Shown in pieces: positions 1 to 64,000 of a DNA stretch of 64,000 bases (position 1 is its first letter; every line of letters starts with the position of its first letter). The stretch is from positions 1,550,001 through 1,614,000 of the forward strand of contig NC_091273.1 in assembly GCF_042100115.1 (NCBI RefSeq), read 5' to 3'. The translations under genes and the position numbers were made by a program. The notes beneath the pieces were generated by a model. It was not told where the DNA came from, searched no databases, and saw only the letters and a program-made list of their open reading frames with translations. This DNA is from Alternaria dauci (lineage: Eukaryota > Ascomycota > Dothideomycetes > Pleosporales > Pleosporaceae).

Positions 1-1113
1 AAAATTTACTAAAGGTAACTAAAAAAGACACCTATAGGAAACCTTAGCAGAGGTCTAATAGGGATTACTAGTATTAGCTAGTAATATAATTATAATATAT
101 TATAAAGGGAGGAGGATATAGTATCTTTACTATAATTAAGCTTACTTAGAATTTTATATATTTCTATAAAGCCTAACTACTTTTAACCTTTATACTAATA
201 CTAACTTATAAGCTTTAAGACTTTATTTAAAACTTATACTATATATAAACTTATATATATAATATATTTCCTCTATATTATCCTCTATAAGGTTTTCTAT
301 TATAGCCTAAAAACCCTAACTAGATAAGTAGTAATTAATCTATCTAATATATAATATACTAGCCTTATATATACCTAAGAGCTACTTAAGGTAGTCTATA
401 ATAAGTTAGATAAGTAATTACTAAAGGTTTACTATATATTCTAAGATAGTAAAGTATTTAAAAGAGATTAGATTAACCTCTATATTAGTAAGATTATTAT
501 AGAAGAGACTATTAAGGAGAAGAGGATATAGAAATAGTAGAAGAAAGTTAAAAAGGTTAGATATAAGGCTTAGCTTAATAAACGCTATAGCTATAAGCTC
601 TTTATATTCAGCTATATCTTTCTCCTTAATAAAGTAAGCTTTAGTTAAGAAACCTAAGCCTAGCTATATAAGTAAGTAGTTAATATTAAAAGAGTAATAA
701 AGGATTAATATCTTAGGCTTAAGGAGAAGGAATTTTAATAGATATTATAAGGATATAAGAATATAGTATAGATAGTACTACTACTAATATTCTTTTAGTT
801 AAGGTTAAAAGTATAGTAGTAGCCCTAGGTAGTTATTCTTAAGAAGAGGTAGTAGTTATAAAGGGTAACTATAAAGGTTATAAAGGGTAGATATAATAAA
901 GGATAGTAAAGGATAGTAGAAGATAGTAGGGGATAATATATAAGTTAGAAAGTTACTCTAAATTATCTTATCTCTAGTAAGTATATAATACTATTATATA
1001 TCTTTAGTATCTAGTATTTATAATATACTATATATATACTAGTAGTACTAAATATAAGTATAAGCTTATAGTAACTTAGTTAGCGCTTTATCTTAAAAAA
1101 GTCTTTAAATATT
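1..1113. repeat. RIP-degraded repeat, left host of element C
   Basis: Extremely AT-rich sequence with almost no CpA or TpG dinucleotides, as left by saturating repeat-induced point mutation. No open frame survives. The stretch ends where the 5' LTR of element C begins, and it should continue at 29622 if C inserted here. A region near 500-680 reads as a lysine/arginine/glutamine-rich frame when RIP stops are ignored, which could be a transposase tail, but I cannot assign a family. Around 895-935 a unit containing 'aggatagta' recurs a few times. Confidence 0.7.
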
Positions 1114-1574
1114 TATTATAAGGTAATAAGAGGACTCTCTCCTTAACGTAAGGGTTAGGGTTAGAAGCTAACTAGCGGCTATATTAGAAGGTAATAATCT
1201 TAGCAGGGCTGTAGTTACGTAGATAGTATCTTACTAAGATAGGTCTTCTTAAGATACTAGGTCCTCCCTAGATACTATTAATATCTAAGATATAGAGGGC
1301 TAGGTAAGATATTAGGACCTAAGGTAATAGGTATAAGAATATATTAGATCTTATTATTATACTTATTATAGTTAACTTAAATAGTTTATCTCTTATATAG
1401 ATTATTAACTAGTTATTCTATTATTTATAGAATTAGTATTATTTATCCTTTAGTTATAATAATAACTCTTTTCTACCTAATTATTCTATATCTTACCTTA
1501 TAGACTATTACTAATATCTATCTTACCTTAGTATAGACTAAGCTTAGAGAAGTATAGTAAACCCCTATATAATA
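1114..1574 (+). repeat. 5' LTR of element C
   Basis: Starts tattataagg and ends tataata, the RIPed forms of tgttacaagg and tgtaaca seen in the intact element. The same 461-bp sequence recurs at 29161-29621. From the 'ggtataagaatatatt' stretch onward it matches the LTR of element D. The preceding ~200 bp after the first 16 bases do not, so the U3 part is of a different type. Confidence 0.88.
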
Positions 1575-1637
1575 CTTTAACTACCTTAGATATTAGTAGA
1601 TATTTAACTAATAGATTTACTTAATTAAGATTTAATA

Positions 1638-3436
1638 TAGTATCCCTAAGAGTAGTATAGGATAATAAGGCTTAGGGTTAGAGACCCTTAATACTAGTAG
1701 CTATACTAGCTAATTATAAGATGCTAAATATATCTAACTTAGACTTAGAGGAGAACCCTAGTAATAGAGAGCTAAGAAATCTTAAGTAATAGGCCTTTAT
1801 TTAGGCTTAGTAGATAGCTAAGATATAGAATATAATTAATTAGCTTATAAGCTAGATAATAGCTACCCTTAATAAATAACCTATTTCTACTAAGAAACCT
1901 AAGATAGTATTACTAGGGAAATATAGTTGAGAGTAAGAAAAGCTATAAATATTTCTTACTTATATTAACTTATACTATAAGGATAATAAAGTTTCTACTA
2001 ATTAAGAAAAAATCCTTATAGCTAGTATATACCTAAAGGATAAAGCCTCTAACTAGATATAACTTTATATAGATAACTACCTACTAGATATAGAATATAT
2101 AGGTACTAAGGAAGGAACCTCTACCTTATTTATAAGTTAGATAGAGTTTAAGTAAGAAATAGGATATATCTTTAGAGAAGTAGACGCTTAGAACTAGGTA
2201 GAGAAGAAGATTACTTACCTAAGGTAGGCTACGTTAGTATTAGTATATATAGCGGAATTTAAGTAACTATAAGTATAGATTAATTAAGATAATACAGTAC
2301 TTTAAATAGTGTTTAAAGCTAGCCTTAAAGAAAATATTAAGGACAGCCTTATATACTATAATAAGCCTAGAATACTATACGCTCTAATTAAGTTAGTAAT
2401 ATATATTAATAATAGGCTATAGGAATAGAATAACTAGAAGAAATACTTCTAACCTAATGTACCTAACATAAAAAAATAGCGTAGTAGATTTAATAGGGAT
2501 AGTAATACTATTATAACTAGTAAGGTATAAGAGAAAGCTAAAGATAGATATACCTAAGGAAAGGGCTATAATAGCCTTTCTAAGGAAGAACGCTAGAGGT
2601 ATTAAGATAACCTAAGTAACTTAGACCTCTATAAGGAGGTATACTTAGAGGATATAGAAGACTATAAAGTTATTCTATAAGTTAAATTAGATAATAAGGT
2701 TATAGCTATAGATAAGCCTAGGACTATAGACTAGAAAGTTAAGGGTAGAGTTATAATAGAATAACTAGCTAATAACTAGTATTAGATATATAGTAATAAG
2801 ATATATTATACTAATAACTATAAGATTTAAAGCTAAATTATTATTACTAGTAAGAACGCTAAAGTAATTAGGTATAAAGTAATATACTAATAGCCTTACT
2901 TTAATAACCTAATAGCTAAGGTCTCTAATTAAGAAGCTACTAAAGTAGAAAATACTAAAGAATATAAAAAAGTATACTAGTATAATTATAAGATTAACTA
3001 TAAGTACTATAAGAAGGATAAAAAGGAATATAGGATAGACTAAGAGTAGTACTACTACCTAAACTTATAAGTAGATAAGTGCCTAGTAGATAACTACTAC
3101 CTCTATAAACTAAAGAAAGTAGAAATCTATAATAGACTTCTATAGACGTAATATAGAAATAGATATACTTTTTATTAAGATTAACTTAAAAAGGTATAAT
3201 AAGTAGATAACTACTACTATAATATACTTATATTAAATATTTATAAGGTAAAGGACTACCTAATTTATAAGGTCTAGAAGACTAAACCTAGAGAGAGGAT
3301 AGTAAGGGAAGAGATCCCTTATTAGAATATCTACTAGAGTTTCTATTATAATAACCGCTATATAGTATATTAAAGCTTAAAAATAGATATAGGCTACTTC
3401 CCTAGGAAGAGGAAGGATAAGTAGTTAAAAAACTAA
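1638..3436 (+). pseudogene. gag relic of element C (RIP-killed)
   Basis: Colinear with the intact gag at 21665-23605. The start codon is changed from atg to ata, nearly every tgg, cag and caa is now a stop, and the former stop is preceded by the same run of A residues (ttaaaaaactaa). The zinc-knuckle region is shorter or diverged compared with D: around 2600-2640 a block of about 130 bp that would hold the first CCHC knuckle is missing. Boundaries are set by homology and are approximate. Confidence 0.75.
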
Positions 3437-3484
3437 GATACTATTAGGGATAGGGTTATACTAATAAAGGTATACCTAAAAGAG

Positions 3485-3961
3485 TATTATACGGGGGTTT
3501 ACTATACTTCTCTAAGCTTAGTCCTTTCTAAGGTAAGATAGGTTTAGGCGATAGTCTATGAGGTAGCGTATAGAATAATTAGATAGAAAAGAGTTATCGT
3601 TATTAACTAAGAGTATAATAATACTAATTCTATAAATAATAGAATAACTAGTTAATAATCTATATAAGAGATAAACTATTTAAGTTAACTATAATAAGTA
3701 TAATAATAAGATCTAATATATTCTTATACTTATTACCTTAGGTCCTATCCTCCTTACCCTCCCTTCTAAGAGGGAGGCCTAAGAGGGCTATAGCCTCCTA
3801 ATCCTTACTAGCCTCCTAGAGGCTAGGTCTTAGTAGGACGCTATTCCTTTTACGTAATCTAAGCCCTACCTTAGATCTACTTTTATCTATTATATCTACC
3901 TAATAGTCTTCCTTCCTATAACTTATATAAAAGAGAAGTAATTCCTTATTACTTTATAATA
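3485..3961 (-). repeat. 3' LTR of element A
   Basis: Reverse complement of the D-type LTR. It begins tattatacgggg and ends ttataata. It is 477 bp, the same as its partner at 17336-17812. It is followed at 3962 by the inverted polypurine tract (attacccccc ctcttag), which fixes its identity as the 3' LTR of a minus-strand element. Confidence 0.87.
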
Positions 3962-4103
3962 TTACCCCCCCTCTTAGGTGTATTATCTTAATACCCTAGA
4001 TTATTATTTTCTTATACCTAGTCTAGTAGTAGTAGTAGAGGTATAGCTACTCTAGTAGTATTATATCCTCTCTTCCCTCCTTTCCTTACTTTCCCTAACT
4101 GTA
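3962..4103 (-). pseudogene. 3' tail of pol, element A (first fragment)
   Basis: Reverse complement of the last ~140 bp of the element interior: polypurine tract, pol stop and proline-rich pol tail. It is separated from the rest of A (resuming at 11273) by insertion of element B. The 5-mer ctgta at 4099-4103 and ctata at 11273-11277 are the B target-site duplication. Confidence 0.82.
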
Positions 4104-4579
4104 TGTTATAAGGTAATAAGGAATTACTTCCTTTTTATATAGGTTGTATAAAGGAAGACTATTAGGCGGACACGATGGATGAAAGTAGATCTAGGGCGGG
4201 GCCTAGATTACGTGAAAGGAATAGTATCCCGCTAAGACCTAGCCTCTAGGAGGCTAGTAAGGATTAGGAGGTTACGGCCCTCCTAGGCCTCCCTCTTAGA
4301 AGGGAGGGTAAGGAGGATAGGACCTATAGTAATAGGTATAAGAATGTGTTAGATCTTATTATTACACTTATTATAGTTAACTTAAATAGTTTATCTCTTA
4401 TATAGATTGTTAACTAGTTATTCTATTATTTATAGAATTAGTATTGTTTATCCTTTAGTTATAACGATAACTCTTTTCTACCTAATTATTCTATACAATA
4501 CCTTACGGACTACCGCTTTAGTCTACCTCGCCTTAGTATAGACTAAGCCTAGAGAAGTATAGCCTAACCCTGTGTAACA
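4104..4579 (+). repeat. 5' LTR of element B
   Basis: 476 bp, from tgttataagg to gtgtaaca. It still carries unmutated segments such as the ggcggacacgatgg stretch, unlike the 3' LTR at 10797, where the same place reads ggcggatataatag. The two LTRs therefore took different RIP hits after insertion. Confidence 0.9.
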
Positions 4580-4642
4580 CTTTAACTACCTTAGATATTA
4601 GTAGACGTTTAACTAACAGGACAGCCTAATTAAGATTTAATA

Positions 4643-6583
4643 ATAGCTTATTAGGGAAACGCGCAGAATAATAGGGCTTAGGGTTAGGGACCCTTAACGC
4701 TAGCACGCCCTACCCTAGAAAATAATAAGATACTAGAAGTATCTAATAACGAGGGAGAGAACCCTAACGTCACTAAGCTTAGGAATCTTAGGTAACACAC
4801 AACTACGCAGGCTTAGTAGATTACTAAGATGTAGGTAATAATTAATTAGCTTATAGGGTAACTAATAATAACCCCTAATAAATAACCTATTACTATAAAG
4901 AAACCTAAGATAGCGTCACTAGAGAAATACAGTAGAGAACGAGAAAAGCTATAAGTATTTCTTACTAACATTAACCTATACTGTAAGTACAACGAGGTAC
5001 CTAACGACTAGGAAAAGATCCTTATAGCTAGTATATATATAAAGGATAAGGCTTCTAATTAGATGTAACCCTATATAGACGATTATCTACTAGATGTAGA
5101 ATATATAGGCACTAAAGAAGGAACCCGTACCTTATTCGCAAGTTAGACAGAGTTTAAGCAAGAGATAGGACGCATCTTTAGAGAAGTAGACGCTTAGAAC
5201 TAGGTAGAGAAGAAGATTACTCGCCTAAGGTAGACCTCGTTAGTATTAGTATATACGGTGGAATTTAAGCAACTATAAGTACAGATCGATTAGGATAATA
5301 TAGCACTTTAAACAGTATTCAAAGTAGGCCTTAAAGAGAATATTAAGGACAGCCTTATACACTATAATAAGCCTAGGACGCTATACGCTCTAATTAAGCT
5401 AGCTACGCGTATTAATAATAGGTTATAGGAACGAAATAATTAGAAGAAATACTTCTAACCTAACCTGCCTAATATAAAGAAACAGCGTAGTAGATTTGAC
5501 AGGGATAGTAACGCTATTATAACTAGTAAGGTATAAGAGAAGGCTAAAGATAAGAAAACCTAAGGAGGTAAAAGACACGACAGTCTCTCTAAGGAAGAAC
5601 GCTAGCGGCGTTACAACAATAAAGTATGTCTCTAATATAGGAAGATAGGACACTTCGCTAGGGATTACGAAGAAGAATAAGTTAAACAGGTAGCTATTAA
5701 GATCCGGATAATTAGATAAGGCACGCCTTACCTAGCTAGGATAGAGCTAGATAATAACCTAAGCGACTTAGACCTATACGAAGAGGTACGCTTAGAGGAT
5801 AAGGAAGGCTACGAAATCGTCCTAAGAGTTAAACTGGATAACGAAGTTCTTACTATAGGCTAGCTAAAGAAGACTAACTAGAAGGTTAAAGGTACTATTA
5901 TAATAGAACGATTAGCTAACAACTAGTGTTAGGTATATAGTAACAAGACACACTACGCTAATAAATGCACGGTTCGTAAACGAATTATAATTACTAGCCT
6001 AAATACTAAAGAAATTAGGTATTAGGTGATACACTAACAACCCTACTTTGAAGACCTGTTAGCTGAGGTTAGGGACTAAGAAGCTTCTGAAGTAGAGGAT
6101 ACTAAGGATTATAAGGATTTATGTTAGTATAACTGTAAGATTAATTACGAGTTCTATAAATAGGATAAGGAGGAATATAGGATAGACTAGGAATAGTGCT
6201 GTTACCTAAACCTCTAGGTAGACGAATGTCTAGCGGACAACTACTACCTACACGAGCTAGAGAAAGTAGAGACCTACTACAGACTTCTATAGACGCAATG
6301 CAGGAATAGGTGTGACTTCTATCGTAAGCAGCTTAAGGAAGTACATAAGGTAGATAACTATTACTATCACACCCTATTATTAAACATCTATAAGGTTGTA
6401 GACTATAAGATTTACAAAGCTAAGAAGGCTTAACTAAGGAAGAGGATTACTAGGGAGGAGATACCTTATTAGAATATTTACTAGAGCTTCTGTTATAATA
6501 ATAGGTGCTTGACGCACTATAGCTTAAAGAATAACATAGGCTACTTTCCTAGGTATAGGAAAGGTAAGCAGTTAAAAAACTAG
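4643..6583 (+). pseudogene. gag relic of element B
   Basis: Same 1941-bp length as intact gag of element D. The start codon is ata at 4643. Multiple tag/taa codons replace tgg, cag and caa. The frameshift heptamer (gttaaaaaactag) just before the stop at 6581 is preserved. Confidence 0.9.
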
Positions 6584-9500
6584 GATGCCGCTAGGGATAG
6601 GGTCACGCTAGTAAAGGTAGTCCTAAAATAACCCTTAGGAAGGTATAGGATACTAATAGTTAGGTAAAGTAGTTACTTACGACTATATCTATACAGGGAT
6701 AAAACATTAAGGCGCTTGTAGATAGTAGGGCTGTACGAATAATAATCTCACCTAGAGTAGTAGAGAAACACGAACTACCCTACTAGGTTAAGAAGAACCT
6801 AGTATTAGTACTGTTAGCTAACGAGAAACCTATAGAATATAGAAACGGCATAATACGGATAGAAACCGAATTAATAAAGCTACGGATAGCTAGTATAGAG
6901 TGCTAAATAAATATTAATATAATAGAACTAGGAGGACTAGATATATTAATTAGTTATAACTAGCTAGATGCCTATAACCCTGCTATTAACTAGCGAATAA
7001 AGATGATACTTAGAAGAGAACCTATGTATAAGGTTGCTAGAGTACGCTAAAGAGTAAGCCTAAAGGACTAGAGCTTAACCTAGGACGGGAGGTTTAGTAA
7101 GATCTCGCCTTATAAGATTATAAGAATCTATAAGAAGGACCCTTAAAGAGTAGGAGTTATATAGATAAGACGAGTCGCGACTATAAAGGAAGGACCCTTA
7201 CTACTAGAGATACTAAGAGAGTATTAGACCGATAAGTTTAGAGAACTCTTTAAGGAAAACGAAGCTACAGACTTAGTAGACTATTAGGATTAGGATTATG
7301 AGATTATCCTAGATAAAGGGGTAAAGTTAAGCCTAGGACCTATATATCCTATATCGCCTAAGCACGATGCTAAGCTAAGGGAGTATATCTAGAAGAATCT
7401 AAAGAAGGGATTTATCTGACTAGGATTAGGCCTAATAGCCTCACCTATCTTGTTTGTAAAGAAGCCTAACAGGAAGTAGCAACTATATGTTAACTTCTAT
7501 AGGTTAAACAGCGTTACTTAGAAAAACTAATATCCCTTACTACTAATTACGGAGCTTATAGATTAACTCTAGGGAGCTAAGTAGTTTACAAAGTTTAATG
7601 TTTAGGAAGGATTTTACTAAATTAGGATTAAGGAAGGACACGAATAGAGAACAGCGTTTAAGATAAAATATAGACTATTTAAGTATATAGTAATACCTTT
7701 TAGGTTAACGAATACCCTAGTAACGTTTTAGTTAGTTATTAACAACGCGCTTTATAAGTACCTTAGAATCTTTGTTATAGTATACATTAATAATATACTA
7801 GTATACTCTAGCGGGACGCTAGAAGAATATGTAGAATATATTAAGAAAGTGCTTAGGAAGCTTAAGGAATATAAGCTATACCTATAGCTAGGGAAGTGCG
7901 AATTTCACACAAAGGAAACAGAATACCTAGGCTTTATAATATCTATAGAGGGGGTAAAGATAAACCTAAAGAAGACAGCGGCTGTACAGGAATAGCTAAC
8001 GCCTAAAATAGTTAAGGACGTGCAATCCTTCCTAGGATTTACTAACTACTACTAGAAGTTTATTAAGGATTACTTAAAGATTATAACACCTCTCTCTAAG
8101 ATTACGAAGAAGGAAGTTAGTTTTAAATAGAACGAGGAACATTAGGAGGCTTTTAATTAAATTAAGTAGATATTCCTTAAGGCACTAGTACTAGAGATAT
8201 ACGACCTAAAGCGAGAGACGCGAGTTAAGACTAACGCGTTAGATTATACACTTAGAGCTATATTGTTGCAGCAGTGCCTAGATAAAAAGTAGAGACTAGT
8301 GTTCTACTACTTAAGAAAGTTCTCTAGAGTAGAACTAAACTACGACGTTTATAATAAGGAGCTACTAGGAGTAGTTAATGCCTTTAAATAGTAGGAAGTC
8401 TATTTACTAGGACTACTACACTAGATCGAGGTTTTTACTAATTACTAGAACTTAGTAGGTTTTATAATAATAAAGAAACTTAACTAACGACAAGTCTAAT
8501 AGGCTAAGATGCTAGCTTAGTTTAACTTTAAGATAACTTACTGCGCTAGAACGCTTAACGGAGCTGCGGATACTTTAAGCAGGAGATCTAACTTACGTAA
8601 GGAAAATTATAAGGAACTATATAACGCTATATTTAAGAAGATGCCTAATAGTACACTACGTTATAACTAGCCGGAACTAGCTAAGATAGCTAAGGTAGCT
8701 GAGTGGGTAGAAACACTTTAGCAGTAGTAGTAGTAGAGAGCGGCTAGCTAGCAGTTTAAGCCTAACGAGAACGGCTCTAACGAACTATTACAAGACGAGC
8801 GAGAGTACTAAGATATAATTTAAGGTAATTAAATATATATACCTCTATATATAAGACTAAGTCTTATTAAGGAACTATATAAGTCCCTAGAGTATAGATA
8901 TATATTACTAGAAGAAATAGTTAGGCGACTATTAAAGGTATTTATAATACTACGCTTATAAGTAAAGGTATAGGACGTCCTAGGTAACTATTTAGCTTAT
9001 TACTAGAATAAGCCTAAGAGATATAAGCCCTATAGCCTATTATAACCCTTACTACTAACGAGACTATAGAGTAGCGTAATAATAGACTTTATAGTAAAGC
9101 TCCTAAAGTCGTTAGAACTAGGATCTAGAAGATTATATAATATAGTCCTAGTTATTATATGTTATTATATAAAAGGAGCGAAGTTTGTGCCTATAGAAGA
9201 GACTATTATAGTAGAAGAATACGCGTATAAGGTTAGTAAGGCACTAATATTAGAACATAGGATACCTAAAGAGTTTATTACTAACTATAATAAACTATTT
9301 ACTTCTAAGTATTAGAATACATTCCTAGTAAAGCTGGGTGTAAAGAAGAAACTATTAACTAGCTTTTACCCTAAAACAGACGGCTAGACGGAAAGAAGAA
9401 ACAAGACACTAGAGCAGTATCTAAGGATATACGCTAATAAGCTGTAAGATAACTAGGTTAAACTCTTACTAACAGTATAATTAGCCTATAATAGTACTAG

Positions 9501-10740
9501 GTCTGTAATAACTAAGTACTTACTACACTATACGAACTACAGATATAAGCTAGTTACTTATTAAGATCTAAAAGATATAGAGAGTATTATAGTAGGTATA
9601 GATAATAAAGCCCGCTTAATGCGAGAACTATATAAAGAATTAAGTAAGAATATAGCTTATAGGAACCTTATGACAGCTAAGGTAGCTAATAAGTAAAGGA
9701 TTAAGGGACTAACCTTTAAGAAGGGGGATAAAGTTTTCCTGTTACGTTAGAACTTAAAAACTAAGTGACTAAGCAAGAAACTAGACAACCTCTAAATAGG
9801 ACTATTTAAGGTTCTAGAGGAAATAGGTAACGTAAACTATAAACTCTAACTCCTACTAGGTATGCGCATCCACCCTGTCTTTTACAAGAAACTCCTAGAA
9901 AGAGCACCTCTAGATGCTGAGCTAGCTACTAATATAGAGCTTGAAGACGATAAGTACGAGGTCGAAGAAATTAGGGACCTATAGAAAATTAGTTATTAGT
10001 AGAAATACTTAGTTAAGTAGCTAGGATGGCTAGAGAGCTAGAACACTTAGGAACTAAAGGAAAATTTAACGAACTGTAAGTTATAGGTACGTAAGTACTA
10101 TTAGAAACACCTAGAGAAGAGAGGACTAGGTCCTTAAGGGAAAGGAAGTAATTAAAAGAGGGATTAAAAGAAGCGTTAGCCTGTAACTAGCCTAAGTTAG
10201 TTAATAGTCTAGGTAGCGATAGTTTAGTTAGCTAAAAGTCTATACTAGGGGTAGAGTTCCCCTTAGCTTACTCTTTCGCGCAATCCTAAAGACTTAAAAT
10301 AGTATAATCTTAATTAGTAAATGCTTACTCTTACGCCTTAGTCTCTACTACTTCTAGCTAAAGTTAAGTGACCTTAGCCTTAGCTTAAAGAAGCGCTAAG
10401 CGCTTCTTACGCTTTTTAGCCTTAACCTTCTCCTACTCTTCCTTAGTTATAAATAAGCTATACTTAGCTTTTACTAAAATATAGCTAGTATACTACTTAG
10501 AGGTAGTATTTATAAAATAATAAAGATTCTTCTCCTTATACTACTTATAATAAAAGGTTATCTTATTCCTCTATTAGTAGATATAGTTAATATAAGCCTA
10601 GCGCTATTAAGTTAAGTTCTAGGTATAGATATATTAAGAAGTCTAAACCTTAGGTATAGTTAGGGAAAGTAAGGAAAGGAGGGAAGAGAGGATATAATAC
10701 TACTAGAGTAGCTATACCTCTACTACCGCCGCTAGACTAG
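6580..10740 (+). pseudogene. pol relic of element B
   Basis: Colinear with intact pol at 23602-27765. Protease, reverse transcriptase, RNase H, integrase and chromodomain segments are recognisable by nucleotide alignment, but all are interrupted by RIP stops. The antisense frame described for D also lies in its 3' part; its start codon is mutated to ata with first base at 10657 on the minus strand. Confidence 0.9.
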
Positions 10741-10796
10741 GCGCAGGAAAATAATAATCTAGGGTATTAAGACGATACGCCTAAGAGGGGGGGTAA

Positions 10797-11272
10797 TATT
10801 ATAAGGTAATAAGGAATTACTTCCCTTTTATATAGGTCGTATAAAGGAAGACTATTAGGCGGATATAATAGACGAAAGTAGATCTAGGGCAGGGCCTAGA
10901 TTACGTGAAAGGAATAGTATCCTACTAAGACCTAGCCTCTAGGAGGCTAGTAAGGATTAGGAGGTTACGGCCCTCTTAGGCCTCCCTCTTAGAAGGGAGG
11001 GTAAGGAGGATAGGACCTATAGTAATAGGTATAAGAATATGTTAGATCTTATTATTATACTTATTATAGTTAACTTAAATAGTTTATCTCTTATATAGAT
11101 TATTAACTAGTTATTCTATTATTTATAGAATTAGTATTATTTATCTCTTAGTTATAATAATAACTCTTTTCTACCTAATTATTCTATACGCTACCTTATA
11201 GACTACCGCTTTAGTCTACCTCGCCTTAGTATAGACTAAGCCTAGAGAAGTATAGCCTAACCCCGTGTAACA
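10797..11272 (+). repeat. 3' LTR of element B
   Basis: 476 bp, begins tattataagg after the polypurine tract (taagaggggggg) and ends gtgtaaca. It is directly followed by the second copy of the target duplication, ctata, and then by the interior of element A in reverse orientation. Confidence 0.9.
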
Positions 11273-14200
11273 CTATACCTAAGGTTTAGACTTCTTAATA
11301 TATCTATACCTAGAACTTAACTTAATAGCGCTAGGCTTATATTAACTATATCTACTAATAGAGGAATAAGATAACCTTTTATTATAAGTAGTATAAGGAG
11401 AAGAATCTTTATTATTTTATAAATACTACCTCTAAGTAGTATACTAGCTATATTTTAGTAAAAGCTAAGTACAGCTTATTTATAACTAAAGAAGAGTAGA
11501 AGAAGGTTAAGGCTAAAAAGTATAAGAAGTACTTAGCACTTCTTTAAGCTAAGGCTAAGGTTACTTAACTTTAGCTAGAAGTAGTAAAGACTAAGGTATA
11601 AGAGTAAGTATTTACTAATTAAGATTATACTATTTTAAGTCTTTAAGATTACGTAAAAGAGTAAGCTAAGGGGAACTCTACCCTTAGTATAGACTTTTAG
11701 CTAACTAAACTATTACTACCTAGACTATAAACTAACTTAGGCTAGTTATAGGATAATACTTCTTTTAATCCTTTTTCTAAATTCTTTTTCTCCCTTAAGG
11801 ATCTAGTCCTCTCTTCTCTAAGTATTTCTAATAGTACTTACGTACCTATAACTTATAGTTTATTAAATTTTCCTTTAGTTCCTAAGTATTCTAGCTCTCT
11901 AGCTATCCTAGCTACTTAACTAAGTATTTCTATTAATAACTAATTTTTTATAGGCCCCTAATCTCTTTAACCTTATATTTATTATCTTTAAGCTCTATAT
12001 TAGTAGCTAGCTTAGCCTCTAGAGGTACTCTTTCTAAGAGTTTCTTATAAAAGATAGAGTAGATATATATACCTAGTAGGAGTTAGAGTTTATAGTTTAT
12101 ATTACTTATTTCTTTTAGAACCTTAAATAGTCTTACTTAGAGGTTATTTAGTTTCTTACTTAGTTACTTAGTTTTTAGGTTCTATTATAATAAGAAAACT
12201 TTATCCCCCTTCTAAAAGGTTAGTCCCTTAATCCTTTACTTATTAGCTACCTTAGCTACAGTAAGGTTCCTATAAGCTATATTCTTACTTAATTTATTAT
12301 ATAGCTCTCGCATTAAGTAGGCCTTATTATCTACTCTTACTATAATACTTTCTATATCTTTTAGATCTTAATAAGTAACTAGTTTATATCTATAGTTTAT
12401 ATAGTATAGTAAGTACTTAGTTATTATAGACCTAGTACTATTATAAGCTAATTATACTATTAGTAAGAGTTTAACTTAGTTATCTTATAGCTTATTAGCG
12501 TATATCCTTAGATACTATTCTAGTATTTAGTTTATTCTTTCTATCTAGCTGTCTATTTTAGGGTAAAAGCTAGTTAATAGCTTCTTCTTTATACCTAATT
12601 TTACTAGGAATATATTCTAGTATTTAGAAGTAAATAGTTTATTATAATTAGTAATAAACTCTTTAGGTATCCTATACTCTAATATTAGTGCCTTACTAAC
12701 CTTATACGCGTATTCTTCTACTATAATAGTCTCTTCTATAGGTATAAACTTTACTCCTTTTATATATTAGTATATAATAACTAAGATTATATTATATAAT
12801 CTTCTAGATCTTAGTTCTAATAATTTTAGGAGCTTTACTATAAAGTCTATTATTACGCTACTCTATAGTCTTATTAGTAGTAGTAAGGGTTATAATAGGC
12901 TATAGGGCTTATATCTCTTAGGCTTATTCTAGTAATAAGCTAAATAGTTACCTAAGACGTCCTATATCTTTACTTATAAGCGTAGTATTATAAATACCTT
13001 TAATAGTCGCCTAACTATTTCTTCTAGTAATATATACCTATACTCTAGGGACTTATATAGTTCCTTAATAAGACTTAATCTTATATATAGAGGTATATAT
13101 ATTTAATTACTTTAAATTATATCTTAGTACTCTTACTTATCTTATAATAGTTTATTAGAGCCTTTTTCCTTAGGCTTAAACTACTAGCTAGCTACTCTCT
13201 ACTACTACTACTACTAAAGTGTTTCTACCTACTTAGCTACCTTAGCTATCTTAGCTAGTTCTAGCTAGTTATAATATAGTATACTATTAGGTATCTTCTT
13301 AAATATAGCGTTATATAGTTCCCTATAACTTTCCTTACGTAAGTTAGATCTCCTATTTAAGGTATCTACTACTTTATTAAGTATTCCTACGTAGTATATT
13401 ATCTTAAAGTTAAACTAAGCTAGTATCTTAGCCTATTAGACTTATTATTAGTTAAGTTTCTTTATTATTATAAAACCTACTAAGTTCTAGTAATTAGTAA
13501 AAACCTTAATCTAGTGTAGTAGTCCTAGTAGATAGACTTCCTACTATTTAAAGGTATTAACTACTCCTAGTAGCTCCTTATTATAAATGTTATAGTTAAG
13601 TTCTACTCTAGAGAACTTCCTTAAGTAGTAGAATACTAGTCTCTACTTCTTATCTAGGTACTACTATAATAATATAGCTCTAAGTATATAGTCTAACGTA
13701 TTAGTCTTAACCTACGTCTCTTACTTTAGGTTATATATCTTTAGTACTAGTACTTTAAAGAATATCTACTTAATTTAATTAAAAGCCTCTTAATATTCCT
13801 TATTTTATTTAAAACTAACCTCCTTCTTTATAATCTTAGAGAGGGGTATTATAATTTTTAAGTAATCCTTAATAAACTTTTAGTAGTAGTTAGTAAATCC
13901 TAGGAAAGATTATATATCCTTAACTATTTTAGGTATTAGCTACTCCTATATAGCTACTATCTTCTTTAGGTTTATCTTTACTCCCTCTATAGATATTATA
14001 AAGCCTAGGTATTCTATTTCCTTTATATAGAATTTACACTTCCCTAGCTATAGGTATAGCTTATATTCCTTAAGCTTCCTTAGCACTTTCTTAATATACT
14101 CTATATATTCTTCTAGCGTCCTACTAGTGTATACTAGTATATTATTAATATATACTATAATAAAGATTCTAAGGTATTTATAAAGGGCGTTATTAATAAC

Positions 14201-17200
14201 TAACTAAAACGTTACTAGGGCGTTTATTAACCTAAAAGGTATTACTATATACTTAAATAGTCTATATTTTATCTTAAACGCTATTATCTATTTATATCCT
14301 TCCTTAATCCTAATTTAGTAAAATCCTTCCTAAATATTAAACTTTATAAACTACTTAGCTCCTTAGAGTTAATCTATAAGCTTAGTTATTAGTAGTAGGG
14401 GATATTAGTTCTTCTAAGTAATACTATTTAACTTATAAAAGTTAATATATAGTTATTACTTCCTATTAAGCTTCTTTATAAATAAGATAAGTAAGGCTAT
14501 TAGGCCTAATCCTAGTTAGATAAATCCTTTCTTTAGATTCTTTTAGATATAATCCTTTAGCTTAGTATTATACTTAGGTAATATAGGATATATAAGTCCT
14601 AAGCTTAGCTTTACCCCTTTATTAAGGATAATCTTATAATCCTAATCCTAATAGTCTACTAAGTCTATAGCTTTATTTTCCTTAAAGAGTTCTCTAAACT
14701 TATTAGTTTAATACTCTTTTAGTATCTCTAATAGTAAGGGTCCTTCCTTTATAGTTATAACTTATCTTATCTAGATAACTCCTACTCTCTAAGGGTCCTT
14801 CTTATAGATTCTCCTAATCTTATAAGGTAAGATCTTACTAAACCTCCTATCTTAGGTTAAGCTCTAGTCCTTTAGGCTTACTCTTCTACGTACTCTAGTA
14901 ACCTTATATATAGGTTCTCTTCTAAGTATTATTTGTTTTCGCTAATTAATAGCGGGGTTATAGGCATCTAGCTAATCGTAACCTATTAATATATCTAGTC
15001 CACCTAGATCTATAATATTAATATTTATTTAGCACTCTATGCTAGCTATTTATAGCTTTATTAATTTAGTTTCTATCCGTATTATACTGTCTCTATATTC
15101 TATAGGCTTTTTATCAGCTAGTACTACTAGTACTAGATTCTTCTTAATCTAGTATAGTACTCCGTACTTCTCTACTACTTAGGGTAAGATTATTATTTAT
15201 ATAGCCCTACTATCTATAAGCGCCTTAATATTCTATCCTTATATAGATATAGTTATAAGTAACTACTTTACCTAACTATTAGTATCTTATACCTTCCTAA
15301 GGGTTATTTTAGGACTACCTTTACTAGTATAACCCTATCCCTAGTAGTATCTTAGTTTTTTAACTACTTACCTTTCCTATACTTAGGAAAGTAGCTAGTA
15401 TTATTCTTTAAGCTATAGTATATTAAATACTTATTATTATAATAGAAGCTCTAATAGATATTCTAATAAGGGATCTCCTCCTTAGTAATCCTTTCTCTTA
15501 GTTAGGCCTTCTTAGCCTTATATATTAGGTAATTTATAACCTTATAGATATTTAATAATAATATAGTATAGTAGTAGTTATCTACTTATTATACCTTATT
15601 AAGTTAATCTTAATAGAACTTATATCTATTCCTATATTACGTCTATAGGAGTCTATAGTAGATCTCTACTTTCTCTAGTTTATATAGATAGTAGTTATCT
15701 ACTAGATATTTGTCTACCTAGAGGTTTAGGTAATAATACTAGTCCTAGTCTATTCTATATTCCTCCTTATCCTACTTATAGAGTTTATAATTAATCTTAT
15801 AGTTATACTAATATAAATCCTTATAATCCTTAGTATCTTTTACTTTAGAAGCTTCTTAGTCCCTAACCTTAGCTAATAGGTCTTTAAAGTAGGGTTATTA
15901 GTGTACTACTTAGTAACTAATATCCTTAGTATTCTTACTAGTAATAATAACTTATCCTTAGATATTATAGTTATTAGCGTAGTATATATTACTACTATAA
16001 ATCTAGTATTAGTTATTAGCTAGTTAGTTTAATATATCTTAGCCTTTAATCTTCTAGTTATTATTCTTTAATTTATCCCTAGCTAAAGCCTTAGGCTACT
16101 AAATTATTATAAATTTCTCTTAGGTTACCTAGTGCGCCTTATTATAGAGGTCTAAGTTACTTAGGTTATTATCTAATTCTCTTAGAGTAGGGTAAGGCGT
16201 ACCTTATCTAATTATTTAAATCTTAATAGCTACCTATTTAACCTATTCTTCCTTATAGTCTTAGGTAAAGTGTCCTATCTTACTATATTAGAGATATACT
16301 TTATTATTATAACACTTCTAGCGTTCTTCCTTAGAGAGAGTATCTTATCTCTAACTTTTATTCTTCTTATCCTTAGGTTTCTCCTATACCTTACTAGTTA
16401 TAATAGTATTACTATCCTTATTATACCTATTACGCTACTTCCTAGTATTAGCTATTATTAGTTAAAATTATCCTTTCTACTAAGACTATTTCTATAAGTA
16501 GTTATCTATATATATAGCTAGCTTAAGTAGAGCTTATAGCGTTCTAAGCTTATTATAGTATATAAGGCTATCCTTAATATTTTCTTTTAGGCCTACTTTA
16601 AATACTATTTAAAGTACTATATTATCCTAATTAATCCTTACCTATAATTACTTAAACTCTGCTATATATATAGATATAGACTTAGTTTACCTTAGGAGAG
16701 TAATTTTTTTTTTTACTTAGTTCTTAGCGTCTACTTCTCTAAAGATATATCCTATCTCTTACTTAAATTTACTCTAACTAGTAAATATAGCTTTAGTTTC
16801 CTCTCTAGTTCCTTAGTATTCTACGTCTAGTAGATAGTTATTTATATAGGGTTATATCTAGTTTAAGGCTTATCCCTTTATATATATACTTACTATAAGG
16901 ATCTTATCCTAGTTACTTAGTACTTTATTAAATTCGTAATAGAGATTAACTTAAGTAAGGAATATCTATAACTCCTCTTATCCTCTATTATATTTCTTAG
17001 GCGCTACTATCTTAGGTTTCTTAATAGTAGGTAATCTTTTATTAGGTATAGCTATTAGCTAACTTATAAGTTAATTAATTATATCTTATATTATAGCTAT
17101 CTACTAAGCCTAGATATAGGCTAGCTACCTAAGATTCTTGAGTTCTCTAATACTTAGGCTATCCTCTATCTTAGAGTTAGATATATTAAGTATCTTATTA

Positions 17201-17335
17201 TTATATAGCACCTATATTAAGGGTCCTAGACCCTAGACTATATTATTCTAAGTAGTTCTATAGGATACTATTACTAAATCTTAATTAGGTAATACTATTA
17301 GTTAAAATATCTACTAATATCTAAGGTAGTTAAAG
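11273..17335 (-). pseudogene. gag-pol relic of element A (main fragment)
   Basis: Reverse complement of the gag-pol interior of the D family, running from the pol tail (11273) back to the gag start (about 17275) and the primer-binding region beside the LTR at 17336. The gag/pol boundary lies near 15352, where the A-run slippery site and stop are seen in reverse (ttagttttttaac). RIP has removed almost every CpA/TpG site, and the sense frames are full of stops. The 63-residue open frame at 16270-16461 is a chance remnant. Confidence 0.87.
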
Positions 17336-17812
17336 TATTATATAGGGTTTAGCTATACTTCTCTAGGCTTAGTCTATACTAAGGTAAGATAAGTTTAGGT
17401 AATAGTCTATAAGGTAGTATATAGAATAATTAGGTAGAAAAGAGTTATTATTATTAACTAAGAGAATAATAATACTAATTCTATAAATAATAGAATAACT
17501 AGTTAATAATCTATATAAGAGATAAACTATTTAAGTTAACTATAATAAGTATAATAATAAGATCTAATATATTCTTATACTTATTACCTTAGGTCCTATC
17601 CTCTTTACCCTCCCTTCTAAAAGGGAGGCCTAGGAGGGCTATAGCCTCTTAATCCTTACTAGCCTCCTAGAGGCTAGGTCTTAGTAGGATACTATTCCTT
17701 TTATATAATCTAGGCCCTACCTTAGATCTACTTTTATCTATAGTGTCCGCCTAATAGTCTTCCTTCATGCGACCTATATAAAAAGGAAGTAATTCCTTGT
17801 TACCTTATAATA
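17336..17812 (-). repeat. 5' LTR of element A
   Basis: 477 bp in reverse orientation, beginning tattatataggg and ending ttataata. A short stretch near its outer end (tcatgcgacctatataaaaagg) is less mutated than the rest. Confidence 0.86.
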
Positions 17813-20800
17813 AAGGACCCTTAGGAAGGTATAGGATACTAATAGTTAGGCGAAGTAGCTACTTATAACTATATCTATACTAGGTTAAGATATCTAGGCG
17901 CTTATAGATAGTAGGGCTATATATATAATAATCTTACCCTAAGTAGTAAAGAAATATAAGATACCTTATAAGATTAAGGATTACTTAGTACTAGTAGTAC
18001 TAGTTAATAAGAAACCTATAGAATATAAAAATAGTATAATAAAGTTAGAGACTAAATTAATAAAGCTATAAATAGCTAGTATAGAGTACTAAATAAATAT
18101 TAATATTATAGATCTAGGAGGACTAGATATATTAATAGGTTATAATTAGCTAGATACCTATAACCCTACTATTAACTAGTAAAAGTAAATAATACTTAGA
18201 AGAGAACCTATATATAAGGTTACTAGAGTATATAGAAGAGTAAGCCTAAAGGACTAGAGCTTAACCTAAGATAAGAGGTTTAGTAAGATCTTACTTTATA
18301 AGATTAAGAGAATCTATAAGAAGGACCCTTAGAGAGTAAGAGTTATCTAGATAAGATAAGTTATAACTATAAAGGAAGGACCCTTACTACTAGAGATACT
18401 AAAAGAGTATTAAACTAATAAGTTTAGAGAACTCTTTAAGGAAAATAAAGCTATAGATCTAGTAGACTATTAGGATTAAGATTATAAAATTATCCTTAAT
18501 AAAGGGGTAAAGCTAAGCCTAGGACTTATATACCTTATATTACCTAAGTATAATACTAAGCTAAGGGATTATATCTAGAAGAATCTAAAGAAAGGATTTA
18601 TTAGACTAGGATTAGGCCTAATAGCCTTACCTATCTTATTTATAAAGAAGTTTAATAGAAAGTAGTAACTATATATTAACTTTTATAAGTTAAATAGTAT
18701 TACTTAGAAGAACTAATATCCTTTACTACTAATAACTAAGTTTATAGATTAACTCTAGGGAGCTAAGTAGTTTATAAAGTTTAATATTTAGGAAGGATTT
18801 TACTAAATTAGGATTAAGGAAAGATATAAATAAATAATAATATTTAAGATAAAATATAGACTATTTAAGTATATAGTAATACCTTTTAGGTTAATAAATA
18901 CCTTAGTAATATTTTAGTTAGTTATTAATAACACCCTTTATAAGTACCTTAGAATCTTTATTATAGTATATATTAATAATATACTAGTATATACTAGTAG
19001 GACGCTAGAAGAATATATAGAGTATATTAAGAAAGTGCTAAGGAAGCTTAAGGAATATAAGCTATACTTATAGCTAAGGAAGTATAAATTCTATATAAAG
19101 GAAATAGAATACTTAAGCTTTATAATATCTATAGAGGGAGTAAAGATAAACTTAAAAAAGATAGTAGTTATATAGGAGTAGCTAATACCTAAAATAGTTA
19201 AGGATATATAATCCTTCTTAGGATTTACTAACTACTACTAAAAGTTTATTAAGGATTACTTAAAGATTATAATACCTCTCTCTAAGATTATAAAAAAGGA
19301 AATTAGTTTTAAATAGAATAAGGAATATTAAGAGGCTTTTAATTAAATTAAGTAGATATTCCTTAAGGTACCTATACTAGAGATATATAACCTAAAGCGA
19401 GAGACGTAAGTTAAGACTAACGCGTTAGATTATATACTTAGAGCTATATTATTATAGTAGTACCTAGATAAGAAGTAGAGACTAGTATTCTACTACTTAA
19501 GGAAGTTCTCTAGAGTAGAACTTAACTATAATATTTATAATAAGGAGCTACTAGGAGTAGTTAATACTTTTAAATAGTAGGAAGTCTATTTACTAAGACT
19601 ACTACACTAGATTAAGGTTTTTACTAATTACTAGAACTTAGTAGGTTTTATAATAATAAAGAAACTTAACTAATAGTAAGTTTAATAGGCTAAGATATTA
19701 GCTTAGTTTAACTTTAAGATTACTTATTAAGCTAGAACACTTAATAGAGTAGTAGATACTCTAAGTAAGAGATCTAACTTACGTAAGGAAAGTTATAAGG
19801 AACTATATAATACTATATTTAAGAAGATACCTAATAGTATACTACGTTATAACTAGCTAGAACTAGCTAAGATAGCTAAGGTAGCTAAGCGGGTAGAAAC
19901 ACTTTAGTAGTAGTAGTAGTAGAGAGTAGCTAGCTAGTAGTTTAAGCCTAAGGAAAAAGGCTCTAATAAACTATTATAAGATAAGTAAGAGTACTATAAT
20001 ATAATTTAAGGTAATTAAATATATATACCTCTATATATAAGATTAAGTCTTATTAAGGAACTATATAAGTCCCTAAAGTATAGATATATATTACTAGAAG
20101 AAATAGTTAGGCGACTATTAAAGGTGTTTATAATACTACGCTTATAAGTAAAGGTATAAGATATCCTAGGTAACTATTTAGCTTATTACTAGAATAAGCC
20201 TAAGAGATATAAGCCCTATAGCCTATTATAACCCTTACTACTACTAATAAGACTATAGAGTAGCGTAATAATAGACTTTATAGTAAAGCTCCTAAAGTTA
20301 TTAGAACTAGGATCTAGAAGATTATGTAATATAATCCTAGTTATTATATACTAATATATAAAAGGAGTAAAGTTTATACCTACTAAAGAGACTATTATAG
20401 TAGAAGAGTGCGTGTATAAGGTTAGTAAGGTACTAATATTAGAATATAGGATACCTAAAGAGTTTATTACTAATTATAATAAACTATTTACTTCTAAATA
20501 TTAGAATATATTCCTAGTAAAGTTAGGTATAAAGAAAAAGCTATTAACTAGCTTTTACCCTAAAATAGACAGCTAGATAGAAAGAATAAACTAAATACTA
20601 GAATAGTATCTAAGGATATACGCTAATAAGCTATAAGATAACTAGGTTAAACTCTTACTAATAGCGTAATTAGCCTATAATAGTACTAGGTCTATAATAA
20701 TAAAGTACTTACTACACTATATAAACTATAGATATAAGCTAATTACTTATTAAGATCTAAAAGATATTAAAAGTATTATAGTAAGTATAGATAATAAAGC

Positions 20801-21127
20801 CCACTTAATATAAGGACTATATAAAGAATTAAGTAAGAATATAGCTTATAGGAACCTTATAATAGCTAAGGCAGCTAATAAGTAAAGGATTAAGGGACTA
20901 ACCTTTAAGAAGGGGGATAAAGTTTTCCTATTATAATAGAACTTAAAAACTAAGTAACTAAGTAAGAAACTAGATAACTTCTAAATAGGACTATTTAAGG
21001 TTCTAGAGGAAATAGGTAATATAAACTATAAACTCTAACTCTTACTAAGTATATATATCTTCCTTATCTTTTATAAGAAACTCTTAGAAAGAGTACTTCT
21101 AGATACTAAGCTAGCTACTAATAAATA
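17813..21127 (+). pseudogene. pol relic of element C (middle part)
   Basis: Colinear with D from the protease start (homologue of 23650) through reverse transcriptase, RNase H and the integrase core to the region just before the chromodomain. It is interrupted there by element D. RIP is near saturation. Confidence 0.85.
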
Positions 21128-21601
21128 TGTTACAAGGTAACAAGGAATTGCCTTCCTTTCATGCAGGTCGCATGAAGGAAGACCATCGGGCGGACACGTT
21201 GGACGAAAGTGGATCTAGGGCGGGGCCCAGATCACGTGAAAGGAATGGCATCCCGCCAAGACCTGGCCTCTGGGAGGCCAGTGAGGATTGGGAGGTCACG
21301 GCCCTCCTAGGCCTCCCTCTTGGAAGGGAGGGCAAGGAGGACAGGACCTAAGGCAAGGGGTATAAGAATGTGTTGGATCTCATTATTACACTCGTTGTGG
21401 TCAACTCAAATAGTTCATCTCTTACACAGATTGTCAACTAGTTATTCTATTGTTATAGAATTGGTAGCGTTATTCTTTGGTTACAACGATAACTCTTTTC
21501 CACCTGATCATTCCATATCCTACCTCACGGACTATCGCCAATATCTATCTCGCCTTAGTACGGACCGAGCTTAGAGAAGTATAGCAAACCCCCGTGTAAC
21601 A
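21128..21601 (+). repeat. 5' LTR of element D
   Basis: 474 bp, TGTTACAAGG to GTGTAACA. It is followed immediately by the primer-binding region. The two overlapping small open frames inside it (21127-21351 and 21320-21574) recur identically in the 3' LTR and look like chance frames. Confidence 0.95.
21361..21404 (+). promoter_or_regulatory. Predicted TATA box and RNA start with self-primer, element D 5' LTR
   Basis: A tataaga box starts at 21361. About 30-36 bases downstream, where transcription would be expected to begin, lies gtggtcaa (21397-21404). It is perfectly complementary to ttgaccac at 21604-21611, just inside the LTR. In the Tf1/sushi group the 5' end of the RNA primes its own reverse transcription through such a match. 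Both the start site and the priming mode are inferred from sequence only. Confidence 0.5.
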
Positions 21602-21613
21602 CTTTGACCACCT
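21602..21613 (+). other. Predicted primer-binding site, element D
   Basis: The bases directly after the 5' LTR (ctttgaccacct) do not resemble the complement of an initiator-methionine tRNA 3' end. They contain the 8-base complement of the likely RNA 5' end, suggesting self-priming. Confidence 0.5.
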
Positions 21614-21664
21614 TGGATATCAGTGGACGTTTAACCAACAGGACAGCCCGATTAAGATTCAACA

Positions 21665-23605
21665 ATGGCTCATCAGGGAAACGCGCAGAACAACAGGGCT
21701 CAGGGTCAGGGACCCTCGACGCCAGCACGCCCTACCCCAGAAAATGATGAGATGCTGGAAGCATCCGATGACGAGGGAGAGAACCCTAACGTCACCGAGC
21801 TCAGGAATCTTAGGCAACACACAACCACGCAGGCTCAGCAGATTGCTGAGATGCAGGCAATGATCAATCAGCTTGCAGGGCAACTGATGATGACCCCTAA
21901 CGAACGACCCGTTGCTACAAAGAAACCCAAGATAGCGTCACCAGAGAAATACGGTGGAGAACGAGAAAAGCTACGAGTATTTCTCACCAACATCGACCTG
22001 TACTGCGAGTACAACGAGGTACCCAACGACCAGGAAAAGATCCTCATGGCCAGTACATACATGAAGGATAAGGCTTCCAATTGGATGCAACCCTATGTGG
22101 ACGATTATCTGCTGGATGCAGAACACATGGGCACCAAAGAAGGAACCCGTACCTTATTCGCAAGTTGGACAGAGTTTAAGCAAGAGATGGGACGCATCTT
22201 CGGAGAAGTAGACGCTCAGAACCAGGCAGAGAAGAAGATCACTCGCCTGAGGCAGACCTCGTCAGTATCGGCATACACGGCGGAATTCAAGCAACTACAA
22301 GCACGGATCGATTGGGATGATGCGGCACTTCGAACGGTATTCGAAGCAGGCCTCAAAGAGAATGTCAAGGACGGCCTTGTACACCACGATAAGCCCGGGA
22401 CACTACACGCTCTGATTGAGCTAGCCACGCGTATCGACAACAGGTTGTGGGAACGAAACGATCAGAAGAAATACTTCCGACCCAACCTGCCCAACATGAA
22501 GAAACAGCGTGGTAGATTCGACAGGGATGGCGACGCCATCATGACCGGCAAGGTACAAGAGAAGGCCAAAGACAAGAAAACCCGAGGAGGTAAAAGACAC
22601 GACGGTCTCTCCAAGGAAGAACGCCAGCGGCGTTACGACAACAAAGCATGTCTCCGATGCGGGAAGACAGGACACTTCGCTAGGGATTGCGAAGAAGAAC
22701 AAGTCAAACAGGCAGCTATCAAGATCCGGATGATCAGACAAGGCACGCCTTACCCGGCCGGGATAGAGCCGGATGACAACCTAAGCGACTTAGACCTATA
22801 CGAGGAGGCACGCTTGGAGGATAAGGAAGGCTACGAAATCGTCCCAAGAGTTAAACCGGACAACGAAGTTCTCACCATGGGCCAGCCAAAGAAGACTGAC
22901 TGGAAGGTCAAAGGCACCATCGTGATGGAACGATTAGCCAACAACCAGTGTTGGGTATGTGGTAACAAGACACACTACGCCGACGAATGCACGGTTCGCG
23001 AACGAATCATGATTACCGGCCCGAATGCCGAAGAAATTGGGTATCAGGCGATACACCAACAACCCTACTTCGATGATCCAATGGTTGAGGTCGAGGACCA
23101 AGAAGCCCACGAAGTAGAAGATACCAAGGATCACAAGGATTTGTGTTGGTATGACTGTAAGATAAATTGCGAGTTCCATAAGCAAGATAAGGAGGATTGC
23201 AGGACAGACCAGGACCGGTGCTGCCACCTGAACCTCTGGGCAGACGAATGTCTAGCAGACATCTGCCATCTACACGAACCAGAGAAAGTGGAGATCCACT
23301 ACAGACTTCTATGGACGCAATGCAGGAACGGGTGTGACTTCCATCGCAAGCAGCTCAAGGAAGCACACAAGGTGGATGACTATTACCATCGCACCCTATC
23401 ATCAAACATCTGCGAGGTAGCAGATTGTGAGATTCACGAGGCCAAGAAGGCTCAACCAAGGAAGAGGATCACCAGGGAGGAGATACCTCACCAGAACATT
23501 CATTGGAGCTTCTGTTACGACGACAGGTGCTTGACGCACTACAGCTCAAAGAATGACACAGGCTACTTTCCTAAGTACAGGAAAGGTAAGCAGTCAAAAA
23601 ACTAG
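21665..23605 (+). CDS. gag: Gag polyprotein, element D
   Basis: 646 residues. It is the structural protein that would form the retrotransposon particle and package RNA. The central part (about residues 95-230) has the retrotransposon-gag capsid fold signature (LYCEYNEVPND...ASNWMQPYV). A classical CCHC zinc knuckle lies at residues 329-342 (CLRCGKTGHFARDC) and a second at 429-442 (CWVCGNKTHYADEC). The last ~160 residues hold five more Cys/His units of the form C-x3/4-C-x2-H, which ordinary knuckles do not explain. The start is the first ATG after the leader, in a favourable aacaATGg context. The TAG stop is preceded directly by a frameshift heptamer leading into pol. Confidence 0.93.
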   Translation: MAHQGNAQNNRAQGQGPSTPARPTPENDEMLEASDDEGENPNVTELRNLRQHTTTQAQQIAEMQAMINQLAGQLMMTPNERPVATKKPKIASPEKYGGEREKLRVFLTNIDLYCEYNEVPNDQEKILMASTYMKDKASNWMQPYVDDYLLDAEHMGTKEGTRTLFASWTEFKQEMGRIFGEVDAQNQAEKKITRLRQTSSVSAYTAEFKQLQARIDWDDAALRTVFEAGLKENVKDGLVHHDKPGTLHALIELATRIDNRLWERNDQKKYFRPNLPNMKKQRGRFDRDGDAIMTGKVQEKAKDKKTRGGKRHDGLSKEERQRRYDNKACLRCGKTGHFARDCEEEQVKQAAIKIRMIRQGTPYPAGIEPDDNLSDLDLYEEARLEDKEGYEIVPRVKPDNEVLTMGQPKKTDWKVKGTIVMERLANNQCWVCGNKTHYADECTVRERIMITGPNAEEIGYQAIHQQPYFDDPMVEVEDQEAHEVEDTKDHKDLCWYDCKINCEFHKQDKEDCRTDQDRCCHLNLWADECLADICHLHEPEKVEIHYRLLWTQCRNGCDFHRKQLKEAHKVDDYYHRTLSSNICEVADCEIHEAKKAQPRKRITREEIPHQNIHWSFCYDDRCLTHYSSKNDTGYFPKYRKGKQSKN

Positions 23606-23657
23606 GATGCCGCCAGGGACAGGGTCACGCTGGTGAAGGCAGTCCTAAAACGACCCT
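23596..23657 (+). promoter_or_regulatory. Programmed -1 frameshift signal (heptamer plus predicted pseudoknot)
   Basis: The heptamer A AAA AAC (23596-23602) lies in the gag frame as codons AAA AAC, followed at once by the TAG stop. A slip of -1 enters the pol frame, which is open from 23602 onward. Downstream, TGCC (23608-23611) can pair with GGCA (23638-23641) and GCCAG (23612-23616) with CTGGT (23630-23634). The loop AGGGTC (23621-23626) is complementary to GACCCT (23652-23657), which would make an H-type pseudoknot. The pairing was found by eye, not by a folding program. Confidence 0.75.
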
Positions 23658-26600
23658 TAGGAAGGTGCAGGATACCGATGGTCGGGTGAAGCAGCTGCTC
23701 ACGACCGTATCTGTACAGGGACGAAACATCGAGGCGCTCGTAGATAGCGGGGCCGCACGAACGATGATCTCACCCAGAGTGGTGGAGAAACACGAACTAC
23801 CCTACCGGGTTAAGAAGAACCCAGTATCGGTACTGTTAGCCGACGAGAAACCCATGGAATATGGAAACGGCATGATACGGATGGAAACCGAATCAACAAA
23901 GCTACGGATAGCTGGCATAGAGTGCCAAATGAATATCGACATAATGGAACTAGGAGGACTAGACATGTTGATTGGTTATGACTGGCTAGATGCCCATAAC
24001 CCCGCCATCGACTGGCGAATGAAGACGATACTCAGAAGAGAACCTGTGCACAAGGTTGCTGGAGTACGCCAAAGAGTGAGCCCGAAGGACCAGAGCTCAA
24101 CCCAGGACGGGAGGTTCGGCAAGATCTCGCCTCATAAGATCATGAGAATCTATGAGAAGGACCCTCAAAGAGTAGGAGTCATATGGATAAGACGAGTCGC
24201 GACCACGAAGGAAGGACCCTTACCACTAGAGATACCAAGAGAGTATCAGACCGACGAGTTTAGAGAACTCTTCGAGGAAAACGAAGCCACGGATTTGGCA
24301 GACCATCAGGATTGGGATCACGAGATCATCCTAGATGAAGGGGCAAAGTTAAGCCCAGGACCTATGTATCCCATATCGCCCGAGCACGATGCTGAGCTAA
24401 GGGAGTACATCCAGAAGAATCTGAAGAAGGGATTTATCCGACCGGGATCAGGCCCAATGGCCTCACCCATCTTGTTCGTAAAGAAGCCTAACGGGAAGTG
24501 GCGACTATGTGTCGACTTCCGAAGGTTGAACAGCGTTACTCGGAAGAACCGATATCCCTTACCACTAATAACCGAGCTCATGGATCGACTCCAGGGAGCC
24601 AAGTGGTTTACGAAGTTCGACGTTCGGGAAGGATTTCACCGAATCAGGATCAAGGAAGGACACGAATGGATGACAGCGTTCAAAACGAAATATGGACTGT
24701 TCGAGTACACAGTAATGCCTTTTGGGTTAACGAATGCCCCGGCAACGTTTCAGTCAGTCATCAACAACGCTCTTCACGAGTACCTTGGAATCTTCGTCAC
24801 AGCGTACATCGACGATGTGCTGGTATACTCTAGCGGGACGCTAGAAGAACATGTGGAACATGTCAAGAAAGTGCTCAGGAAGCTTAAGGAATACAAGCTG
24901 TACCTGCAGCCGGGGAAGTGCGAATTTCACACGAAGGAAACGGAATACCTAGGCTTCATAATATCCACAGAGGGGGTGAAGATGAACCCAAAGAAGACAG
25001 CGGCTGTACAGGAATGGCCAACGCCCAAAACAGTCAAGGACGTGCAATCCTTCCTAGGATTTGCCAACTACTACCGGAAGTTCATCAAGGATTACTCAAA
25101 GATCACAACACCTCTCTCCGAGATCACGAAGAAGGAAGTTGGTTTCAAATGGAACGAGGAACATCAGGAGGCTTTTGATCGAATCAAGCAGATATTCCTC
25201 GAGGCACCAGTACTAGAGATGTACGACCCAAAGCGAGAGACGCGAGTCGAGACCGACGCGTCAGATTATGCACTCGGAGCTGTATTGTCGCAGCAGTGCC
25301 CAGACAAAAAGTGGAGACCAGTGTTCTACCACTCAAGAAAGTTCTCTGGAGCAGAACTAAACTACGACGTTCACGATAAGGAGCTACTAGGAGTAGTCGA
25401 TGCCTTTGAACAGTGGGAAGTCTATTTGCTAGGACTACCACACCAGATCGAGGTTTTTACCGATCACCAGAACTTGGCAGGTTTCATGACAACGAAGAAA
25501 CTCAACCGACGACAAGTCCGATGGGCTGAGATGCTAGCTCAGTTCGACTTCAAGATAACTCACCGCGCTGGAACGCTCAACGGAGCTGCGGATGCTTTAA
25601 GCAGGAGATCCGACTTACGCGAGGAAAATCATAAGGAACCACATGACGCCATGTTCAAGAAGATGCCTGATGGCACACTACGTTACAACCAGCCGGAACT
25701 AGCTAAGATAGCTAAGGTGGCCGAGCGGGTAGAAACACTTCAGCAGCAGTGGCAGCAGAGAGCGGCCAGCTGGCAGTTCGAGCCTGACGAGAACGGCTCC
25801 GACGAACTGTTACAAGACGAGCGAGAGTACCGAGATATGATTCGAAGCGATCGAACATATGTACCCCCACACATGAGATCGAGTCTCATCAAGGAACTGC
25901 ATGAGTCCCCAGAGTATGGACATGCATCGCTAGAAGAAATGGTCAGGCGACTATCAAAGGTGTTTGCGATACCACGCTTGCGAGCGAAGGTGCAGGACGT
26001 CCTAGGCAACTGTTTGGCTTGTCATCAGAACAAACCCAAGAGACATAAGCCCTATGGCCTGTTACAACCCTTACCGCCACCAACGAGACCATGGAGCAGC
26101 GTAACAATGGACTTCATAGTGAAGCTCCCGAAGTCGTTAGAACCAGGATCCGGAAGATTATGCGACACAGTCCTAGTCATCGTGTGTCGTCACACGAAAG
26201 GAGCAAAGTTTGTGCCCACGGAAGAAACCATTACGGCAGAAGAATGCGCGTATGAGGTCAGCAAGGCACTTATGTCAGAACATGGGATACCTGAAGAATT
26301 CATCACCGATCGTGATAAACTGTTCACTTCCAAGTATTGGAACACATTCCTGGCAAAGCTGGGTGTGAAGAAGAAACTATCGACTAGCTTCCACCCCGAA
26401 ACAGATGGCCAGACGGAACGAACGAACCAGACACTGGAACAGTATCTGAGGATGTACGCCAACAAGCTGCAAGACAATTGGGTTGAACTCTTGCCGACAG
26501 CACAATTGGCCTACAATAGTACTAGGTCTGCGACGACTAAGTACTCACCACACTACGCGAATTACGGATATGAGCCGGTTGCTCATCGAGATCCAAAAGA

Positions 26601-27765
26601 TATAGAGAGTATCGCAGTAGGTGCAGACGACAAAGCCCGCTTGATGCGAGGACTGCACGAAGAATTGAGCAAGAACATAGCTCATAGGAACCTCACGACA
26701 GCCAAGGCGGCTAATAAGCAAAGGATTGAGGGACCAACCTTTAAGAAGGGGGACAAAGTTTTCCTGTCACGTCAGAACTTGAAAACTAAGCGACCAAGCA
26801 AGAAACTGGACAACCTCCGAATAGGACCATTCGAGGTTCTAGAGGAAATGGGTAACGTAAACTACAAACTCCAACTCCCACCAGGCATGCGCATCCACCC
26901 TGTCTTTCACAAGAAACTCCTGGAAAGAGCACCTCCAGATGCCGAGCTAGCTACCGACATAGAGCTCGAAGACGATGAGTACGAGGTCGAAGAAATCAGG
27001 GACCTGCGGAAAATCGGTCGTCAGTGGAAATACTTGGTCAAGTGGCTAGGATGGCCAGAGAGCCAGAACACTTGGGAACCAAAAGAAAATTTGACGAACT
27101 GCAAGTCACAGGTACGTGAGTACCATCGGAAACACCCAGAGAAGGGAGGACCGGGTCCTCAAGGGAAGAAAAGAATTCAGAAAAAGGATCGAAAGAAGCG
27201 TCATCCTGCAACCAGCCCAAGTCAGTCGACAGTCCGGGTAGCGATGGTTCAGTTGGTTGAAAGTCCGTACCAGGGGCAGAGTTCCCCTCGGCTTGCTCTT
27301 TCGCGCGATCCTGAAGACTCAAAATGGCGTGATCTCGATCAGCGAATGCTCGCTCTCGCGCCTCAGTCTCTGCCACTTCCAGCCGAAGTTGAGCGACCTC
27401 GGCCTCAGCTCGAAGAAGCGCCAAGCGCTTCTCGCGCTTTTCAGCCTCAACCTTCTCCCACTCTTCCTCAGTCACAAATAAGCTACACTCAGCTTTCACC
27501 GAAATACAGCCCGCACACTGCCCAGAGGCAGTGTCCACGAAACAACGAAGATTCTTCTCCTCACACCGCTTGCAACGAAAGGTCATCTCGTTCCCTTGTT
27601 GGCGGATACGGTCAGCACGAGCCTGGCGCTGTTGAGTCGAGTTCTGGGTACGGACGCGTCGAGAAGTCTGAACCTTGGGCATGGTCAGGGAAAGTGAGGA
27701 AAAGAGGAAAGAGAGGATACGACACCACCGGAGTAGCTATACCTCCACCACCGCCGCCGGACTAG
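23602..27765 (+). CDS. pol: Pol polyprotein, element D (protease-RT-RNase H-integrase-chromodomain)
   Basis: Made as a Gag-Pol fusion by -1 frameshifting. No ATG is needed; the first near-start codon in frame is GTG at 23665, and residues here are counted from it. The aspartic protease motif is DSGA at 27-30. Reverse transcriptase carries YIDD at 381-384. RNase H has an ETDAS motif near 531. Integrase has an HHCC zinc finger (GHASLEE...CLACHQNK) and the catalytic triad D816, D882, E918, with exact D,D-35-E spacing. The chromodomain is at about 1105-1155 (KYLVKWLGWPESQNTWEP) and would bind histone marks to direct insertion. A proline/serine-rich tail of ~200 residues follows, overlapping an antisense ORF. 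Confidence 0.94.
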   Translation, partial: LGCRQGQGHAGEGSPKTTLRKVQDTDGRVKQLLTTVSVQGRNIEALVDSGAARTMISPRVVEKHELPYRVKKNPVSVLLADEKPMEYGNGMIRMETESTKLRIAGIECQMNIDIMELGGLDMLIGYDWLDAHNPAIDWRMKTILRREPVHKVAGVRQRVSPKDQSSTQDGRFGKISPHKIMRIYEKDPQRVGVIWIRRVATTKEGPLPLEIPREYQTDEFRELFEENEATDLADHQDWDHEIILDEGAKLSPGPMYPISPEHDAELREYIQKNLKKGFIRPGSGPMASPILFVKKPNGKWRLCVDFRRLNSVTRKNRYPLPLITELMDRLQGAKWFTKFDVREGFHRIRIKEGHEWMTAFKTKYGLFEYTVMPFGLTNAPATFQSVINNALHEYLGIFVTAYIDDVLVYSSGTLEEHVEHVKKVLRKLKEYKLYLQPGKCEFHTKETEYLGFIISTEGVKMNPKKTAAVQEWPTPKTVKDVQSFLGFANYYRKFIKDYSKITTPLSEITKKEVGFKWNEEHQEAFDRIKQIFLEAPVLEMYDPKRETRVETDASDYALGAVLSQQCPDKKWRPVFYHSRKFSGAELNYDVHDKELLGVVDAFEQWEVYLLGLPHQIEVFTDHQNLAGFMTTKKLNRRQVRWAEMLAQFDFKITHRAGTLNGAADALSRRSDLREENHKEPHDAMFKKMPDGTLRYNQPELAKIAKVAERVETLQQQWQQRAASWQFEPDENGSDELLQDEREYRDMIRSDRTYVPPHMRSSLIKELHESPEYGHASLEEMVRRLSKVFAIPRLRAKVQDVLGNCLACHQNKPKRHKPYGLLQPLPPPTRPWSSVTMDFIVKLPKSLEPGSGRLCDTVLVIVCRHTKGAKFVPTEETITAEECAYEVSKALMSEHGIPEEFITDRDKLFTSKYWNTFLAKLGVKKKLSTSFHPETDGQTERTNQTLEQYLRMYANKLQDNWVELLPTAQLAYNSTRSATTKYSPHYANYGYEPVAHRDPKDIESIAVGADDKARLMRGLHEELSKNIAHRNLTTAKAANKQRIEGPTFKKGDKVFLSRQNLKTKRPSKKLDNLRIGPFEVLEEMGNVNYKLQLPPGMRIHPVFHKKLLERAPPDAELATDIELEDDEYEVEEIRDLRKIGRQWKYLVKWLGWPESQNTWEPKENLTNCKSQVREYHRKHPEKGGPGPQGKKRIQKKDRKKRHPATSPSQSTVRVAMVQLVESPYQGQSSPRLALSRDPEDSKWRDLDQRMLALAPQSLPLPAEVERPRPQLEEAPSASRAFQPQPSPTLPQSQISYTQLSPKYSPHTAQRQCPRNNEDSSPHTACNERSSRSLVGGYGQHEPGAVESSSGYGRVEKSEPWAWSGKVRKRGKRGYDTTGVAIPPPPPPD
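27038..27682 (-). CDS. Antisense ORF in element D: Zn2Cys6-like, coiled-coil protein
   Basis: 214 residues, read opposite to pol, with its ATG 140 bp inside the 3' LTR and its stop within the chromodomain coding sequence. Residues 1-36 are basic. Six cysteines at 37, 40, 47, 56, 59 and 66 have the spacing C-x2-C-x6-C-x8-C-x2-C-x6-C, which fits the fungal Gal4-type binuclear zinc cluster. Residues 72-130 are rich in E, K, R and L and look like a coiled coil, where Gal4-type proteins dimerise. A short acidic/aromatic patch (DDASFDPFSEFF) follows. The frame is also legible in element C. If expressed, it would probably bind DNA; nothing shows its target. It could be spurious, but cysteine and tryptophan conservation in a diverged copy argues otherwise. 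Confidence 0.65.
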   Translation of the reverse strand: MPKVQTSRRVRTQNSTQQRQARADRIRQQGNEMTFRCKRCEEKNLRCFVDTASGQCAGCISVKAECSLFVTEEEWEKVEAEKREKRLALLRAEAEVAQLRLEVAETEARERAFADRDHAILSLQDRAKEQAEGNSAPGTDFQPTEPSLPGLSTDLGWLQDDASFDPFSEFFSSLEDPVLPSLGVSDGTHVPVTCSSSNFLLVPKCSGSLAILAT

Positions 27766-27807
27766 GCGCGGGAAAACGATAATCCAGGGTATCGAGACGA
27801 TACGCCT

Positions 27808-27818
27808 AAGAGGGGGGG
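27808..27818 (+). other. Polypurine tract, element D
   Basis: aagaggggggg, three bases upstream of the 3' LTR. It is the expected plus-strand DNA primer. The same tract is recognisable before the 3' LTRs of A and B, and in weaker form (aaaaagaggg) before that of C. Confidence 0.85.
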
Positions 27819-27821
27819 TAA

Positions 27822-28295
27822 TGTTACAAGGTAACAAGGAATTGCCTTCCTTTCATGCAGGTCGCATGAAGGAAGACCATCGGGCGGACACGTTGGACGA
27901 AAGTGGATCTAGGGCGGGGCCCAGATCACGTGAAAGGAATGGCATCCCGCCAAGACCTGGCCTCCGGGAGGCCAGTGAGGATTGGGAGGTCACGGCCCTC
28001 CTAGGCCTCCCTCTTGGAAGGGAGGGCAAGGAGGACAGGACCTAAGGCAAGGGGTATAAGAATGTGTTGGATCTCATTATTACACTCGTTGTGGTCAACT
28101 CAAATAGTTCATCTCTTACACAGATTGTCAACTAGTTATTCTATTGTTATAGAATTGGTAGCGTTATTCTTTGGTTACAACGATAACTCTTTTCCACCTG
28201 ATCATTCCATATCCTACCTCACGGACTATCGCCAATATCTATCTCGCCTTAGTACGGACCGAGCTTAGAGAAGTATAGCAAACCCCCGTGTAACA
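27822..28295 (+). repeat. 3' LTR of element D
   Basis: 474 bp, identical to 21128-21601 except for C at 27965 where the 5' copy has T. After it, element C resumes at 28296 (atagagcttaaag), the homologue of the pol sequence that stops at 21127. Confidence 0.95.
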
Positions 28296-28640
28296 ATAGA
28301 GCTTAAAGATAATAAGTATAAGGTTAAAGAAATTAGAGACTTATAGAAAATTAGTTATTAGTAGAAATACTTAGTTAAGTAGCTAGGATAGCTAGAAAGC
28401 TAGAATACTTAGGAATAAAAGGAAAATTTAATAAACTATAAGTTATAGGTATATAAGTACTATTAGAGATACTTAAAGAATAGAGGACTAGGTCCTTAAA
28501 AGAAGAAAAGAATTTAGAAAAAGGATTAAAAGAAGTATTAGCTTATAACTAGCTTAAGTTAATTAATAGTTTAGGTAGTAATAGTTTAATAGCTAAGAAG
28601 TTTATACTAAGGGTAGAGCTCCCCTTAGCTTACTCTTTTA
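28296..28640 (+). pseudogene. Chromodomain and pol tail relic of element C
   Basis: Continues the C pol relic after element D. The RIPed chromodomain segment (homologue of 26960-27130) is clear. The following tail aligns with D only to about 28640, after which the sense sequence diverges. Confidence 0.8.
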
Positions 28641-29029
28641 TATAATCCTAAACTATAAGAATTACTAAATTATAATAAGTATATATCTACTCTTATTTAT
28701 ATACCTTAAGGAGCTCTAACTTTTAATAAGATAACTAAACCTCTAAGTAAGTTACTACTAACTCTTTCTCTTTATACTCTTCTTATACCTTCTTCTACTT
28801 ATCTCTAGAGATAAATAAACTATACTTAGCTTTAATAGAAATATAACTAGTATAGTAACTAGAAGTTATCTTTATAAAGTAGTAAAGCTTCTTATCTTTA
28901 TAATATTTATACTAAAAATCTATCTTAAGGCCTTCTTACTTAATATATATAGTATAAGTATACTTTTACTTAGTAAAAGACTAAATTTAAAGACTATAGG
29001 ACTTTTAAACTTTAGGTATAGTTAAGGAG
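28640..29029 (-). pseudogene. RIPed antisense Zn2Cys6-like ORF of element C
   Basis: Reading the minus strand from the mutated start codon (ata, first base 29029) in the frame homologous to D 27682-27038, stops sit where tgg, cag or caa are expected. All six zinc-cluster cysteine codons have become tat/tac (tyrosine), with the spacing unchanged. The downstream Trp-x-Lys-Val and Glu/Lys/Leu heptad-like segment is also recognisable. The left limit is approximate. Confidence 0.6.
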
Positions 29030-29160
29030 ACTAAAGGAAGGAAGAGGTAACTATAATAGCCTAAGGCTTACTAACTTTATATATAGCTAATACCTTAACG
29101 CGTAGTATAGAAAATTAATAATTTAAGGTATTAAGATAATACGCCTAAAAAGAGGGATAA

Positions 29161-29621
29161 TATTATAAGATAATAAGAGGATTCTCTCCTTAATATAAGG
29201 GTTAGGGTTAGAAGCTAACTAGTAGCTATATTAAAAAGTAATAATCTTAGTAGGGCTATAGTTATATAGATAGTATCTTACTAAGATAAGTCTTCTTAAG
29301 ATACTAGGTCCTTACTAGATACTACTAATATCTAAGATATAAAAGGCTAGGTAAGATATTAAGACTTATAGTAATAAGTATAAGAATATATTAGATCTTA
29401 TTATTATACTTATTATAGTTAACTTAAATAGTTTATCTCTTATATAGATTATTAACTAGTTATTCTATTATTAATAGGATTAGTATTATTATTCTCTTAG
29501 TTATAATAATAACTCTTTTCCACCTAATTATTCTATATCCTACCTTATAGACTATTGCTAATATCTATCTCACCTTAGTATAGACCGAGCTTAGAGAAGT
29601 ATAGTAAACCCCTATATAATA
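29161..29621 (+). repeat. 3' LTR of element C
   Basis: 461 bp, same type as 1114-1574 (variant first half, D-like second half). It is followed by atata, matching the atatt before the 5' LTR in four of five bases. Confidence 0.87.
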
Positions 29622-31020
29622 ATATACTATAATAATAATAAAAAAAAAGTCTATAAAGGCTAAGGCTAACTACTAAGGTATTATATAAGGCTTTCTCTAG
29701 ATAGTATCTTATATATAGACTAGAGTCTACTAGCTACTTAATATATATTTAACACTAGTATTATATAAGGCTAGTTACGTATTAACTAAGTATCTTATAA
29801 AGCTATAGTCCTAGGCTAGTAATCTTATAATAGCTTATACTTAGTTATTATCTAAAAGCCTTTTAGGTAATAGAGTAATACTAATCTTATATAGTAAGTA
29901 AACCTATTAATATATAATAGAAGAGGTAGTTAAGGAGCTTAATATACGTTACATTAATAAAGTCTTAAGGTAAGGCTCTACTAATTAGGATTAAATATAA
30001 AATATAAGGGGCTATACTTAAGGAGCTATTATATAGGTATACTATTATTATATTTAATAGAGAAGAGAACTATAGGCTACCTTATCCTAAAGGTTAATTA
30101 GTAGTAGCTTAGATTATCCTTTAGTCTAAGGTTTAAGGGTTTAGTTTAAGTATTATTTAGATATATTAACTATAAGCTATACACCTTACGTACGTAACTA
30201 AGATACTATTAAGGAATAAGCTAATTAGGCTTTAGCCTATTATATAGACTATAAGAGGATAATAGGTTATTAGTATACCTAAAATAATAACCTAATAGTA
30301 GTTAGTAGTTACGTAATTACTTAGTACTTAGTACTCTTAGTATAACTAAGTAATACTAATTAGATTATAGGACTACTTAGTACTTACTACTCTTAGTATA
30401 ACTAAGTAAAGCTAAGTAGTAGACACTTATTAAGTATATAGCCTAGATACTAAACCCTTATAGCTTAGTATATTTAACTTTATATAAGACTCTAGTATTT
30501 AATCTCATAATTATACTTTATTCTTATATAACCCTAATAACACTACATTAATCTTCTAATTATACTATTACACTAACACCGTCTATCGCGCTTGCTTATT
30601 CCTAGGAACTAACTTATAGGTTATCTAAGGATAACCTTTATAACTAAAGACTACTTAGAGATAATAATATAGGTAGTTAAAACTATAAGAATTAAAAGCC
30701 TAGATAAATAAGAATAGATTATATAAGTTAGCCTTAAGTAGTTATAGTTTTAGTAGCTAGAACTTATAGGTATAGTAGGACGCTAGAAAGTAGAACTTAA
30801 AAGTAAGATTAGGGGTAGTATATATTATATTAAGTTAATGTATTAGTACTCTAATTTCTCCTCTCCCCACCTTAAGGGTATATTTAGTGTACTGCGCTAT
30901 AGCCCTACGTCGCTGTAACGCTTACAGACTCTAGGTTTAGGAAATAGAATCCTTACTAACACTACGCCGTAACTACTACTAGTAAAAATTCACCTATTCC
31001 TATATGTTGAGGTCGTGTTC
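29622..31020. repeat. RIP-degraded repeat, right host of element C
   Basis: AT-rich RIPed DNA with no open frame. Ignoring RIP stops, about 29650-29830 loosely resembles the C-terminal part of a fungal non-LTR reverse transcriptase; this is weak and unverified. Two 35-bp direct repeats lie at 30319-30353 and 30375-30409 with one mismatch, each containing the inverted repeat cttagt-ata-actaag. CpA/TpG content starts to recover after about 30480, and normal composition is reached near 31020. Confidence 0.6.
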
Positions 31021-31263
31021 ACCAATTTATATTACTATCGTGCTATATAGCGAGTTGATGATATATATCAAACTAGCATAAAGGCTGATAAGAATGGCGA
31101 GAACGCATAGTAGAACTTGAGCTAAGCTCAGCAGGAATGCACTGCTGAACGCGTCCCTTTTGACTGGCACATTCATTGTAGGCGGATCTCGTTATAGGCA
31201 GGGCGTCGCGAATGAAGTACCTGAGAAGGAGTAACTTAGTAACTTATAGCTACCCACTCGCTG

Positions 31264-31515
31264 CTACAAGATAGAGCCTGCACACACATACAATATGGAC
31301 GAGAAAGGCTTTATGGTCGGAGCTGTTGGCAGACAGAAGAGAATCTTCTCGTAGGCCGGCTTGACCTTGCCATGGCCTGTTTCGAGGTCTGCGAAGGTCA
31401 CTTCGTCCCTATCCGCTCCCCATGTATGTGAAAGTATCGCGTAACGAGGTACGTCGCCATCATCGAAGCTGTGAATGCTGAGCTCTCCGCTTCCGCTGTA
31501 CTGTAGGAGCCGCAT
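31264..31515 (-). pseudogene. Truncated HET-domain gene (N-terminus only)
   Basis: Encodes 83 residues opening with MRLLQYSGSGELSIHSF and then YAILSHTWGADRDEVTFADL, the signature start of the HET domain of fungal heterokaryon-incompatibility proteins. Homology continues to GKVKPAYEKILFC and stops there. The next ~22 residues and the stop are unrelated, and no further HET motif follows toward 31020. Full HET proteins are several hundred residues, so this is a broken 5' end. It lies about 250 bp from the RIPed island, suggesting that repeat invasion or rearrangement removed the rest. Confidence 0.75.
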
Positions 31516-33621
31516 GGGTTCGTGTAGGTGCGTGTAGGCTCATGCGATAAGAACAGAACTTGAGAGGCTGAACTCGGCAGCGTGGTCGCGCGCGTCTGCT
31601 ACTTGTTAGCTGCTTTCATGCTATTGAAAGATGATTAGCATACAGAGAGAGGGAAGAACAGGTGCATCCGCTGGAATATCACTAAAACCCAGTTGTGCGT
31701 CAACGTGTTGCGAGCTGAGGTTGCTGCCTCTTTGCTGTATTCTTGGCTTAGTGAAAAGGCGTACATGAAGTTCTAATCGGGGGAAGGCGTGGCTCCATGC
31801 ATGCGCAGTGCACCGCTCGCAAGGCTGAAGCACGTCTGCGTTGAGAGCTGCCGTGCACACAAAGCTCTTAGCGCTGTTGGCAGGGATCTAAGTACTGATG
31901 CGCTCTCAGCCTGTCGCCATGCAGGACAGACAAGAAAGCGTTCGCGCGAATGCAATATTCGTAAACATCATCTAACGTACCTCACGGGTAGCTCACACGA
32001 GTAGAAGGCTCACGCCGCGAGCGCAAAAGCTAGAGGACGATAGGTCGTGGCGTCCACTCAGAGGGAACCTAAGCGCTAGATCGCTGCTTTATCAGTAGCG
32101 CTTACGCGCCAGTGCATAGCGAAGCAAGCCACCAACACAGGAATGTGTGCTAATAGTCCGTATACAGAAAAGGGGGTTACTGCATACAGAAAAATCAAGG
32201 GACTTTGTAACAGTCGCATAAGTGAAAGCTAAGCTTCCCGTCCGCTCAGCCATATACAAGCAGTGTACCGGCGGATTAGTAGTTAGGTGGGTGACCACTA
32301 GCGAATCCCCGCTGTTGTATGTTTTTTGTTTGTTACCTTTTTTTTTCCCGCAGTTCTGCGCCCTGTCTGCTCTTTTTGTCGTTAGTACTGTACAAGCTTC
32401 GTCACGATAGCTCTCTGTGCAGTGCTTTTTTTCTTGTTGCATTTACACCACTAAAGTTTGTTCATCCTCCATGTCCCCAGGGTCCACGTGTCAGTCAACC
32501 CCGTATGATGACAGTAGGTAGGCTTCGTCCTCGCAATGCCATCGGGTCGTTGGACAGTAATTGATTTCTAGTTGGCAATGCCCCATCGTTCTCGAAAGGA
32601 AGCTAGACACGAGCCGACGAATGACGAGCCACCGTCTCCATCTCCAGATCTATCAGACACTAGGCTGCTATAGTACGCCTCAACACTAGCTTGGCCGATC
32701 GCGAATTACAGTTTGATGCCCATACCTCGTGGGTCATTAGAATACTTGCGGAATACATGCTTCTGCTGGAGCAGCAAAGACTCTATGGCAGGCTACGGGC
32801 GTGCATGTGCAAGAAATCTATTGTGGCTACTTGATAGCTGTCAGAGACAACGACACTACCCAACCTGAGTACGGTAAAGCTATAGTTGAAGTAGGAGGAA
32901 CAGAGTAAGACACCCTCAACCGGATAAACACTCAGTACGGAGAAAACCCCAACTCTCATCTTGACCCTGAAGTTATAGTTCCTGGGATACGAAGTCCGCA
33001 GAGCCAACAAGAACATCATCATCATCATCATAGATGTCCTCTGCTGTGCAGTCGTGGTGGTATTGGAGCTAATTGGTCTCCACTCGCGCTAAAACTAGCA
33101 GCAGGAACTACCGTAGGGAGCTTGAACCGCCGGCCACCGGAAGGTCGCGCCACATGGCATGGCAAGCCCGCATCCTGATCTAAGCCACATACAGAGGAGA
33201 TTTGTACGCAAGGGTCACCATGGGAGCGATAAATGACCAGAAAGAGCGACGTGGTCTCTGTGGACATTTCAGAACACATTTTCACGTCCACCTCGACAAA
33301 ACCCATCTATCAGTGCTTCCAGACTCGTCCTTAGTGTTGCCATAGACGATCTGCGGCCAGGGGATTGGGTTGTCGAAGCTCATCTGAGCACCTCTAGGGC
33401 AAAAGTTAGCGTGAGCGTATGAGTTCTGCCCAACGCTAGTACGCAGCACTGCAGCAAGCCACGATGCGGTCCGGCCAACTCGGCCTGGAATTTCCGGCAT
33501 ACAAGACAGGTACATATACCGAGATTCAAAAAAAACACCACCACTGACACCTCGTCCTTGTCTACACATTTTGCCACACGACTCCAACGGGGAAAGATTG
33601 TGTCTTCAGACGCGACGAGAT
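31516..33621. other. Gene-poor spacer beside the repeat island
   Basis: About 2.1 kb of normal composition holding only short overlapping open frames on both strands. None carries a recognisable domain or signal peptide with good splice context. A short ATC/CAT microsatellite lies near 33018-33033. I see no RNA gene or repeat. Confidence 0.6.
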
Positions 33622-35209
33622 ATGAAAGGACCGCTGTACCTACTACTCTTCCTTGCCACATGGACCTCTACTGGACGGGCACAAGATGCCGACTCGCTCG
33701 CGGTGATCGCCAAGCTTCCCAACTGCGCGGTATATGGAACCCGATCTCAAGAAGACGATATATGGCTGACGCTCGTAGCAACTATGTTTGGTGACTTCTA
33801 TAGTCGACTCACCTTGTCAACTTACAAACTCGACATGCATATGTACCAACTCTAAACTCCAGGCTGCCGTGGAGAAATGCGTCATCTCTTCGTGTACCAT
33901 AAGAGAGAGCTTGAGTAAGTCGGGAACTGTTGTCATGCAACCTTTGATCTACGGCTCACAATGTGTGTTAGCTACGAAAAACGTCACTTCGACCTTCTGC
34001 CACGCGCCTGTACGCTCGGAAACTACCCATCTGCGAGTTTCTAATATAGTCATGTGCGTGGTAACAATCTCCTGCGCCATCTCACGCCTCGTCTACCATA
34101 GATATCTCACGATTACTGGGCTTGGTTGGGATGACTATATCGTGGCCGTTACGGTACTTATATCTGTACCTTCTGTTGTAATCATCGACAGGGGTATGCT
34201 TACAAACGGAATCGGTGTTGATCTCTGGACCGTTCCATTTGACCACCTCGAGAACTTTGTGCGATGGCTGTATACCCTCACCCTACTATACTTTATCCAG
34301 TCCTCTTTGGTCAAGGTCTCGCTGATTCTATTTTTCTTGCGGATCTTTCCGAGAAGGCGGACAGTACAGCTCTTGTGGGGGACTATCGCCTTTATCATAG
34401 TATGGACCATATCGTTCTTCATTCCTGGCTCATGCCCATGCCTACCAGTAAGTAAAGTTCATCGATGAATTGCGTGACATGTACGCTAACTTTGTGCTTT
34501 TGCTTGCAGCTTACAGATTACTGGACAGCTTGGGATAAGGCAAAGCCGACTGAGTGTCTCAACATATACGCGGTAATCTGGGCACACGCCATTATATGTA
34601 TCGTGGTCGACATATGGATGCTATGTATTCCTCTTTATGAGGTTTTCCATCTCCAAATGAGATTCATGAAGAAGTTCAGCGTGGCTCTTATGTTCTTCGT
34701 TGGTACCTTGTCAGTATTCTTGCAACCTGCGCCATCTGGCTTCTAGCTAACGCCTCCACAGTGTTACGGTTGTGTCTATCCTCCGCCTCAGATCGCTCAT
34801 TTCTTTCGGCGGCACGAGCAATGTCACATGGGCGCAGACAAACGTCGTTTTATGGTCCGTCTACGAGATCAATGTCGGAATCATATGCGCATGCATGCCG
34901 GCTCTCCGCTTGATCCTCATCCGCGCGTTTCCCACGGTCATCAGTGCGATACAAGGAAGCACCCAGCGAAGCGGCAAAAACCATCTCGGGAGTGGAGGTC
35001 GTGGCACAAAGGGGAATGTCGACACGATAGGAAGTGCCAAAAGTAGAAAAGAGAATGTGATCGTTGACCTGAGCACGATTGCATATACTACGACGTTTTC
35101 GCTGCGGCTTGAGGAGAACGATGAGGCTGACCTTGTCTCTATAGAAGAGTTTAGCGAGAGTACGAGCAGAGCCCGAGGGGATAGCTACACTAGTGAATTA
35201 AGCTTGTAG
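33622..35209 (+). CDS. CFEM-domain PTH11-like seven-transmembrane receptor
   Basis: Four exons: 33622-33729, 33779-34447, 34510-34709 and 34762-35209, giving 474 residues. The introns (49, 62 and 52 bp) have GT..AG ends and keep frame. Residues 1-20 are a signal peptide. Residues 30-95 form a CFEM domain with cysteines at 35, 39, 49, 56, 58, 70, 75 and about 95; the first intron falls inside it (LPNCA | QLCLVTS). About 110-390 is a rhodopsin-like membrane region (GWDDYIV, SLVKVSLILFFLRIFP, RLKSL-like RLRSLISF). The soluble C-tail is serine-rich. Such receptors sense surface cues and are linked to infection structures in Magnaporthe PTH11. The ligand is unknown. The ATG at 33622 is chosen because it starts the signal peptide. 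Confidence 0.87.
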
Positions 35210-35440
35210 TCATACAATATATGGGTTTGATGGTGAAGGTCAGGGAAAGAAGGCCTGATGCTTGACTGATTGGTAGAGTGATAGCATCCAAATTATTTCG
35301 TCGCGTCTAATGGCAAGGTATCGGCCTAGTAATGCTGTAAGGCATGTCAATGGATTCCATCCAACGCTTGTTACAAACTCCAGACGCCCAAGCTTGTTGA
35401 CAGAAACGACTTCAAAACGTTCCCACACGCCTTCTGTTCC

Positions 35441-37013
35441 TTAGAGGAAGTAGTCCGCCACTGGCTTCTTCGCTGGCATGCCTCGTGAGTCCTGTGGAGC
35501 GGCTTCGAATACCCGGTATCGCCGTCCTGGCCCGTCTCTATTCATTTGGAAATTGTCGTTGAGTACAGAACTCAATCTCCTCTCGCCATTGGGCCCGGCG
35601 TTCGAGCCTAGCACCCAGCCTCCACCACCACCCGCTCTATCTCCGTTCGACCTCCGTTGGAAACCGGCGTTTGATCCATCTTCGCCGAGCTCCAAAATGG
35701 CAGCTACGTTACCGCAACGGTAGCAGTAGTTTGGCGCTGACCAGACAGTAACAATTGTTGAGTCGAACATTTCCTTGAATCCTTCCATAACCAATTGATG
35801 AGCCCTAGCAATAAGACTGAGGTCGTTTTTGTGGTTGAACGTCTTGACGATATCAGCCCCGAATAGAAATCCTGCACCACGTGGAGAAAGGCCCCAGCCG
35901 TCAATCTCGTCGGGATCAGACCATAGGAGGTCGCACATGGCTCCTTCGTGCGGCACCTCCTGCTTCCGGTCCAACAGTCGGATCTTGTCTACTGAGTCAA
36001 CGAGCGGTGACAAACCTCCGTGTACGCACAGGATGGCTCCGGTATCGTTCCGAGCCGAGCCGTTGGCGGAGGAGGTTGCGCCAGTTCCTGCAGGGCCAAC
36101 ACGTCCGGGCGTTGGGGCGACAGGGGAGGAAGAGCCCATATTTGCGCTTACTTGTGATGCAGCGCTTGATTGGGAGTCTGAGTTGCGTGCGTATCGGTAC
36201 ATAACCTCGCCGTTAGCGTTGAGCGTTTCGATCTCGATGTCTTGGTCAATGTCGGGCATGTTTTCAGCGTTGCTGGACTCGGCTATGGGGCCATCGGTGG
36301 CTTGGAGGGAAGTCGCAGCGCCTTGGACGAGAGCGCCGAGAGCTAGGTAGTCGAAGACTTCGCAGCAATATCTGTTCCTGTTTAGCATGGGCTCAGCTAC
36401 ACGGGCCGGGTAATTGTCATTACCTCCACACATTCGCGCTGCCATACTTCCTCAAGCACTCGTCGTAGAAACCGTATACAGTTGTAATCTGGCGAGACTC
36501 GTGGTTGCCTCTGATGAGCGTTATCCGGTCTGGGTACCGAACTTTGAGGCATAAAAGTAGGAGGAAAGATTCGAGCGAGTAGAAACCACGGTCAACGAAG
36601 TCGCCTACACATGGTCAGCACAAAGAAACAGAGCGGGGCCCGGCTGGCTTACCCATGAAGAGGTAATTCGTATCTGGTACATCTCCACCAACTCGGAAGA
36701 GCTCCATGAGGTCGTGAAATTGGCCATGGATATCACCGCATATCTAAAAGGAGCAAAAGATTAGCCATGTCCACGAATCCCAACAGTAATGTGCCTACCG
36801 TCACTGGCGCATCCACACCAACGACATTGCCCTCCTCGATCAACAGCTCGCGTGCCTTGTAACATAGCTCTCGGACTTGATTCTCGGGAATCGGGCGACA
36901 TGCGCGGAGCTGCTGGATCGCCCTGCGATCGATGTCAGCCCTGTGTATTGCATGTATAATAGTAGGCTGAATGGCTAGCCGTACTTGTCAAGGTCGCTGC
37001 CACCGGCACTCAT
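35441..37013 (-). CDS. Serine/threonine protein phosphatase PP4 catalytic subunit
   Basis: Five exons on the minus strand: 37013-36985, 36940-36799, 36743-36653, 36604-36424 and 36371-35441, encoding 457 residues. All metal-binding motifs are present: GDIHGQ (60-65), GDFVDRG (88-94), RGNHE (119-123) and HGG (H265). The C-terminus KKPVADYFL is that of PP4c (yeast Pph3), including the carboxymethylated Leu. PP4 acts in DNA-damage recovery and dephosphorylates gamma-H2A. Two insertions make it longer than the usual ~307 residues: about 95 residues rich in Ser, Asn and acidic residues between [12 protein letters not shown] and AILCVHGG, and about 48 glycine-rich residues before RVFEAAPQ. The catalytic residues look intact. 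Confidence 0.93.
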
Positions 37014-37583
37014 GGTGACGGCTATGCGCTACACGCCCGCGCGGGGCTGTTCGGGACGTATGAGGGTCTGTTTCTCAATCACGTGCGCAAGAGTTTTGCA
37101 GTGGCGGAAGCTGTTCGTAATTGAAGATTCTGGTGGGCGCGAGTGGTATAGACGGTGGCGGTACGCGTATGGCGTGCTACAGATGCAACAACTGCGCGAA
37201 TCGTACGATTACGGAATGATTGTGTAGGACTGTTGAGTGAGGATAGCGATTGTATTATGATAAGTAGCCGTTTGGTGGGTTATCAAGTCAAAGTGGTGGG
37301 CTGGTAAAGTCGAGGACAAGAGAGATCCACAGCGGGCATGTCGAACGCGCAGGGATCTTCGTTAAGCCGCCCAGCTAGCTCGACGTTCCATGTTCACTCC
37401 ACCAGAACACCATCACCACCGACAGCCCCGCTTCCCCGCCATTGACACCTGCTCGAGGCATCTCAATTGGCACAGTACGATCTTCGCGACCATTGGCATT
37501 CCATCTGCCCGCTGCTAACGACTCCCCAGGTCCAGTGATGCCTCCGCAATCCGCTCTCTAATTTCCACACCCACACACATAAA
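37014..37583. other. Shared upstream region of PP4c and the small membrane protein
   Basis: 570 bp between two divergent start codons. Only chance frames are visible. Pyrimidine/CA-rich tracts near 37400-37580 fit a fungal core promoter and leader. Confidence 0.5.
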
Positions 37584-37994
37584 ATGCCTCCGCACCTCCA
37601 CCCGCGGTCGCGCATGACGACTTCGCTCTTTGGATCAACCCTCATGGTTTCGTTCCTCGTCGTCGCAGCTCCACATCTGATACCCTGCCCCGTCGACCCT
37701 CGCACACTCGCCGACTCCGCAGACCCTACAGGAGAGAACAGGCGGAGGAGGAGACGGAGAATACCCGAAGACGAGAGGTGTAACGAAGTCATGAGTGCGG
37801 AACGGCGGAGGCAGCGCCTGATCGAAGAAAAGTTGGCTGCAAAGAGGGAGTGCCCAGTACCCAAGCCTGGTGGTCTGATCGGGCAGGTCCTGGGCGTGCA
37901 AGACGAAGAGAGCAAAGAGGAGCAACAACTATCGATCATGCAAAGAGTCGAAAAGGTGGTCTGCAGACCTTGGGGAAAGAGCGACAACCAATAA
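37584..37994 (+). CDS. Small Arg-rich protein with one membrane segment, unknown function
   Basis: 136 residues, single exon. A hydrophobic segment (about residues 15-33, LFGSTLMVSFLVVAAPHLIP) follows a short basic N-terminus, which suits a membrane anchor or a mitochondrial inner-membrane insertion. Then come CPVDPR, a six-arginine run (RRRRRR), a charged helix, and a distinctive ECPVPKPGGLIGQVLG motif. I do not recognise the family. The start at 37584 has a good context (aaaATG); an alternative ATG at 37614 would leave the hydrophobic segment nearer the N-terminus. Codon use and the motif make it more credible than other short frames nearby, including the antisense frame 37463-38074. Confidence 0.62.
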   Translation: MPPHLHPRSRMTTSLFGSTLMVSFLVVAAPHLIPCPVDPRTLADSADPTGENRRRRRRRIPEDERCNEVMSAERRRQRLIEEKLAAKRECPVPKPGGLIGQVLGVQDEESKEEQQLSIMQRVEKVVCRPWGKSDNQ

Positions 37995-38473
37995 CAGGTG
38001 GTTTGCGGGAGCGATTCAACGAAATAGACATGCCGCGACTGGCCACGCTCACAAACATGGGGTACGATGCTCACGCCAGTGCGACCACTGCATCCCAGGA
38101 TTTGTACATGTATAGTGTCATTGGAAAGAGGACCGCATTAGACTGTATATAAGAAGGGCCAAGTCCTGATCGAACATCCCAACACCGCTCCTAGCCGTGC
38201 ACAGGCGACCTTCTACACCGCATGAGAATAGCAATAGTGTCCGCCAACGCGTCCAAAGAGCAAGGCGCTACAATACGCACCTCGACCCTGAAGCCCAGCA
38301 CTGTTCGGAAAGTCACCTAGTACGTAACAAAAGAATGTGACCGCGTGTCGCGTGGCGTGAGCGCACTACGTCATGAACCTCGCCAACCACCGTGCTTCGT
38401 CACAAAGTCTTCCAGATGCTGAACTCCACACCCACTTGGCAGAAGTCATTCTATGATCAACTCTGTGATCAAA
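37995..38473. other. Intergenic region
   Basis: About 480 bp between two genes on the same strand. It contains the 3' end of the small protein gene and the promoter of the DUF4385 gene. Nothing else is recognisable. Confidence 0.5.
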
Positions 38474-39001
38474 ATGCCCTCCAAACCCCTCACAAAATCC
38501 CAGCGGATGGCCTACCGCATCGGACGCGGCGAAACCGGCGTCCTAACATTCGAGCCCTACAAGTCCGAGATCCTCCCTTTATGGCGGTTCAAAACACCTG
38601 CCATCGCCCGCAAGTCCTCTTCCGACATCTACAGCAAATTCCTCGAATACGACAAGAACGACGACTTCATTGGCATGGACATGTCTCGCAAATTCCTGCA
38701 GATGGGCATGACTAGGGCAAAGAGATATGCAAATCACGCCGGAGGAAGAAAGTACGATAAGGAGACTGGAGAGCAATTGGAGAAAAGCAAGGGTCATGAG
38801 GGACAGGAAGAGAAGTTGGAGGCTAGTGGCATCTTCAGGGAGATTTGGGAGAAGGCTAAGATGCATGAAGGGTACGTGGAGAAGAAGGAGAGGTTCATGA
38901 AGGAGCAAAAAGAGTGGGACAAGGAGAAAAAGAAGGAAGCAAAGACGGGGGTCAAAGTGGAGATCAAGACAGAGGTCAAGGAGGAGACCGAAGATGACTG
39001 A
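38474..39001 (+). CDS. DUF4385-domain protein
   Basis: 175 residues from the ATG at 38474 (MPSKPLTKSQRMAYRIGRGE). An in-frame ATG at 38453 would add seven residues and is less likely. The core (about residues 12-100) has the DUF4385 hallmarks: RIGRGETGVLTFEPYKSEIL, WRFKTP, DFIGMDMSRKFLQMG and TRAKRYANHAGGRKY. The function of the family is unknown; it occurs in bacteria, phages and fungi, which suggests past transfer. The C-terminal 75 residues are a highly charged Lys/Glu helix typical of eukaryotic tails. Single exon. Confidence 0.85.
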   Translation: MPSKPLTKSQRMAYRIGRGETGVLTFEPYKSEILPLWRFKTPAIARKSSSDIYSKFLEYDKNDDFIGMDMSRKFLQMGMTRAKRYANHAGGRKYDKETGEQLEKSKGHEGQEEKLEASGIFREIWEKAKMHEGYVEKKERFMKEQKEWDKEKKKEAKTGVKVEIKTEVKEETEDD

Positions 39002-39908
39002 GACTACGACACGTCAGAATCGCAGGGCTCTGCGCATCTCATCCGCCAAGGAAGCAAACAAGAGTTTGAGCATTCTGAGATTCGAACTAGGTTCTCTCGC
39101 CTCTTTCCGCATCTGCTGCAGACTTGCACCGACTACAAAGAGAGAGAGAGAGAGGGTTGGGAGGAAACTGTCTCGGGCCTGACACACGGTCAAGCGCTCC
39201 TCCCTGGAGACAGTCTACGGATGAAGCACGAGCGTCGTATCGCTGGCCCAGGTGCTTTCCGGTGTTCTATCGGGTGGAGCAACAGGCACTCAAATACATA
39301 CAAGACAGTGGGAAAAGGACCAAGTTGACGATATTAAAAGAAGCTCAATACTGGCCAAGCTAGAGAACGTAGTTTTGGGTGCGTGCATCTCACAGTGTGG
39401 AGAGCTAGGCGAAGTTGAATTGTCAATTTCACAAACCTCAGGCAAACCAGGTTCTACGTGGATGAAGTGCATGTCTTTCGAAAGGACGCGTCTAGTCTGC
39501 TGTAGAATGAAGGTATGAGGACTCCACCCAAAGTCAACATGGAAAAATCTGGGCATCGCCTTGGATCGACAACCCAAATTGATACAGTTAGTACTGGTCT
39601 TGTAACACCAGCGTGGTGTTCGAGTGTCATGCAACTTGACTGGGTGCCTCGTTCGAATGGGTGGAAGGTGTGTGAAATTCTGCTTGTCTATCTGTCTCGA
39701 AACCGGCAAAAGAAAGAGATGATGGCGAGCTCGACAGGATACGATGTGGAGAACTCTGGCCCTGATAGGGTGAAGTAGCTTCAGGACGAGAATTGAGTTG
39801 TCAAGAGACGGTGTATAACCATGTACTTGCATATCGGGGAGTAGGATAGCAATGTAGATGTTGATTTGCTGAAGGCAAAATACCCCATCGTCTTCATTCG
39901 CTCTTTCC
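39002..39908. other. Intergenic region between convergent genes
   Basis: About 900 bp between the DUF4385 gene and the MYND gene, both ending here. A (GA)n microsatellite lies at about 39139-39155. The 218-residue frame on the minus strand (39290-39946) has no domain, runs through the MYND gene terminus in another frame and is judged spurious. Confidence 0.5.
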
Positions 39909-40799
39909 TCAGTCGGCTTTCCTACGCCACTCCTGCGGAATTTCAAAGTTTGGGTTCTCGCTCATCTCTCCCTCTTCTTTCGCATACATCCTCTCCACAT
40001 CCCACTTGATCAGCCCGCCCTTCTCTGACACCTTGATTGCCTGACCCCTGTCCTCCAGACTCATAGTGCAAATATCTTTATGCACAGCCCAGTCCCCTTT
40101 CTGGCACACATCCGAACAGTAAGTCGACGTACCGCACCTCCCACACCTCTGTAGCGAAACACCCGTCTTCTTGCAAGCCGTACAACTTGAAAGATCAAGA
40201 GATGAATAGAGCAAGTGTGGACTCATCGGTATTCCATCACTCCAAGGATCCATCGGCCCATACTCGACAAGGAACCTATGTTTCATCTTCTTACCCGTCT
40301 CCCACCTCTTTTCCCTGACTATCTTTCCCGCAAACGCACAGGCTAGTTTCTCAATCTCCTCGGGGTCCGTGAGTTCTCTATCGCCCAACATGCTCTCTTT
40401 CAGATTCGGTATCCATTTCCCTCTATTTTCGCCCTCTAGACCAATGTCGTATGTAAGCATCAGCCTCCATTTTTCGCCGATGCTATCCAAAATGCCAAAA
40501 GTGATGTGGTTGGTTATGCGACCAATTTCGATTTTCGAGCCGTGCGGTGTGCCTTCGGTGATGCCCAACATCCATGTTACGGAAAACCAGGCATCCAAAT
40601 CCAAAAAAGCTGCCAGAGCGCTTGGATGCCATTTGTAGAGAACTGTTGCTAGACCAATCGCTGGAGTTAGGATCTTGGGAGTGTCTGGAGTGAGGCTGGC
40701 AGTGTCGACAACACTGAGAGGGGAGCCATCCAGGTGTAGTGCAGCATCGGGATAGTCCGGTATCCTGAAGTCGGATAATGGAATGAATTGCGCATCCAT
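39909..40799 (-). CDS. MYND zinc-finger protein
   Basis: 296 residues, single exon, starting at the ATG 40799 (MDAQFIPLSDF). Residues 206-244 form a complete MYND finger with ligands C206, C209, C219, C222, C228, C232, H240 and C244. MYND domains bind proline-rich peptides in partner proteins. Residues 1-200 contain no domain I can name, but WHPSALAAFLDLDAWFSVTWMLG and ITNHITFGILDSIGEKWRLMLTYDIG look like a folded region. A fungal MYND protein of unknown partner. The open frame extends upstream without a further ATG. Confidence 0.85.
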   Translation of the reverse strand: MDAQFIPLSDFRIPDYPDAALHLDGSPLSVVDTASLTPDTPKILTPAIGLATVLYKWHPSALAAFLDLDAWFSVTWMLGITEGTPHGSKIEIGRITNHITFGILDSIGEKWRLMLTYDIGLEGENRGKWIPNLKESMLGDRELTDPEEIEKLACAFAGKIVREKRWETGKKMKHRFLVEYGPMDPWSDGIPMSPHLLYSSLDLSSCTACKKTGVSLQRCGRCGTSTYCSDVCQKGDWAVHKDICTMSLEDRGQAIKVSEKGGLIKWDVERMYAKEEGEMSENPNFEIPQEWRRKAD

Positions 40800-41050
40800 G
40801 GTTTGGGATGTGTGATGTGCTGCACTGAGCGAGCTAACGGGAAAGTACACAGGGCGTGTAAGTGGGGCTGCTGACTAGATTCTCATTGGCCAAACTAGCA
40901 CATCGAGAGTAGGCTTCAATGAAGTATAGATGCATCAAAAAGACATAGTATAGGCAATTGGAACAAGTATCAAATCATGATAAATCACGTTCATTAGTTT
41001 GTAGAGCGCTATCCTCGGCTATACCTGTCGTACCTGTACATTCCATGCTC

Positions 41051-42365
41051 TTAGTTGCCTCCATATCCTTGTAGTGGATGCGGCTTAGGCCCCTGTTGTA
41101 CTGGTACGCTGTCCAGTGTCCCAGCAAACCTCAGAAGACCAACATCTGAGCCAGTCATGGTGTTCTTGTACTTTTTGCCGCTACCAAACTCGAACAAGAA
41201 GTTCATGGGGAAGCCAATATCGAATGGAACGGCAGAGTCAATGTCGTCAATCTCCTCCTCACTCAACTCGATTTCAAGCGCCTCGATATTGCCCTTGAGA
41301 TGATCGACCTTGCGGCCACCAACAATCGGGTACACGTAGGGGTATTTGTGTCGAACGTACGCCAGCGCGATGCTAGTGATCTGGGTCTTCTTTTGATTGG
41401 CAATGGCCTCGAGCTTCTTGGAGATTGCGATATGCTTCTCAGACGCGGGACCAAAGTTGCGGCCTTGCTCGTTGTTCTTGCGCTTCTCCTCGGTGGTAAA
41501 GTTGCCACCACCAAGAGCACCCCATGGGCAGAGTGCCATGCCCTCCTCGCGTGCCATTGGGATGATCTCGCGTTCGAAGTCACGATCGGCTGCGGACCAG
41601 CGTCCTTGGTAGACGCTGAAGCCGCGCAGGCCGTGGTTGCGGGCGTCTGGTATCGTCAGTTTAGACTCTGCATGTCTTCATAATGTGGGACTTACATTCG
41701 TTCGCCTTGCTGACGACCCAGGCAGGTGTGTCACTAATTCCAAGATACAGAACCTTTCCGGAGTTGACAACGGCGTTGAGCGATTGCATCAACTCTGGGA
41801 TGGATGTCGTAAAGTCCCACCAGTGCACGTACAGCAAGTCGATGTAATCAGTCTGAAGCTTCTTGAGCGATGCCTCAAGCGAAACGCGGAGGGACTTTGT
41901 GCTGTTACCGGCATAGTTGACACGCTGACGAGGAGAGTTGTTTGGGTCGGGGAAACAAGTGGTGAACTTGGTGGCTACGACCATCTCGTGGCGTACGCCT
42001 CGCTCCCTCATCCACTCTCCAATCCAAGTCTCGGATTCCTCGTTCTGGTAGTTGTTTGCGCTGCTGTAGTGTCAGCTTCGGTCGTGGAGCGCTATTGTTT
42101 CCATGTGGAACGCAGCCGTAGCCTTGGCGCGGGGAAACACAAAGACTTACGTGTCGATGAAGGTACCACCTTGCTGGTGGAAGAAATCTAGGATTTCAAA
42201 GACAGTTTTCTTGTCACACTTGCCCATGGTATCCACCCAAGCATCACCAAAGTTCATGGCTCCCAGGCAAAGAGGGGAAACGCGAACTCCGGCAGTAGGC
42301 GACATGACGCGGTGGAAGTCCAGGAGGGACGCCGCCTTGGGCGCATCACCGAATGGGGAAGGCAT
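41051..42365 (-). CDS. Aldo/keto reductase, aryl-alcohol dehydrogenase / norsolorinic acid reductase-like
   Basis: Three exons on the minus strand: 42365-42151, 42060-41696 and 41646-41051; 391 residues. The introns are 90 and 49 bp. This is an NADP-dependent aldehyde/ketone reductase of the AAD14/NorB type. The catalytic tetrad is visible as D71 and Y76 (GTFIDTANNY), K103 (VVATKF) and H151 (LLYVHWWD). The C-terminal LAYVRHKYPYVYPIVGGRKVDHL motif is typical of this subfamily. No polyketide synthase lies nearby, so a role in general aldehyde detoxification is as likely as secondary metabolism. Cytosolic, with no targeting signal. Confidence 0.93.
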
Positions 42366-43134
42366 CTTGGATCTGAGTTGTGAAGAGTTACGGAAGAAAT
42401 CGAATTCAGAGGTTGGATGTTAAAGTGCTCGTTATGAGGCAATTAGGGTAGGAAGGAGCCTCTTCTTATACCAATGCAGCTTTACATGGGCATGACGTGT
42501 TAGGCTGGAGTACCCCAGGGTTCATCTTCGCTTCCTTCCTCTATTACGTCCAAGTGGGAAACTGCCGAAGGTTTTCGGGGCCGATCGGTGTTGGATGGCG
42601 TTAAGACAGAGGGGTAGCATGTTGCACGTTTCATGTGGAGAGCTTTGGTGGTGGTAGATGTTATCTCCGCTAAGCTCCAGGTTCGTGTTGTCCGAACCTG
42701 ATGTGTCGGACGAGTGCAGACTGTGCAATTTTCGGTCACATCTAGAAGATTCGGAAAGCACCCGGCAATTGAAGTGAATATTGCCTAAATTCGACGATGA
42801 TTAGTAGCAGACGAATGGTCGCGGCCTTGATACCTAGGTACCTAGTCTTGGCATGTCAGCCATATGCATGATGCCCCACTACGCGATACATCAAGATGAT
42901 GCTCCATCGTCAGAATCGTATTGTATTCAATACAGGTGGTGGAAATATCTGATCAATTTCCGGCTAAAAACAACCTTGGGCAGAGCTTGGAGAAGCTTCT
43001 GCTACTAACAATATAGAATCCAAAAGCAATGATGTACACGTGAACTTTTCAGGGTATCCGTACCATGCAAGACTCCGTGCAAATGCAGCAAGATCAGAAA
43101 CAACAAGAATGACAGGACTACATCTCTCTGTCGA
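42366..43134. other. Intergenic region upstream of the aldo/keto reductase
   Basis: About 770 bp holding the reductase promoter (a pyrimidine-rich leader near 42450) and the 3' flank of REX4. Only short chance frames. Confidence 0.5.
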
Positions 43135-44211
43135 CTAATTCCTCTTCTTCTTCTTCTTCCTGTTGCGGCTCTTCTTTTTAACATCTTCACCACCGCCGAC
43201 GTCGACTTCTGGACCGATTGTGTCGAGGCGGATGTTGCCATACTTCTGCCGTATCTCCAGCTCGAAGCTGTCCTTCTCCAGCCTGAAGAGGGCCATGGTA
43301 GCCCGGGCGTCTTCGACCGAGCTATGCGCACCGACTTGAATCTCGACGCCCAACAACTTTTCAGCCAATAGCTTCAAGCCCGGTGTGCGCCCAGGTATGG
43401 TGGCCAATTCTCTGAACTTTGAGAACTTGGATGTGTCGCGAATGAAGCGCTTGTCATGCTTCAAGATGAGCACGTCGAGATCATTCTTGACGGCGTGACC
43501 AACGAGTATGCGCCCGGTAAGAAGGATCTTGAGGTCGTTCCGTACTTCGTCAAAGGGCCGCGCGACGTCTTTGCGGAGATGTCTGGGCTCGATGCCGGAG
43601 ACGTGTGTTCGATAGTCTGTGATTTCGATCTGGCGTGGTACCTGGACGTAGGAATCGTAGACTTGGTGACCGTGAAAGTTGACCAGAGACACTCTAGCCA
43701 GCGCAGAGTCGCGGTTGGGCTCTGGCCCTACTCCCACCATCTCGCAATCCAATGCGACGTATTTGCCGGGCAGCGCCACTTCTGACACGCCCTCGTTCTC
43801 TATGTCGGGAAAGTCGGGGTGTGGTTCGAGGATTGAGACGGCAGCTGCAGCGTCTCGCGGGTCGCTCAGAAGAGGCGTCTTCTTGAGCGAGGGCATCGAG
43901 ACGCTCTTGGAGAGGGATCTGGTGGCATGCTGCTTGACTGAAGCGCCCACAGACGCAGGCTCTTCCATCTTCTGTCGCTTTCTCGAGGACAGGGGTTTGC
44001 GCGGTGTGTTCTGGTGTGAGCCGTTTACAGACTCTGCTGCTTCATGTCGGTGCTTCCCATTGGCGTGCTGTGGCCGCTTGCGCTTGAGGGAAGACGGCTT
44101 CTCTTCTGCCGACTTCTGGTTCTTCGGGGGTGTTGCCGGCGTTGAGGGCTTCAGGCGCTGCTGCAGTATCTTCCAGTTGCTGGACAGGGTGCCGAGATCG
44201 ATTGGGGCCAT
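43135..44211 (-). CDS. REX4: RNA exonuclease 4 (REX4), DEDDh 3'-5' exonuclease
   Basis: 358 residues, single exon. Residues 1-145 are low-complexity and basic with several nuclear-localisation-like clusters (SLKRKRPQ, SRKRQK). Residues 150-320 are a DEDDh exonuclease: D155 and E157 (LDCEMVG), the VGHAVKNDLDVL motif with D244, then H296 and D301 (HSSVEDA). The C-terminus is a lysine/arginine-rich tail. REX4 family enzymes act in the nucleolus in pre-rRNA processing. The start is divergent from ESA1, 275 bp away, so the two share a promoter region. Confidence 0.93.
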   Translation of the reverse strand: MAPIDLGTLSSNWKILQQRLKPSTPATPPKNQKSAEEKPSSLKRKRPQHANGKHRHEAAESVNGSHQNTPRKPLSSRKRQKMEEPASVGASVKQHATRSLSKSVSMPSLKKTPLLSDPRDAAAAVSILEPHPDFPDIENEGVSEVALPGKYVALDCEMVGVGPEPNRDSALARVSLVNFHGHQVYDSYVQVPRQIEITDYRTHVSGIEPRHLRKDVARPFDEVRNDLKILLTGRILVGHAVKNDLDVLILKHDKRFIRDTSKFSKFRELATIPGRTPGLKLLAEKLLGVEIQVGAHSSVEDARATMALFRLEKDSFELEIRQKYGNIRLDTIGPEVDVGGGEDVKKKSRNRKKKKKRN

Positions 44212-44486
44212 TTTGTCGTCACCTGCGCGGCATAGCGGTGTGCGGGTCGTCCTGTCAGTGGTTGTCGACAGTGTTGGCCGTTTGACTTTCTCCGCTCAGT
44301 CCCCGCGAGCAAAAGTTCAAATGCGCGCTAGCACATTCCACTTGTCGGCTCCAACGCGCCCCAAAGGCCCGATCGGCAGGCGGCAACATCGCGACACTGG
44401 ACAGCACCACCCAACATCATCGCGACATCAAACTCCACAGCCTGACCTGAAATCTGCAAGAATCGAGGAACACGCGGCGCATCACC

Positions 44487-46128
44487 ATGGCGCCTCGAGA
44501 AAATTCACACGAGCCCTCCGGCACGCCGGCGCCGGTAGAAACTGGCTTTGCCACTCTTACACAGCTAAGGTAAGTGCGACACCATGCGCAAAATCTGAAC
44601 ACGTATGCTGATGTGTTGCACGCAGAACCGGTGTGAAGGCGTGGGTTGAAAAGGTACGTAGAAAGCGTGATGCGCGACGCGAGCCAAACACCAAGTTTCC
44701 ACCACTCCAACTAACATCACACAGGATGGCGAGAAACGCAAAGCTGAAATATTGTCCATTCAAACACGACAGGGCAGGCCCAAATTCTACGTTCATTATG
44801 AGGAATTCAACAAACGTCTGGATGAATGGATCGAAGCCGAACGGATAGATCTCTCGAGAGAAGTCGAGTGGCCTGCACCTGAAAAAGCAGACAAGAAGAA
44901 GGGTGGTACTGCCGTCAAGACTGACAAGGCACCCTCAAAGTCTGATCAAAAGAGTCTCAAGCGATCACGCAGCAAACTTGATCGCGAGATCTCTGGCACC
45001 CCAGAGTCGACGTCGAGCAACCTGCCAGGCAAGGCACCAAGACCGTCTAAAGCAAGTGGAAAAGAGAACCAAGAGCTGATAGTGACAAGCGAAGTCACAG
45101 ATGGCACACCAAAGCCCGAGGACGAGGAGATGGATCTCGTCGACGTGCAGGACGCTGCTGCGGCAGCAAAAGCTATGCCGCCCCAGGACTACTCGAGAGA
45201 AGACGAAATCGAAAAGCTCCGTACATCGGGATCCATGACGCAGAACCAGACAGAAATCTCACGAGTGCGTAACTTGGAGAAGATTCAGATGGGCAAATTC
45301 GAGGTCGAGCCATGGTACTTTTCGCCCTACCCAGTTGAATTTGTGGATTCAGATGTAGTCTACATCTGTGAATTCTGTCTCTCCTACTACGGCGAAGTTA
45401 CGCAGTTTGAGCGCCACCGCGCAAAGTGCAACCTCCTTCACCCGCCTGGCAACGAGATATACCGAGACGACTACGTATCCTTCTTCGAGATTGACGGCAG
45501 GCGGCAGCGAACATGGTGTCGCAATCTCTGTCTGCTTTCAAAACTCTTCCTGGATCACAAGACGCTCTACTACGATGTGGACCCTTTCTTATTCTACTGC
45601 ATGTGCACTCGCGATGAACACGGCTGCCATTTCGTAGGCTACTTTTCCAAAGAAAAGGAATCTGCAGAGGGCTATAACGTGGCTTGTATTCTCACGCTCC
45701 CCCAATATCAACGGAAAGGATTCGGTAAACTGCTCATAGACTTCTCTTACCTCCTTTCCAAGCGCGAAAACAAACTCGGTTCTCCAGAAAAGCCCCTGTC
45801 CGATCTAGGTCTTCTGGGATATCGCGCCTACTGGCAGGAAATCCTTGTCGATATACTCATGGAGCCCGGCCGAACGGAAGCAAATATCGAAGATTTGGGT
45901 GCTGCGACCGCGATGACCACCAACGATGTTCTACACACCTTGCAGAATCTGAATATGCTGCGGTACAGCAAGAACCAGCATGTCGTCGTCCTTACAGATG
46001 CAGTTATTGCGCAGCGGGAAAGACAAAAGGCAAAGGAAAAGCTCAAAGGCAAGAGGAGTATCGATCCTGATCGTCTGATCTGGAAGCCGCCTGTGTTCTC
46101 TGCCGCGAGTCGGACATGGAACTGGTAA
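44487..46128 (+). CDS. ESA1: Histone acetyltransferase ESA1 (MYST family, NuA4 catalytic subunit)
   Basis: Three exons: 44487-44569, 44626-44653 and 44725-46128; 504 residues, with a 28-bp middle exon. The N-terminal chromo-barrel (about 25-90, [16 protein letters not shown]...[16 protein letters not shown]) binds nucleosomes. A Ser/Lys-rich linker follows. The MYST domain includes a C2HC zinc finger (C252, C255, H268, C272), a PPGNEIYR motif, the catalytic cysteine C358 (NVACILTLP), an acetyl-CoA loop (QRKGFGKL) and the catalytic glutamate E392 ([10 protein letters not shown]). It acetylates histone H4 and H2A in the NuA4 complex and is essential in yeast. Confidence 0.95.
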
Positions 46129-46296
46129 AAACTTTGATCTTTCCACTACTTTCTTTTCTCGTGTCAATGTTATGGATTTGGTGCATGGCGTTGACAATTT
46201 TCTCCTCTATAGTATACCCGGACTCCTATTTGACATTACTTTAGAGCGTCCCGCGCTTTCTCACAGCATTTCGTTTTTTCTCTAGTAGTTCAACTT

Positions 46297-47169
46297 TCAT
46301 CCCGTGCTGTCCAACCACTCAAAACACATCATTCTTGTCGCCGCATCGTCAAATCTCCACTCCAGCACCACCTCTCTTTGCGCATCCTCTTCCAACTCTG
46401 CCTCTGCCTCCTTGGGTTTCAACATGCCCCTCAACTCATCAACCACGTCTCTCAATCGAATCCCGTTTTTCCGTTCAATCTTCACACAGCGTTGCTGCCA
46501 CTCTCTCCTAGCTCCTCTGTGTAGTACGTTCCCATACTCCTGGTCCCACACCGCCCCTTCCACACAATAAACTTCCACGCTCCGCGTTACGGGCTTTGTC
46601 AAGTACTCGTCCATTACAATGCTCCATCTGCTCACCTCCTTCTCGCCCTCCCTAAACCACGCATCCAGCTCTTCTGCACGCACCTCCGTCCTAACACACA
46701 TCCCCATGTCTCCCCTCGCTACCTCTTCCAAACCACCAATGAATTCACACACATTCTTTCTCAGCCAGGGATGCAAGTATTGGCTCAACGTGAAGAGAAG
46801 GTTACTGTAAGCGCCTTCGTGCCAGAAGTAGTAGTCATCTGAGATGTCTAAGAAGATCCCTGCATTTTGCCACAGACTTGTTCGACGGAGGATGTCTTGG
46901 GCGAGAGATGAGACGGGTCGAGGTAGTTTCTTGAGAATTTGCGGTCTTGAGGTACCGGGATCGTGGCACACAGTGTCAGGGAGAGCAAGACTGCGAGGAT
47001 GGAGGTTGAGCCGGAGTGTTTCTTTCCAGTGTCTTGAGACTGAGGCGCAGGTACGAAGGTCTGAGGGTGGCAGGAAGGAAATAACTTGTATGAGGAGTTC
47101 CGGGAGCAGAAAGATGCGATGCATTGTTGTGGTATGAGTGGCAGCAATGGACTTGGTCAGGTATGACAT
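46297..47169 (-). CDS. F-box protein
   Basis: 290 residues, single exon. The F-box (about residues 17-60: IFLLPELLIQVISFLPPSDLRTCASVSRHWKETL) would bind Skp1 in an SCF ubiquitin ligase. The rest lacks kelch, WD40 or leucine-rich repeats, so the substrate cannot be guessed. Start chosen at 47169; an in-frame ATG at 47124 (MHRIFLLPELL) would also keep the F-box. Its 3' end lies 168 bp from the end of ESA1 in convergent orientation. Confidence 0.82.
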   Translation of the reverse strand: MSYLTKSIAATHTTTMHRIFLLPELLIQVISFLPPSDLRTCASVSRHWKETLRLNLHPRSLALPDTVCHDPGTSRPQILKKLPRPVSSLAQDILRRTSLWQNAGIFLDISDDYYFWHEGAYSNLLFTLSQYLHPWLRKNVCEFIGGLEEVARGDMGMCVRTEVRAEELDAWFREGEKEVSRWSIVMDEYLTKPVTRSVEVYCVEGAVWDQEYGNVLHRGARREWQQRCVKIERKNGIRLRDVVDELRGMLKPKEAEAELEEDAQREVVLEWRFDDAATRMMCFEWLDSTG

Positions 47170-47468
47170 GCGCACGTTGTGAGGTTATAAACGACTAGTG
47201 GCTTACCTCGAAGCTGAACCGGAAGTAAGCTGAAACTCCTACTCCGCTGCACAACCACACCAGCTACCTAGGTACTCTAACCTTCTTACACAATAGATAG
47301 GAGGCCATCTCACGTCAGCTGTGCAACTAATGTCGTGATGAGATGAGACAAGTAACGTGATTCGCGGGATAAGGCGCGAAGCGGACACGCGCGGCAGCTC
47401 GAGAAGGCTTGGCGTGATTACTGATGACTCTCATTTTAAGACCAAACTACCAAGCATTTGTAGTAGTC
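47170..47468. other. Promoter region of the F-box gene and 3' flank of the DUF1772 gene
   Basis: About 300 bp. Nothing recognisable beyond chance frames. Confidence 0.45.
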
Positions 47469-48122
47469 CTACGCCAACGCAGCCATCAACCCCACAATAC
47501 CGCCTAAACCAATAGCCACGGCCCGGAGCAGATTCAGCTTACCAAACTTGTTCATCAGCTCGCTTACTTCCTTATCTTCCGCTTCACTACTATTCTTCTC
47601 CGTCTTCTCTTGAGGTACATTCAAGTCCTTCCATTGACTCACATCGTCCTTGCTATTCACAGATTCATCAGCGCTCCGTCCCTTTAATCCAGCCTTCTCG
47701 CGGTACTCGGCAGATGCTGCACTTCGGCTCCCACCCAATTCCTCATTCTTCTTGATAAGGGCGAAGTTGGTCGGTATCATAAAACTGGTGATTGGTGCGA
47801 TGCTGAACGAGAGTACGGCGGCTGCGAGGTAGAGACCTGGCTTTCCTTTCACAGCATGCTGGAGCAACGACAGTTTGGAACTGACAGATGAGGTGGGAAG
47901 GATGCTGTAAGCGAGATAGACGAAGCCGGAGGCCGAAGTGATTGCCGCGGTTGGGAATACGTGTGAGCCTCGCGAGAAGAGCCAGCGTATCATGGGAAGA
48001 GAGCGAGATGCTGGCTGTGATTGTATCATGGGTATGTCGAACAAGGACAAAGTTGCGATACCGCCCGACGCCAGCAGCGCTGTGGATATGCTTAGGATTT
48101 GTACGGTTTGTGTTGCTGACAT
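47469..48122 (-). CDS. DUF1772 (anthrone oxygenase-like) membrane protein
   Basis: 217 residues from the ATG 48122 (MSATQTVQILSISTALLASG). Hydrophobic segments at about 8-30, 60-80, 100-120 and 195-215 with a charged loop at 130-190 fit the four-helix DUF1772 family. That family includes fungal anthrone oxygenases, but most members are uncharacterised. The SFSIAPITSFMIPTN segment and following acidic/basic loop are typical. No polyketide gene is adjacent, so a secondary-metabolite role is not supported. The open frame extends upstream in low-similarity sequence, and the later ATG is preferred. Confidence 0.75.
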   Translation of the reverse strand: MSATQTVQILSISTALLASGGIATLSLFDIPMIQSQPASRSLPMIRWLFSRGSHVFPTAAITSASGFVYLAYSILPTSSVSSKLSLLQHAVKGKPGLYLAAAVLSFSIAPITSFMIPTNFALIKKNEELGGSRSAASAEYREKAGLKGRSADESVNSKDDVSQWKDLNVPQEKTEKNSSEAEDKEVSELMNKFGKLNLLRAVAIGLGGIVGLMAALA

Positions 48123-48384
48123 GTTGTTTGACTGGCGTGAAATTGGGTTCTTGGGTATGGCAACAAACACCGAAAGAGATGACGGGAGCTCAAGGAAAAT
48201 AAATGTGTCTTGATATATACTAGAGGCGCTGGTGTCGTTGTTTCGTTGGTGCACAAGCAACGCATTCCGTGGATCCCGTAAGGATTGTGGTTATCAAGAT
48301 GATGTCATGGCGTTTCTCGTATTCGACGAACATGTCGGTTGCGGCGTCCACTGACCCCGACATTGTCGCACGATTGGTAGCTCT

Positions 48385-50117
48385 CTACTCAGTCCGCTTG
48401 CGCACCTTGGGCAATGCGAACCAGCACACCATCATGACAGCATACATGCCAATTGCGACAGGGTGAAGCACCCACGTACCTACAGGATTCGTCAGTCGAT
48501 GTTTGCGTCTCGAACAGCACCAACTTACCAGAGGCTTGTGCGAGGACACCAGTTGTGAATGGAGCAACAGCACCGCCTGAGCTCCCTGCACCACCTATGA
48601 AGCCGATTGCAGTTGTTTGAACATGGCGAGGCATGAGACGCGAAAAGATGGTCTGCGCGCAAGGATAGACAGGGCCCAACAACAAACCCAGCAAGCATAC
48701 AGCGACCGCATTTCCAATCAAGTTCGGCGTCAACCATGCCAGAAGCTGAAGGGCTACTGTGCCAACTGTGAGAATGACGACAAAGTTCTTCTCGCCTATC
48801 TTGGGCGCAGCATGAGTGAGTACAAAACGGCCAAGAGTGATGCCAGCCTACTGGAAAATTAGCATGTGTATTGCAGCGTAGAAGCAGTATACATACCCAG
48901 AATCCTGCTGTGACGTATCCAACCTTCGCAGGGTCTCCATTGCGGTAGTTGATGAGGTATGAGATGAACCAGCCTGAGATGCTCACTTCGGCTCCTTGGT
49001 ATGCGAAAATGAACAATGCTCCAAATATGGTCACCTTGTTCTTCAAAGCAAGCTTCAGATTCTTCAGCTTTGACGCCGCATCCTCTGCAGAAGTTTGCCT
49101 GCTGGTCGTGGCTTCCAACAGGGTCTCTTCAGAATCTTCCTTGTATGACCAGAAGGACCACGCGGCGAATGCGATGCAGCAAAGTCGCAGTCCGACGCAT
49201 ATGAAGTAGAAGCGTGACCACAAGACTCCCTGCGAAACGATTGCCGTCCCGATAATGGGCGCGACTATTCCTCCGACGCCGTAACTACCATGCGCGAGGC
49301 CAAGGATGACACTGGGTGGATGCGTGTTCGCACAGTACACATTGTTAAGCGCTAGGTTGATGGCGGCACCAAATCCCAACAAGAAGAAACTGATGGCATT
49401 AGCAGTGCATTGCTGATATCTCGGACTGCAGACTTACGATACGATGACAAGAGGATAAGGAGGCGTGCACACAAGGATAATGTATGCAGAGAGTTGTATC
49501 AACTCTGCGAAAATCAACGTCTTTGCTCTTCCAAACTTGCCCAGAATTGAGTTGGTGAAAAAGGCGGCAGAAATGAACCCAACTGCATTGCCGACAAAGA
49601 CCAGAGACATGATCGAGTACGAGATGTGGTAGTACGTCTCCATGTATGGGATCAAAGCACCAACGACTGGTCACTGGTCAGTGTTTGCTCACAGCTTGGG
49701 ACCATGAAAATGGTGCACTGGTCCAGGTTTTTGGCTTTCCTTACCTGAATCATTCATTCCGTTTGAGAAGTAGATCATGCAGCAGCACAAGATCCTCCAT
49801 TTGGTCATGGCCTCGGCGTTCCACATTCGCTCCCTGCCAACCGCATCTTCTCGATTTGGTGTAGCCGGGCGACTCATCTCGAGCTCATTGGGAGTCCTGG
49901 GGGTTTGCGCGCCCTTTGGCATATCAAACTCCGAGACCGAGGCCTGGCGGTCAATATTCGTTGTGCGAGAAGCAAAATCCGTGAGTTCGACATCAGGCAA
50001 TACACCTACATCACCAAGAGTTTGGGGTTCTTTGCCTTTGCTCTTTTGATATGTCGGTTCCGGGTTGGTAATGTTCGACGCGGGTTGTATATCGAAGAGC
50101 TTATGGAATGCAGACAT
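48385..50117 (-). CDS. MFS transporter, BSC6/fucose-permease-like
   Basis: Five exons on the minus strand: 50117-49745, 49666-49438, 49389-48897, 48847-48529 and 48479-48385; 502 residues. The introns are 78, 48, 49 and 49 bp. A hydrophilic N-terminus of ~105 residues precedes twelve predicted membrane helices. Motifs typical of this group are FSNGMNDS, GALIPYMETYYHISY, NAVGFISAAF and LLGLLLGPVYPCAQTIFSRL with GAGSSGGAVAPF. It is likely a plasma-membrane sugar or related solute permease; the substrate is unknown. An open-frame-only reading would give broken pieces with wrong C-termini at each intron. Confidence 0.9.
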
Positions 50118-50825
50118 GTTGTCGATACCCTCAATCTGCAGTGCTCTCTTGCGGCTTTGGGGAGAGGTTATCGAGCAATGCGACTTGCAAACGGTCGCTT
50201 TTCAGTCGTAAAATTCAAGCTGTAGGAAGGGTTGAAGATTCATAAAAAGTTGGTATCATGAATGAGAAGGTCTAGCGAGCATTGATTGTATGAAAAACTC
50301 GAGCCCTTAAGCGGTAGTCTACGAAGTGCTCAACGAAAGCGACTAGTCAAATCAAAGGGCTGAGGGCGCAATCGCTGATAAATTGCAAAGCGCATAATTA
50401 CCATATACTACCTGATAAAGAACCACCGGCTTCGATTTGGAGCCTATCACAGGTGACGGAGTACTTATCGTGTGGTCGTGCTGCAGCAGTGTGGGTATCG
50501 TGAACGGTCACCGAGTCGATCACCGCGCTCGTGGAACGCTCTGTAGCGAAACAAACGCGTCTACCAACACAGACAGCCATTCCAAGTTGGCAACGGTTCC
50601 GACCGCTGGAGAAAGGCTGGGTCTGGAATTGTGAATGCAAAGTCGCTTTACCTAGTTGGTCGGCAAAGTGCGAAGTTTCGGACGTCGGAGCGGTGAAAAC
50701 TGCCCCGTGGACGCGGCGGACCTTTCCACACTTGGAAATTTCCCAAGCACCCCTCCACTGCTGTACCACAACCTTCGCAATCGACAACTACCCCTCATCC
50801 TGCTTACTCAAGCTCTGCTTCCAAC
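50118..50825. other. Divergent intergenic region (MFS / EIF1AD-like)
   Basis: 708 bp between two divergent starts. It contains a CT-rich leader before 50826. No other feature recognised. Confidence 0.5.
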
Positions 50826-51296
50826 ATGGCCCGTCCAAAGCGCAACGTTCTCGCCACCATAGACAGCACCATCACGCCGCCTGACGCGCTGCCGCCAAAC
50901 CACGTCATCGCGCGCATTACCAAAGCGGAAGGGAAGAACATTTACGCCGCCGAGCTACCAGATGGCAAGCCAGTACTTGCAGAGTTGGAACCGCGGTTCC
51001 GGTCGACAGTGTGGATCAAGAGGGGTAGCTATGTGGTGGTAGACACTTCTGCGCTGGCAGACCGAGACAACAAGCTGGATGGAGAAATTGTCAACGTGGT
51101 TCGCGACGAGAAGGCCTGGAGGAAGATGGCCTACTGGTATGTTGCAACCGGGTATCATGTGATGTGTGTACAGTGCGCTAATGGCATAATATACAGGCCC
51201 AAGGAGTTTGTAAAGAAGTCCACCTATGTCGAGGATAGCGATGAAGAGGAATCGACCGTCGGAAAGCTGCCGCCCACCGACTCGGACGAAGACTGA
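50826..51296 (+). CDS. EIF1AD-like S1/IF1-fold RNA-binding protein
   Basis: Two exons, 50826-51136 and 51197-51296; 136 residues. The OB-fold (about residues 20-105) begins NHVIARITKAEGKNIYAAELPDGKPVLAEL and ends AWRKMAYWPKEF, matching the eIF-1A-domain protein family (human EIF1AD, also called obelin). The C-terminus is acidic (DSDEEES, DSDED). The 60-bp intron has gtatgt and tacag ends and, being a multiple of three without a stop, reads through to give a false 156-residue frame. The splice restores the conserved Trp-Pro. Its stop is 14 bp from the ALG3 stop in convergent orientation. Confidence 0.88.
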   Translation: MARPKRNVLATIDSTITPPDALPPNHVIARITKAEGKNIYAAELPDGKPVLAELEPRFRSTVWIKRGSYVVVDTSALADRDNKLDGEIVNVVRDEKAWRKMAYWYVATGYHVMCVQCANGIIYRPKEFVKKSTYVEDSDEEESTVGKLPPTDSDED

Positions 51297-51310
51297 GCCC
51301 GCGACTGCAC

Positions 51311-52795
51311 TCACTCAGCGTGCTCATGGTCTTCCTCGATGACACCCTTCGTCACGCCTTCGTATTCTTTCCTCGTTCCCCACCACACGCCTGCGACCGT
51401 AATCGCCAGGACGCCCACAACCGTTGCCGAACTCGCCGGCGTGCTCGGGTACACGTTCCACGCCCACTCTTGCGCGCCCCATAACACATATACCACGGCT
51501 GGGTTGAAACCTGATTTCCACAGCAGGAAGGGCGTGCTCCATGCAATGTAAGAGTAGAACTGGTAGTGCAGACTCCTCGCGCAGAGCAGCCCAATCGTCA
51601 TCGCGGTCAGCATTGTCGTCATGATGAAGTCGGGCGTAATATTGCTAGACATGGTATCTTGATCGCGGGGCTCAATGGCTGGAATACAGAGTTTGAGGAA
51701 CTCGCGGACATTGCGCTTCGAAGGCTTGATCCAGCGGGTCCGCGCATACCAGATGAGAAGGCCCACATGGAGAGCGAGTAGGCCGATGGCGAAAGGCCGG
51801 GAGAGGAAAGTGGATTCTGAGACGAAGCGCCAGTTCACGGTCCATTTGTAGAGAAAGGCACGGCTGAGTTCGAAAGCGCGAGCGAAGTAACTGGGTGCGC
51901 GCTTTCTGAAGGGATACCCAAACAGCACCTACACACTGATCAATACCCATTGGGAAGCGATAGACATGGAGATGTGAAGATACACGTACCGAGACTTGCC
52001 CAATGATCATAGCCTGTGTCAATGCTTCTCTTCCGCCCAACTTCATTACCATCAAAATGCCCATTGCTGGCAATGGCAACAACAAGCTCATCTTGACATT
52101 CAGGCCCGTGCTATACAGCGCGCTTCCTAGATGCCATTGGTTGCGTTGGTAGCAGTAGACAGCCAGCCAAAAGAACAGCACAGCGAAACAATCGTTGAAG
52201 CATCGCAGCATGAAGATGCTATGCATACGCTTTGATAGAACCAGCAGCGGGAAGACGTAAGGCGGGACCTATAAAGACGTTAGCATCGACTACAGCTTAG
52301 CCCCAGCGTCAACAAACCACAATCCGAACGAAAAAAAAAGTACTCACCCTAGCCTTCCTGTAACATTGAAACACCACACCAAGCGAAAGCAGATACACTC
52401 CTGCAAAAATGTACTGCGCAAGGCCTATATCCCGCCCTTCATCCGTCCACTTGTACAGATGCTTGTAGATCCACACGTGCGCACCCGGGTACACCAACGG
52501 ACCCGTTGAGCCCGAAATATTCTTATAATCGCGCTCGCCTTTTAAATAAATGGATATCTGTTGCATGTATGTCGTCCAGTCTATTTCTGTATCTGGAGAG
52601 AAATCATCACTCGTCAGGACACGTGGTGGCTTTTTAAACAAGTAAGATAGGAGAGAGAGAGAGAGAGCACGAACATGGTATCTTTTCGATGATGACGCCT
52701 GAAAGCGCTGCGTCGGCAATGAGCAGGAGAGGCGTCATCCATCTCGTGTGATCGGGGTTGTAGGCTAGGTCTTTGGCGCGGGCGAGTAGTGACAT
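51311..52795 (-). CDS. ALG3: Dol-P-Man:Man5GlcNAc2-PP-Dol alpha-1,3-mannosyltransferase (ALG3)
   Basis: Four exons on the minus strand: 52795-52675, 52592-52348, 52268-51990 and 51928-51311; 420 residues. The introns are 82, 79 and 61 bp. It adds the first lumenal mannose from dolichol-phosphate-mannose during N-glycan precursor synthesis in the ER membrane. Conserved segments include [64 protein letters not shown] and [20 protein letters not shown], with about ten hydrophobic helices. The first intron uses a gttcgt donor and carries a (GA)n tract near 52652-52667. That donor is weak but gives exact family continuity. Confidence 0.93.
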
Positions 52796-53350
52796 GGCGG
52801 GTTGTTGTTGTTGCACGCGGTTCTGGGGACGGGCAAGTTGGCGGGTTGACGATGGTGTTATAGTTCGCGTCGCGTGTCACGTGGGCAGGAGGTGTGAGGT
52901 TTCAAGGATGATGGTTTCGCGCGACGTGTGTTTCAGGCGACGATTTTCTCGTGCGAGGTGTATGTAAGTGGTGGTGTCACGTGAGATGGATGGGTTATTT
53001 TGGGTTTGGATAGGGATGCGCAATCGTATGTCTTGTGCTTGTAAGGGTAAGCGCTAGATTTGTGCTATCAATGTTTCGCCCATTAATGTCACGACAACTC
53101 TTGCGTGTATGGTGTACAAATCAAAGCTGTCTGTCTAATGTTTATTCAACGGTATGGTTGGTTTCGTTGTCTCTCACATGGCCGATGAACCACACATCAC
53201 AATAATGCCTTCAAGGTCAAGAGAACACTGGCCGACCAATTAGAGGTTAAATTAAGTCTAGGTAATAAGGAATGTCTATCTCAAATGCGCTAATAAAAGA
53301 ATTTACAATAAGACAAGTTGATGCATATTACATGCTCGACAAGCTGTCGT
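52796..53350. other. Intergenic region upstream of ALG3
   Basis: About 555 bp with the ALG3 promoter and the 3' flank of the Alt a 1-like gene. No feature recognised beyond short frames. Confidence 0.45.
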
Positions 53351-53884
53351 TTACTCGCTCTTGGGGAGAGTAACGAGGGTGATGTAGGCGTCAGAGACAC
53401 CATTGCAGACATAGTCCTTGGGACCGTTACCGCCAGCGCGGCAGTAGTTGGGGAGAGTGGTGGTGGCGACGTAGGTGATGCTAGAAAAGAGTTAGTATAT
53501 CTCAATGTAAAAGGTAGTGAAAAGCACGAGGGCAACTTACTCGTCGCTGACCTTCTGCCTCAGGAGCAGGCCGCTGCGGTCGCTGTCGAAAGAGAAGTCC
53601 ATGAAGCTGTTCTCGCCGCAAGAGTACCACTTGTGATCCTCAAGCTTGTCGGCCAAGGCAGAGCAGGTGAAGTCGAGAGTTCCTCCGTTGGTGGCCTTGA
53701 TGTTGAAGCCGAGGCTGTTGTAGTAGGTTCCCTCAGGCTTGCGTCCGTAGAACTCGGAGATCTTCCAGACGTAGTCACCCTGGGTGGAGACGGGGCAGGA
53801 CGCGGTGTCCTGGCGAGTCTCGAGAGGAGCAGCGGCAGCAAGGCCGGCGGCGGCGAAGAGAGAGGCGATGGTGGTGAACTGCAT
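53351..53884 (-). CDS. Alt a 1-family secreted protein (AA1-like fold; major allergen homologue)
   Basis: Two exons on the minus strand, 53884-53541 and 53480-53351; 157 residues, the same length as Alternaria Alt a 1. Residues 1-18 are a signal peptide (MQFTTIASLFAAAGLAAA), followed by a short propeptide ending near ETR. The mature part keeps the cysteines that form the disulfide-linked beta-barrel dimer, at SCPV, FTCSA, YSCGE, NYCRAGG and YVCNG. The 60-bp intron splits an Asp codon (KVSD | ITYV). Known homologues are secreted, abundant on spores and reported to bind plant PR5 proteins and flavonoids. A near-full match to the Alternaria protein is recalled from memory, not searched. Confidence 0.93.
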
Positions 53885-54003
53885 TTTGATGGAGTTGTTT
53901 GGAGGTTTGAGGCTGAAGAATCGAGTGTTGATAGTTGAGTGGTTGGTGTTGTTGAATGTGAAAGCCGTTGTTGGATGATGAGTTGCAAGTAGGATACTTG
54001 CCT

Positions 54004-54017
54004 GGCATTATATATCA
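54004..54017 (-). promoter_or_regulatory. TATA box of the Alt a 1-like gene
   Basis: On the minus strand a tatataatg sequence lies about 120-130 bp before the ATG. It is followed by a C/A-rich leader full of caac and caacaacacc, typical of strongly expressed fungal genes. Confidence 0.5.
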
Positions 54018-56420
54018 TCGCACCTCGTATCTGGGTATCATACTACTGTCACGATCATCAGGTCTGTTTTGTTCCAAGGTTCAATACGAGAGGATTGACA
54101 TCAAGCGTCCCCCTTGGCCAGACCCACAAAGAACACACCAGAGGGGTACACCATGAAAACTCTCCAGAAACACGAGCACCGGCCCATGCCGACAGGGCCG
54201 GAAAGCCACTACTGTCCCATTTTTGGAGCCTCAGAACCCTTGTTAACGGTGTCATGAGCCACTAGCGACATCTGGGGTGACCGGATGAGGCAATGGCCCG
54301 TCCTATCTGGACATCTAGGAGACCGAACGGCGCTAGAAGCGTGCCGAATGTACGAGATGTGACGTCTGGTAGGATGAATAGTGTTTGCACAATAGCATCG
54401 TGCGCTGGCCGATCGGCCGTACAGCACTCGGTTCGGAACGCTAGCAGCATGACGTCCTAGGCTATAGGTATTCTAGTAGCTGTTACGCTGGATACGATGG
54501 TGAGAGGCGACTGTATTATTTTAGATTTGTATTGTTGCGGTACAGACTCCGATGCTGGGAGAGAAACAACTGTAGCTAATCGGCACACTCGGAACGCGAC
54601 AAAGAGGTCTTCTGTGCTGAGATGTGGAGTCTGAGTGCTGTGGATCCGGAAAATATGGCAATGCGAATGATGACTTCAATTTCCCATAGCTCCTGTCGGT
54701 CCGTCCACGCGAACTTTGAGTGGCCTCATCGTCCACCGTCTGGGTGGTCCGAGTGCAGTCAGTACTCTGCGTTTTTCCATGAGCACGAAGGATTAGCCTG
54801 AAGATCTTTCTTGGACAAAGTATCGAAATGCGACGTCGCTTGGAAATGAACCGAGACTGGGAACTTTGCGCCGTGAATGCATTGCATCATAGAGTCGGTT
54901 GTGACGGGTGTGGCTGCCGATCACCTAAAGGCTCGTGTTCAGGGTCCACGCTCAAAAGGTGGAGACACCATCACCACCACTGATGCCCGATCGGAGCTGC
55001 TCCGGCAGTATGCTGTATTTGCTATTTCTGGACATGCGATCGAGGGCGAAGTCTTGAGCTAAGAACGAAAACCATGCATCCCAAGCTACGAAGACGCTCA
55101 TCCAACCTGAGCAAAATGCACAAGTGGCGACAAAGACTTGATGATTGTACGTACCGTGCGCGAAGACATCACAGACACACGCAGCGATGACCTGAAACCG
55201 GGCACGAATACTGTACGGTCACGCTCGGTCAATCACGATGATCTCTTTATTTCATTTGGAACATGACGGCACCCGCCCTTTCTTCGGAGCTTGACTGAAT
55301 GGTTTGCTAATTTAATCGAGTCTGATGGATCGAGTCTGCCGGATCAATGACTTTGTACTGGTACCGGGTAGTCACGACAATGGACGTGACATGGTATTGT
55401 CGACGCTGACAATATTGGAGTGGAGCCATCGGAACAATCGTCCATGCCCTATCAACGATGAGGGTGCCGACTTGAACACTGCGGATTGGTTTTTAAACTT
55501 TCAGGAAGGACCGGAAGTACGGGGGGACAAAACGCGGGGATTCCAAGTAGGATACGTCGGCTTTGCCTAGCTCGAATTGCCTTGGAAGGGCTCGGACAAG
55601 TGCGGAAGGTGCTAGGTGCATACAGAGGTGTTATTTCAGTAGAATGCACGGATCTGAGCCGCAGGATACAGAGGTGTTGAGGAGATGGTTGCAGCCCACA
55701 CGTTGGTCATAGCGAGGGGTAAGAGCCAGAGCCACCAGGAAAGGCTTGGAGGATTGGATTCCCTGTGACAAAGACGGAGAATCTTGGGGCATTGCTCGTG
55801 TAAGTGCATGTGCACTAATTACAATTCAGAAATGAAATCGAGCTGCCGGAGTGAAAGCAGGCAGCCAGGAGCAAATGAGTCTGCAGAGTTGCCTATGTCC
55901 ACAGTAAGCGCGGAGCCACGGACAGAGTGGTAGTGCAGTGGATGTGGAAACGGTGCAGAGGGGAAACGTACAACAGTCAGCATCTGACTTCCAGATTTCA
56001 TCCAGTGATGATAATCAAGCCGAAGTGGTAAGCATATGTTGATGTTGATGGAGTGATTGGATGATGGTGAAGTAGTTGATGCAGGAACTAATATGGAAAT
56101 ACAAAATAAGCTCGAACATGTGCAAGGATGAGGTCTGTTTGAGTACTCGAGTGGCTGTTGACTAGGACTGGGGTTCCCAGGATCGTCATTTGTGGTGTAT
56201 GGAAGAGATGACGCGGCATGTTGCGCATGTGATTCTTGAACTTCTTATATCACTTGCGAACGACGGCAAGGGAGTAAGTTGATAAGAAGGGACGAGTTCC
56301 CATGTACGAGGAGAATGCACGATGATTAGGGAATAGTGGCCTAGTCCCAGGTGTGGCGGCAAGTTGGAGGGCTTTCAAGGCATCAGGCAGAAGATGTGTT
56401 GTTTTGGATGTATTAGAGGA
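54018..56420. other. Intergenic region of about 2.4 kb
   Basis: Normal composition, only frames under 85 codons with no domain, signal peptide or conserved motif. It is unusually long for this gene-dense half. It may hold the upstream control region of the Alt a 1-like gene or an unrecognised non-coding transcript. I see no repeat or tRNA. Confidence 0.5.
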
Positions 56421-57331
56421 TTATTCCCATTGCGTGCCCTTTAGTCGTTGCATGAGATACTCGACTTCAACTTCCTTGGTCAGGGGAATGACCCAATCCT
56501 GCAAGGCTGTCAGAATGCCCCTGGGGGAAATGCGGTAGAGTGACGTACCTTGTACATGGCGACTACTGCGTCTGCATCCACCTTGGACGATCCATTCGCG
56601 CCCAGGTCAGGGTCTGTGCCGTATGTCTTGGCCTTTAATCTCAACCTCTCGAGCACCTTTTTCTCGACGGCGGCATTTGTAATGGCCTCGTCAATGCCCT
56701 TCCTGTCCTCGTCCTTGATCAACTTGACGAAGCGCTCAGTCTCCTGCTGGAACTTTGCCTCTGCAACAAATTTGCCAAAGTGTATCCTTCGCGACAAGGA
56801 CTGGATGGTCATGACATCGCACGTGGCCGAGGATCCGTAGTTCTCCTGCGACTCGCCCCTGTCGCCGCGGTCGGTGGGGGCGCATGCTGCGGGCAGGATG
56901 TGCTTGATGTAGCAGTCCTTGAGCTGGGCGTTGACGTTGACGTTGTTGGGGTGGAGGATCTGGGGGTAGTGGAGGGGCTTGAGGATGGGCTCCTGGAGGA
57001 CTTTGGGGAAGAAGGGGTATTCGTCGGGCGACTGGTAGCGGCGGACGAGCGACTGGAGACGCTCCTGCTCACGGAGCATCCAGTCGAACAGGCTGGTGTT
57101 GGGCTCGCCAATGTCGACGCCGCCGGGCACGTAGATGGTCTTGTTCAGGGGGAACTGGACGCGCTCTATCAGGTGGAAGGTGATGGTGTCCTCGAGACGG
57201 CTGTCGGCGGTCAGTTTGACTCATGTCGGTGCATCGTGGCGGGGAGGGACGAGGGCGCACATGAGCTGGAAGCGGATGTTGGCCAGGTCAAGCGCCTTGG
57301 ACGCATCCGAGAGGTCAATTGCCGCGTCCAT
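56421..57331 (-). CDS. ARO7: Chorismate mutase (AroQ class, ARO7)
   Basis: Three exons on the minus strand: 57331-57261, 57200-56549 and 56498-56421; 266 residues. It converts chorismate to prephenate for Phe/Tyr synthesis in the cytosol. The all-helical eukaryotic form is clear: [80 protein letters not shown] and the C-terminal KEVEVEYLMQRL. The yeast enzyme is activated by Trp and inhibited by Tyr through an allosteric site that this type retains. The introns are 60 and 50 bp. Both splices restore conserved segments. Confidence 0.94.
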
Positions 57332-57756
57332 GGGCGGCCACGACAGAGAAGGATAAAAGAGAGCGATGAGCGGCGGCGGCGGCGGCGGCGTGTGTCGTGG
57401 TGTGTGTAGCCATGGCGGGCAGGCGGCGGTGGTGGTGCGCAGAGCGTGTACCCGACCATCGGCGCTGCTCGTCGGCCCATGACGCAGACGCACTGCCGAT
57501 GGCTGAAGCTCCACCCACATGCATGCACCACCGAACGAGAGAGAACAAGACCGCTCACGACCAACACCACCACCACCACCACCAGAGGCGTCTATCCCGC
57601 AGAACTCCCGCCTCACCGCCCATTGGCTTTTCCTGCATCGAGCACGCGCGCAGCACTGAGACGGGCATGCAGAGACCTATGATGACATAATAGACGGCTT
57701 CCCTTGTACTGCGCCCGCCCCGTTGATTTCCCACCCGCCACACCTCGCCTGCTCGC
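57332..57756. promoter_or_regulatory. Shared divergent promoter of ARO7 and MDV1
   Basis: 425 bp between two divergent start codons. It contains a (GGC)n run near 57367-57389 and a (CAC)n run near 57569-57583 within a GC-rich, repeat-like leader. Confidence 0.5.
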
Positions 57757-59882
57757 ATGGCCTCGTCAACCGCCCGCAATGCATCGCCAGGTCGCGGGAG
57801 GTCCACCAGCCCGCGCCCGCCCCGGTACTCGCGCGCCCCCGACGACAGTGACGAGGGCAGCTATCTCGATGCCCTCCCAGATGTAGCCCCACCGCAAGTT
57901 CCACTTCGCACACGGTCATGCTAATGCTCGCTAGACCCGCCATCTGCAAGCTTTTGGCAAAAAAGTCACGGCGACTGCTGGCAGCCTGATAGGCGCCGAG
58001 GGTGTCTCCCAGCACTACCAGAACGCCATTGGGGAGCTCCACCGCGAGCTCAAGCGCCCTCTGATGCAGCGATCCGTCTTTTCCTTTGCCCAGACCACCC
58101 CCCGCGAGATCGTGCGCTCGCGAATCTCCGTGCCCGAGATCCAGCAGCGAGCACTGGCCTACATCCCAAACGACCTCCTCGCCAACATCCCCGAAGACAA
58201 CAGCGAGTTCTCCCTCTTCCAGGGCTTCGAGGCCTCGCTGCCGGACAAGCCCGACAGCCATGCGAGCAACCACGGCCGCCACAATGCGCGGGGCCAGCGC
58301 CTCATTGGCGGCGGCCTCCACGACGACGACGACCCCAACGTGCCGCCGTCCATGCAGAAGCTGAGGCGGCAGAGAAATGCCATGGGCCACCGGCTGGAGA
58401 TGATGGGCGTGCGGAAACACATGTGTGTGGCCGAGATACACGAAATCGACAACAAGATCGCGAACCTCAACACAATGCGCAAGATGGTGCTCGACCGCCT
58501 GGCCGGCCTCGAGCTCGAAGAGGGCGAGCTCGAGCAGGACCTCCTCACCGTGGACAACCGCATCGAAGACCTCCAGGAAGAGCTCGACGACGAAGCCGCC
58601 CTAGCGCCCAAGACGGCAGAGTCGCAGACAAGCGAGGAGCAGTCCGAAGGCAAGGGCGAGTTCATGTCCGAGTCGATATATCAGAAGATTCCGCAATCAC
58701 CAAAGACCAAGAACAAGGCCAAGAGGCTTTCAAAGCGAATGTCCATGCCCGTGCTGCACGAGCATCTGCAATCAGGATCCAAGATCAAGGAGCTACCCGC
58801 ACACATGGACTCCATCACTGCCATGGACTTTGACGCGCCATGGGGTATGCTGGTCACTGCATCTTTGGATGACACCGTCCGAGTATGGGACCTGAGCGCC
58901 GGCCGGTGCATCGGAATGCTCGAGGGCCACCTGTCGTCCGTACGCTGCCTCCAGGTCGAAGATAACATCGTTGCGACTGGTTCAATGGACGCTTCTATCA
59001 AGCTCTGGGATCTGAGCAAGGCTGAATACGCGCCCATGGACAACCGGATAAACAAGCACGACGAAGAAAGCGATGATGGTCTGGCCTTTGAGAACTCGGA
59101 AGATGCACCTCCTGCGCCGCCATCGACCAGCATGCAGGACTGCCCTCTGTTTTCTCTAGAATCACATGTCGATGAAGTCACTGCACTGCATTTCCGCGGC
59201 GACACTCTGGTCTCCGGTTCCGCTGACAAGACACTACGACAGTGGGATCTAGTCAAGGGACGATGTGTGCAGACGCTTGATGTCCTTTGGGCCGCTGCTC
59301 AAGCAACAGCTACAAACGCAGTCCAAAGCACATGGCGACAGACTGGACGCTCTGCCGATTCCTCTGCCGACTTTGTCGGCGCTATCCAAGTCTTCGATGC
59401 CGCACTGGCGTGTGGTACCGCAGACGGCATGGTACGCTTATGGGATCTGCGTAGCGGACAAGTACACCGAAGTCTCGTCGGCCACACAGGCCCTGTCACA
59501 GCTCTGCAGTTCGATGATGTCCACTTGGTGACTGGTAGTGCCGACAGGAGTATACGCGTTAGTTGATCATGTCCGTCTTCACCTATGCTTTTTATACTGA
59601 CACGAACAGATCTGGGATCTCCGAACCGGCGCCATTGCCGACGCCTATGCCTACGACCATCCCATCACCAGCATGATGTTCGACTCACGCCGCATTGTGT
59701 CTGCAGCGGGTGAGGACGTAGTCAAGGTTTACGACAAGACGGATGGAAGACACTGGAGCTGTGGACCTGGCGCCGACGAAAGCGACGAGACCAAGTACTC
59801 CATCATTGAGCATGTCAGGATAAAGGACGGTTATCTCGTCGAAGGACGCAGAGATGGTACGGTCGGTGTGTGGTCGTGCTAA
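57757..59882 (+). CDS. MDV1: Mitochondrial division protein 1 (MDV1), WD40 adaptor
   Basis: Three exons: 57757-57882, 57935-59557 and 59610-59882; 673 residues. It links Fis1 on the mitochondrial outer membrane to the dynamin Dnm1 in fission. The N-terminal part binds Fis1 ([16 protein letters not shown] onward). A long coiled coil at about 182-262 ([23 protein letters not shown]) mediates dimerisation. Seven WD40 blades fill about 324-673 ([45 protein letters not shown] and others). The last intron (gttagt..cag) splits a WD repeat, S-I-R | I-W-D-L. The first intron donor is uncertain: gtagcc at 57883 gives a 52-bp intron; gttcca at 57898 would give an unusually short 37-bp one. Confidence 0.92.
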
Positions 59883-60577
59883 CAGCACCGTCGGAAGCAG
59901 AAGCAGACAGAATTGTATATAACAACATGATTGGTGCGCATACATGTCAGTCATGGAAATGGCAGTGTTGTACTATTGCAGAGTGCTTGTTGGAACGCGA
60001 CTATTGGACCAAACTGCCGGCATCACAATGATCGAGCTGTTTTTTCACCTTGCGTCAGTTGTGACGCGTGTGGGCCGCTTCAAGCCAACGTCTTGATGTA
60101 GTAGACGTTATCCACAATTCGCGTAGTAAGCTCAACGAGATGCAGAATCTGCCGGGGGGGCTCGGAGTCTATGCCTGGTACACCTCGAATCGCAAGCTGA
60201 GGGATACATGGTGATTAATTCCCGGCAGTCTCTCAGCCTATGCTGGTGTTGTGAAGACGACCGAGCAATACAGTTCTGACACGGCACGTTACAAGCACGC
60301 GCCTGACGGGGCCAGTGGAAGCTTGGTTGTACGATGCAGGGATGGCTCGCGACGCTCCAATCTGCCATGGTGACGTAATGCTGAACACGCCGACTAACAT
60401 TTCCGCGCTTCCCAAGACGCCTACCCTGTTCCCGCGCATCTGTCACACTCGCATAGTACATTCGCTTGTCCTATCTACCTATGCCATCTCAACTTTAATT
60501 TTTGCGATTGTCGAGTCAATTGCTCCCGGCTTCCTCTCCCGCTTCCAGCTGCTCCGCCGGAGCTCTGAATTCCTATA
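59883..60577. other. Intergenic region between MDV1 and NDE1
   Basis: About 695 bp on a same-strand junction: MDV1 3' flank, then the NDE1 promoter. Only chance frames. Confidence 0.45.
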
Positions 60578-62695
60578 ATGCTACCACGACAGGCCGCGTC
60601 GCTATCACGCGGATACAATGCCACTTCTAGAGCCTCGATTCTCTGTACAAGATTGCCCCGAGCGACGCCCGCACAATTCCGCACTTCCTTTAGCAATGGC
60701 AGTCCCGCCTCTGCTTCGAGACGCGCTGCCCTTCGAACCTCACAACTGAGCAAGCAAGCCCCCCCCACCACGGCGATAAGAACCGTCTCAACAAAACCGC
60801 TCGACGTTCCGCGGTCGCGTTTCGCCCGATATGCCTACAAAACAGCAGCCATGCTGGGCTCTTTCGTCGCCGTCAGCGGTGTTTTGGTCATCGCCTTCTT
60901 CGTCTACGACGCCTACACATACAACGAAGACCCAGTCGCGGCCGACATTCCCGTCTCCGAACTCGCCCTCAGCCCGAGGAGAGGAGGACCGAAGAACCTG
61001 CCAATCGCCGACCACTTTGTGGACGACGACGAGTGTCCTGAGAATAAGAAGCTCAAACACAAGCCAAAGTTGGTCATACTGGGCACGGGATGGGGCAGCG
61101 TGGCCCTCCTGAAGCAGTTGAACCAGGATGACTACCACGTTGTCGTCATATCGCCGTCCAACACCTTCCTCTTCACACCCATGCTGCCGTCTGCCACGGT
61201 AGGGACACTAGAGCTGCGATCCCTTGTCGAACCAGTCCGAAAGATTGTGCGCAGAGTACGCGGGCATTTCCTCAAGGCCAAGGCCGAGGACGTCGAATTC
61301 TCAGAGAAGCTCATCGAATGCTCAGCTGTCGATGCCCACGGCCAGGAGCAAAGATTCTACGTCCCCTACGATAAGCTGGTCATTGGCGTCGGATCTGTCT
61401 CAAACTCCCACGGCGTCAAGGGTCTCGAGCACTGCCACTTCCTCAAGGATATCAGCGATGCTAGGCTCATCCGCAACCAGGTCGTGAAGAATCTCGAACA
61501 CGCATGCCTACCTACAACATCGGACGAGGAGAGGCGCAGGCTCCTGTCATTTGTGGTTTGTGGTGGCGGACCCACTGGAGTAGAATTCGCGGCTGAGCTC
61601 TTCGACATGCTCAACGAGGACCTCTGCAAGCTCTACCCAAGGCTTCTGCGCAACGAAATCTCCGTCCACGTCATCCAATCCCGCAGCCACATCCTGAACA
61701 CGTACGAAGAGGCGCTATCCCAGTACGCTGAGCAACGGTTCGCACACGACTCTGTCGATATCCTTACAAATGCGCGTGTGAAAGAGGTCCAGTCAGACAA
61801 GATCCTCTTCTCGCAAAAGGATGAAAATGGAAAGGTGGTAGTCAAGGAGATTCCAATGGGCTTCTGTCTTTGGTCTACCGGTGTTGCGCAGACAGATTTT
61901 TGCAAGCGTCTTGCCGCTAAGCTTGACGTTCAGAACAACAAGCATGCCCTCGAAACCGATACACACCTCCGTCTCAACGGCTCGCCCCTCGGCGATGTCT
62001 ACGCTATCGGCGACTGCGCGACCGTCCAAAACAACGTTTCTGACCACATCGTAAACTTCCTCCGTACCACCGCCTGGGAGAAGGGCAAGGACCCCGAGAA
62101 GCTGCAGATTTCGTACTCGGACTGGCGCGGCATCGCCAAGCGCGTCAAGCAGCGCTTCCCACAAGCAGCAAACCACCTTCGTCGCCTTGACAAGCTATTC
62201 GAGCAGTACGACAAGGACAAGTCTGGTACCCTGGACTTTGGCGAGCTTAGAGAGCTCCTCTTCCAGATTGACTCGAAGCTCACATCCCTACCCGCCACCG
62301 CTCAACGCGCCAACCAGCAGGGTGAATACCTTGGCCGCAAGTTCAACAAGATCGCTCAGGCAGCTCCTGGCCTGACACTCAATAACGTTGACTATGGCGA
62401 CCTGGACGATGCAGTATACAAGGCGTTCGAGTACAAGCATCTTGGTAGCTTGGCCTACATTGGCAATGCGGCTATTTTTGACTACAACGGCTATGGCCTG
62501 AGCGGTGGTCTGCTGGCTGTCTACCTGTGGAGAGGCGTATATTTCGCACAGAGTGTGAGCTTCAGGACGAGGTGTTTGCTTGCCATGGACTGGACCAAGA
62601 GAGCACTTTTTGGACGAGGTATGTCGCCCTATCTATTGTTCACTTTTGAGGAATGCGAATCAGCTAACGTCAAAATAGATTTGATGAACTTCTAA
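60578..62695 (+). CDS. NDE1: External alternative NADH:ubiquinone oxidoreductase with EF-hand (NDE1)
   Basis: Two exons, 60578-62618 and 62679-62695; 685 residues. It is a type II NADH dehydrogenase of the mitochondrial inner membrane that oxidises cytosolic NADH or NADPH without pumping protons. An Arg/Ser-rich presequence precedes a membrane anchor at about 89-112. The FAD-binding motif is GTGWGS (169-174) and the NAD(P)H motif GGGPTG (329-334). A single calcium-binding EF-hand loop, DKDKSGTLDFGE (545-556), interrupts the fold, as in Neurospora NDE1. The last exon is only 17 bp (FGRD | LMNF-stop). The 60-bp intron is in frame without a stop, so an unspliced reading ends at the same codon with 20 extra residues. 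Confidence 0.93.
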   Translation: MLPRQAASLSRGYNATSRASILCTRLPRATPAQFRTSFSNGSPASASRRAALRTSQLSKQAPPTTAIRTVSTKPLDVPRSRFARYAYKTAAMLGSFVAVSGVLVIAFFVYDAYTYNEDPVAADIPVSELALSPRRGGPKNLPIADHFVDDDECPENKKLKHKPKLVILGTGWGSVALLKQLNQDDYHVVVISPSNTFLFTPMLPSATVGTLELRSLVEPVRKIVRRVRGHFLKAKAEDVEFSEKLIECSAVDAHGQEQRFYVPYDKLVIGVGSVSNSHGVKGLEHCHFLKDISDARLIRNQVVKNLEHACLPTTSDEERRRLLSFVVCGGGPTGVEFAAELFDMLNEDLCKLYPRLLRNEISVHVIQSRSHILNTYEEALSQYAEQRFAHDSVDILTNARVKEVQSDKILFSQKDENGKVVVKEIPMGFCLWSTGVAQTDFCKRLAAKLDVQNNKHALETDTHLRLNGSPLGDVYAIGDCATVQNNVSDHIVNFLRTTAWEKGKDPEKLQISYSDWRGIAKRVKQRFPQAANHLRRLDKLFEQYDKDKSGTLDFGELRELLFQIDSKLTSLPATAQRANQQGEYLGRKFNKIAQAAPGLTLNNVDYGDLDDAVYKAFEYKHLGSLAYIGNAAIFDYNGYGLSGGLLAVYLWRGVYFAQSVSFRTRCLLAMDWTKRALFGRGMSPYLLFTFEECESANVKIDLMNF

Positions 62696-63524
62696 TAGAT
62701 ACATGGCTCGTTGTTGCGACGTTTAGAGCGTATAGACCGACATCTGTTTTCGGTACCTATTTGTCTTCTCTTGTGTAAACTATTACTATTATTATTTTTG
62801 TTCGAAAGGGTGGCCTAATGCTGCTCTCAATTCCATCTTTAAACATTCTGATCATATATGCAAAGTTCTGGTGATCTTTACTCCACTTTGATTCTTTCTA
62901 TGTTGTTCTGACGCCACGACCAACTAAGGTGTCTCGAGGCGCCAGCAGCCACAGCGACGGCCGATACTGCAACCGAAAATTTCACCGTTGTGTTCCTAGT
63001 ATTCCCGTTCACCAGTGACTGATGAGCTACAACATGACGACAATAGATACATGAACACTGACTGTCACGTCCTGTCTTTTTTTCTTCCGTACACGTCAAT
63101 TCAGTGACTGACGTGTACCGAAATAAGTACCCAGATCTCTCTTCAGTGCAGCAAAAATGGGCAGGGGATTGATACGGGCTGACTCCTTGTGCTTCCGGTA
63201 ATATAGCCTTCGTCTATGCCTTTGGGTGTTGTGCGGCTGAGCTAGGAAATTCTTGGGTAAGAGTATCGATAGCCATGTTCCGTGGAGTAGCCAGATGGAT
63301 CCGGGAAGTGAACATAATGAAGCAGAGTGTTGAAGTGAAAACCCAGATCGTTTCCATTGGATTTTGTCCTTGCAATCACGCCTAACATGTGCTCATTGCT
63401 TTTGCCTTCAGATGAGGCCAGCTTGTGCAGCACTACCTGAGGCTAACCTGTGCTCATGCACACGTCCACGGGATCTTGTGATGGTATGAAACTTGAGACC
63501 TCAAGAGTATCTAAAACCATACAT
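62696..63524. other. Intergenic region
   Basis: About 830 bp between convergent genes. It has AT-rich 3' flank sequence after NDE1 (cttattattatt near 62780-62800). No gene recognised. Confidence 0.5.
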
Positions 63525-64000
63525 TCAAGGTTCTTGTTCGTCTGCCATGGCTTCGAGTCTTGTCCGGACCATATTAGGATTCGATCGGCCTTGCTCGTCG
63601 GTCCAGCACTTCAACACCTCTTCCCGCATGATTCTGCGCGGAGCCCTCTTTCCCGTAAACAGTTCAAATTGCGCGAATCCTTGCTCGGGTAATAGATCAA
63701 GGCCATCCAAACAGATCCAAGAGGCTGATGCTTCTTCACGAACTTGTTTCGTCAAAGGCGTATTGAGGGTATGATAAGCAAGCTCAATGACTACACCCCC
63801 TGATGGTGACTGCATCCAGTGAAGGGGAAGCGTGAAATTGGGTGATGGTTCTTCGCCAACGGCGTGCGTGGGTATGCAGGATACGATGACAGTCGGTGCG
63901 CGAAGATCGCTTGGCCAGGCTTCGGCCCTGGATTCGAGTATGCGAAACGTGGGCTGTGATCCTTGGACGAACGATGGGAAGAGCTTGGCAGCCGAAGGGC
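63525..64000 (-). CDS. Shikimate dehydrogenase-like C-terminus, probably quinate repressor type (partial, 5' end off window)
   Basis: Open from the right edge to a TGA at 63525-63527, 157 residues visible. Motifs fit the C-terminal shikimate/quinate dehydrogenase fold: VIVSCIPTHAVG, SGGVVIELAYHTLNTPL, WICLDGLDLLPEQGFAQFELFTGKRAP. The LLPEQG..QFELFTG motif is shared by the end of the pentafunctional AROM protein and by its repressor relative (QUTR/QA-1S). The extended tail after RAPRRIMREEV and the position of substitutions favour the repressor type, but the diagnostic upstream domains are outside the window. The frame continues past the in-frame ATG at 63815, so that is not the start. Confidence 0.7.
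   Translation of the reverse strand, partial: PSAAKLFPSFVQGSQPTFRILESRAEAWPSDLRAPTVIVSCIPTHAVGEEPSPNFTLPLHWMQSPSGGVVIELAYHTLNTPLTKQVREEASASWICLDGLDLLPEQGFAQFELFTGKRAPRRIMREEVLKCWTDEQGRSNPNMVRTRLEAMADEQEP

Follow-up and report, generated by a model that had tools for sequence, protein, structure and literature searches.

An antisense gene with a Zn2Cys6-type cysteine cluster in an Alternaria chromovirus and its candidate pairing with a seven-site array in the element's own LTR

In the usual view, LTR elements rely on transcription factors borrowed from their hosts. A Ty3/Gypsy chromovirus in a 64,000-nucleotide stretch of the Alternaria dauci genome (contig NC_091273.1; the window) raises the question of whether an element can carry its own, encoded antisense to the tail of pol, and which promoter such a protein would control. 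The element (Table 1) has the PR-RT-RH-INT order and the C-terminal chromodomain of Ty3/Gypsy chromoviruses, and its two LTRs of 474 bp differ at one position, which indicates a young copy. No target-site duplication was found, the five bases before the element (AAATA) and the five after it (ATAGA) not matching. Related copies were sought in 34.9 Mb of this genome on ten contigs. The window element appears to carry its own transcription factor with the target sites beside it.

Table 1. Map of the window element, its antisense gene and the U3 array (positions in the window)
Feature	Position	Strand	Basis or remark
Ty3/Gypsy chromovirus	21128..28295	+	near-identical LTRs, TG...CA ends
5' LTR, 474 bp	21128..21601	+	1 mismatch to 3' LTR
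5' LTR copy of U3 array	21264..21343	+	
gag ORF, 646 aa	21665..23605	+	Retrotrans_gag, Ty3_capsid, zf-CCHC (Pfam)
pol ORF, 1333 aa, PR-RT-RNaseH-INT-chromodomain plus tail of ~210 aa	23764..27765	+	
pol chromodomain, residues 1073-1123	26980..27132	+	PF00385, E 4e-14
Antisense gene, 214 aa	27038..27682	-	ORF, six-Cys motif, dN/dS
Six-cysteine cluster C37-C66 of antisense protein	27485..27574	-	sequence, alignment of relatives
Pyrimidine-rich tract, candidate antisense start region	27683..27727	-	directly upstream of antisense ATG, 82% C+T
Polypurine tract preceding 3' LTR	27808..27818	+	sequence
3' LTR, 474 bp	27822..28295	+	
U3 array, seven class I sites, RGGAGGNC(A) or close	27958..28037	+	in 3' LTR
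Array sites	27958-27966, 27966-27974, 27984-27992, 27994-28002, 28003-28011, 28020-28028, 28029-28037	-, +, +, -, -, +, +	in this order
Array core columns	27962, 27970, 27988, 27998, 28007, 28024, 28033		
TATAAG, candidate TATA box of sense promoter	28055..28060	+	sequence; 17 bp downstream of array

The antisense ORF is intact, with its ATG at 27682 and its stop at 27038, and lies within the pol ORF over its whole length, covering the end of the chromodomain and the greater part of the pol tail. As the original prediction held, it encodes 214 residues opposite the tail of a chromovirus pol, with six cysteines (C37, C40, C47, C56, C59 and C66) spaced C-x2-C-x6-C-x8-C-x2-C-x6-C; the intervals (2, 6, 8, 2, 6) fit the Zn2Cys6 pattern C-x2-C-x6-C-x5-12-C-x2-C-x6-9-C. 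The coiled coil and acidic patch proposed to follow the cluster were likewise recovered, as a helix or coiled coil predicted at residues 72-133 and an acidic stretch at residues 138-190. The latter contains 10 acidic, no basic and six aromatic residues (net charge -10), a composition that we take to resemble acidic activation domains, while the N-terminus is basic (net +7). The start of the ORF, which had been placed just inside the 3' LTR, lies instead in the internal region, the ATG being 139 bp upstream of the LTR in the sense direction. A pyrimidine-rich tract before the ATG would fit a fungal transcription start; only 11 of 6175 antisense-strand stretches of 45 bases in the internal region reach 82% C+T, all of them at this tract, and C+T at the same position is 80% in three type B copies and 71% in type C (types defined below). 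The antisense transcript may start in or next to the 3' LTR.

On the window protein the Pfam profile for the Gal4-type cluster (Zn_clus, PF00172) scores 12.0 bits (cut-off 21, E 0.24), and 23 of the 75 aligned family members match it at E 0.01 or better (best 1.7e-4). The Pfam scan found no domain beyond the zinc cluster in the 214 residues. HBZ of HTLV-1 is a bZIP protein; no bZIP domain was found in the antisense protein by the same scan at E up to 1, and with its zinc-cluster layout it differs from HBZ, to which no homology is claimed. The structure model has a mean pLDDT of 68.9 overall and block means of 73-98 over residues 11-130, the only part in which it is usable, and has the layout expected of Gal4-type proteins, a two-helix cluster fold followed by a coiled coil for dimerisation. 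The best 15 of 17 Foldseek matches in the PDB are Gal4-type clusters (GAL4, HAP1, PUT3, LEU3 and PPR1), headed by 1aw6 (E 0.2, probability 0.97, TM 0.70 by target), all matches being weak (E at least 0.2). With Gal4, Hap1, Put3, Leu3 and Ppr1 the protein shares the cysteine spacing, the predicted fold, the long helix after the cluster and an acidic C-terminal part; unlike them it has only 214 residues, lies antisense in a mobile element, and has candidate sites that are not CGG triplets. Motif, relatives and predicted model together suggest that it would bind zinc and DNA and would dimerise.

With an E-value limit of 0.01, database searches returned 165 relatives of the antisense protein; a profile search gave 188. 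Among the best 120 of the 165, 110 have the six cysteines with identical spacing, the other 10 being shortened or having lost cysteines, and the genera named among these 120 (Bipolaris, Exserohilum, Pyrenophora, Alternaria and Stemphylium) all belong to the Pleosporaceae. Several relatives are annotated 'Zn(2)-C6 fungal-type' or 'GAL4 domain'. Relatives of the antisense protein also come from Cochliobolus heterostrophus (a name we take to be a synonym of Bipolaris maydis), where pol tails are able to encode them. In an alignment of 75 relatives, picked by hand from those listed and reaching down to about 46-50% identity, C37, C40, C47, F48, C56, A57, C59, I60, C66, F69, W75 and D117 are invariant.

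A sense pol search with the tail as query, which favours elements with an open sense tail, gave 38 matches; those named come from Bipolaris, Curvularia, Alternaria and Pseudopithomyces, plus one chromodomain-only match from Rhodosporidiobolus. In the 36 with a recognisable chromodomain end, 24 pol tails could encode all 11 antisense invariants tested, at a similar distance from the chromodomain, three more could encode the six cysteines only, and nine could not (mostly short or unrelated tails); shuffled tails reached the 11 invariants in 0 of 200 cases for each tail. Judged from these protein records, the antisense arrangement appears to be present in several genera. Within the A. dauci genome, 22 of at least 83 antisense matches were scored as full length and free of stops, and many copies are broken by RIP.

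The overlap allows a sharp test of the two frames, since the wobble base of an antisense codon is the middle base of a sense codon. Between the window copy and locus L031, differences at sense positions 1/2/3 number 66/43/182 in upstream pol and 38/75/28 in the tail overlap (chi-square P 9e-20 for the contrast). Transversions alone, which RIP (C to T) cannot produce, number 9/2/30 in pol and 21/37/12 in the tail overlap, and the sense-only end of the tail shows no preference for any codon position (12/13/13 substitutions). An antisense frame behaving neutrally beside a constrained sense tail had been named in advance as the refuting outcome; the result was the opposite, with dN/dS of 0.19-0.26 for the antisense frame, 1.41-1.60 for the overlapping sense tail and 0.13-0.33 for upstream pol, values to be read as a contrast and not as exact rates, given a simple method that ignores frame overlap. 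They compare the window with five copies (L031 of type C; L032, L033, L034 and L036 of type B) that amount to two comparisons, some of them RIP-mutated, with stop codons dropped (0-8 antisense, 3-11 sense tail, 11-24 pol). Over eight cassette types (28 non-independent pairs), transversions at antisense wobble, first and second positions number 877/514/271; the wobble position leads in 26 of the 28 pairs, and the first position in A with E58 and A with L070.

Full-length copies, the spacing kept in relatives and purifying selection on the antisense frame show that this is no chance ORF. On the strength of these sequence comparisons, it is a real protein-coding gene kept by purifying selection, the sense tail being without detectable constraint. 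That it should be a mere by-product of an open, constrained pol tail is hardly credible. The sense tail is open here and is long in the 27 of 36 relatives that can encode the six antisense cysteines (in a search that favours open tails), and in a codon simulation the probability of its being open by chance, given the antisense protein, is 0-0.011, so that the absence of stops may itself be selected; its dN/dS of 1.4-1.6, however, contrasts with that of the antisense frame, its sense-only end is flat over codon positions, and the length of the sense tail varies much among relatives. As a full explanation, the by-product reading is ruled out. In the reverse simulation, 3-8% of the sense-tail codings keep the antisense frame open, so that openness alone is no proof of a gene. 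The sense tail (27133-27765) is open here and long in many relatives, yet no constraint is detectable in its sequence. In L031 the antisense frame is open but C47 is replaced by tyrosine, and the sense frame has stops, also in the chromodomain.

It is improbable as well, though less so than the by-product reading, that the antisense RNA matters and not the protein, acting through double-stranded RNA, small RNAs or transcriptional interference. Antisense non-coding transcripts of fungal transposons are described for Blumeria hordei (PMC10648671, in the passages cited here), but the low antisense-frame dN/dS requires selection on the protein, and so do cluster residues that stay invariant in sequences with identities as low as about 46-50%.

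The antisense gene and the U3 region of the LTR differ sharply between copies of otherwise similar elements, as judged by transversions only. Relative to the window copy, L032-L034 have a rounded transversion rate of 0% throughout gag-pol, apart from a single bin at 1%. The rate is 14-15% over the N-terminal two thirds of the antisense gene, and 17-19% over the left half of the 3' LTR. Wobble sites of upstream pol differ by transversion at 3 of 1091, so that the divergence reflects replacement by recombination and not fast evolution. Antisense gene and LTR U3 thus make up one exchangeable cassette, carried by a gag-pol that hardly varies. Typing of 62 loci by transversions, with types refined afterwards, gave a window-like majority (A), B (L032-L037, L054, L056), C (L031), D (L046, L053) and E (L058, L062); type F (L063-L065) and L066-L071 were added later. 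The R-U5 half of the LTR (28058-28295; L001-L030) differs from the window by 0-5% transversions among copies that are near-identical in the pol end and the antisense gene, as though this half had been exchanged among genomes packaged together.

The array in the window consists of four direct and three inverted sites of the class I word GGGAGGNCA, the four direct ones matching the pattern exactly. The word GGAGG is found 7 times in class I (type A) U3, where dinucleotide shuffles give 2.1 (P 0.006), and GATGG is found 6 times in type C U3, where shuffles give 0.7 (0 of 500); both words were chosen after looking at the sequence. GGAGG is the commonest word of class I U3, where the maximum word count is not unusual against shuffles (P 0.21); the maximum count over all words in type C U3 is unusual (P 0.012). 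A third word, AGATG, occurs 5 times in type F (L065) against 0.6 in base shuffles (0 of 1000). Array words in types B and E are GGATGG or its presumed RIP product GGATAG, the sites of type E and many of those of B reading as the presumed RIP product GATAG. At least three copies of GGAGG are present in 51 of 63 segments, and none or one in 12 (eight B, L031, L058, L062 and one window relic), the segments not being independent and some loci counting twice. TATAA is present at the candidate sense TATA position in types A to F. The palindrome TCACGTGA (CACGTG core) at 27926-27933, a possible host bHLH site, is kept in the U3 of types A, B and C (L031, L033, L034). The stretch directly behind the element (28296-29660) is the 3' part of an older relative, degraded by RIP, whose antisense gene and array are class III-like.

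Ten array columns carry the transversion pattern that sets A and D apart from B, C and E, and seven of these are the fifth base of the seven sites, which is G at every site in A and D and T in B, C and E. RIP cannot be their source, and seven independent chance changes, at sites of both orientations, would be a poor explanation; a change of the factor reading the sites would account for the simultaneous switch. In the antisense gene, 20 columns support AD|BCE and 2 support DE|ABC, and in the array the ratio is 10:0; in the gap plus left U3, the stretch of about 270-275 bp between gene and array, it is reversed (0:10). Type D thus groups with A in gene and array, and with E in the intervening stretch, a discordance that could stem from one patch conversion. 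Types C and F are alike in gap and left U3 (4-5% transversions), but 13-20% apart in the gene and 26-29% in the array. L070 differs from A at 2 of 186 positions in the zinc-domain block, 22 of 186 in the coil and 9 of 90 in the array; its outer left U3 is B-like (1 of 68 differs), and it falls into class I by distance but keeps a single exact GGAGG.

Over eight types (without L071), array distance correlates with distance in the zinc-domain block (r 0.83, a value reached in 3 of 5000 permutations), more weakly with the coil (r 0.40; 137 of 5000) and not with the left U3 (r -0.13); with L071 included, the correlation of array and zinc domain falls to r 0.24 (570 of 5000). In the first test, with six types, the whole antisense gene gave r 0.51 against gap plus left U3 and r 0.45 against the array. 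The possibility, raised in the original prediction, that the protein controls the element's own LTR gains support from the coupling of U3 site classes to classes of the DNA-binding domain, which agree in eight of nine cassette types although the U3 backbones differ; 3 of 1260 label arrangements do as well, a count that ignores shared ancestry. Residue 44, by spacing presumably the place of the base-contacting lysine of Gal4, is lysine in class III proteins and asparagine in classes I and II; lysine 44 is also found in the database relatives P0084, P0086 and P0092. The exception, L071, encodes a class III protein between two class I LTRs and is flanked by direct repeats (AAGAG), and has therefore transposed as a hybrid; its expression may have relied on a class I protein from another copy, or matching may not be needed.

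We consider it fairly probable that the self-encoded Gal4-type (Zn2Cys6) protein, as a coiled-coil dimer, binds the seven-site array in its own LTR and switches the LTR promoter. The protein would dimerise through its coil, the dimer would bind the array, and the bound protein would control the sense promoter of the LTR, probably by activating it. As the array of the 3' LTR also stands upstream of the antisense gene, the protein would perhaps control its own promoter as well. Activation is suggested by the acidic, aromatic, basic-free stretch. Class switching may give an element family a private circuit or an escape from cross-control by relatives. The wider picture, for which the odds seem to us about even, is of an element lineage whose antisense transcription factor coevolves with a seven-site LTR operator, at least three private orthogonal circuits (GGGAGGNCA, GGGATGGCA and AAGATGYCA) being traded as cassettes.

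The same coupling might also arise if the antisense gene is real but a host transcription factor binds the array, the antisense protein acting instead on host genes, host silencing or a different step of the life cycle, and the co-variation coming from adjacency and joint movement. We think this rather unlikely, although it remains the strongest competitor. Gene and array are only about 275 bp apart, and for this reason their joint descent by linkage is in part to be expected; the intervening 270 bp, however, differ in history from both, and without L071 the array distance tracks the DNA-binding block and not the nearer left U3. The transposition of L071, a class III protein with class I LTRs, fits a host factor, as does the lack of enrichment of CGG triplets, the common Zn2Cys6 half-site, in U3. 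One factor common to all copies in a nucleus would nevertheless leave the seven simultaneous core changes unexplained.

The original prediction knew of no fungal retroelement with an antisense regulator, and for an antisense gene as such this does not stand: brtn, the antisense gene of Boty-like Gypsy elements in Botrytis cinerea and Sclerotinia, is already described (Zhao et al. 2011, Virology 417:248, as reported in passages of PMC7264820, PMC8365987, PMC4227169 and PMC5987419). Its host is likewise a fungal chromodomain Gypsy element with an extra antisense gene between pol and the 3' LTR; by that description brtn follows pol, whereas the window gene overlaps the pol ORF, and the cited passages mention no site array, class switching or frame-specific selection. 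In plants, antisense ORFs between pol and the 3' LTR, with a proposed regulatory role, are described in Retand (TRP28 domain, DNA binding predicted), Grande (gene23) and RIRE2 (PMC11963269, PMC7264820). These differ in having an unrelated domain in a long separate region and not a pol overlap, Retand belonging to a non-chromovirus lineage, and coupled LTR sites are not reported in the passages cited. HBZ, a nuclear regulator likewise encoded antisense near the 3' end of its retroelement, is similar in principle (mentioned in PMC11963269). A term search for 'antisense' found nothing in the main text of a fungal LTR-element survey (PMC3248453) or of a Cochliobolus heterostrophus transposon paper (PMC4112212). 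Relative to the portions of the literature covered, the antisense coding proof against the sense frame, the zinc-cluster assignment for the family and the coupled protein and LTR-site classes are new.

Sister families within one genome seem to have diverged in specificity and so provide a natural set of protein-site pairs, some matched and some mismatched, that can be put to the test. If the element controls its own LTR, this would suggest a role for a class of antisense genes described as of unknown function in the passages cited (PMC7264820, PMC11963269). Some hypothetical proteins annotated 'Zn(2)-C6 fungal-type' in Pleosporaceae would then be accounted for as products of retrotransposon genes. 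Two relatives, P0049 and P0063 (one from Exserohilum turcicum), carry two tandem zinc-cluster/coil units per protein, and the zinc region of L069 resembles the second of these units.
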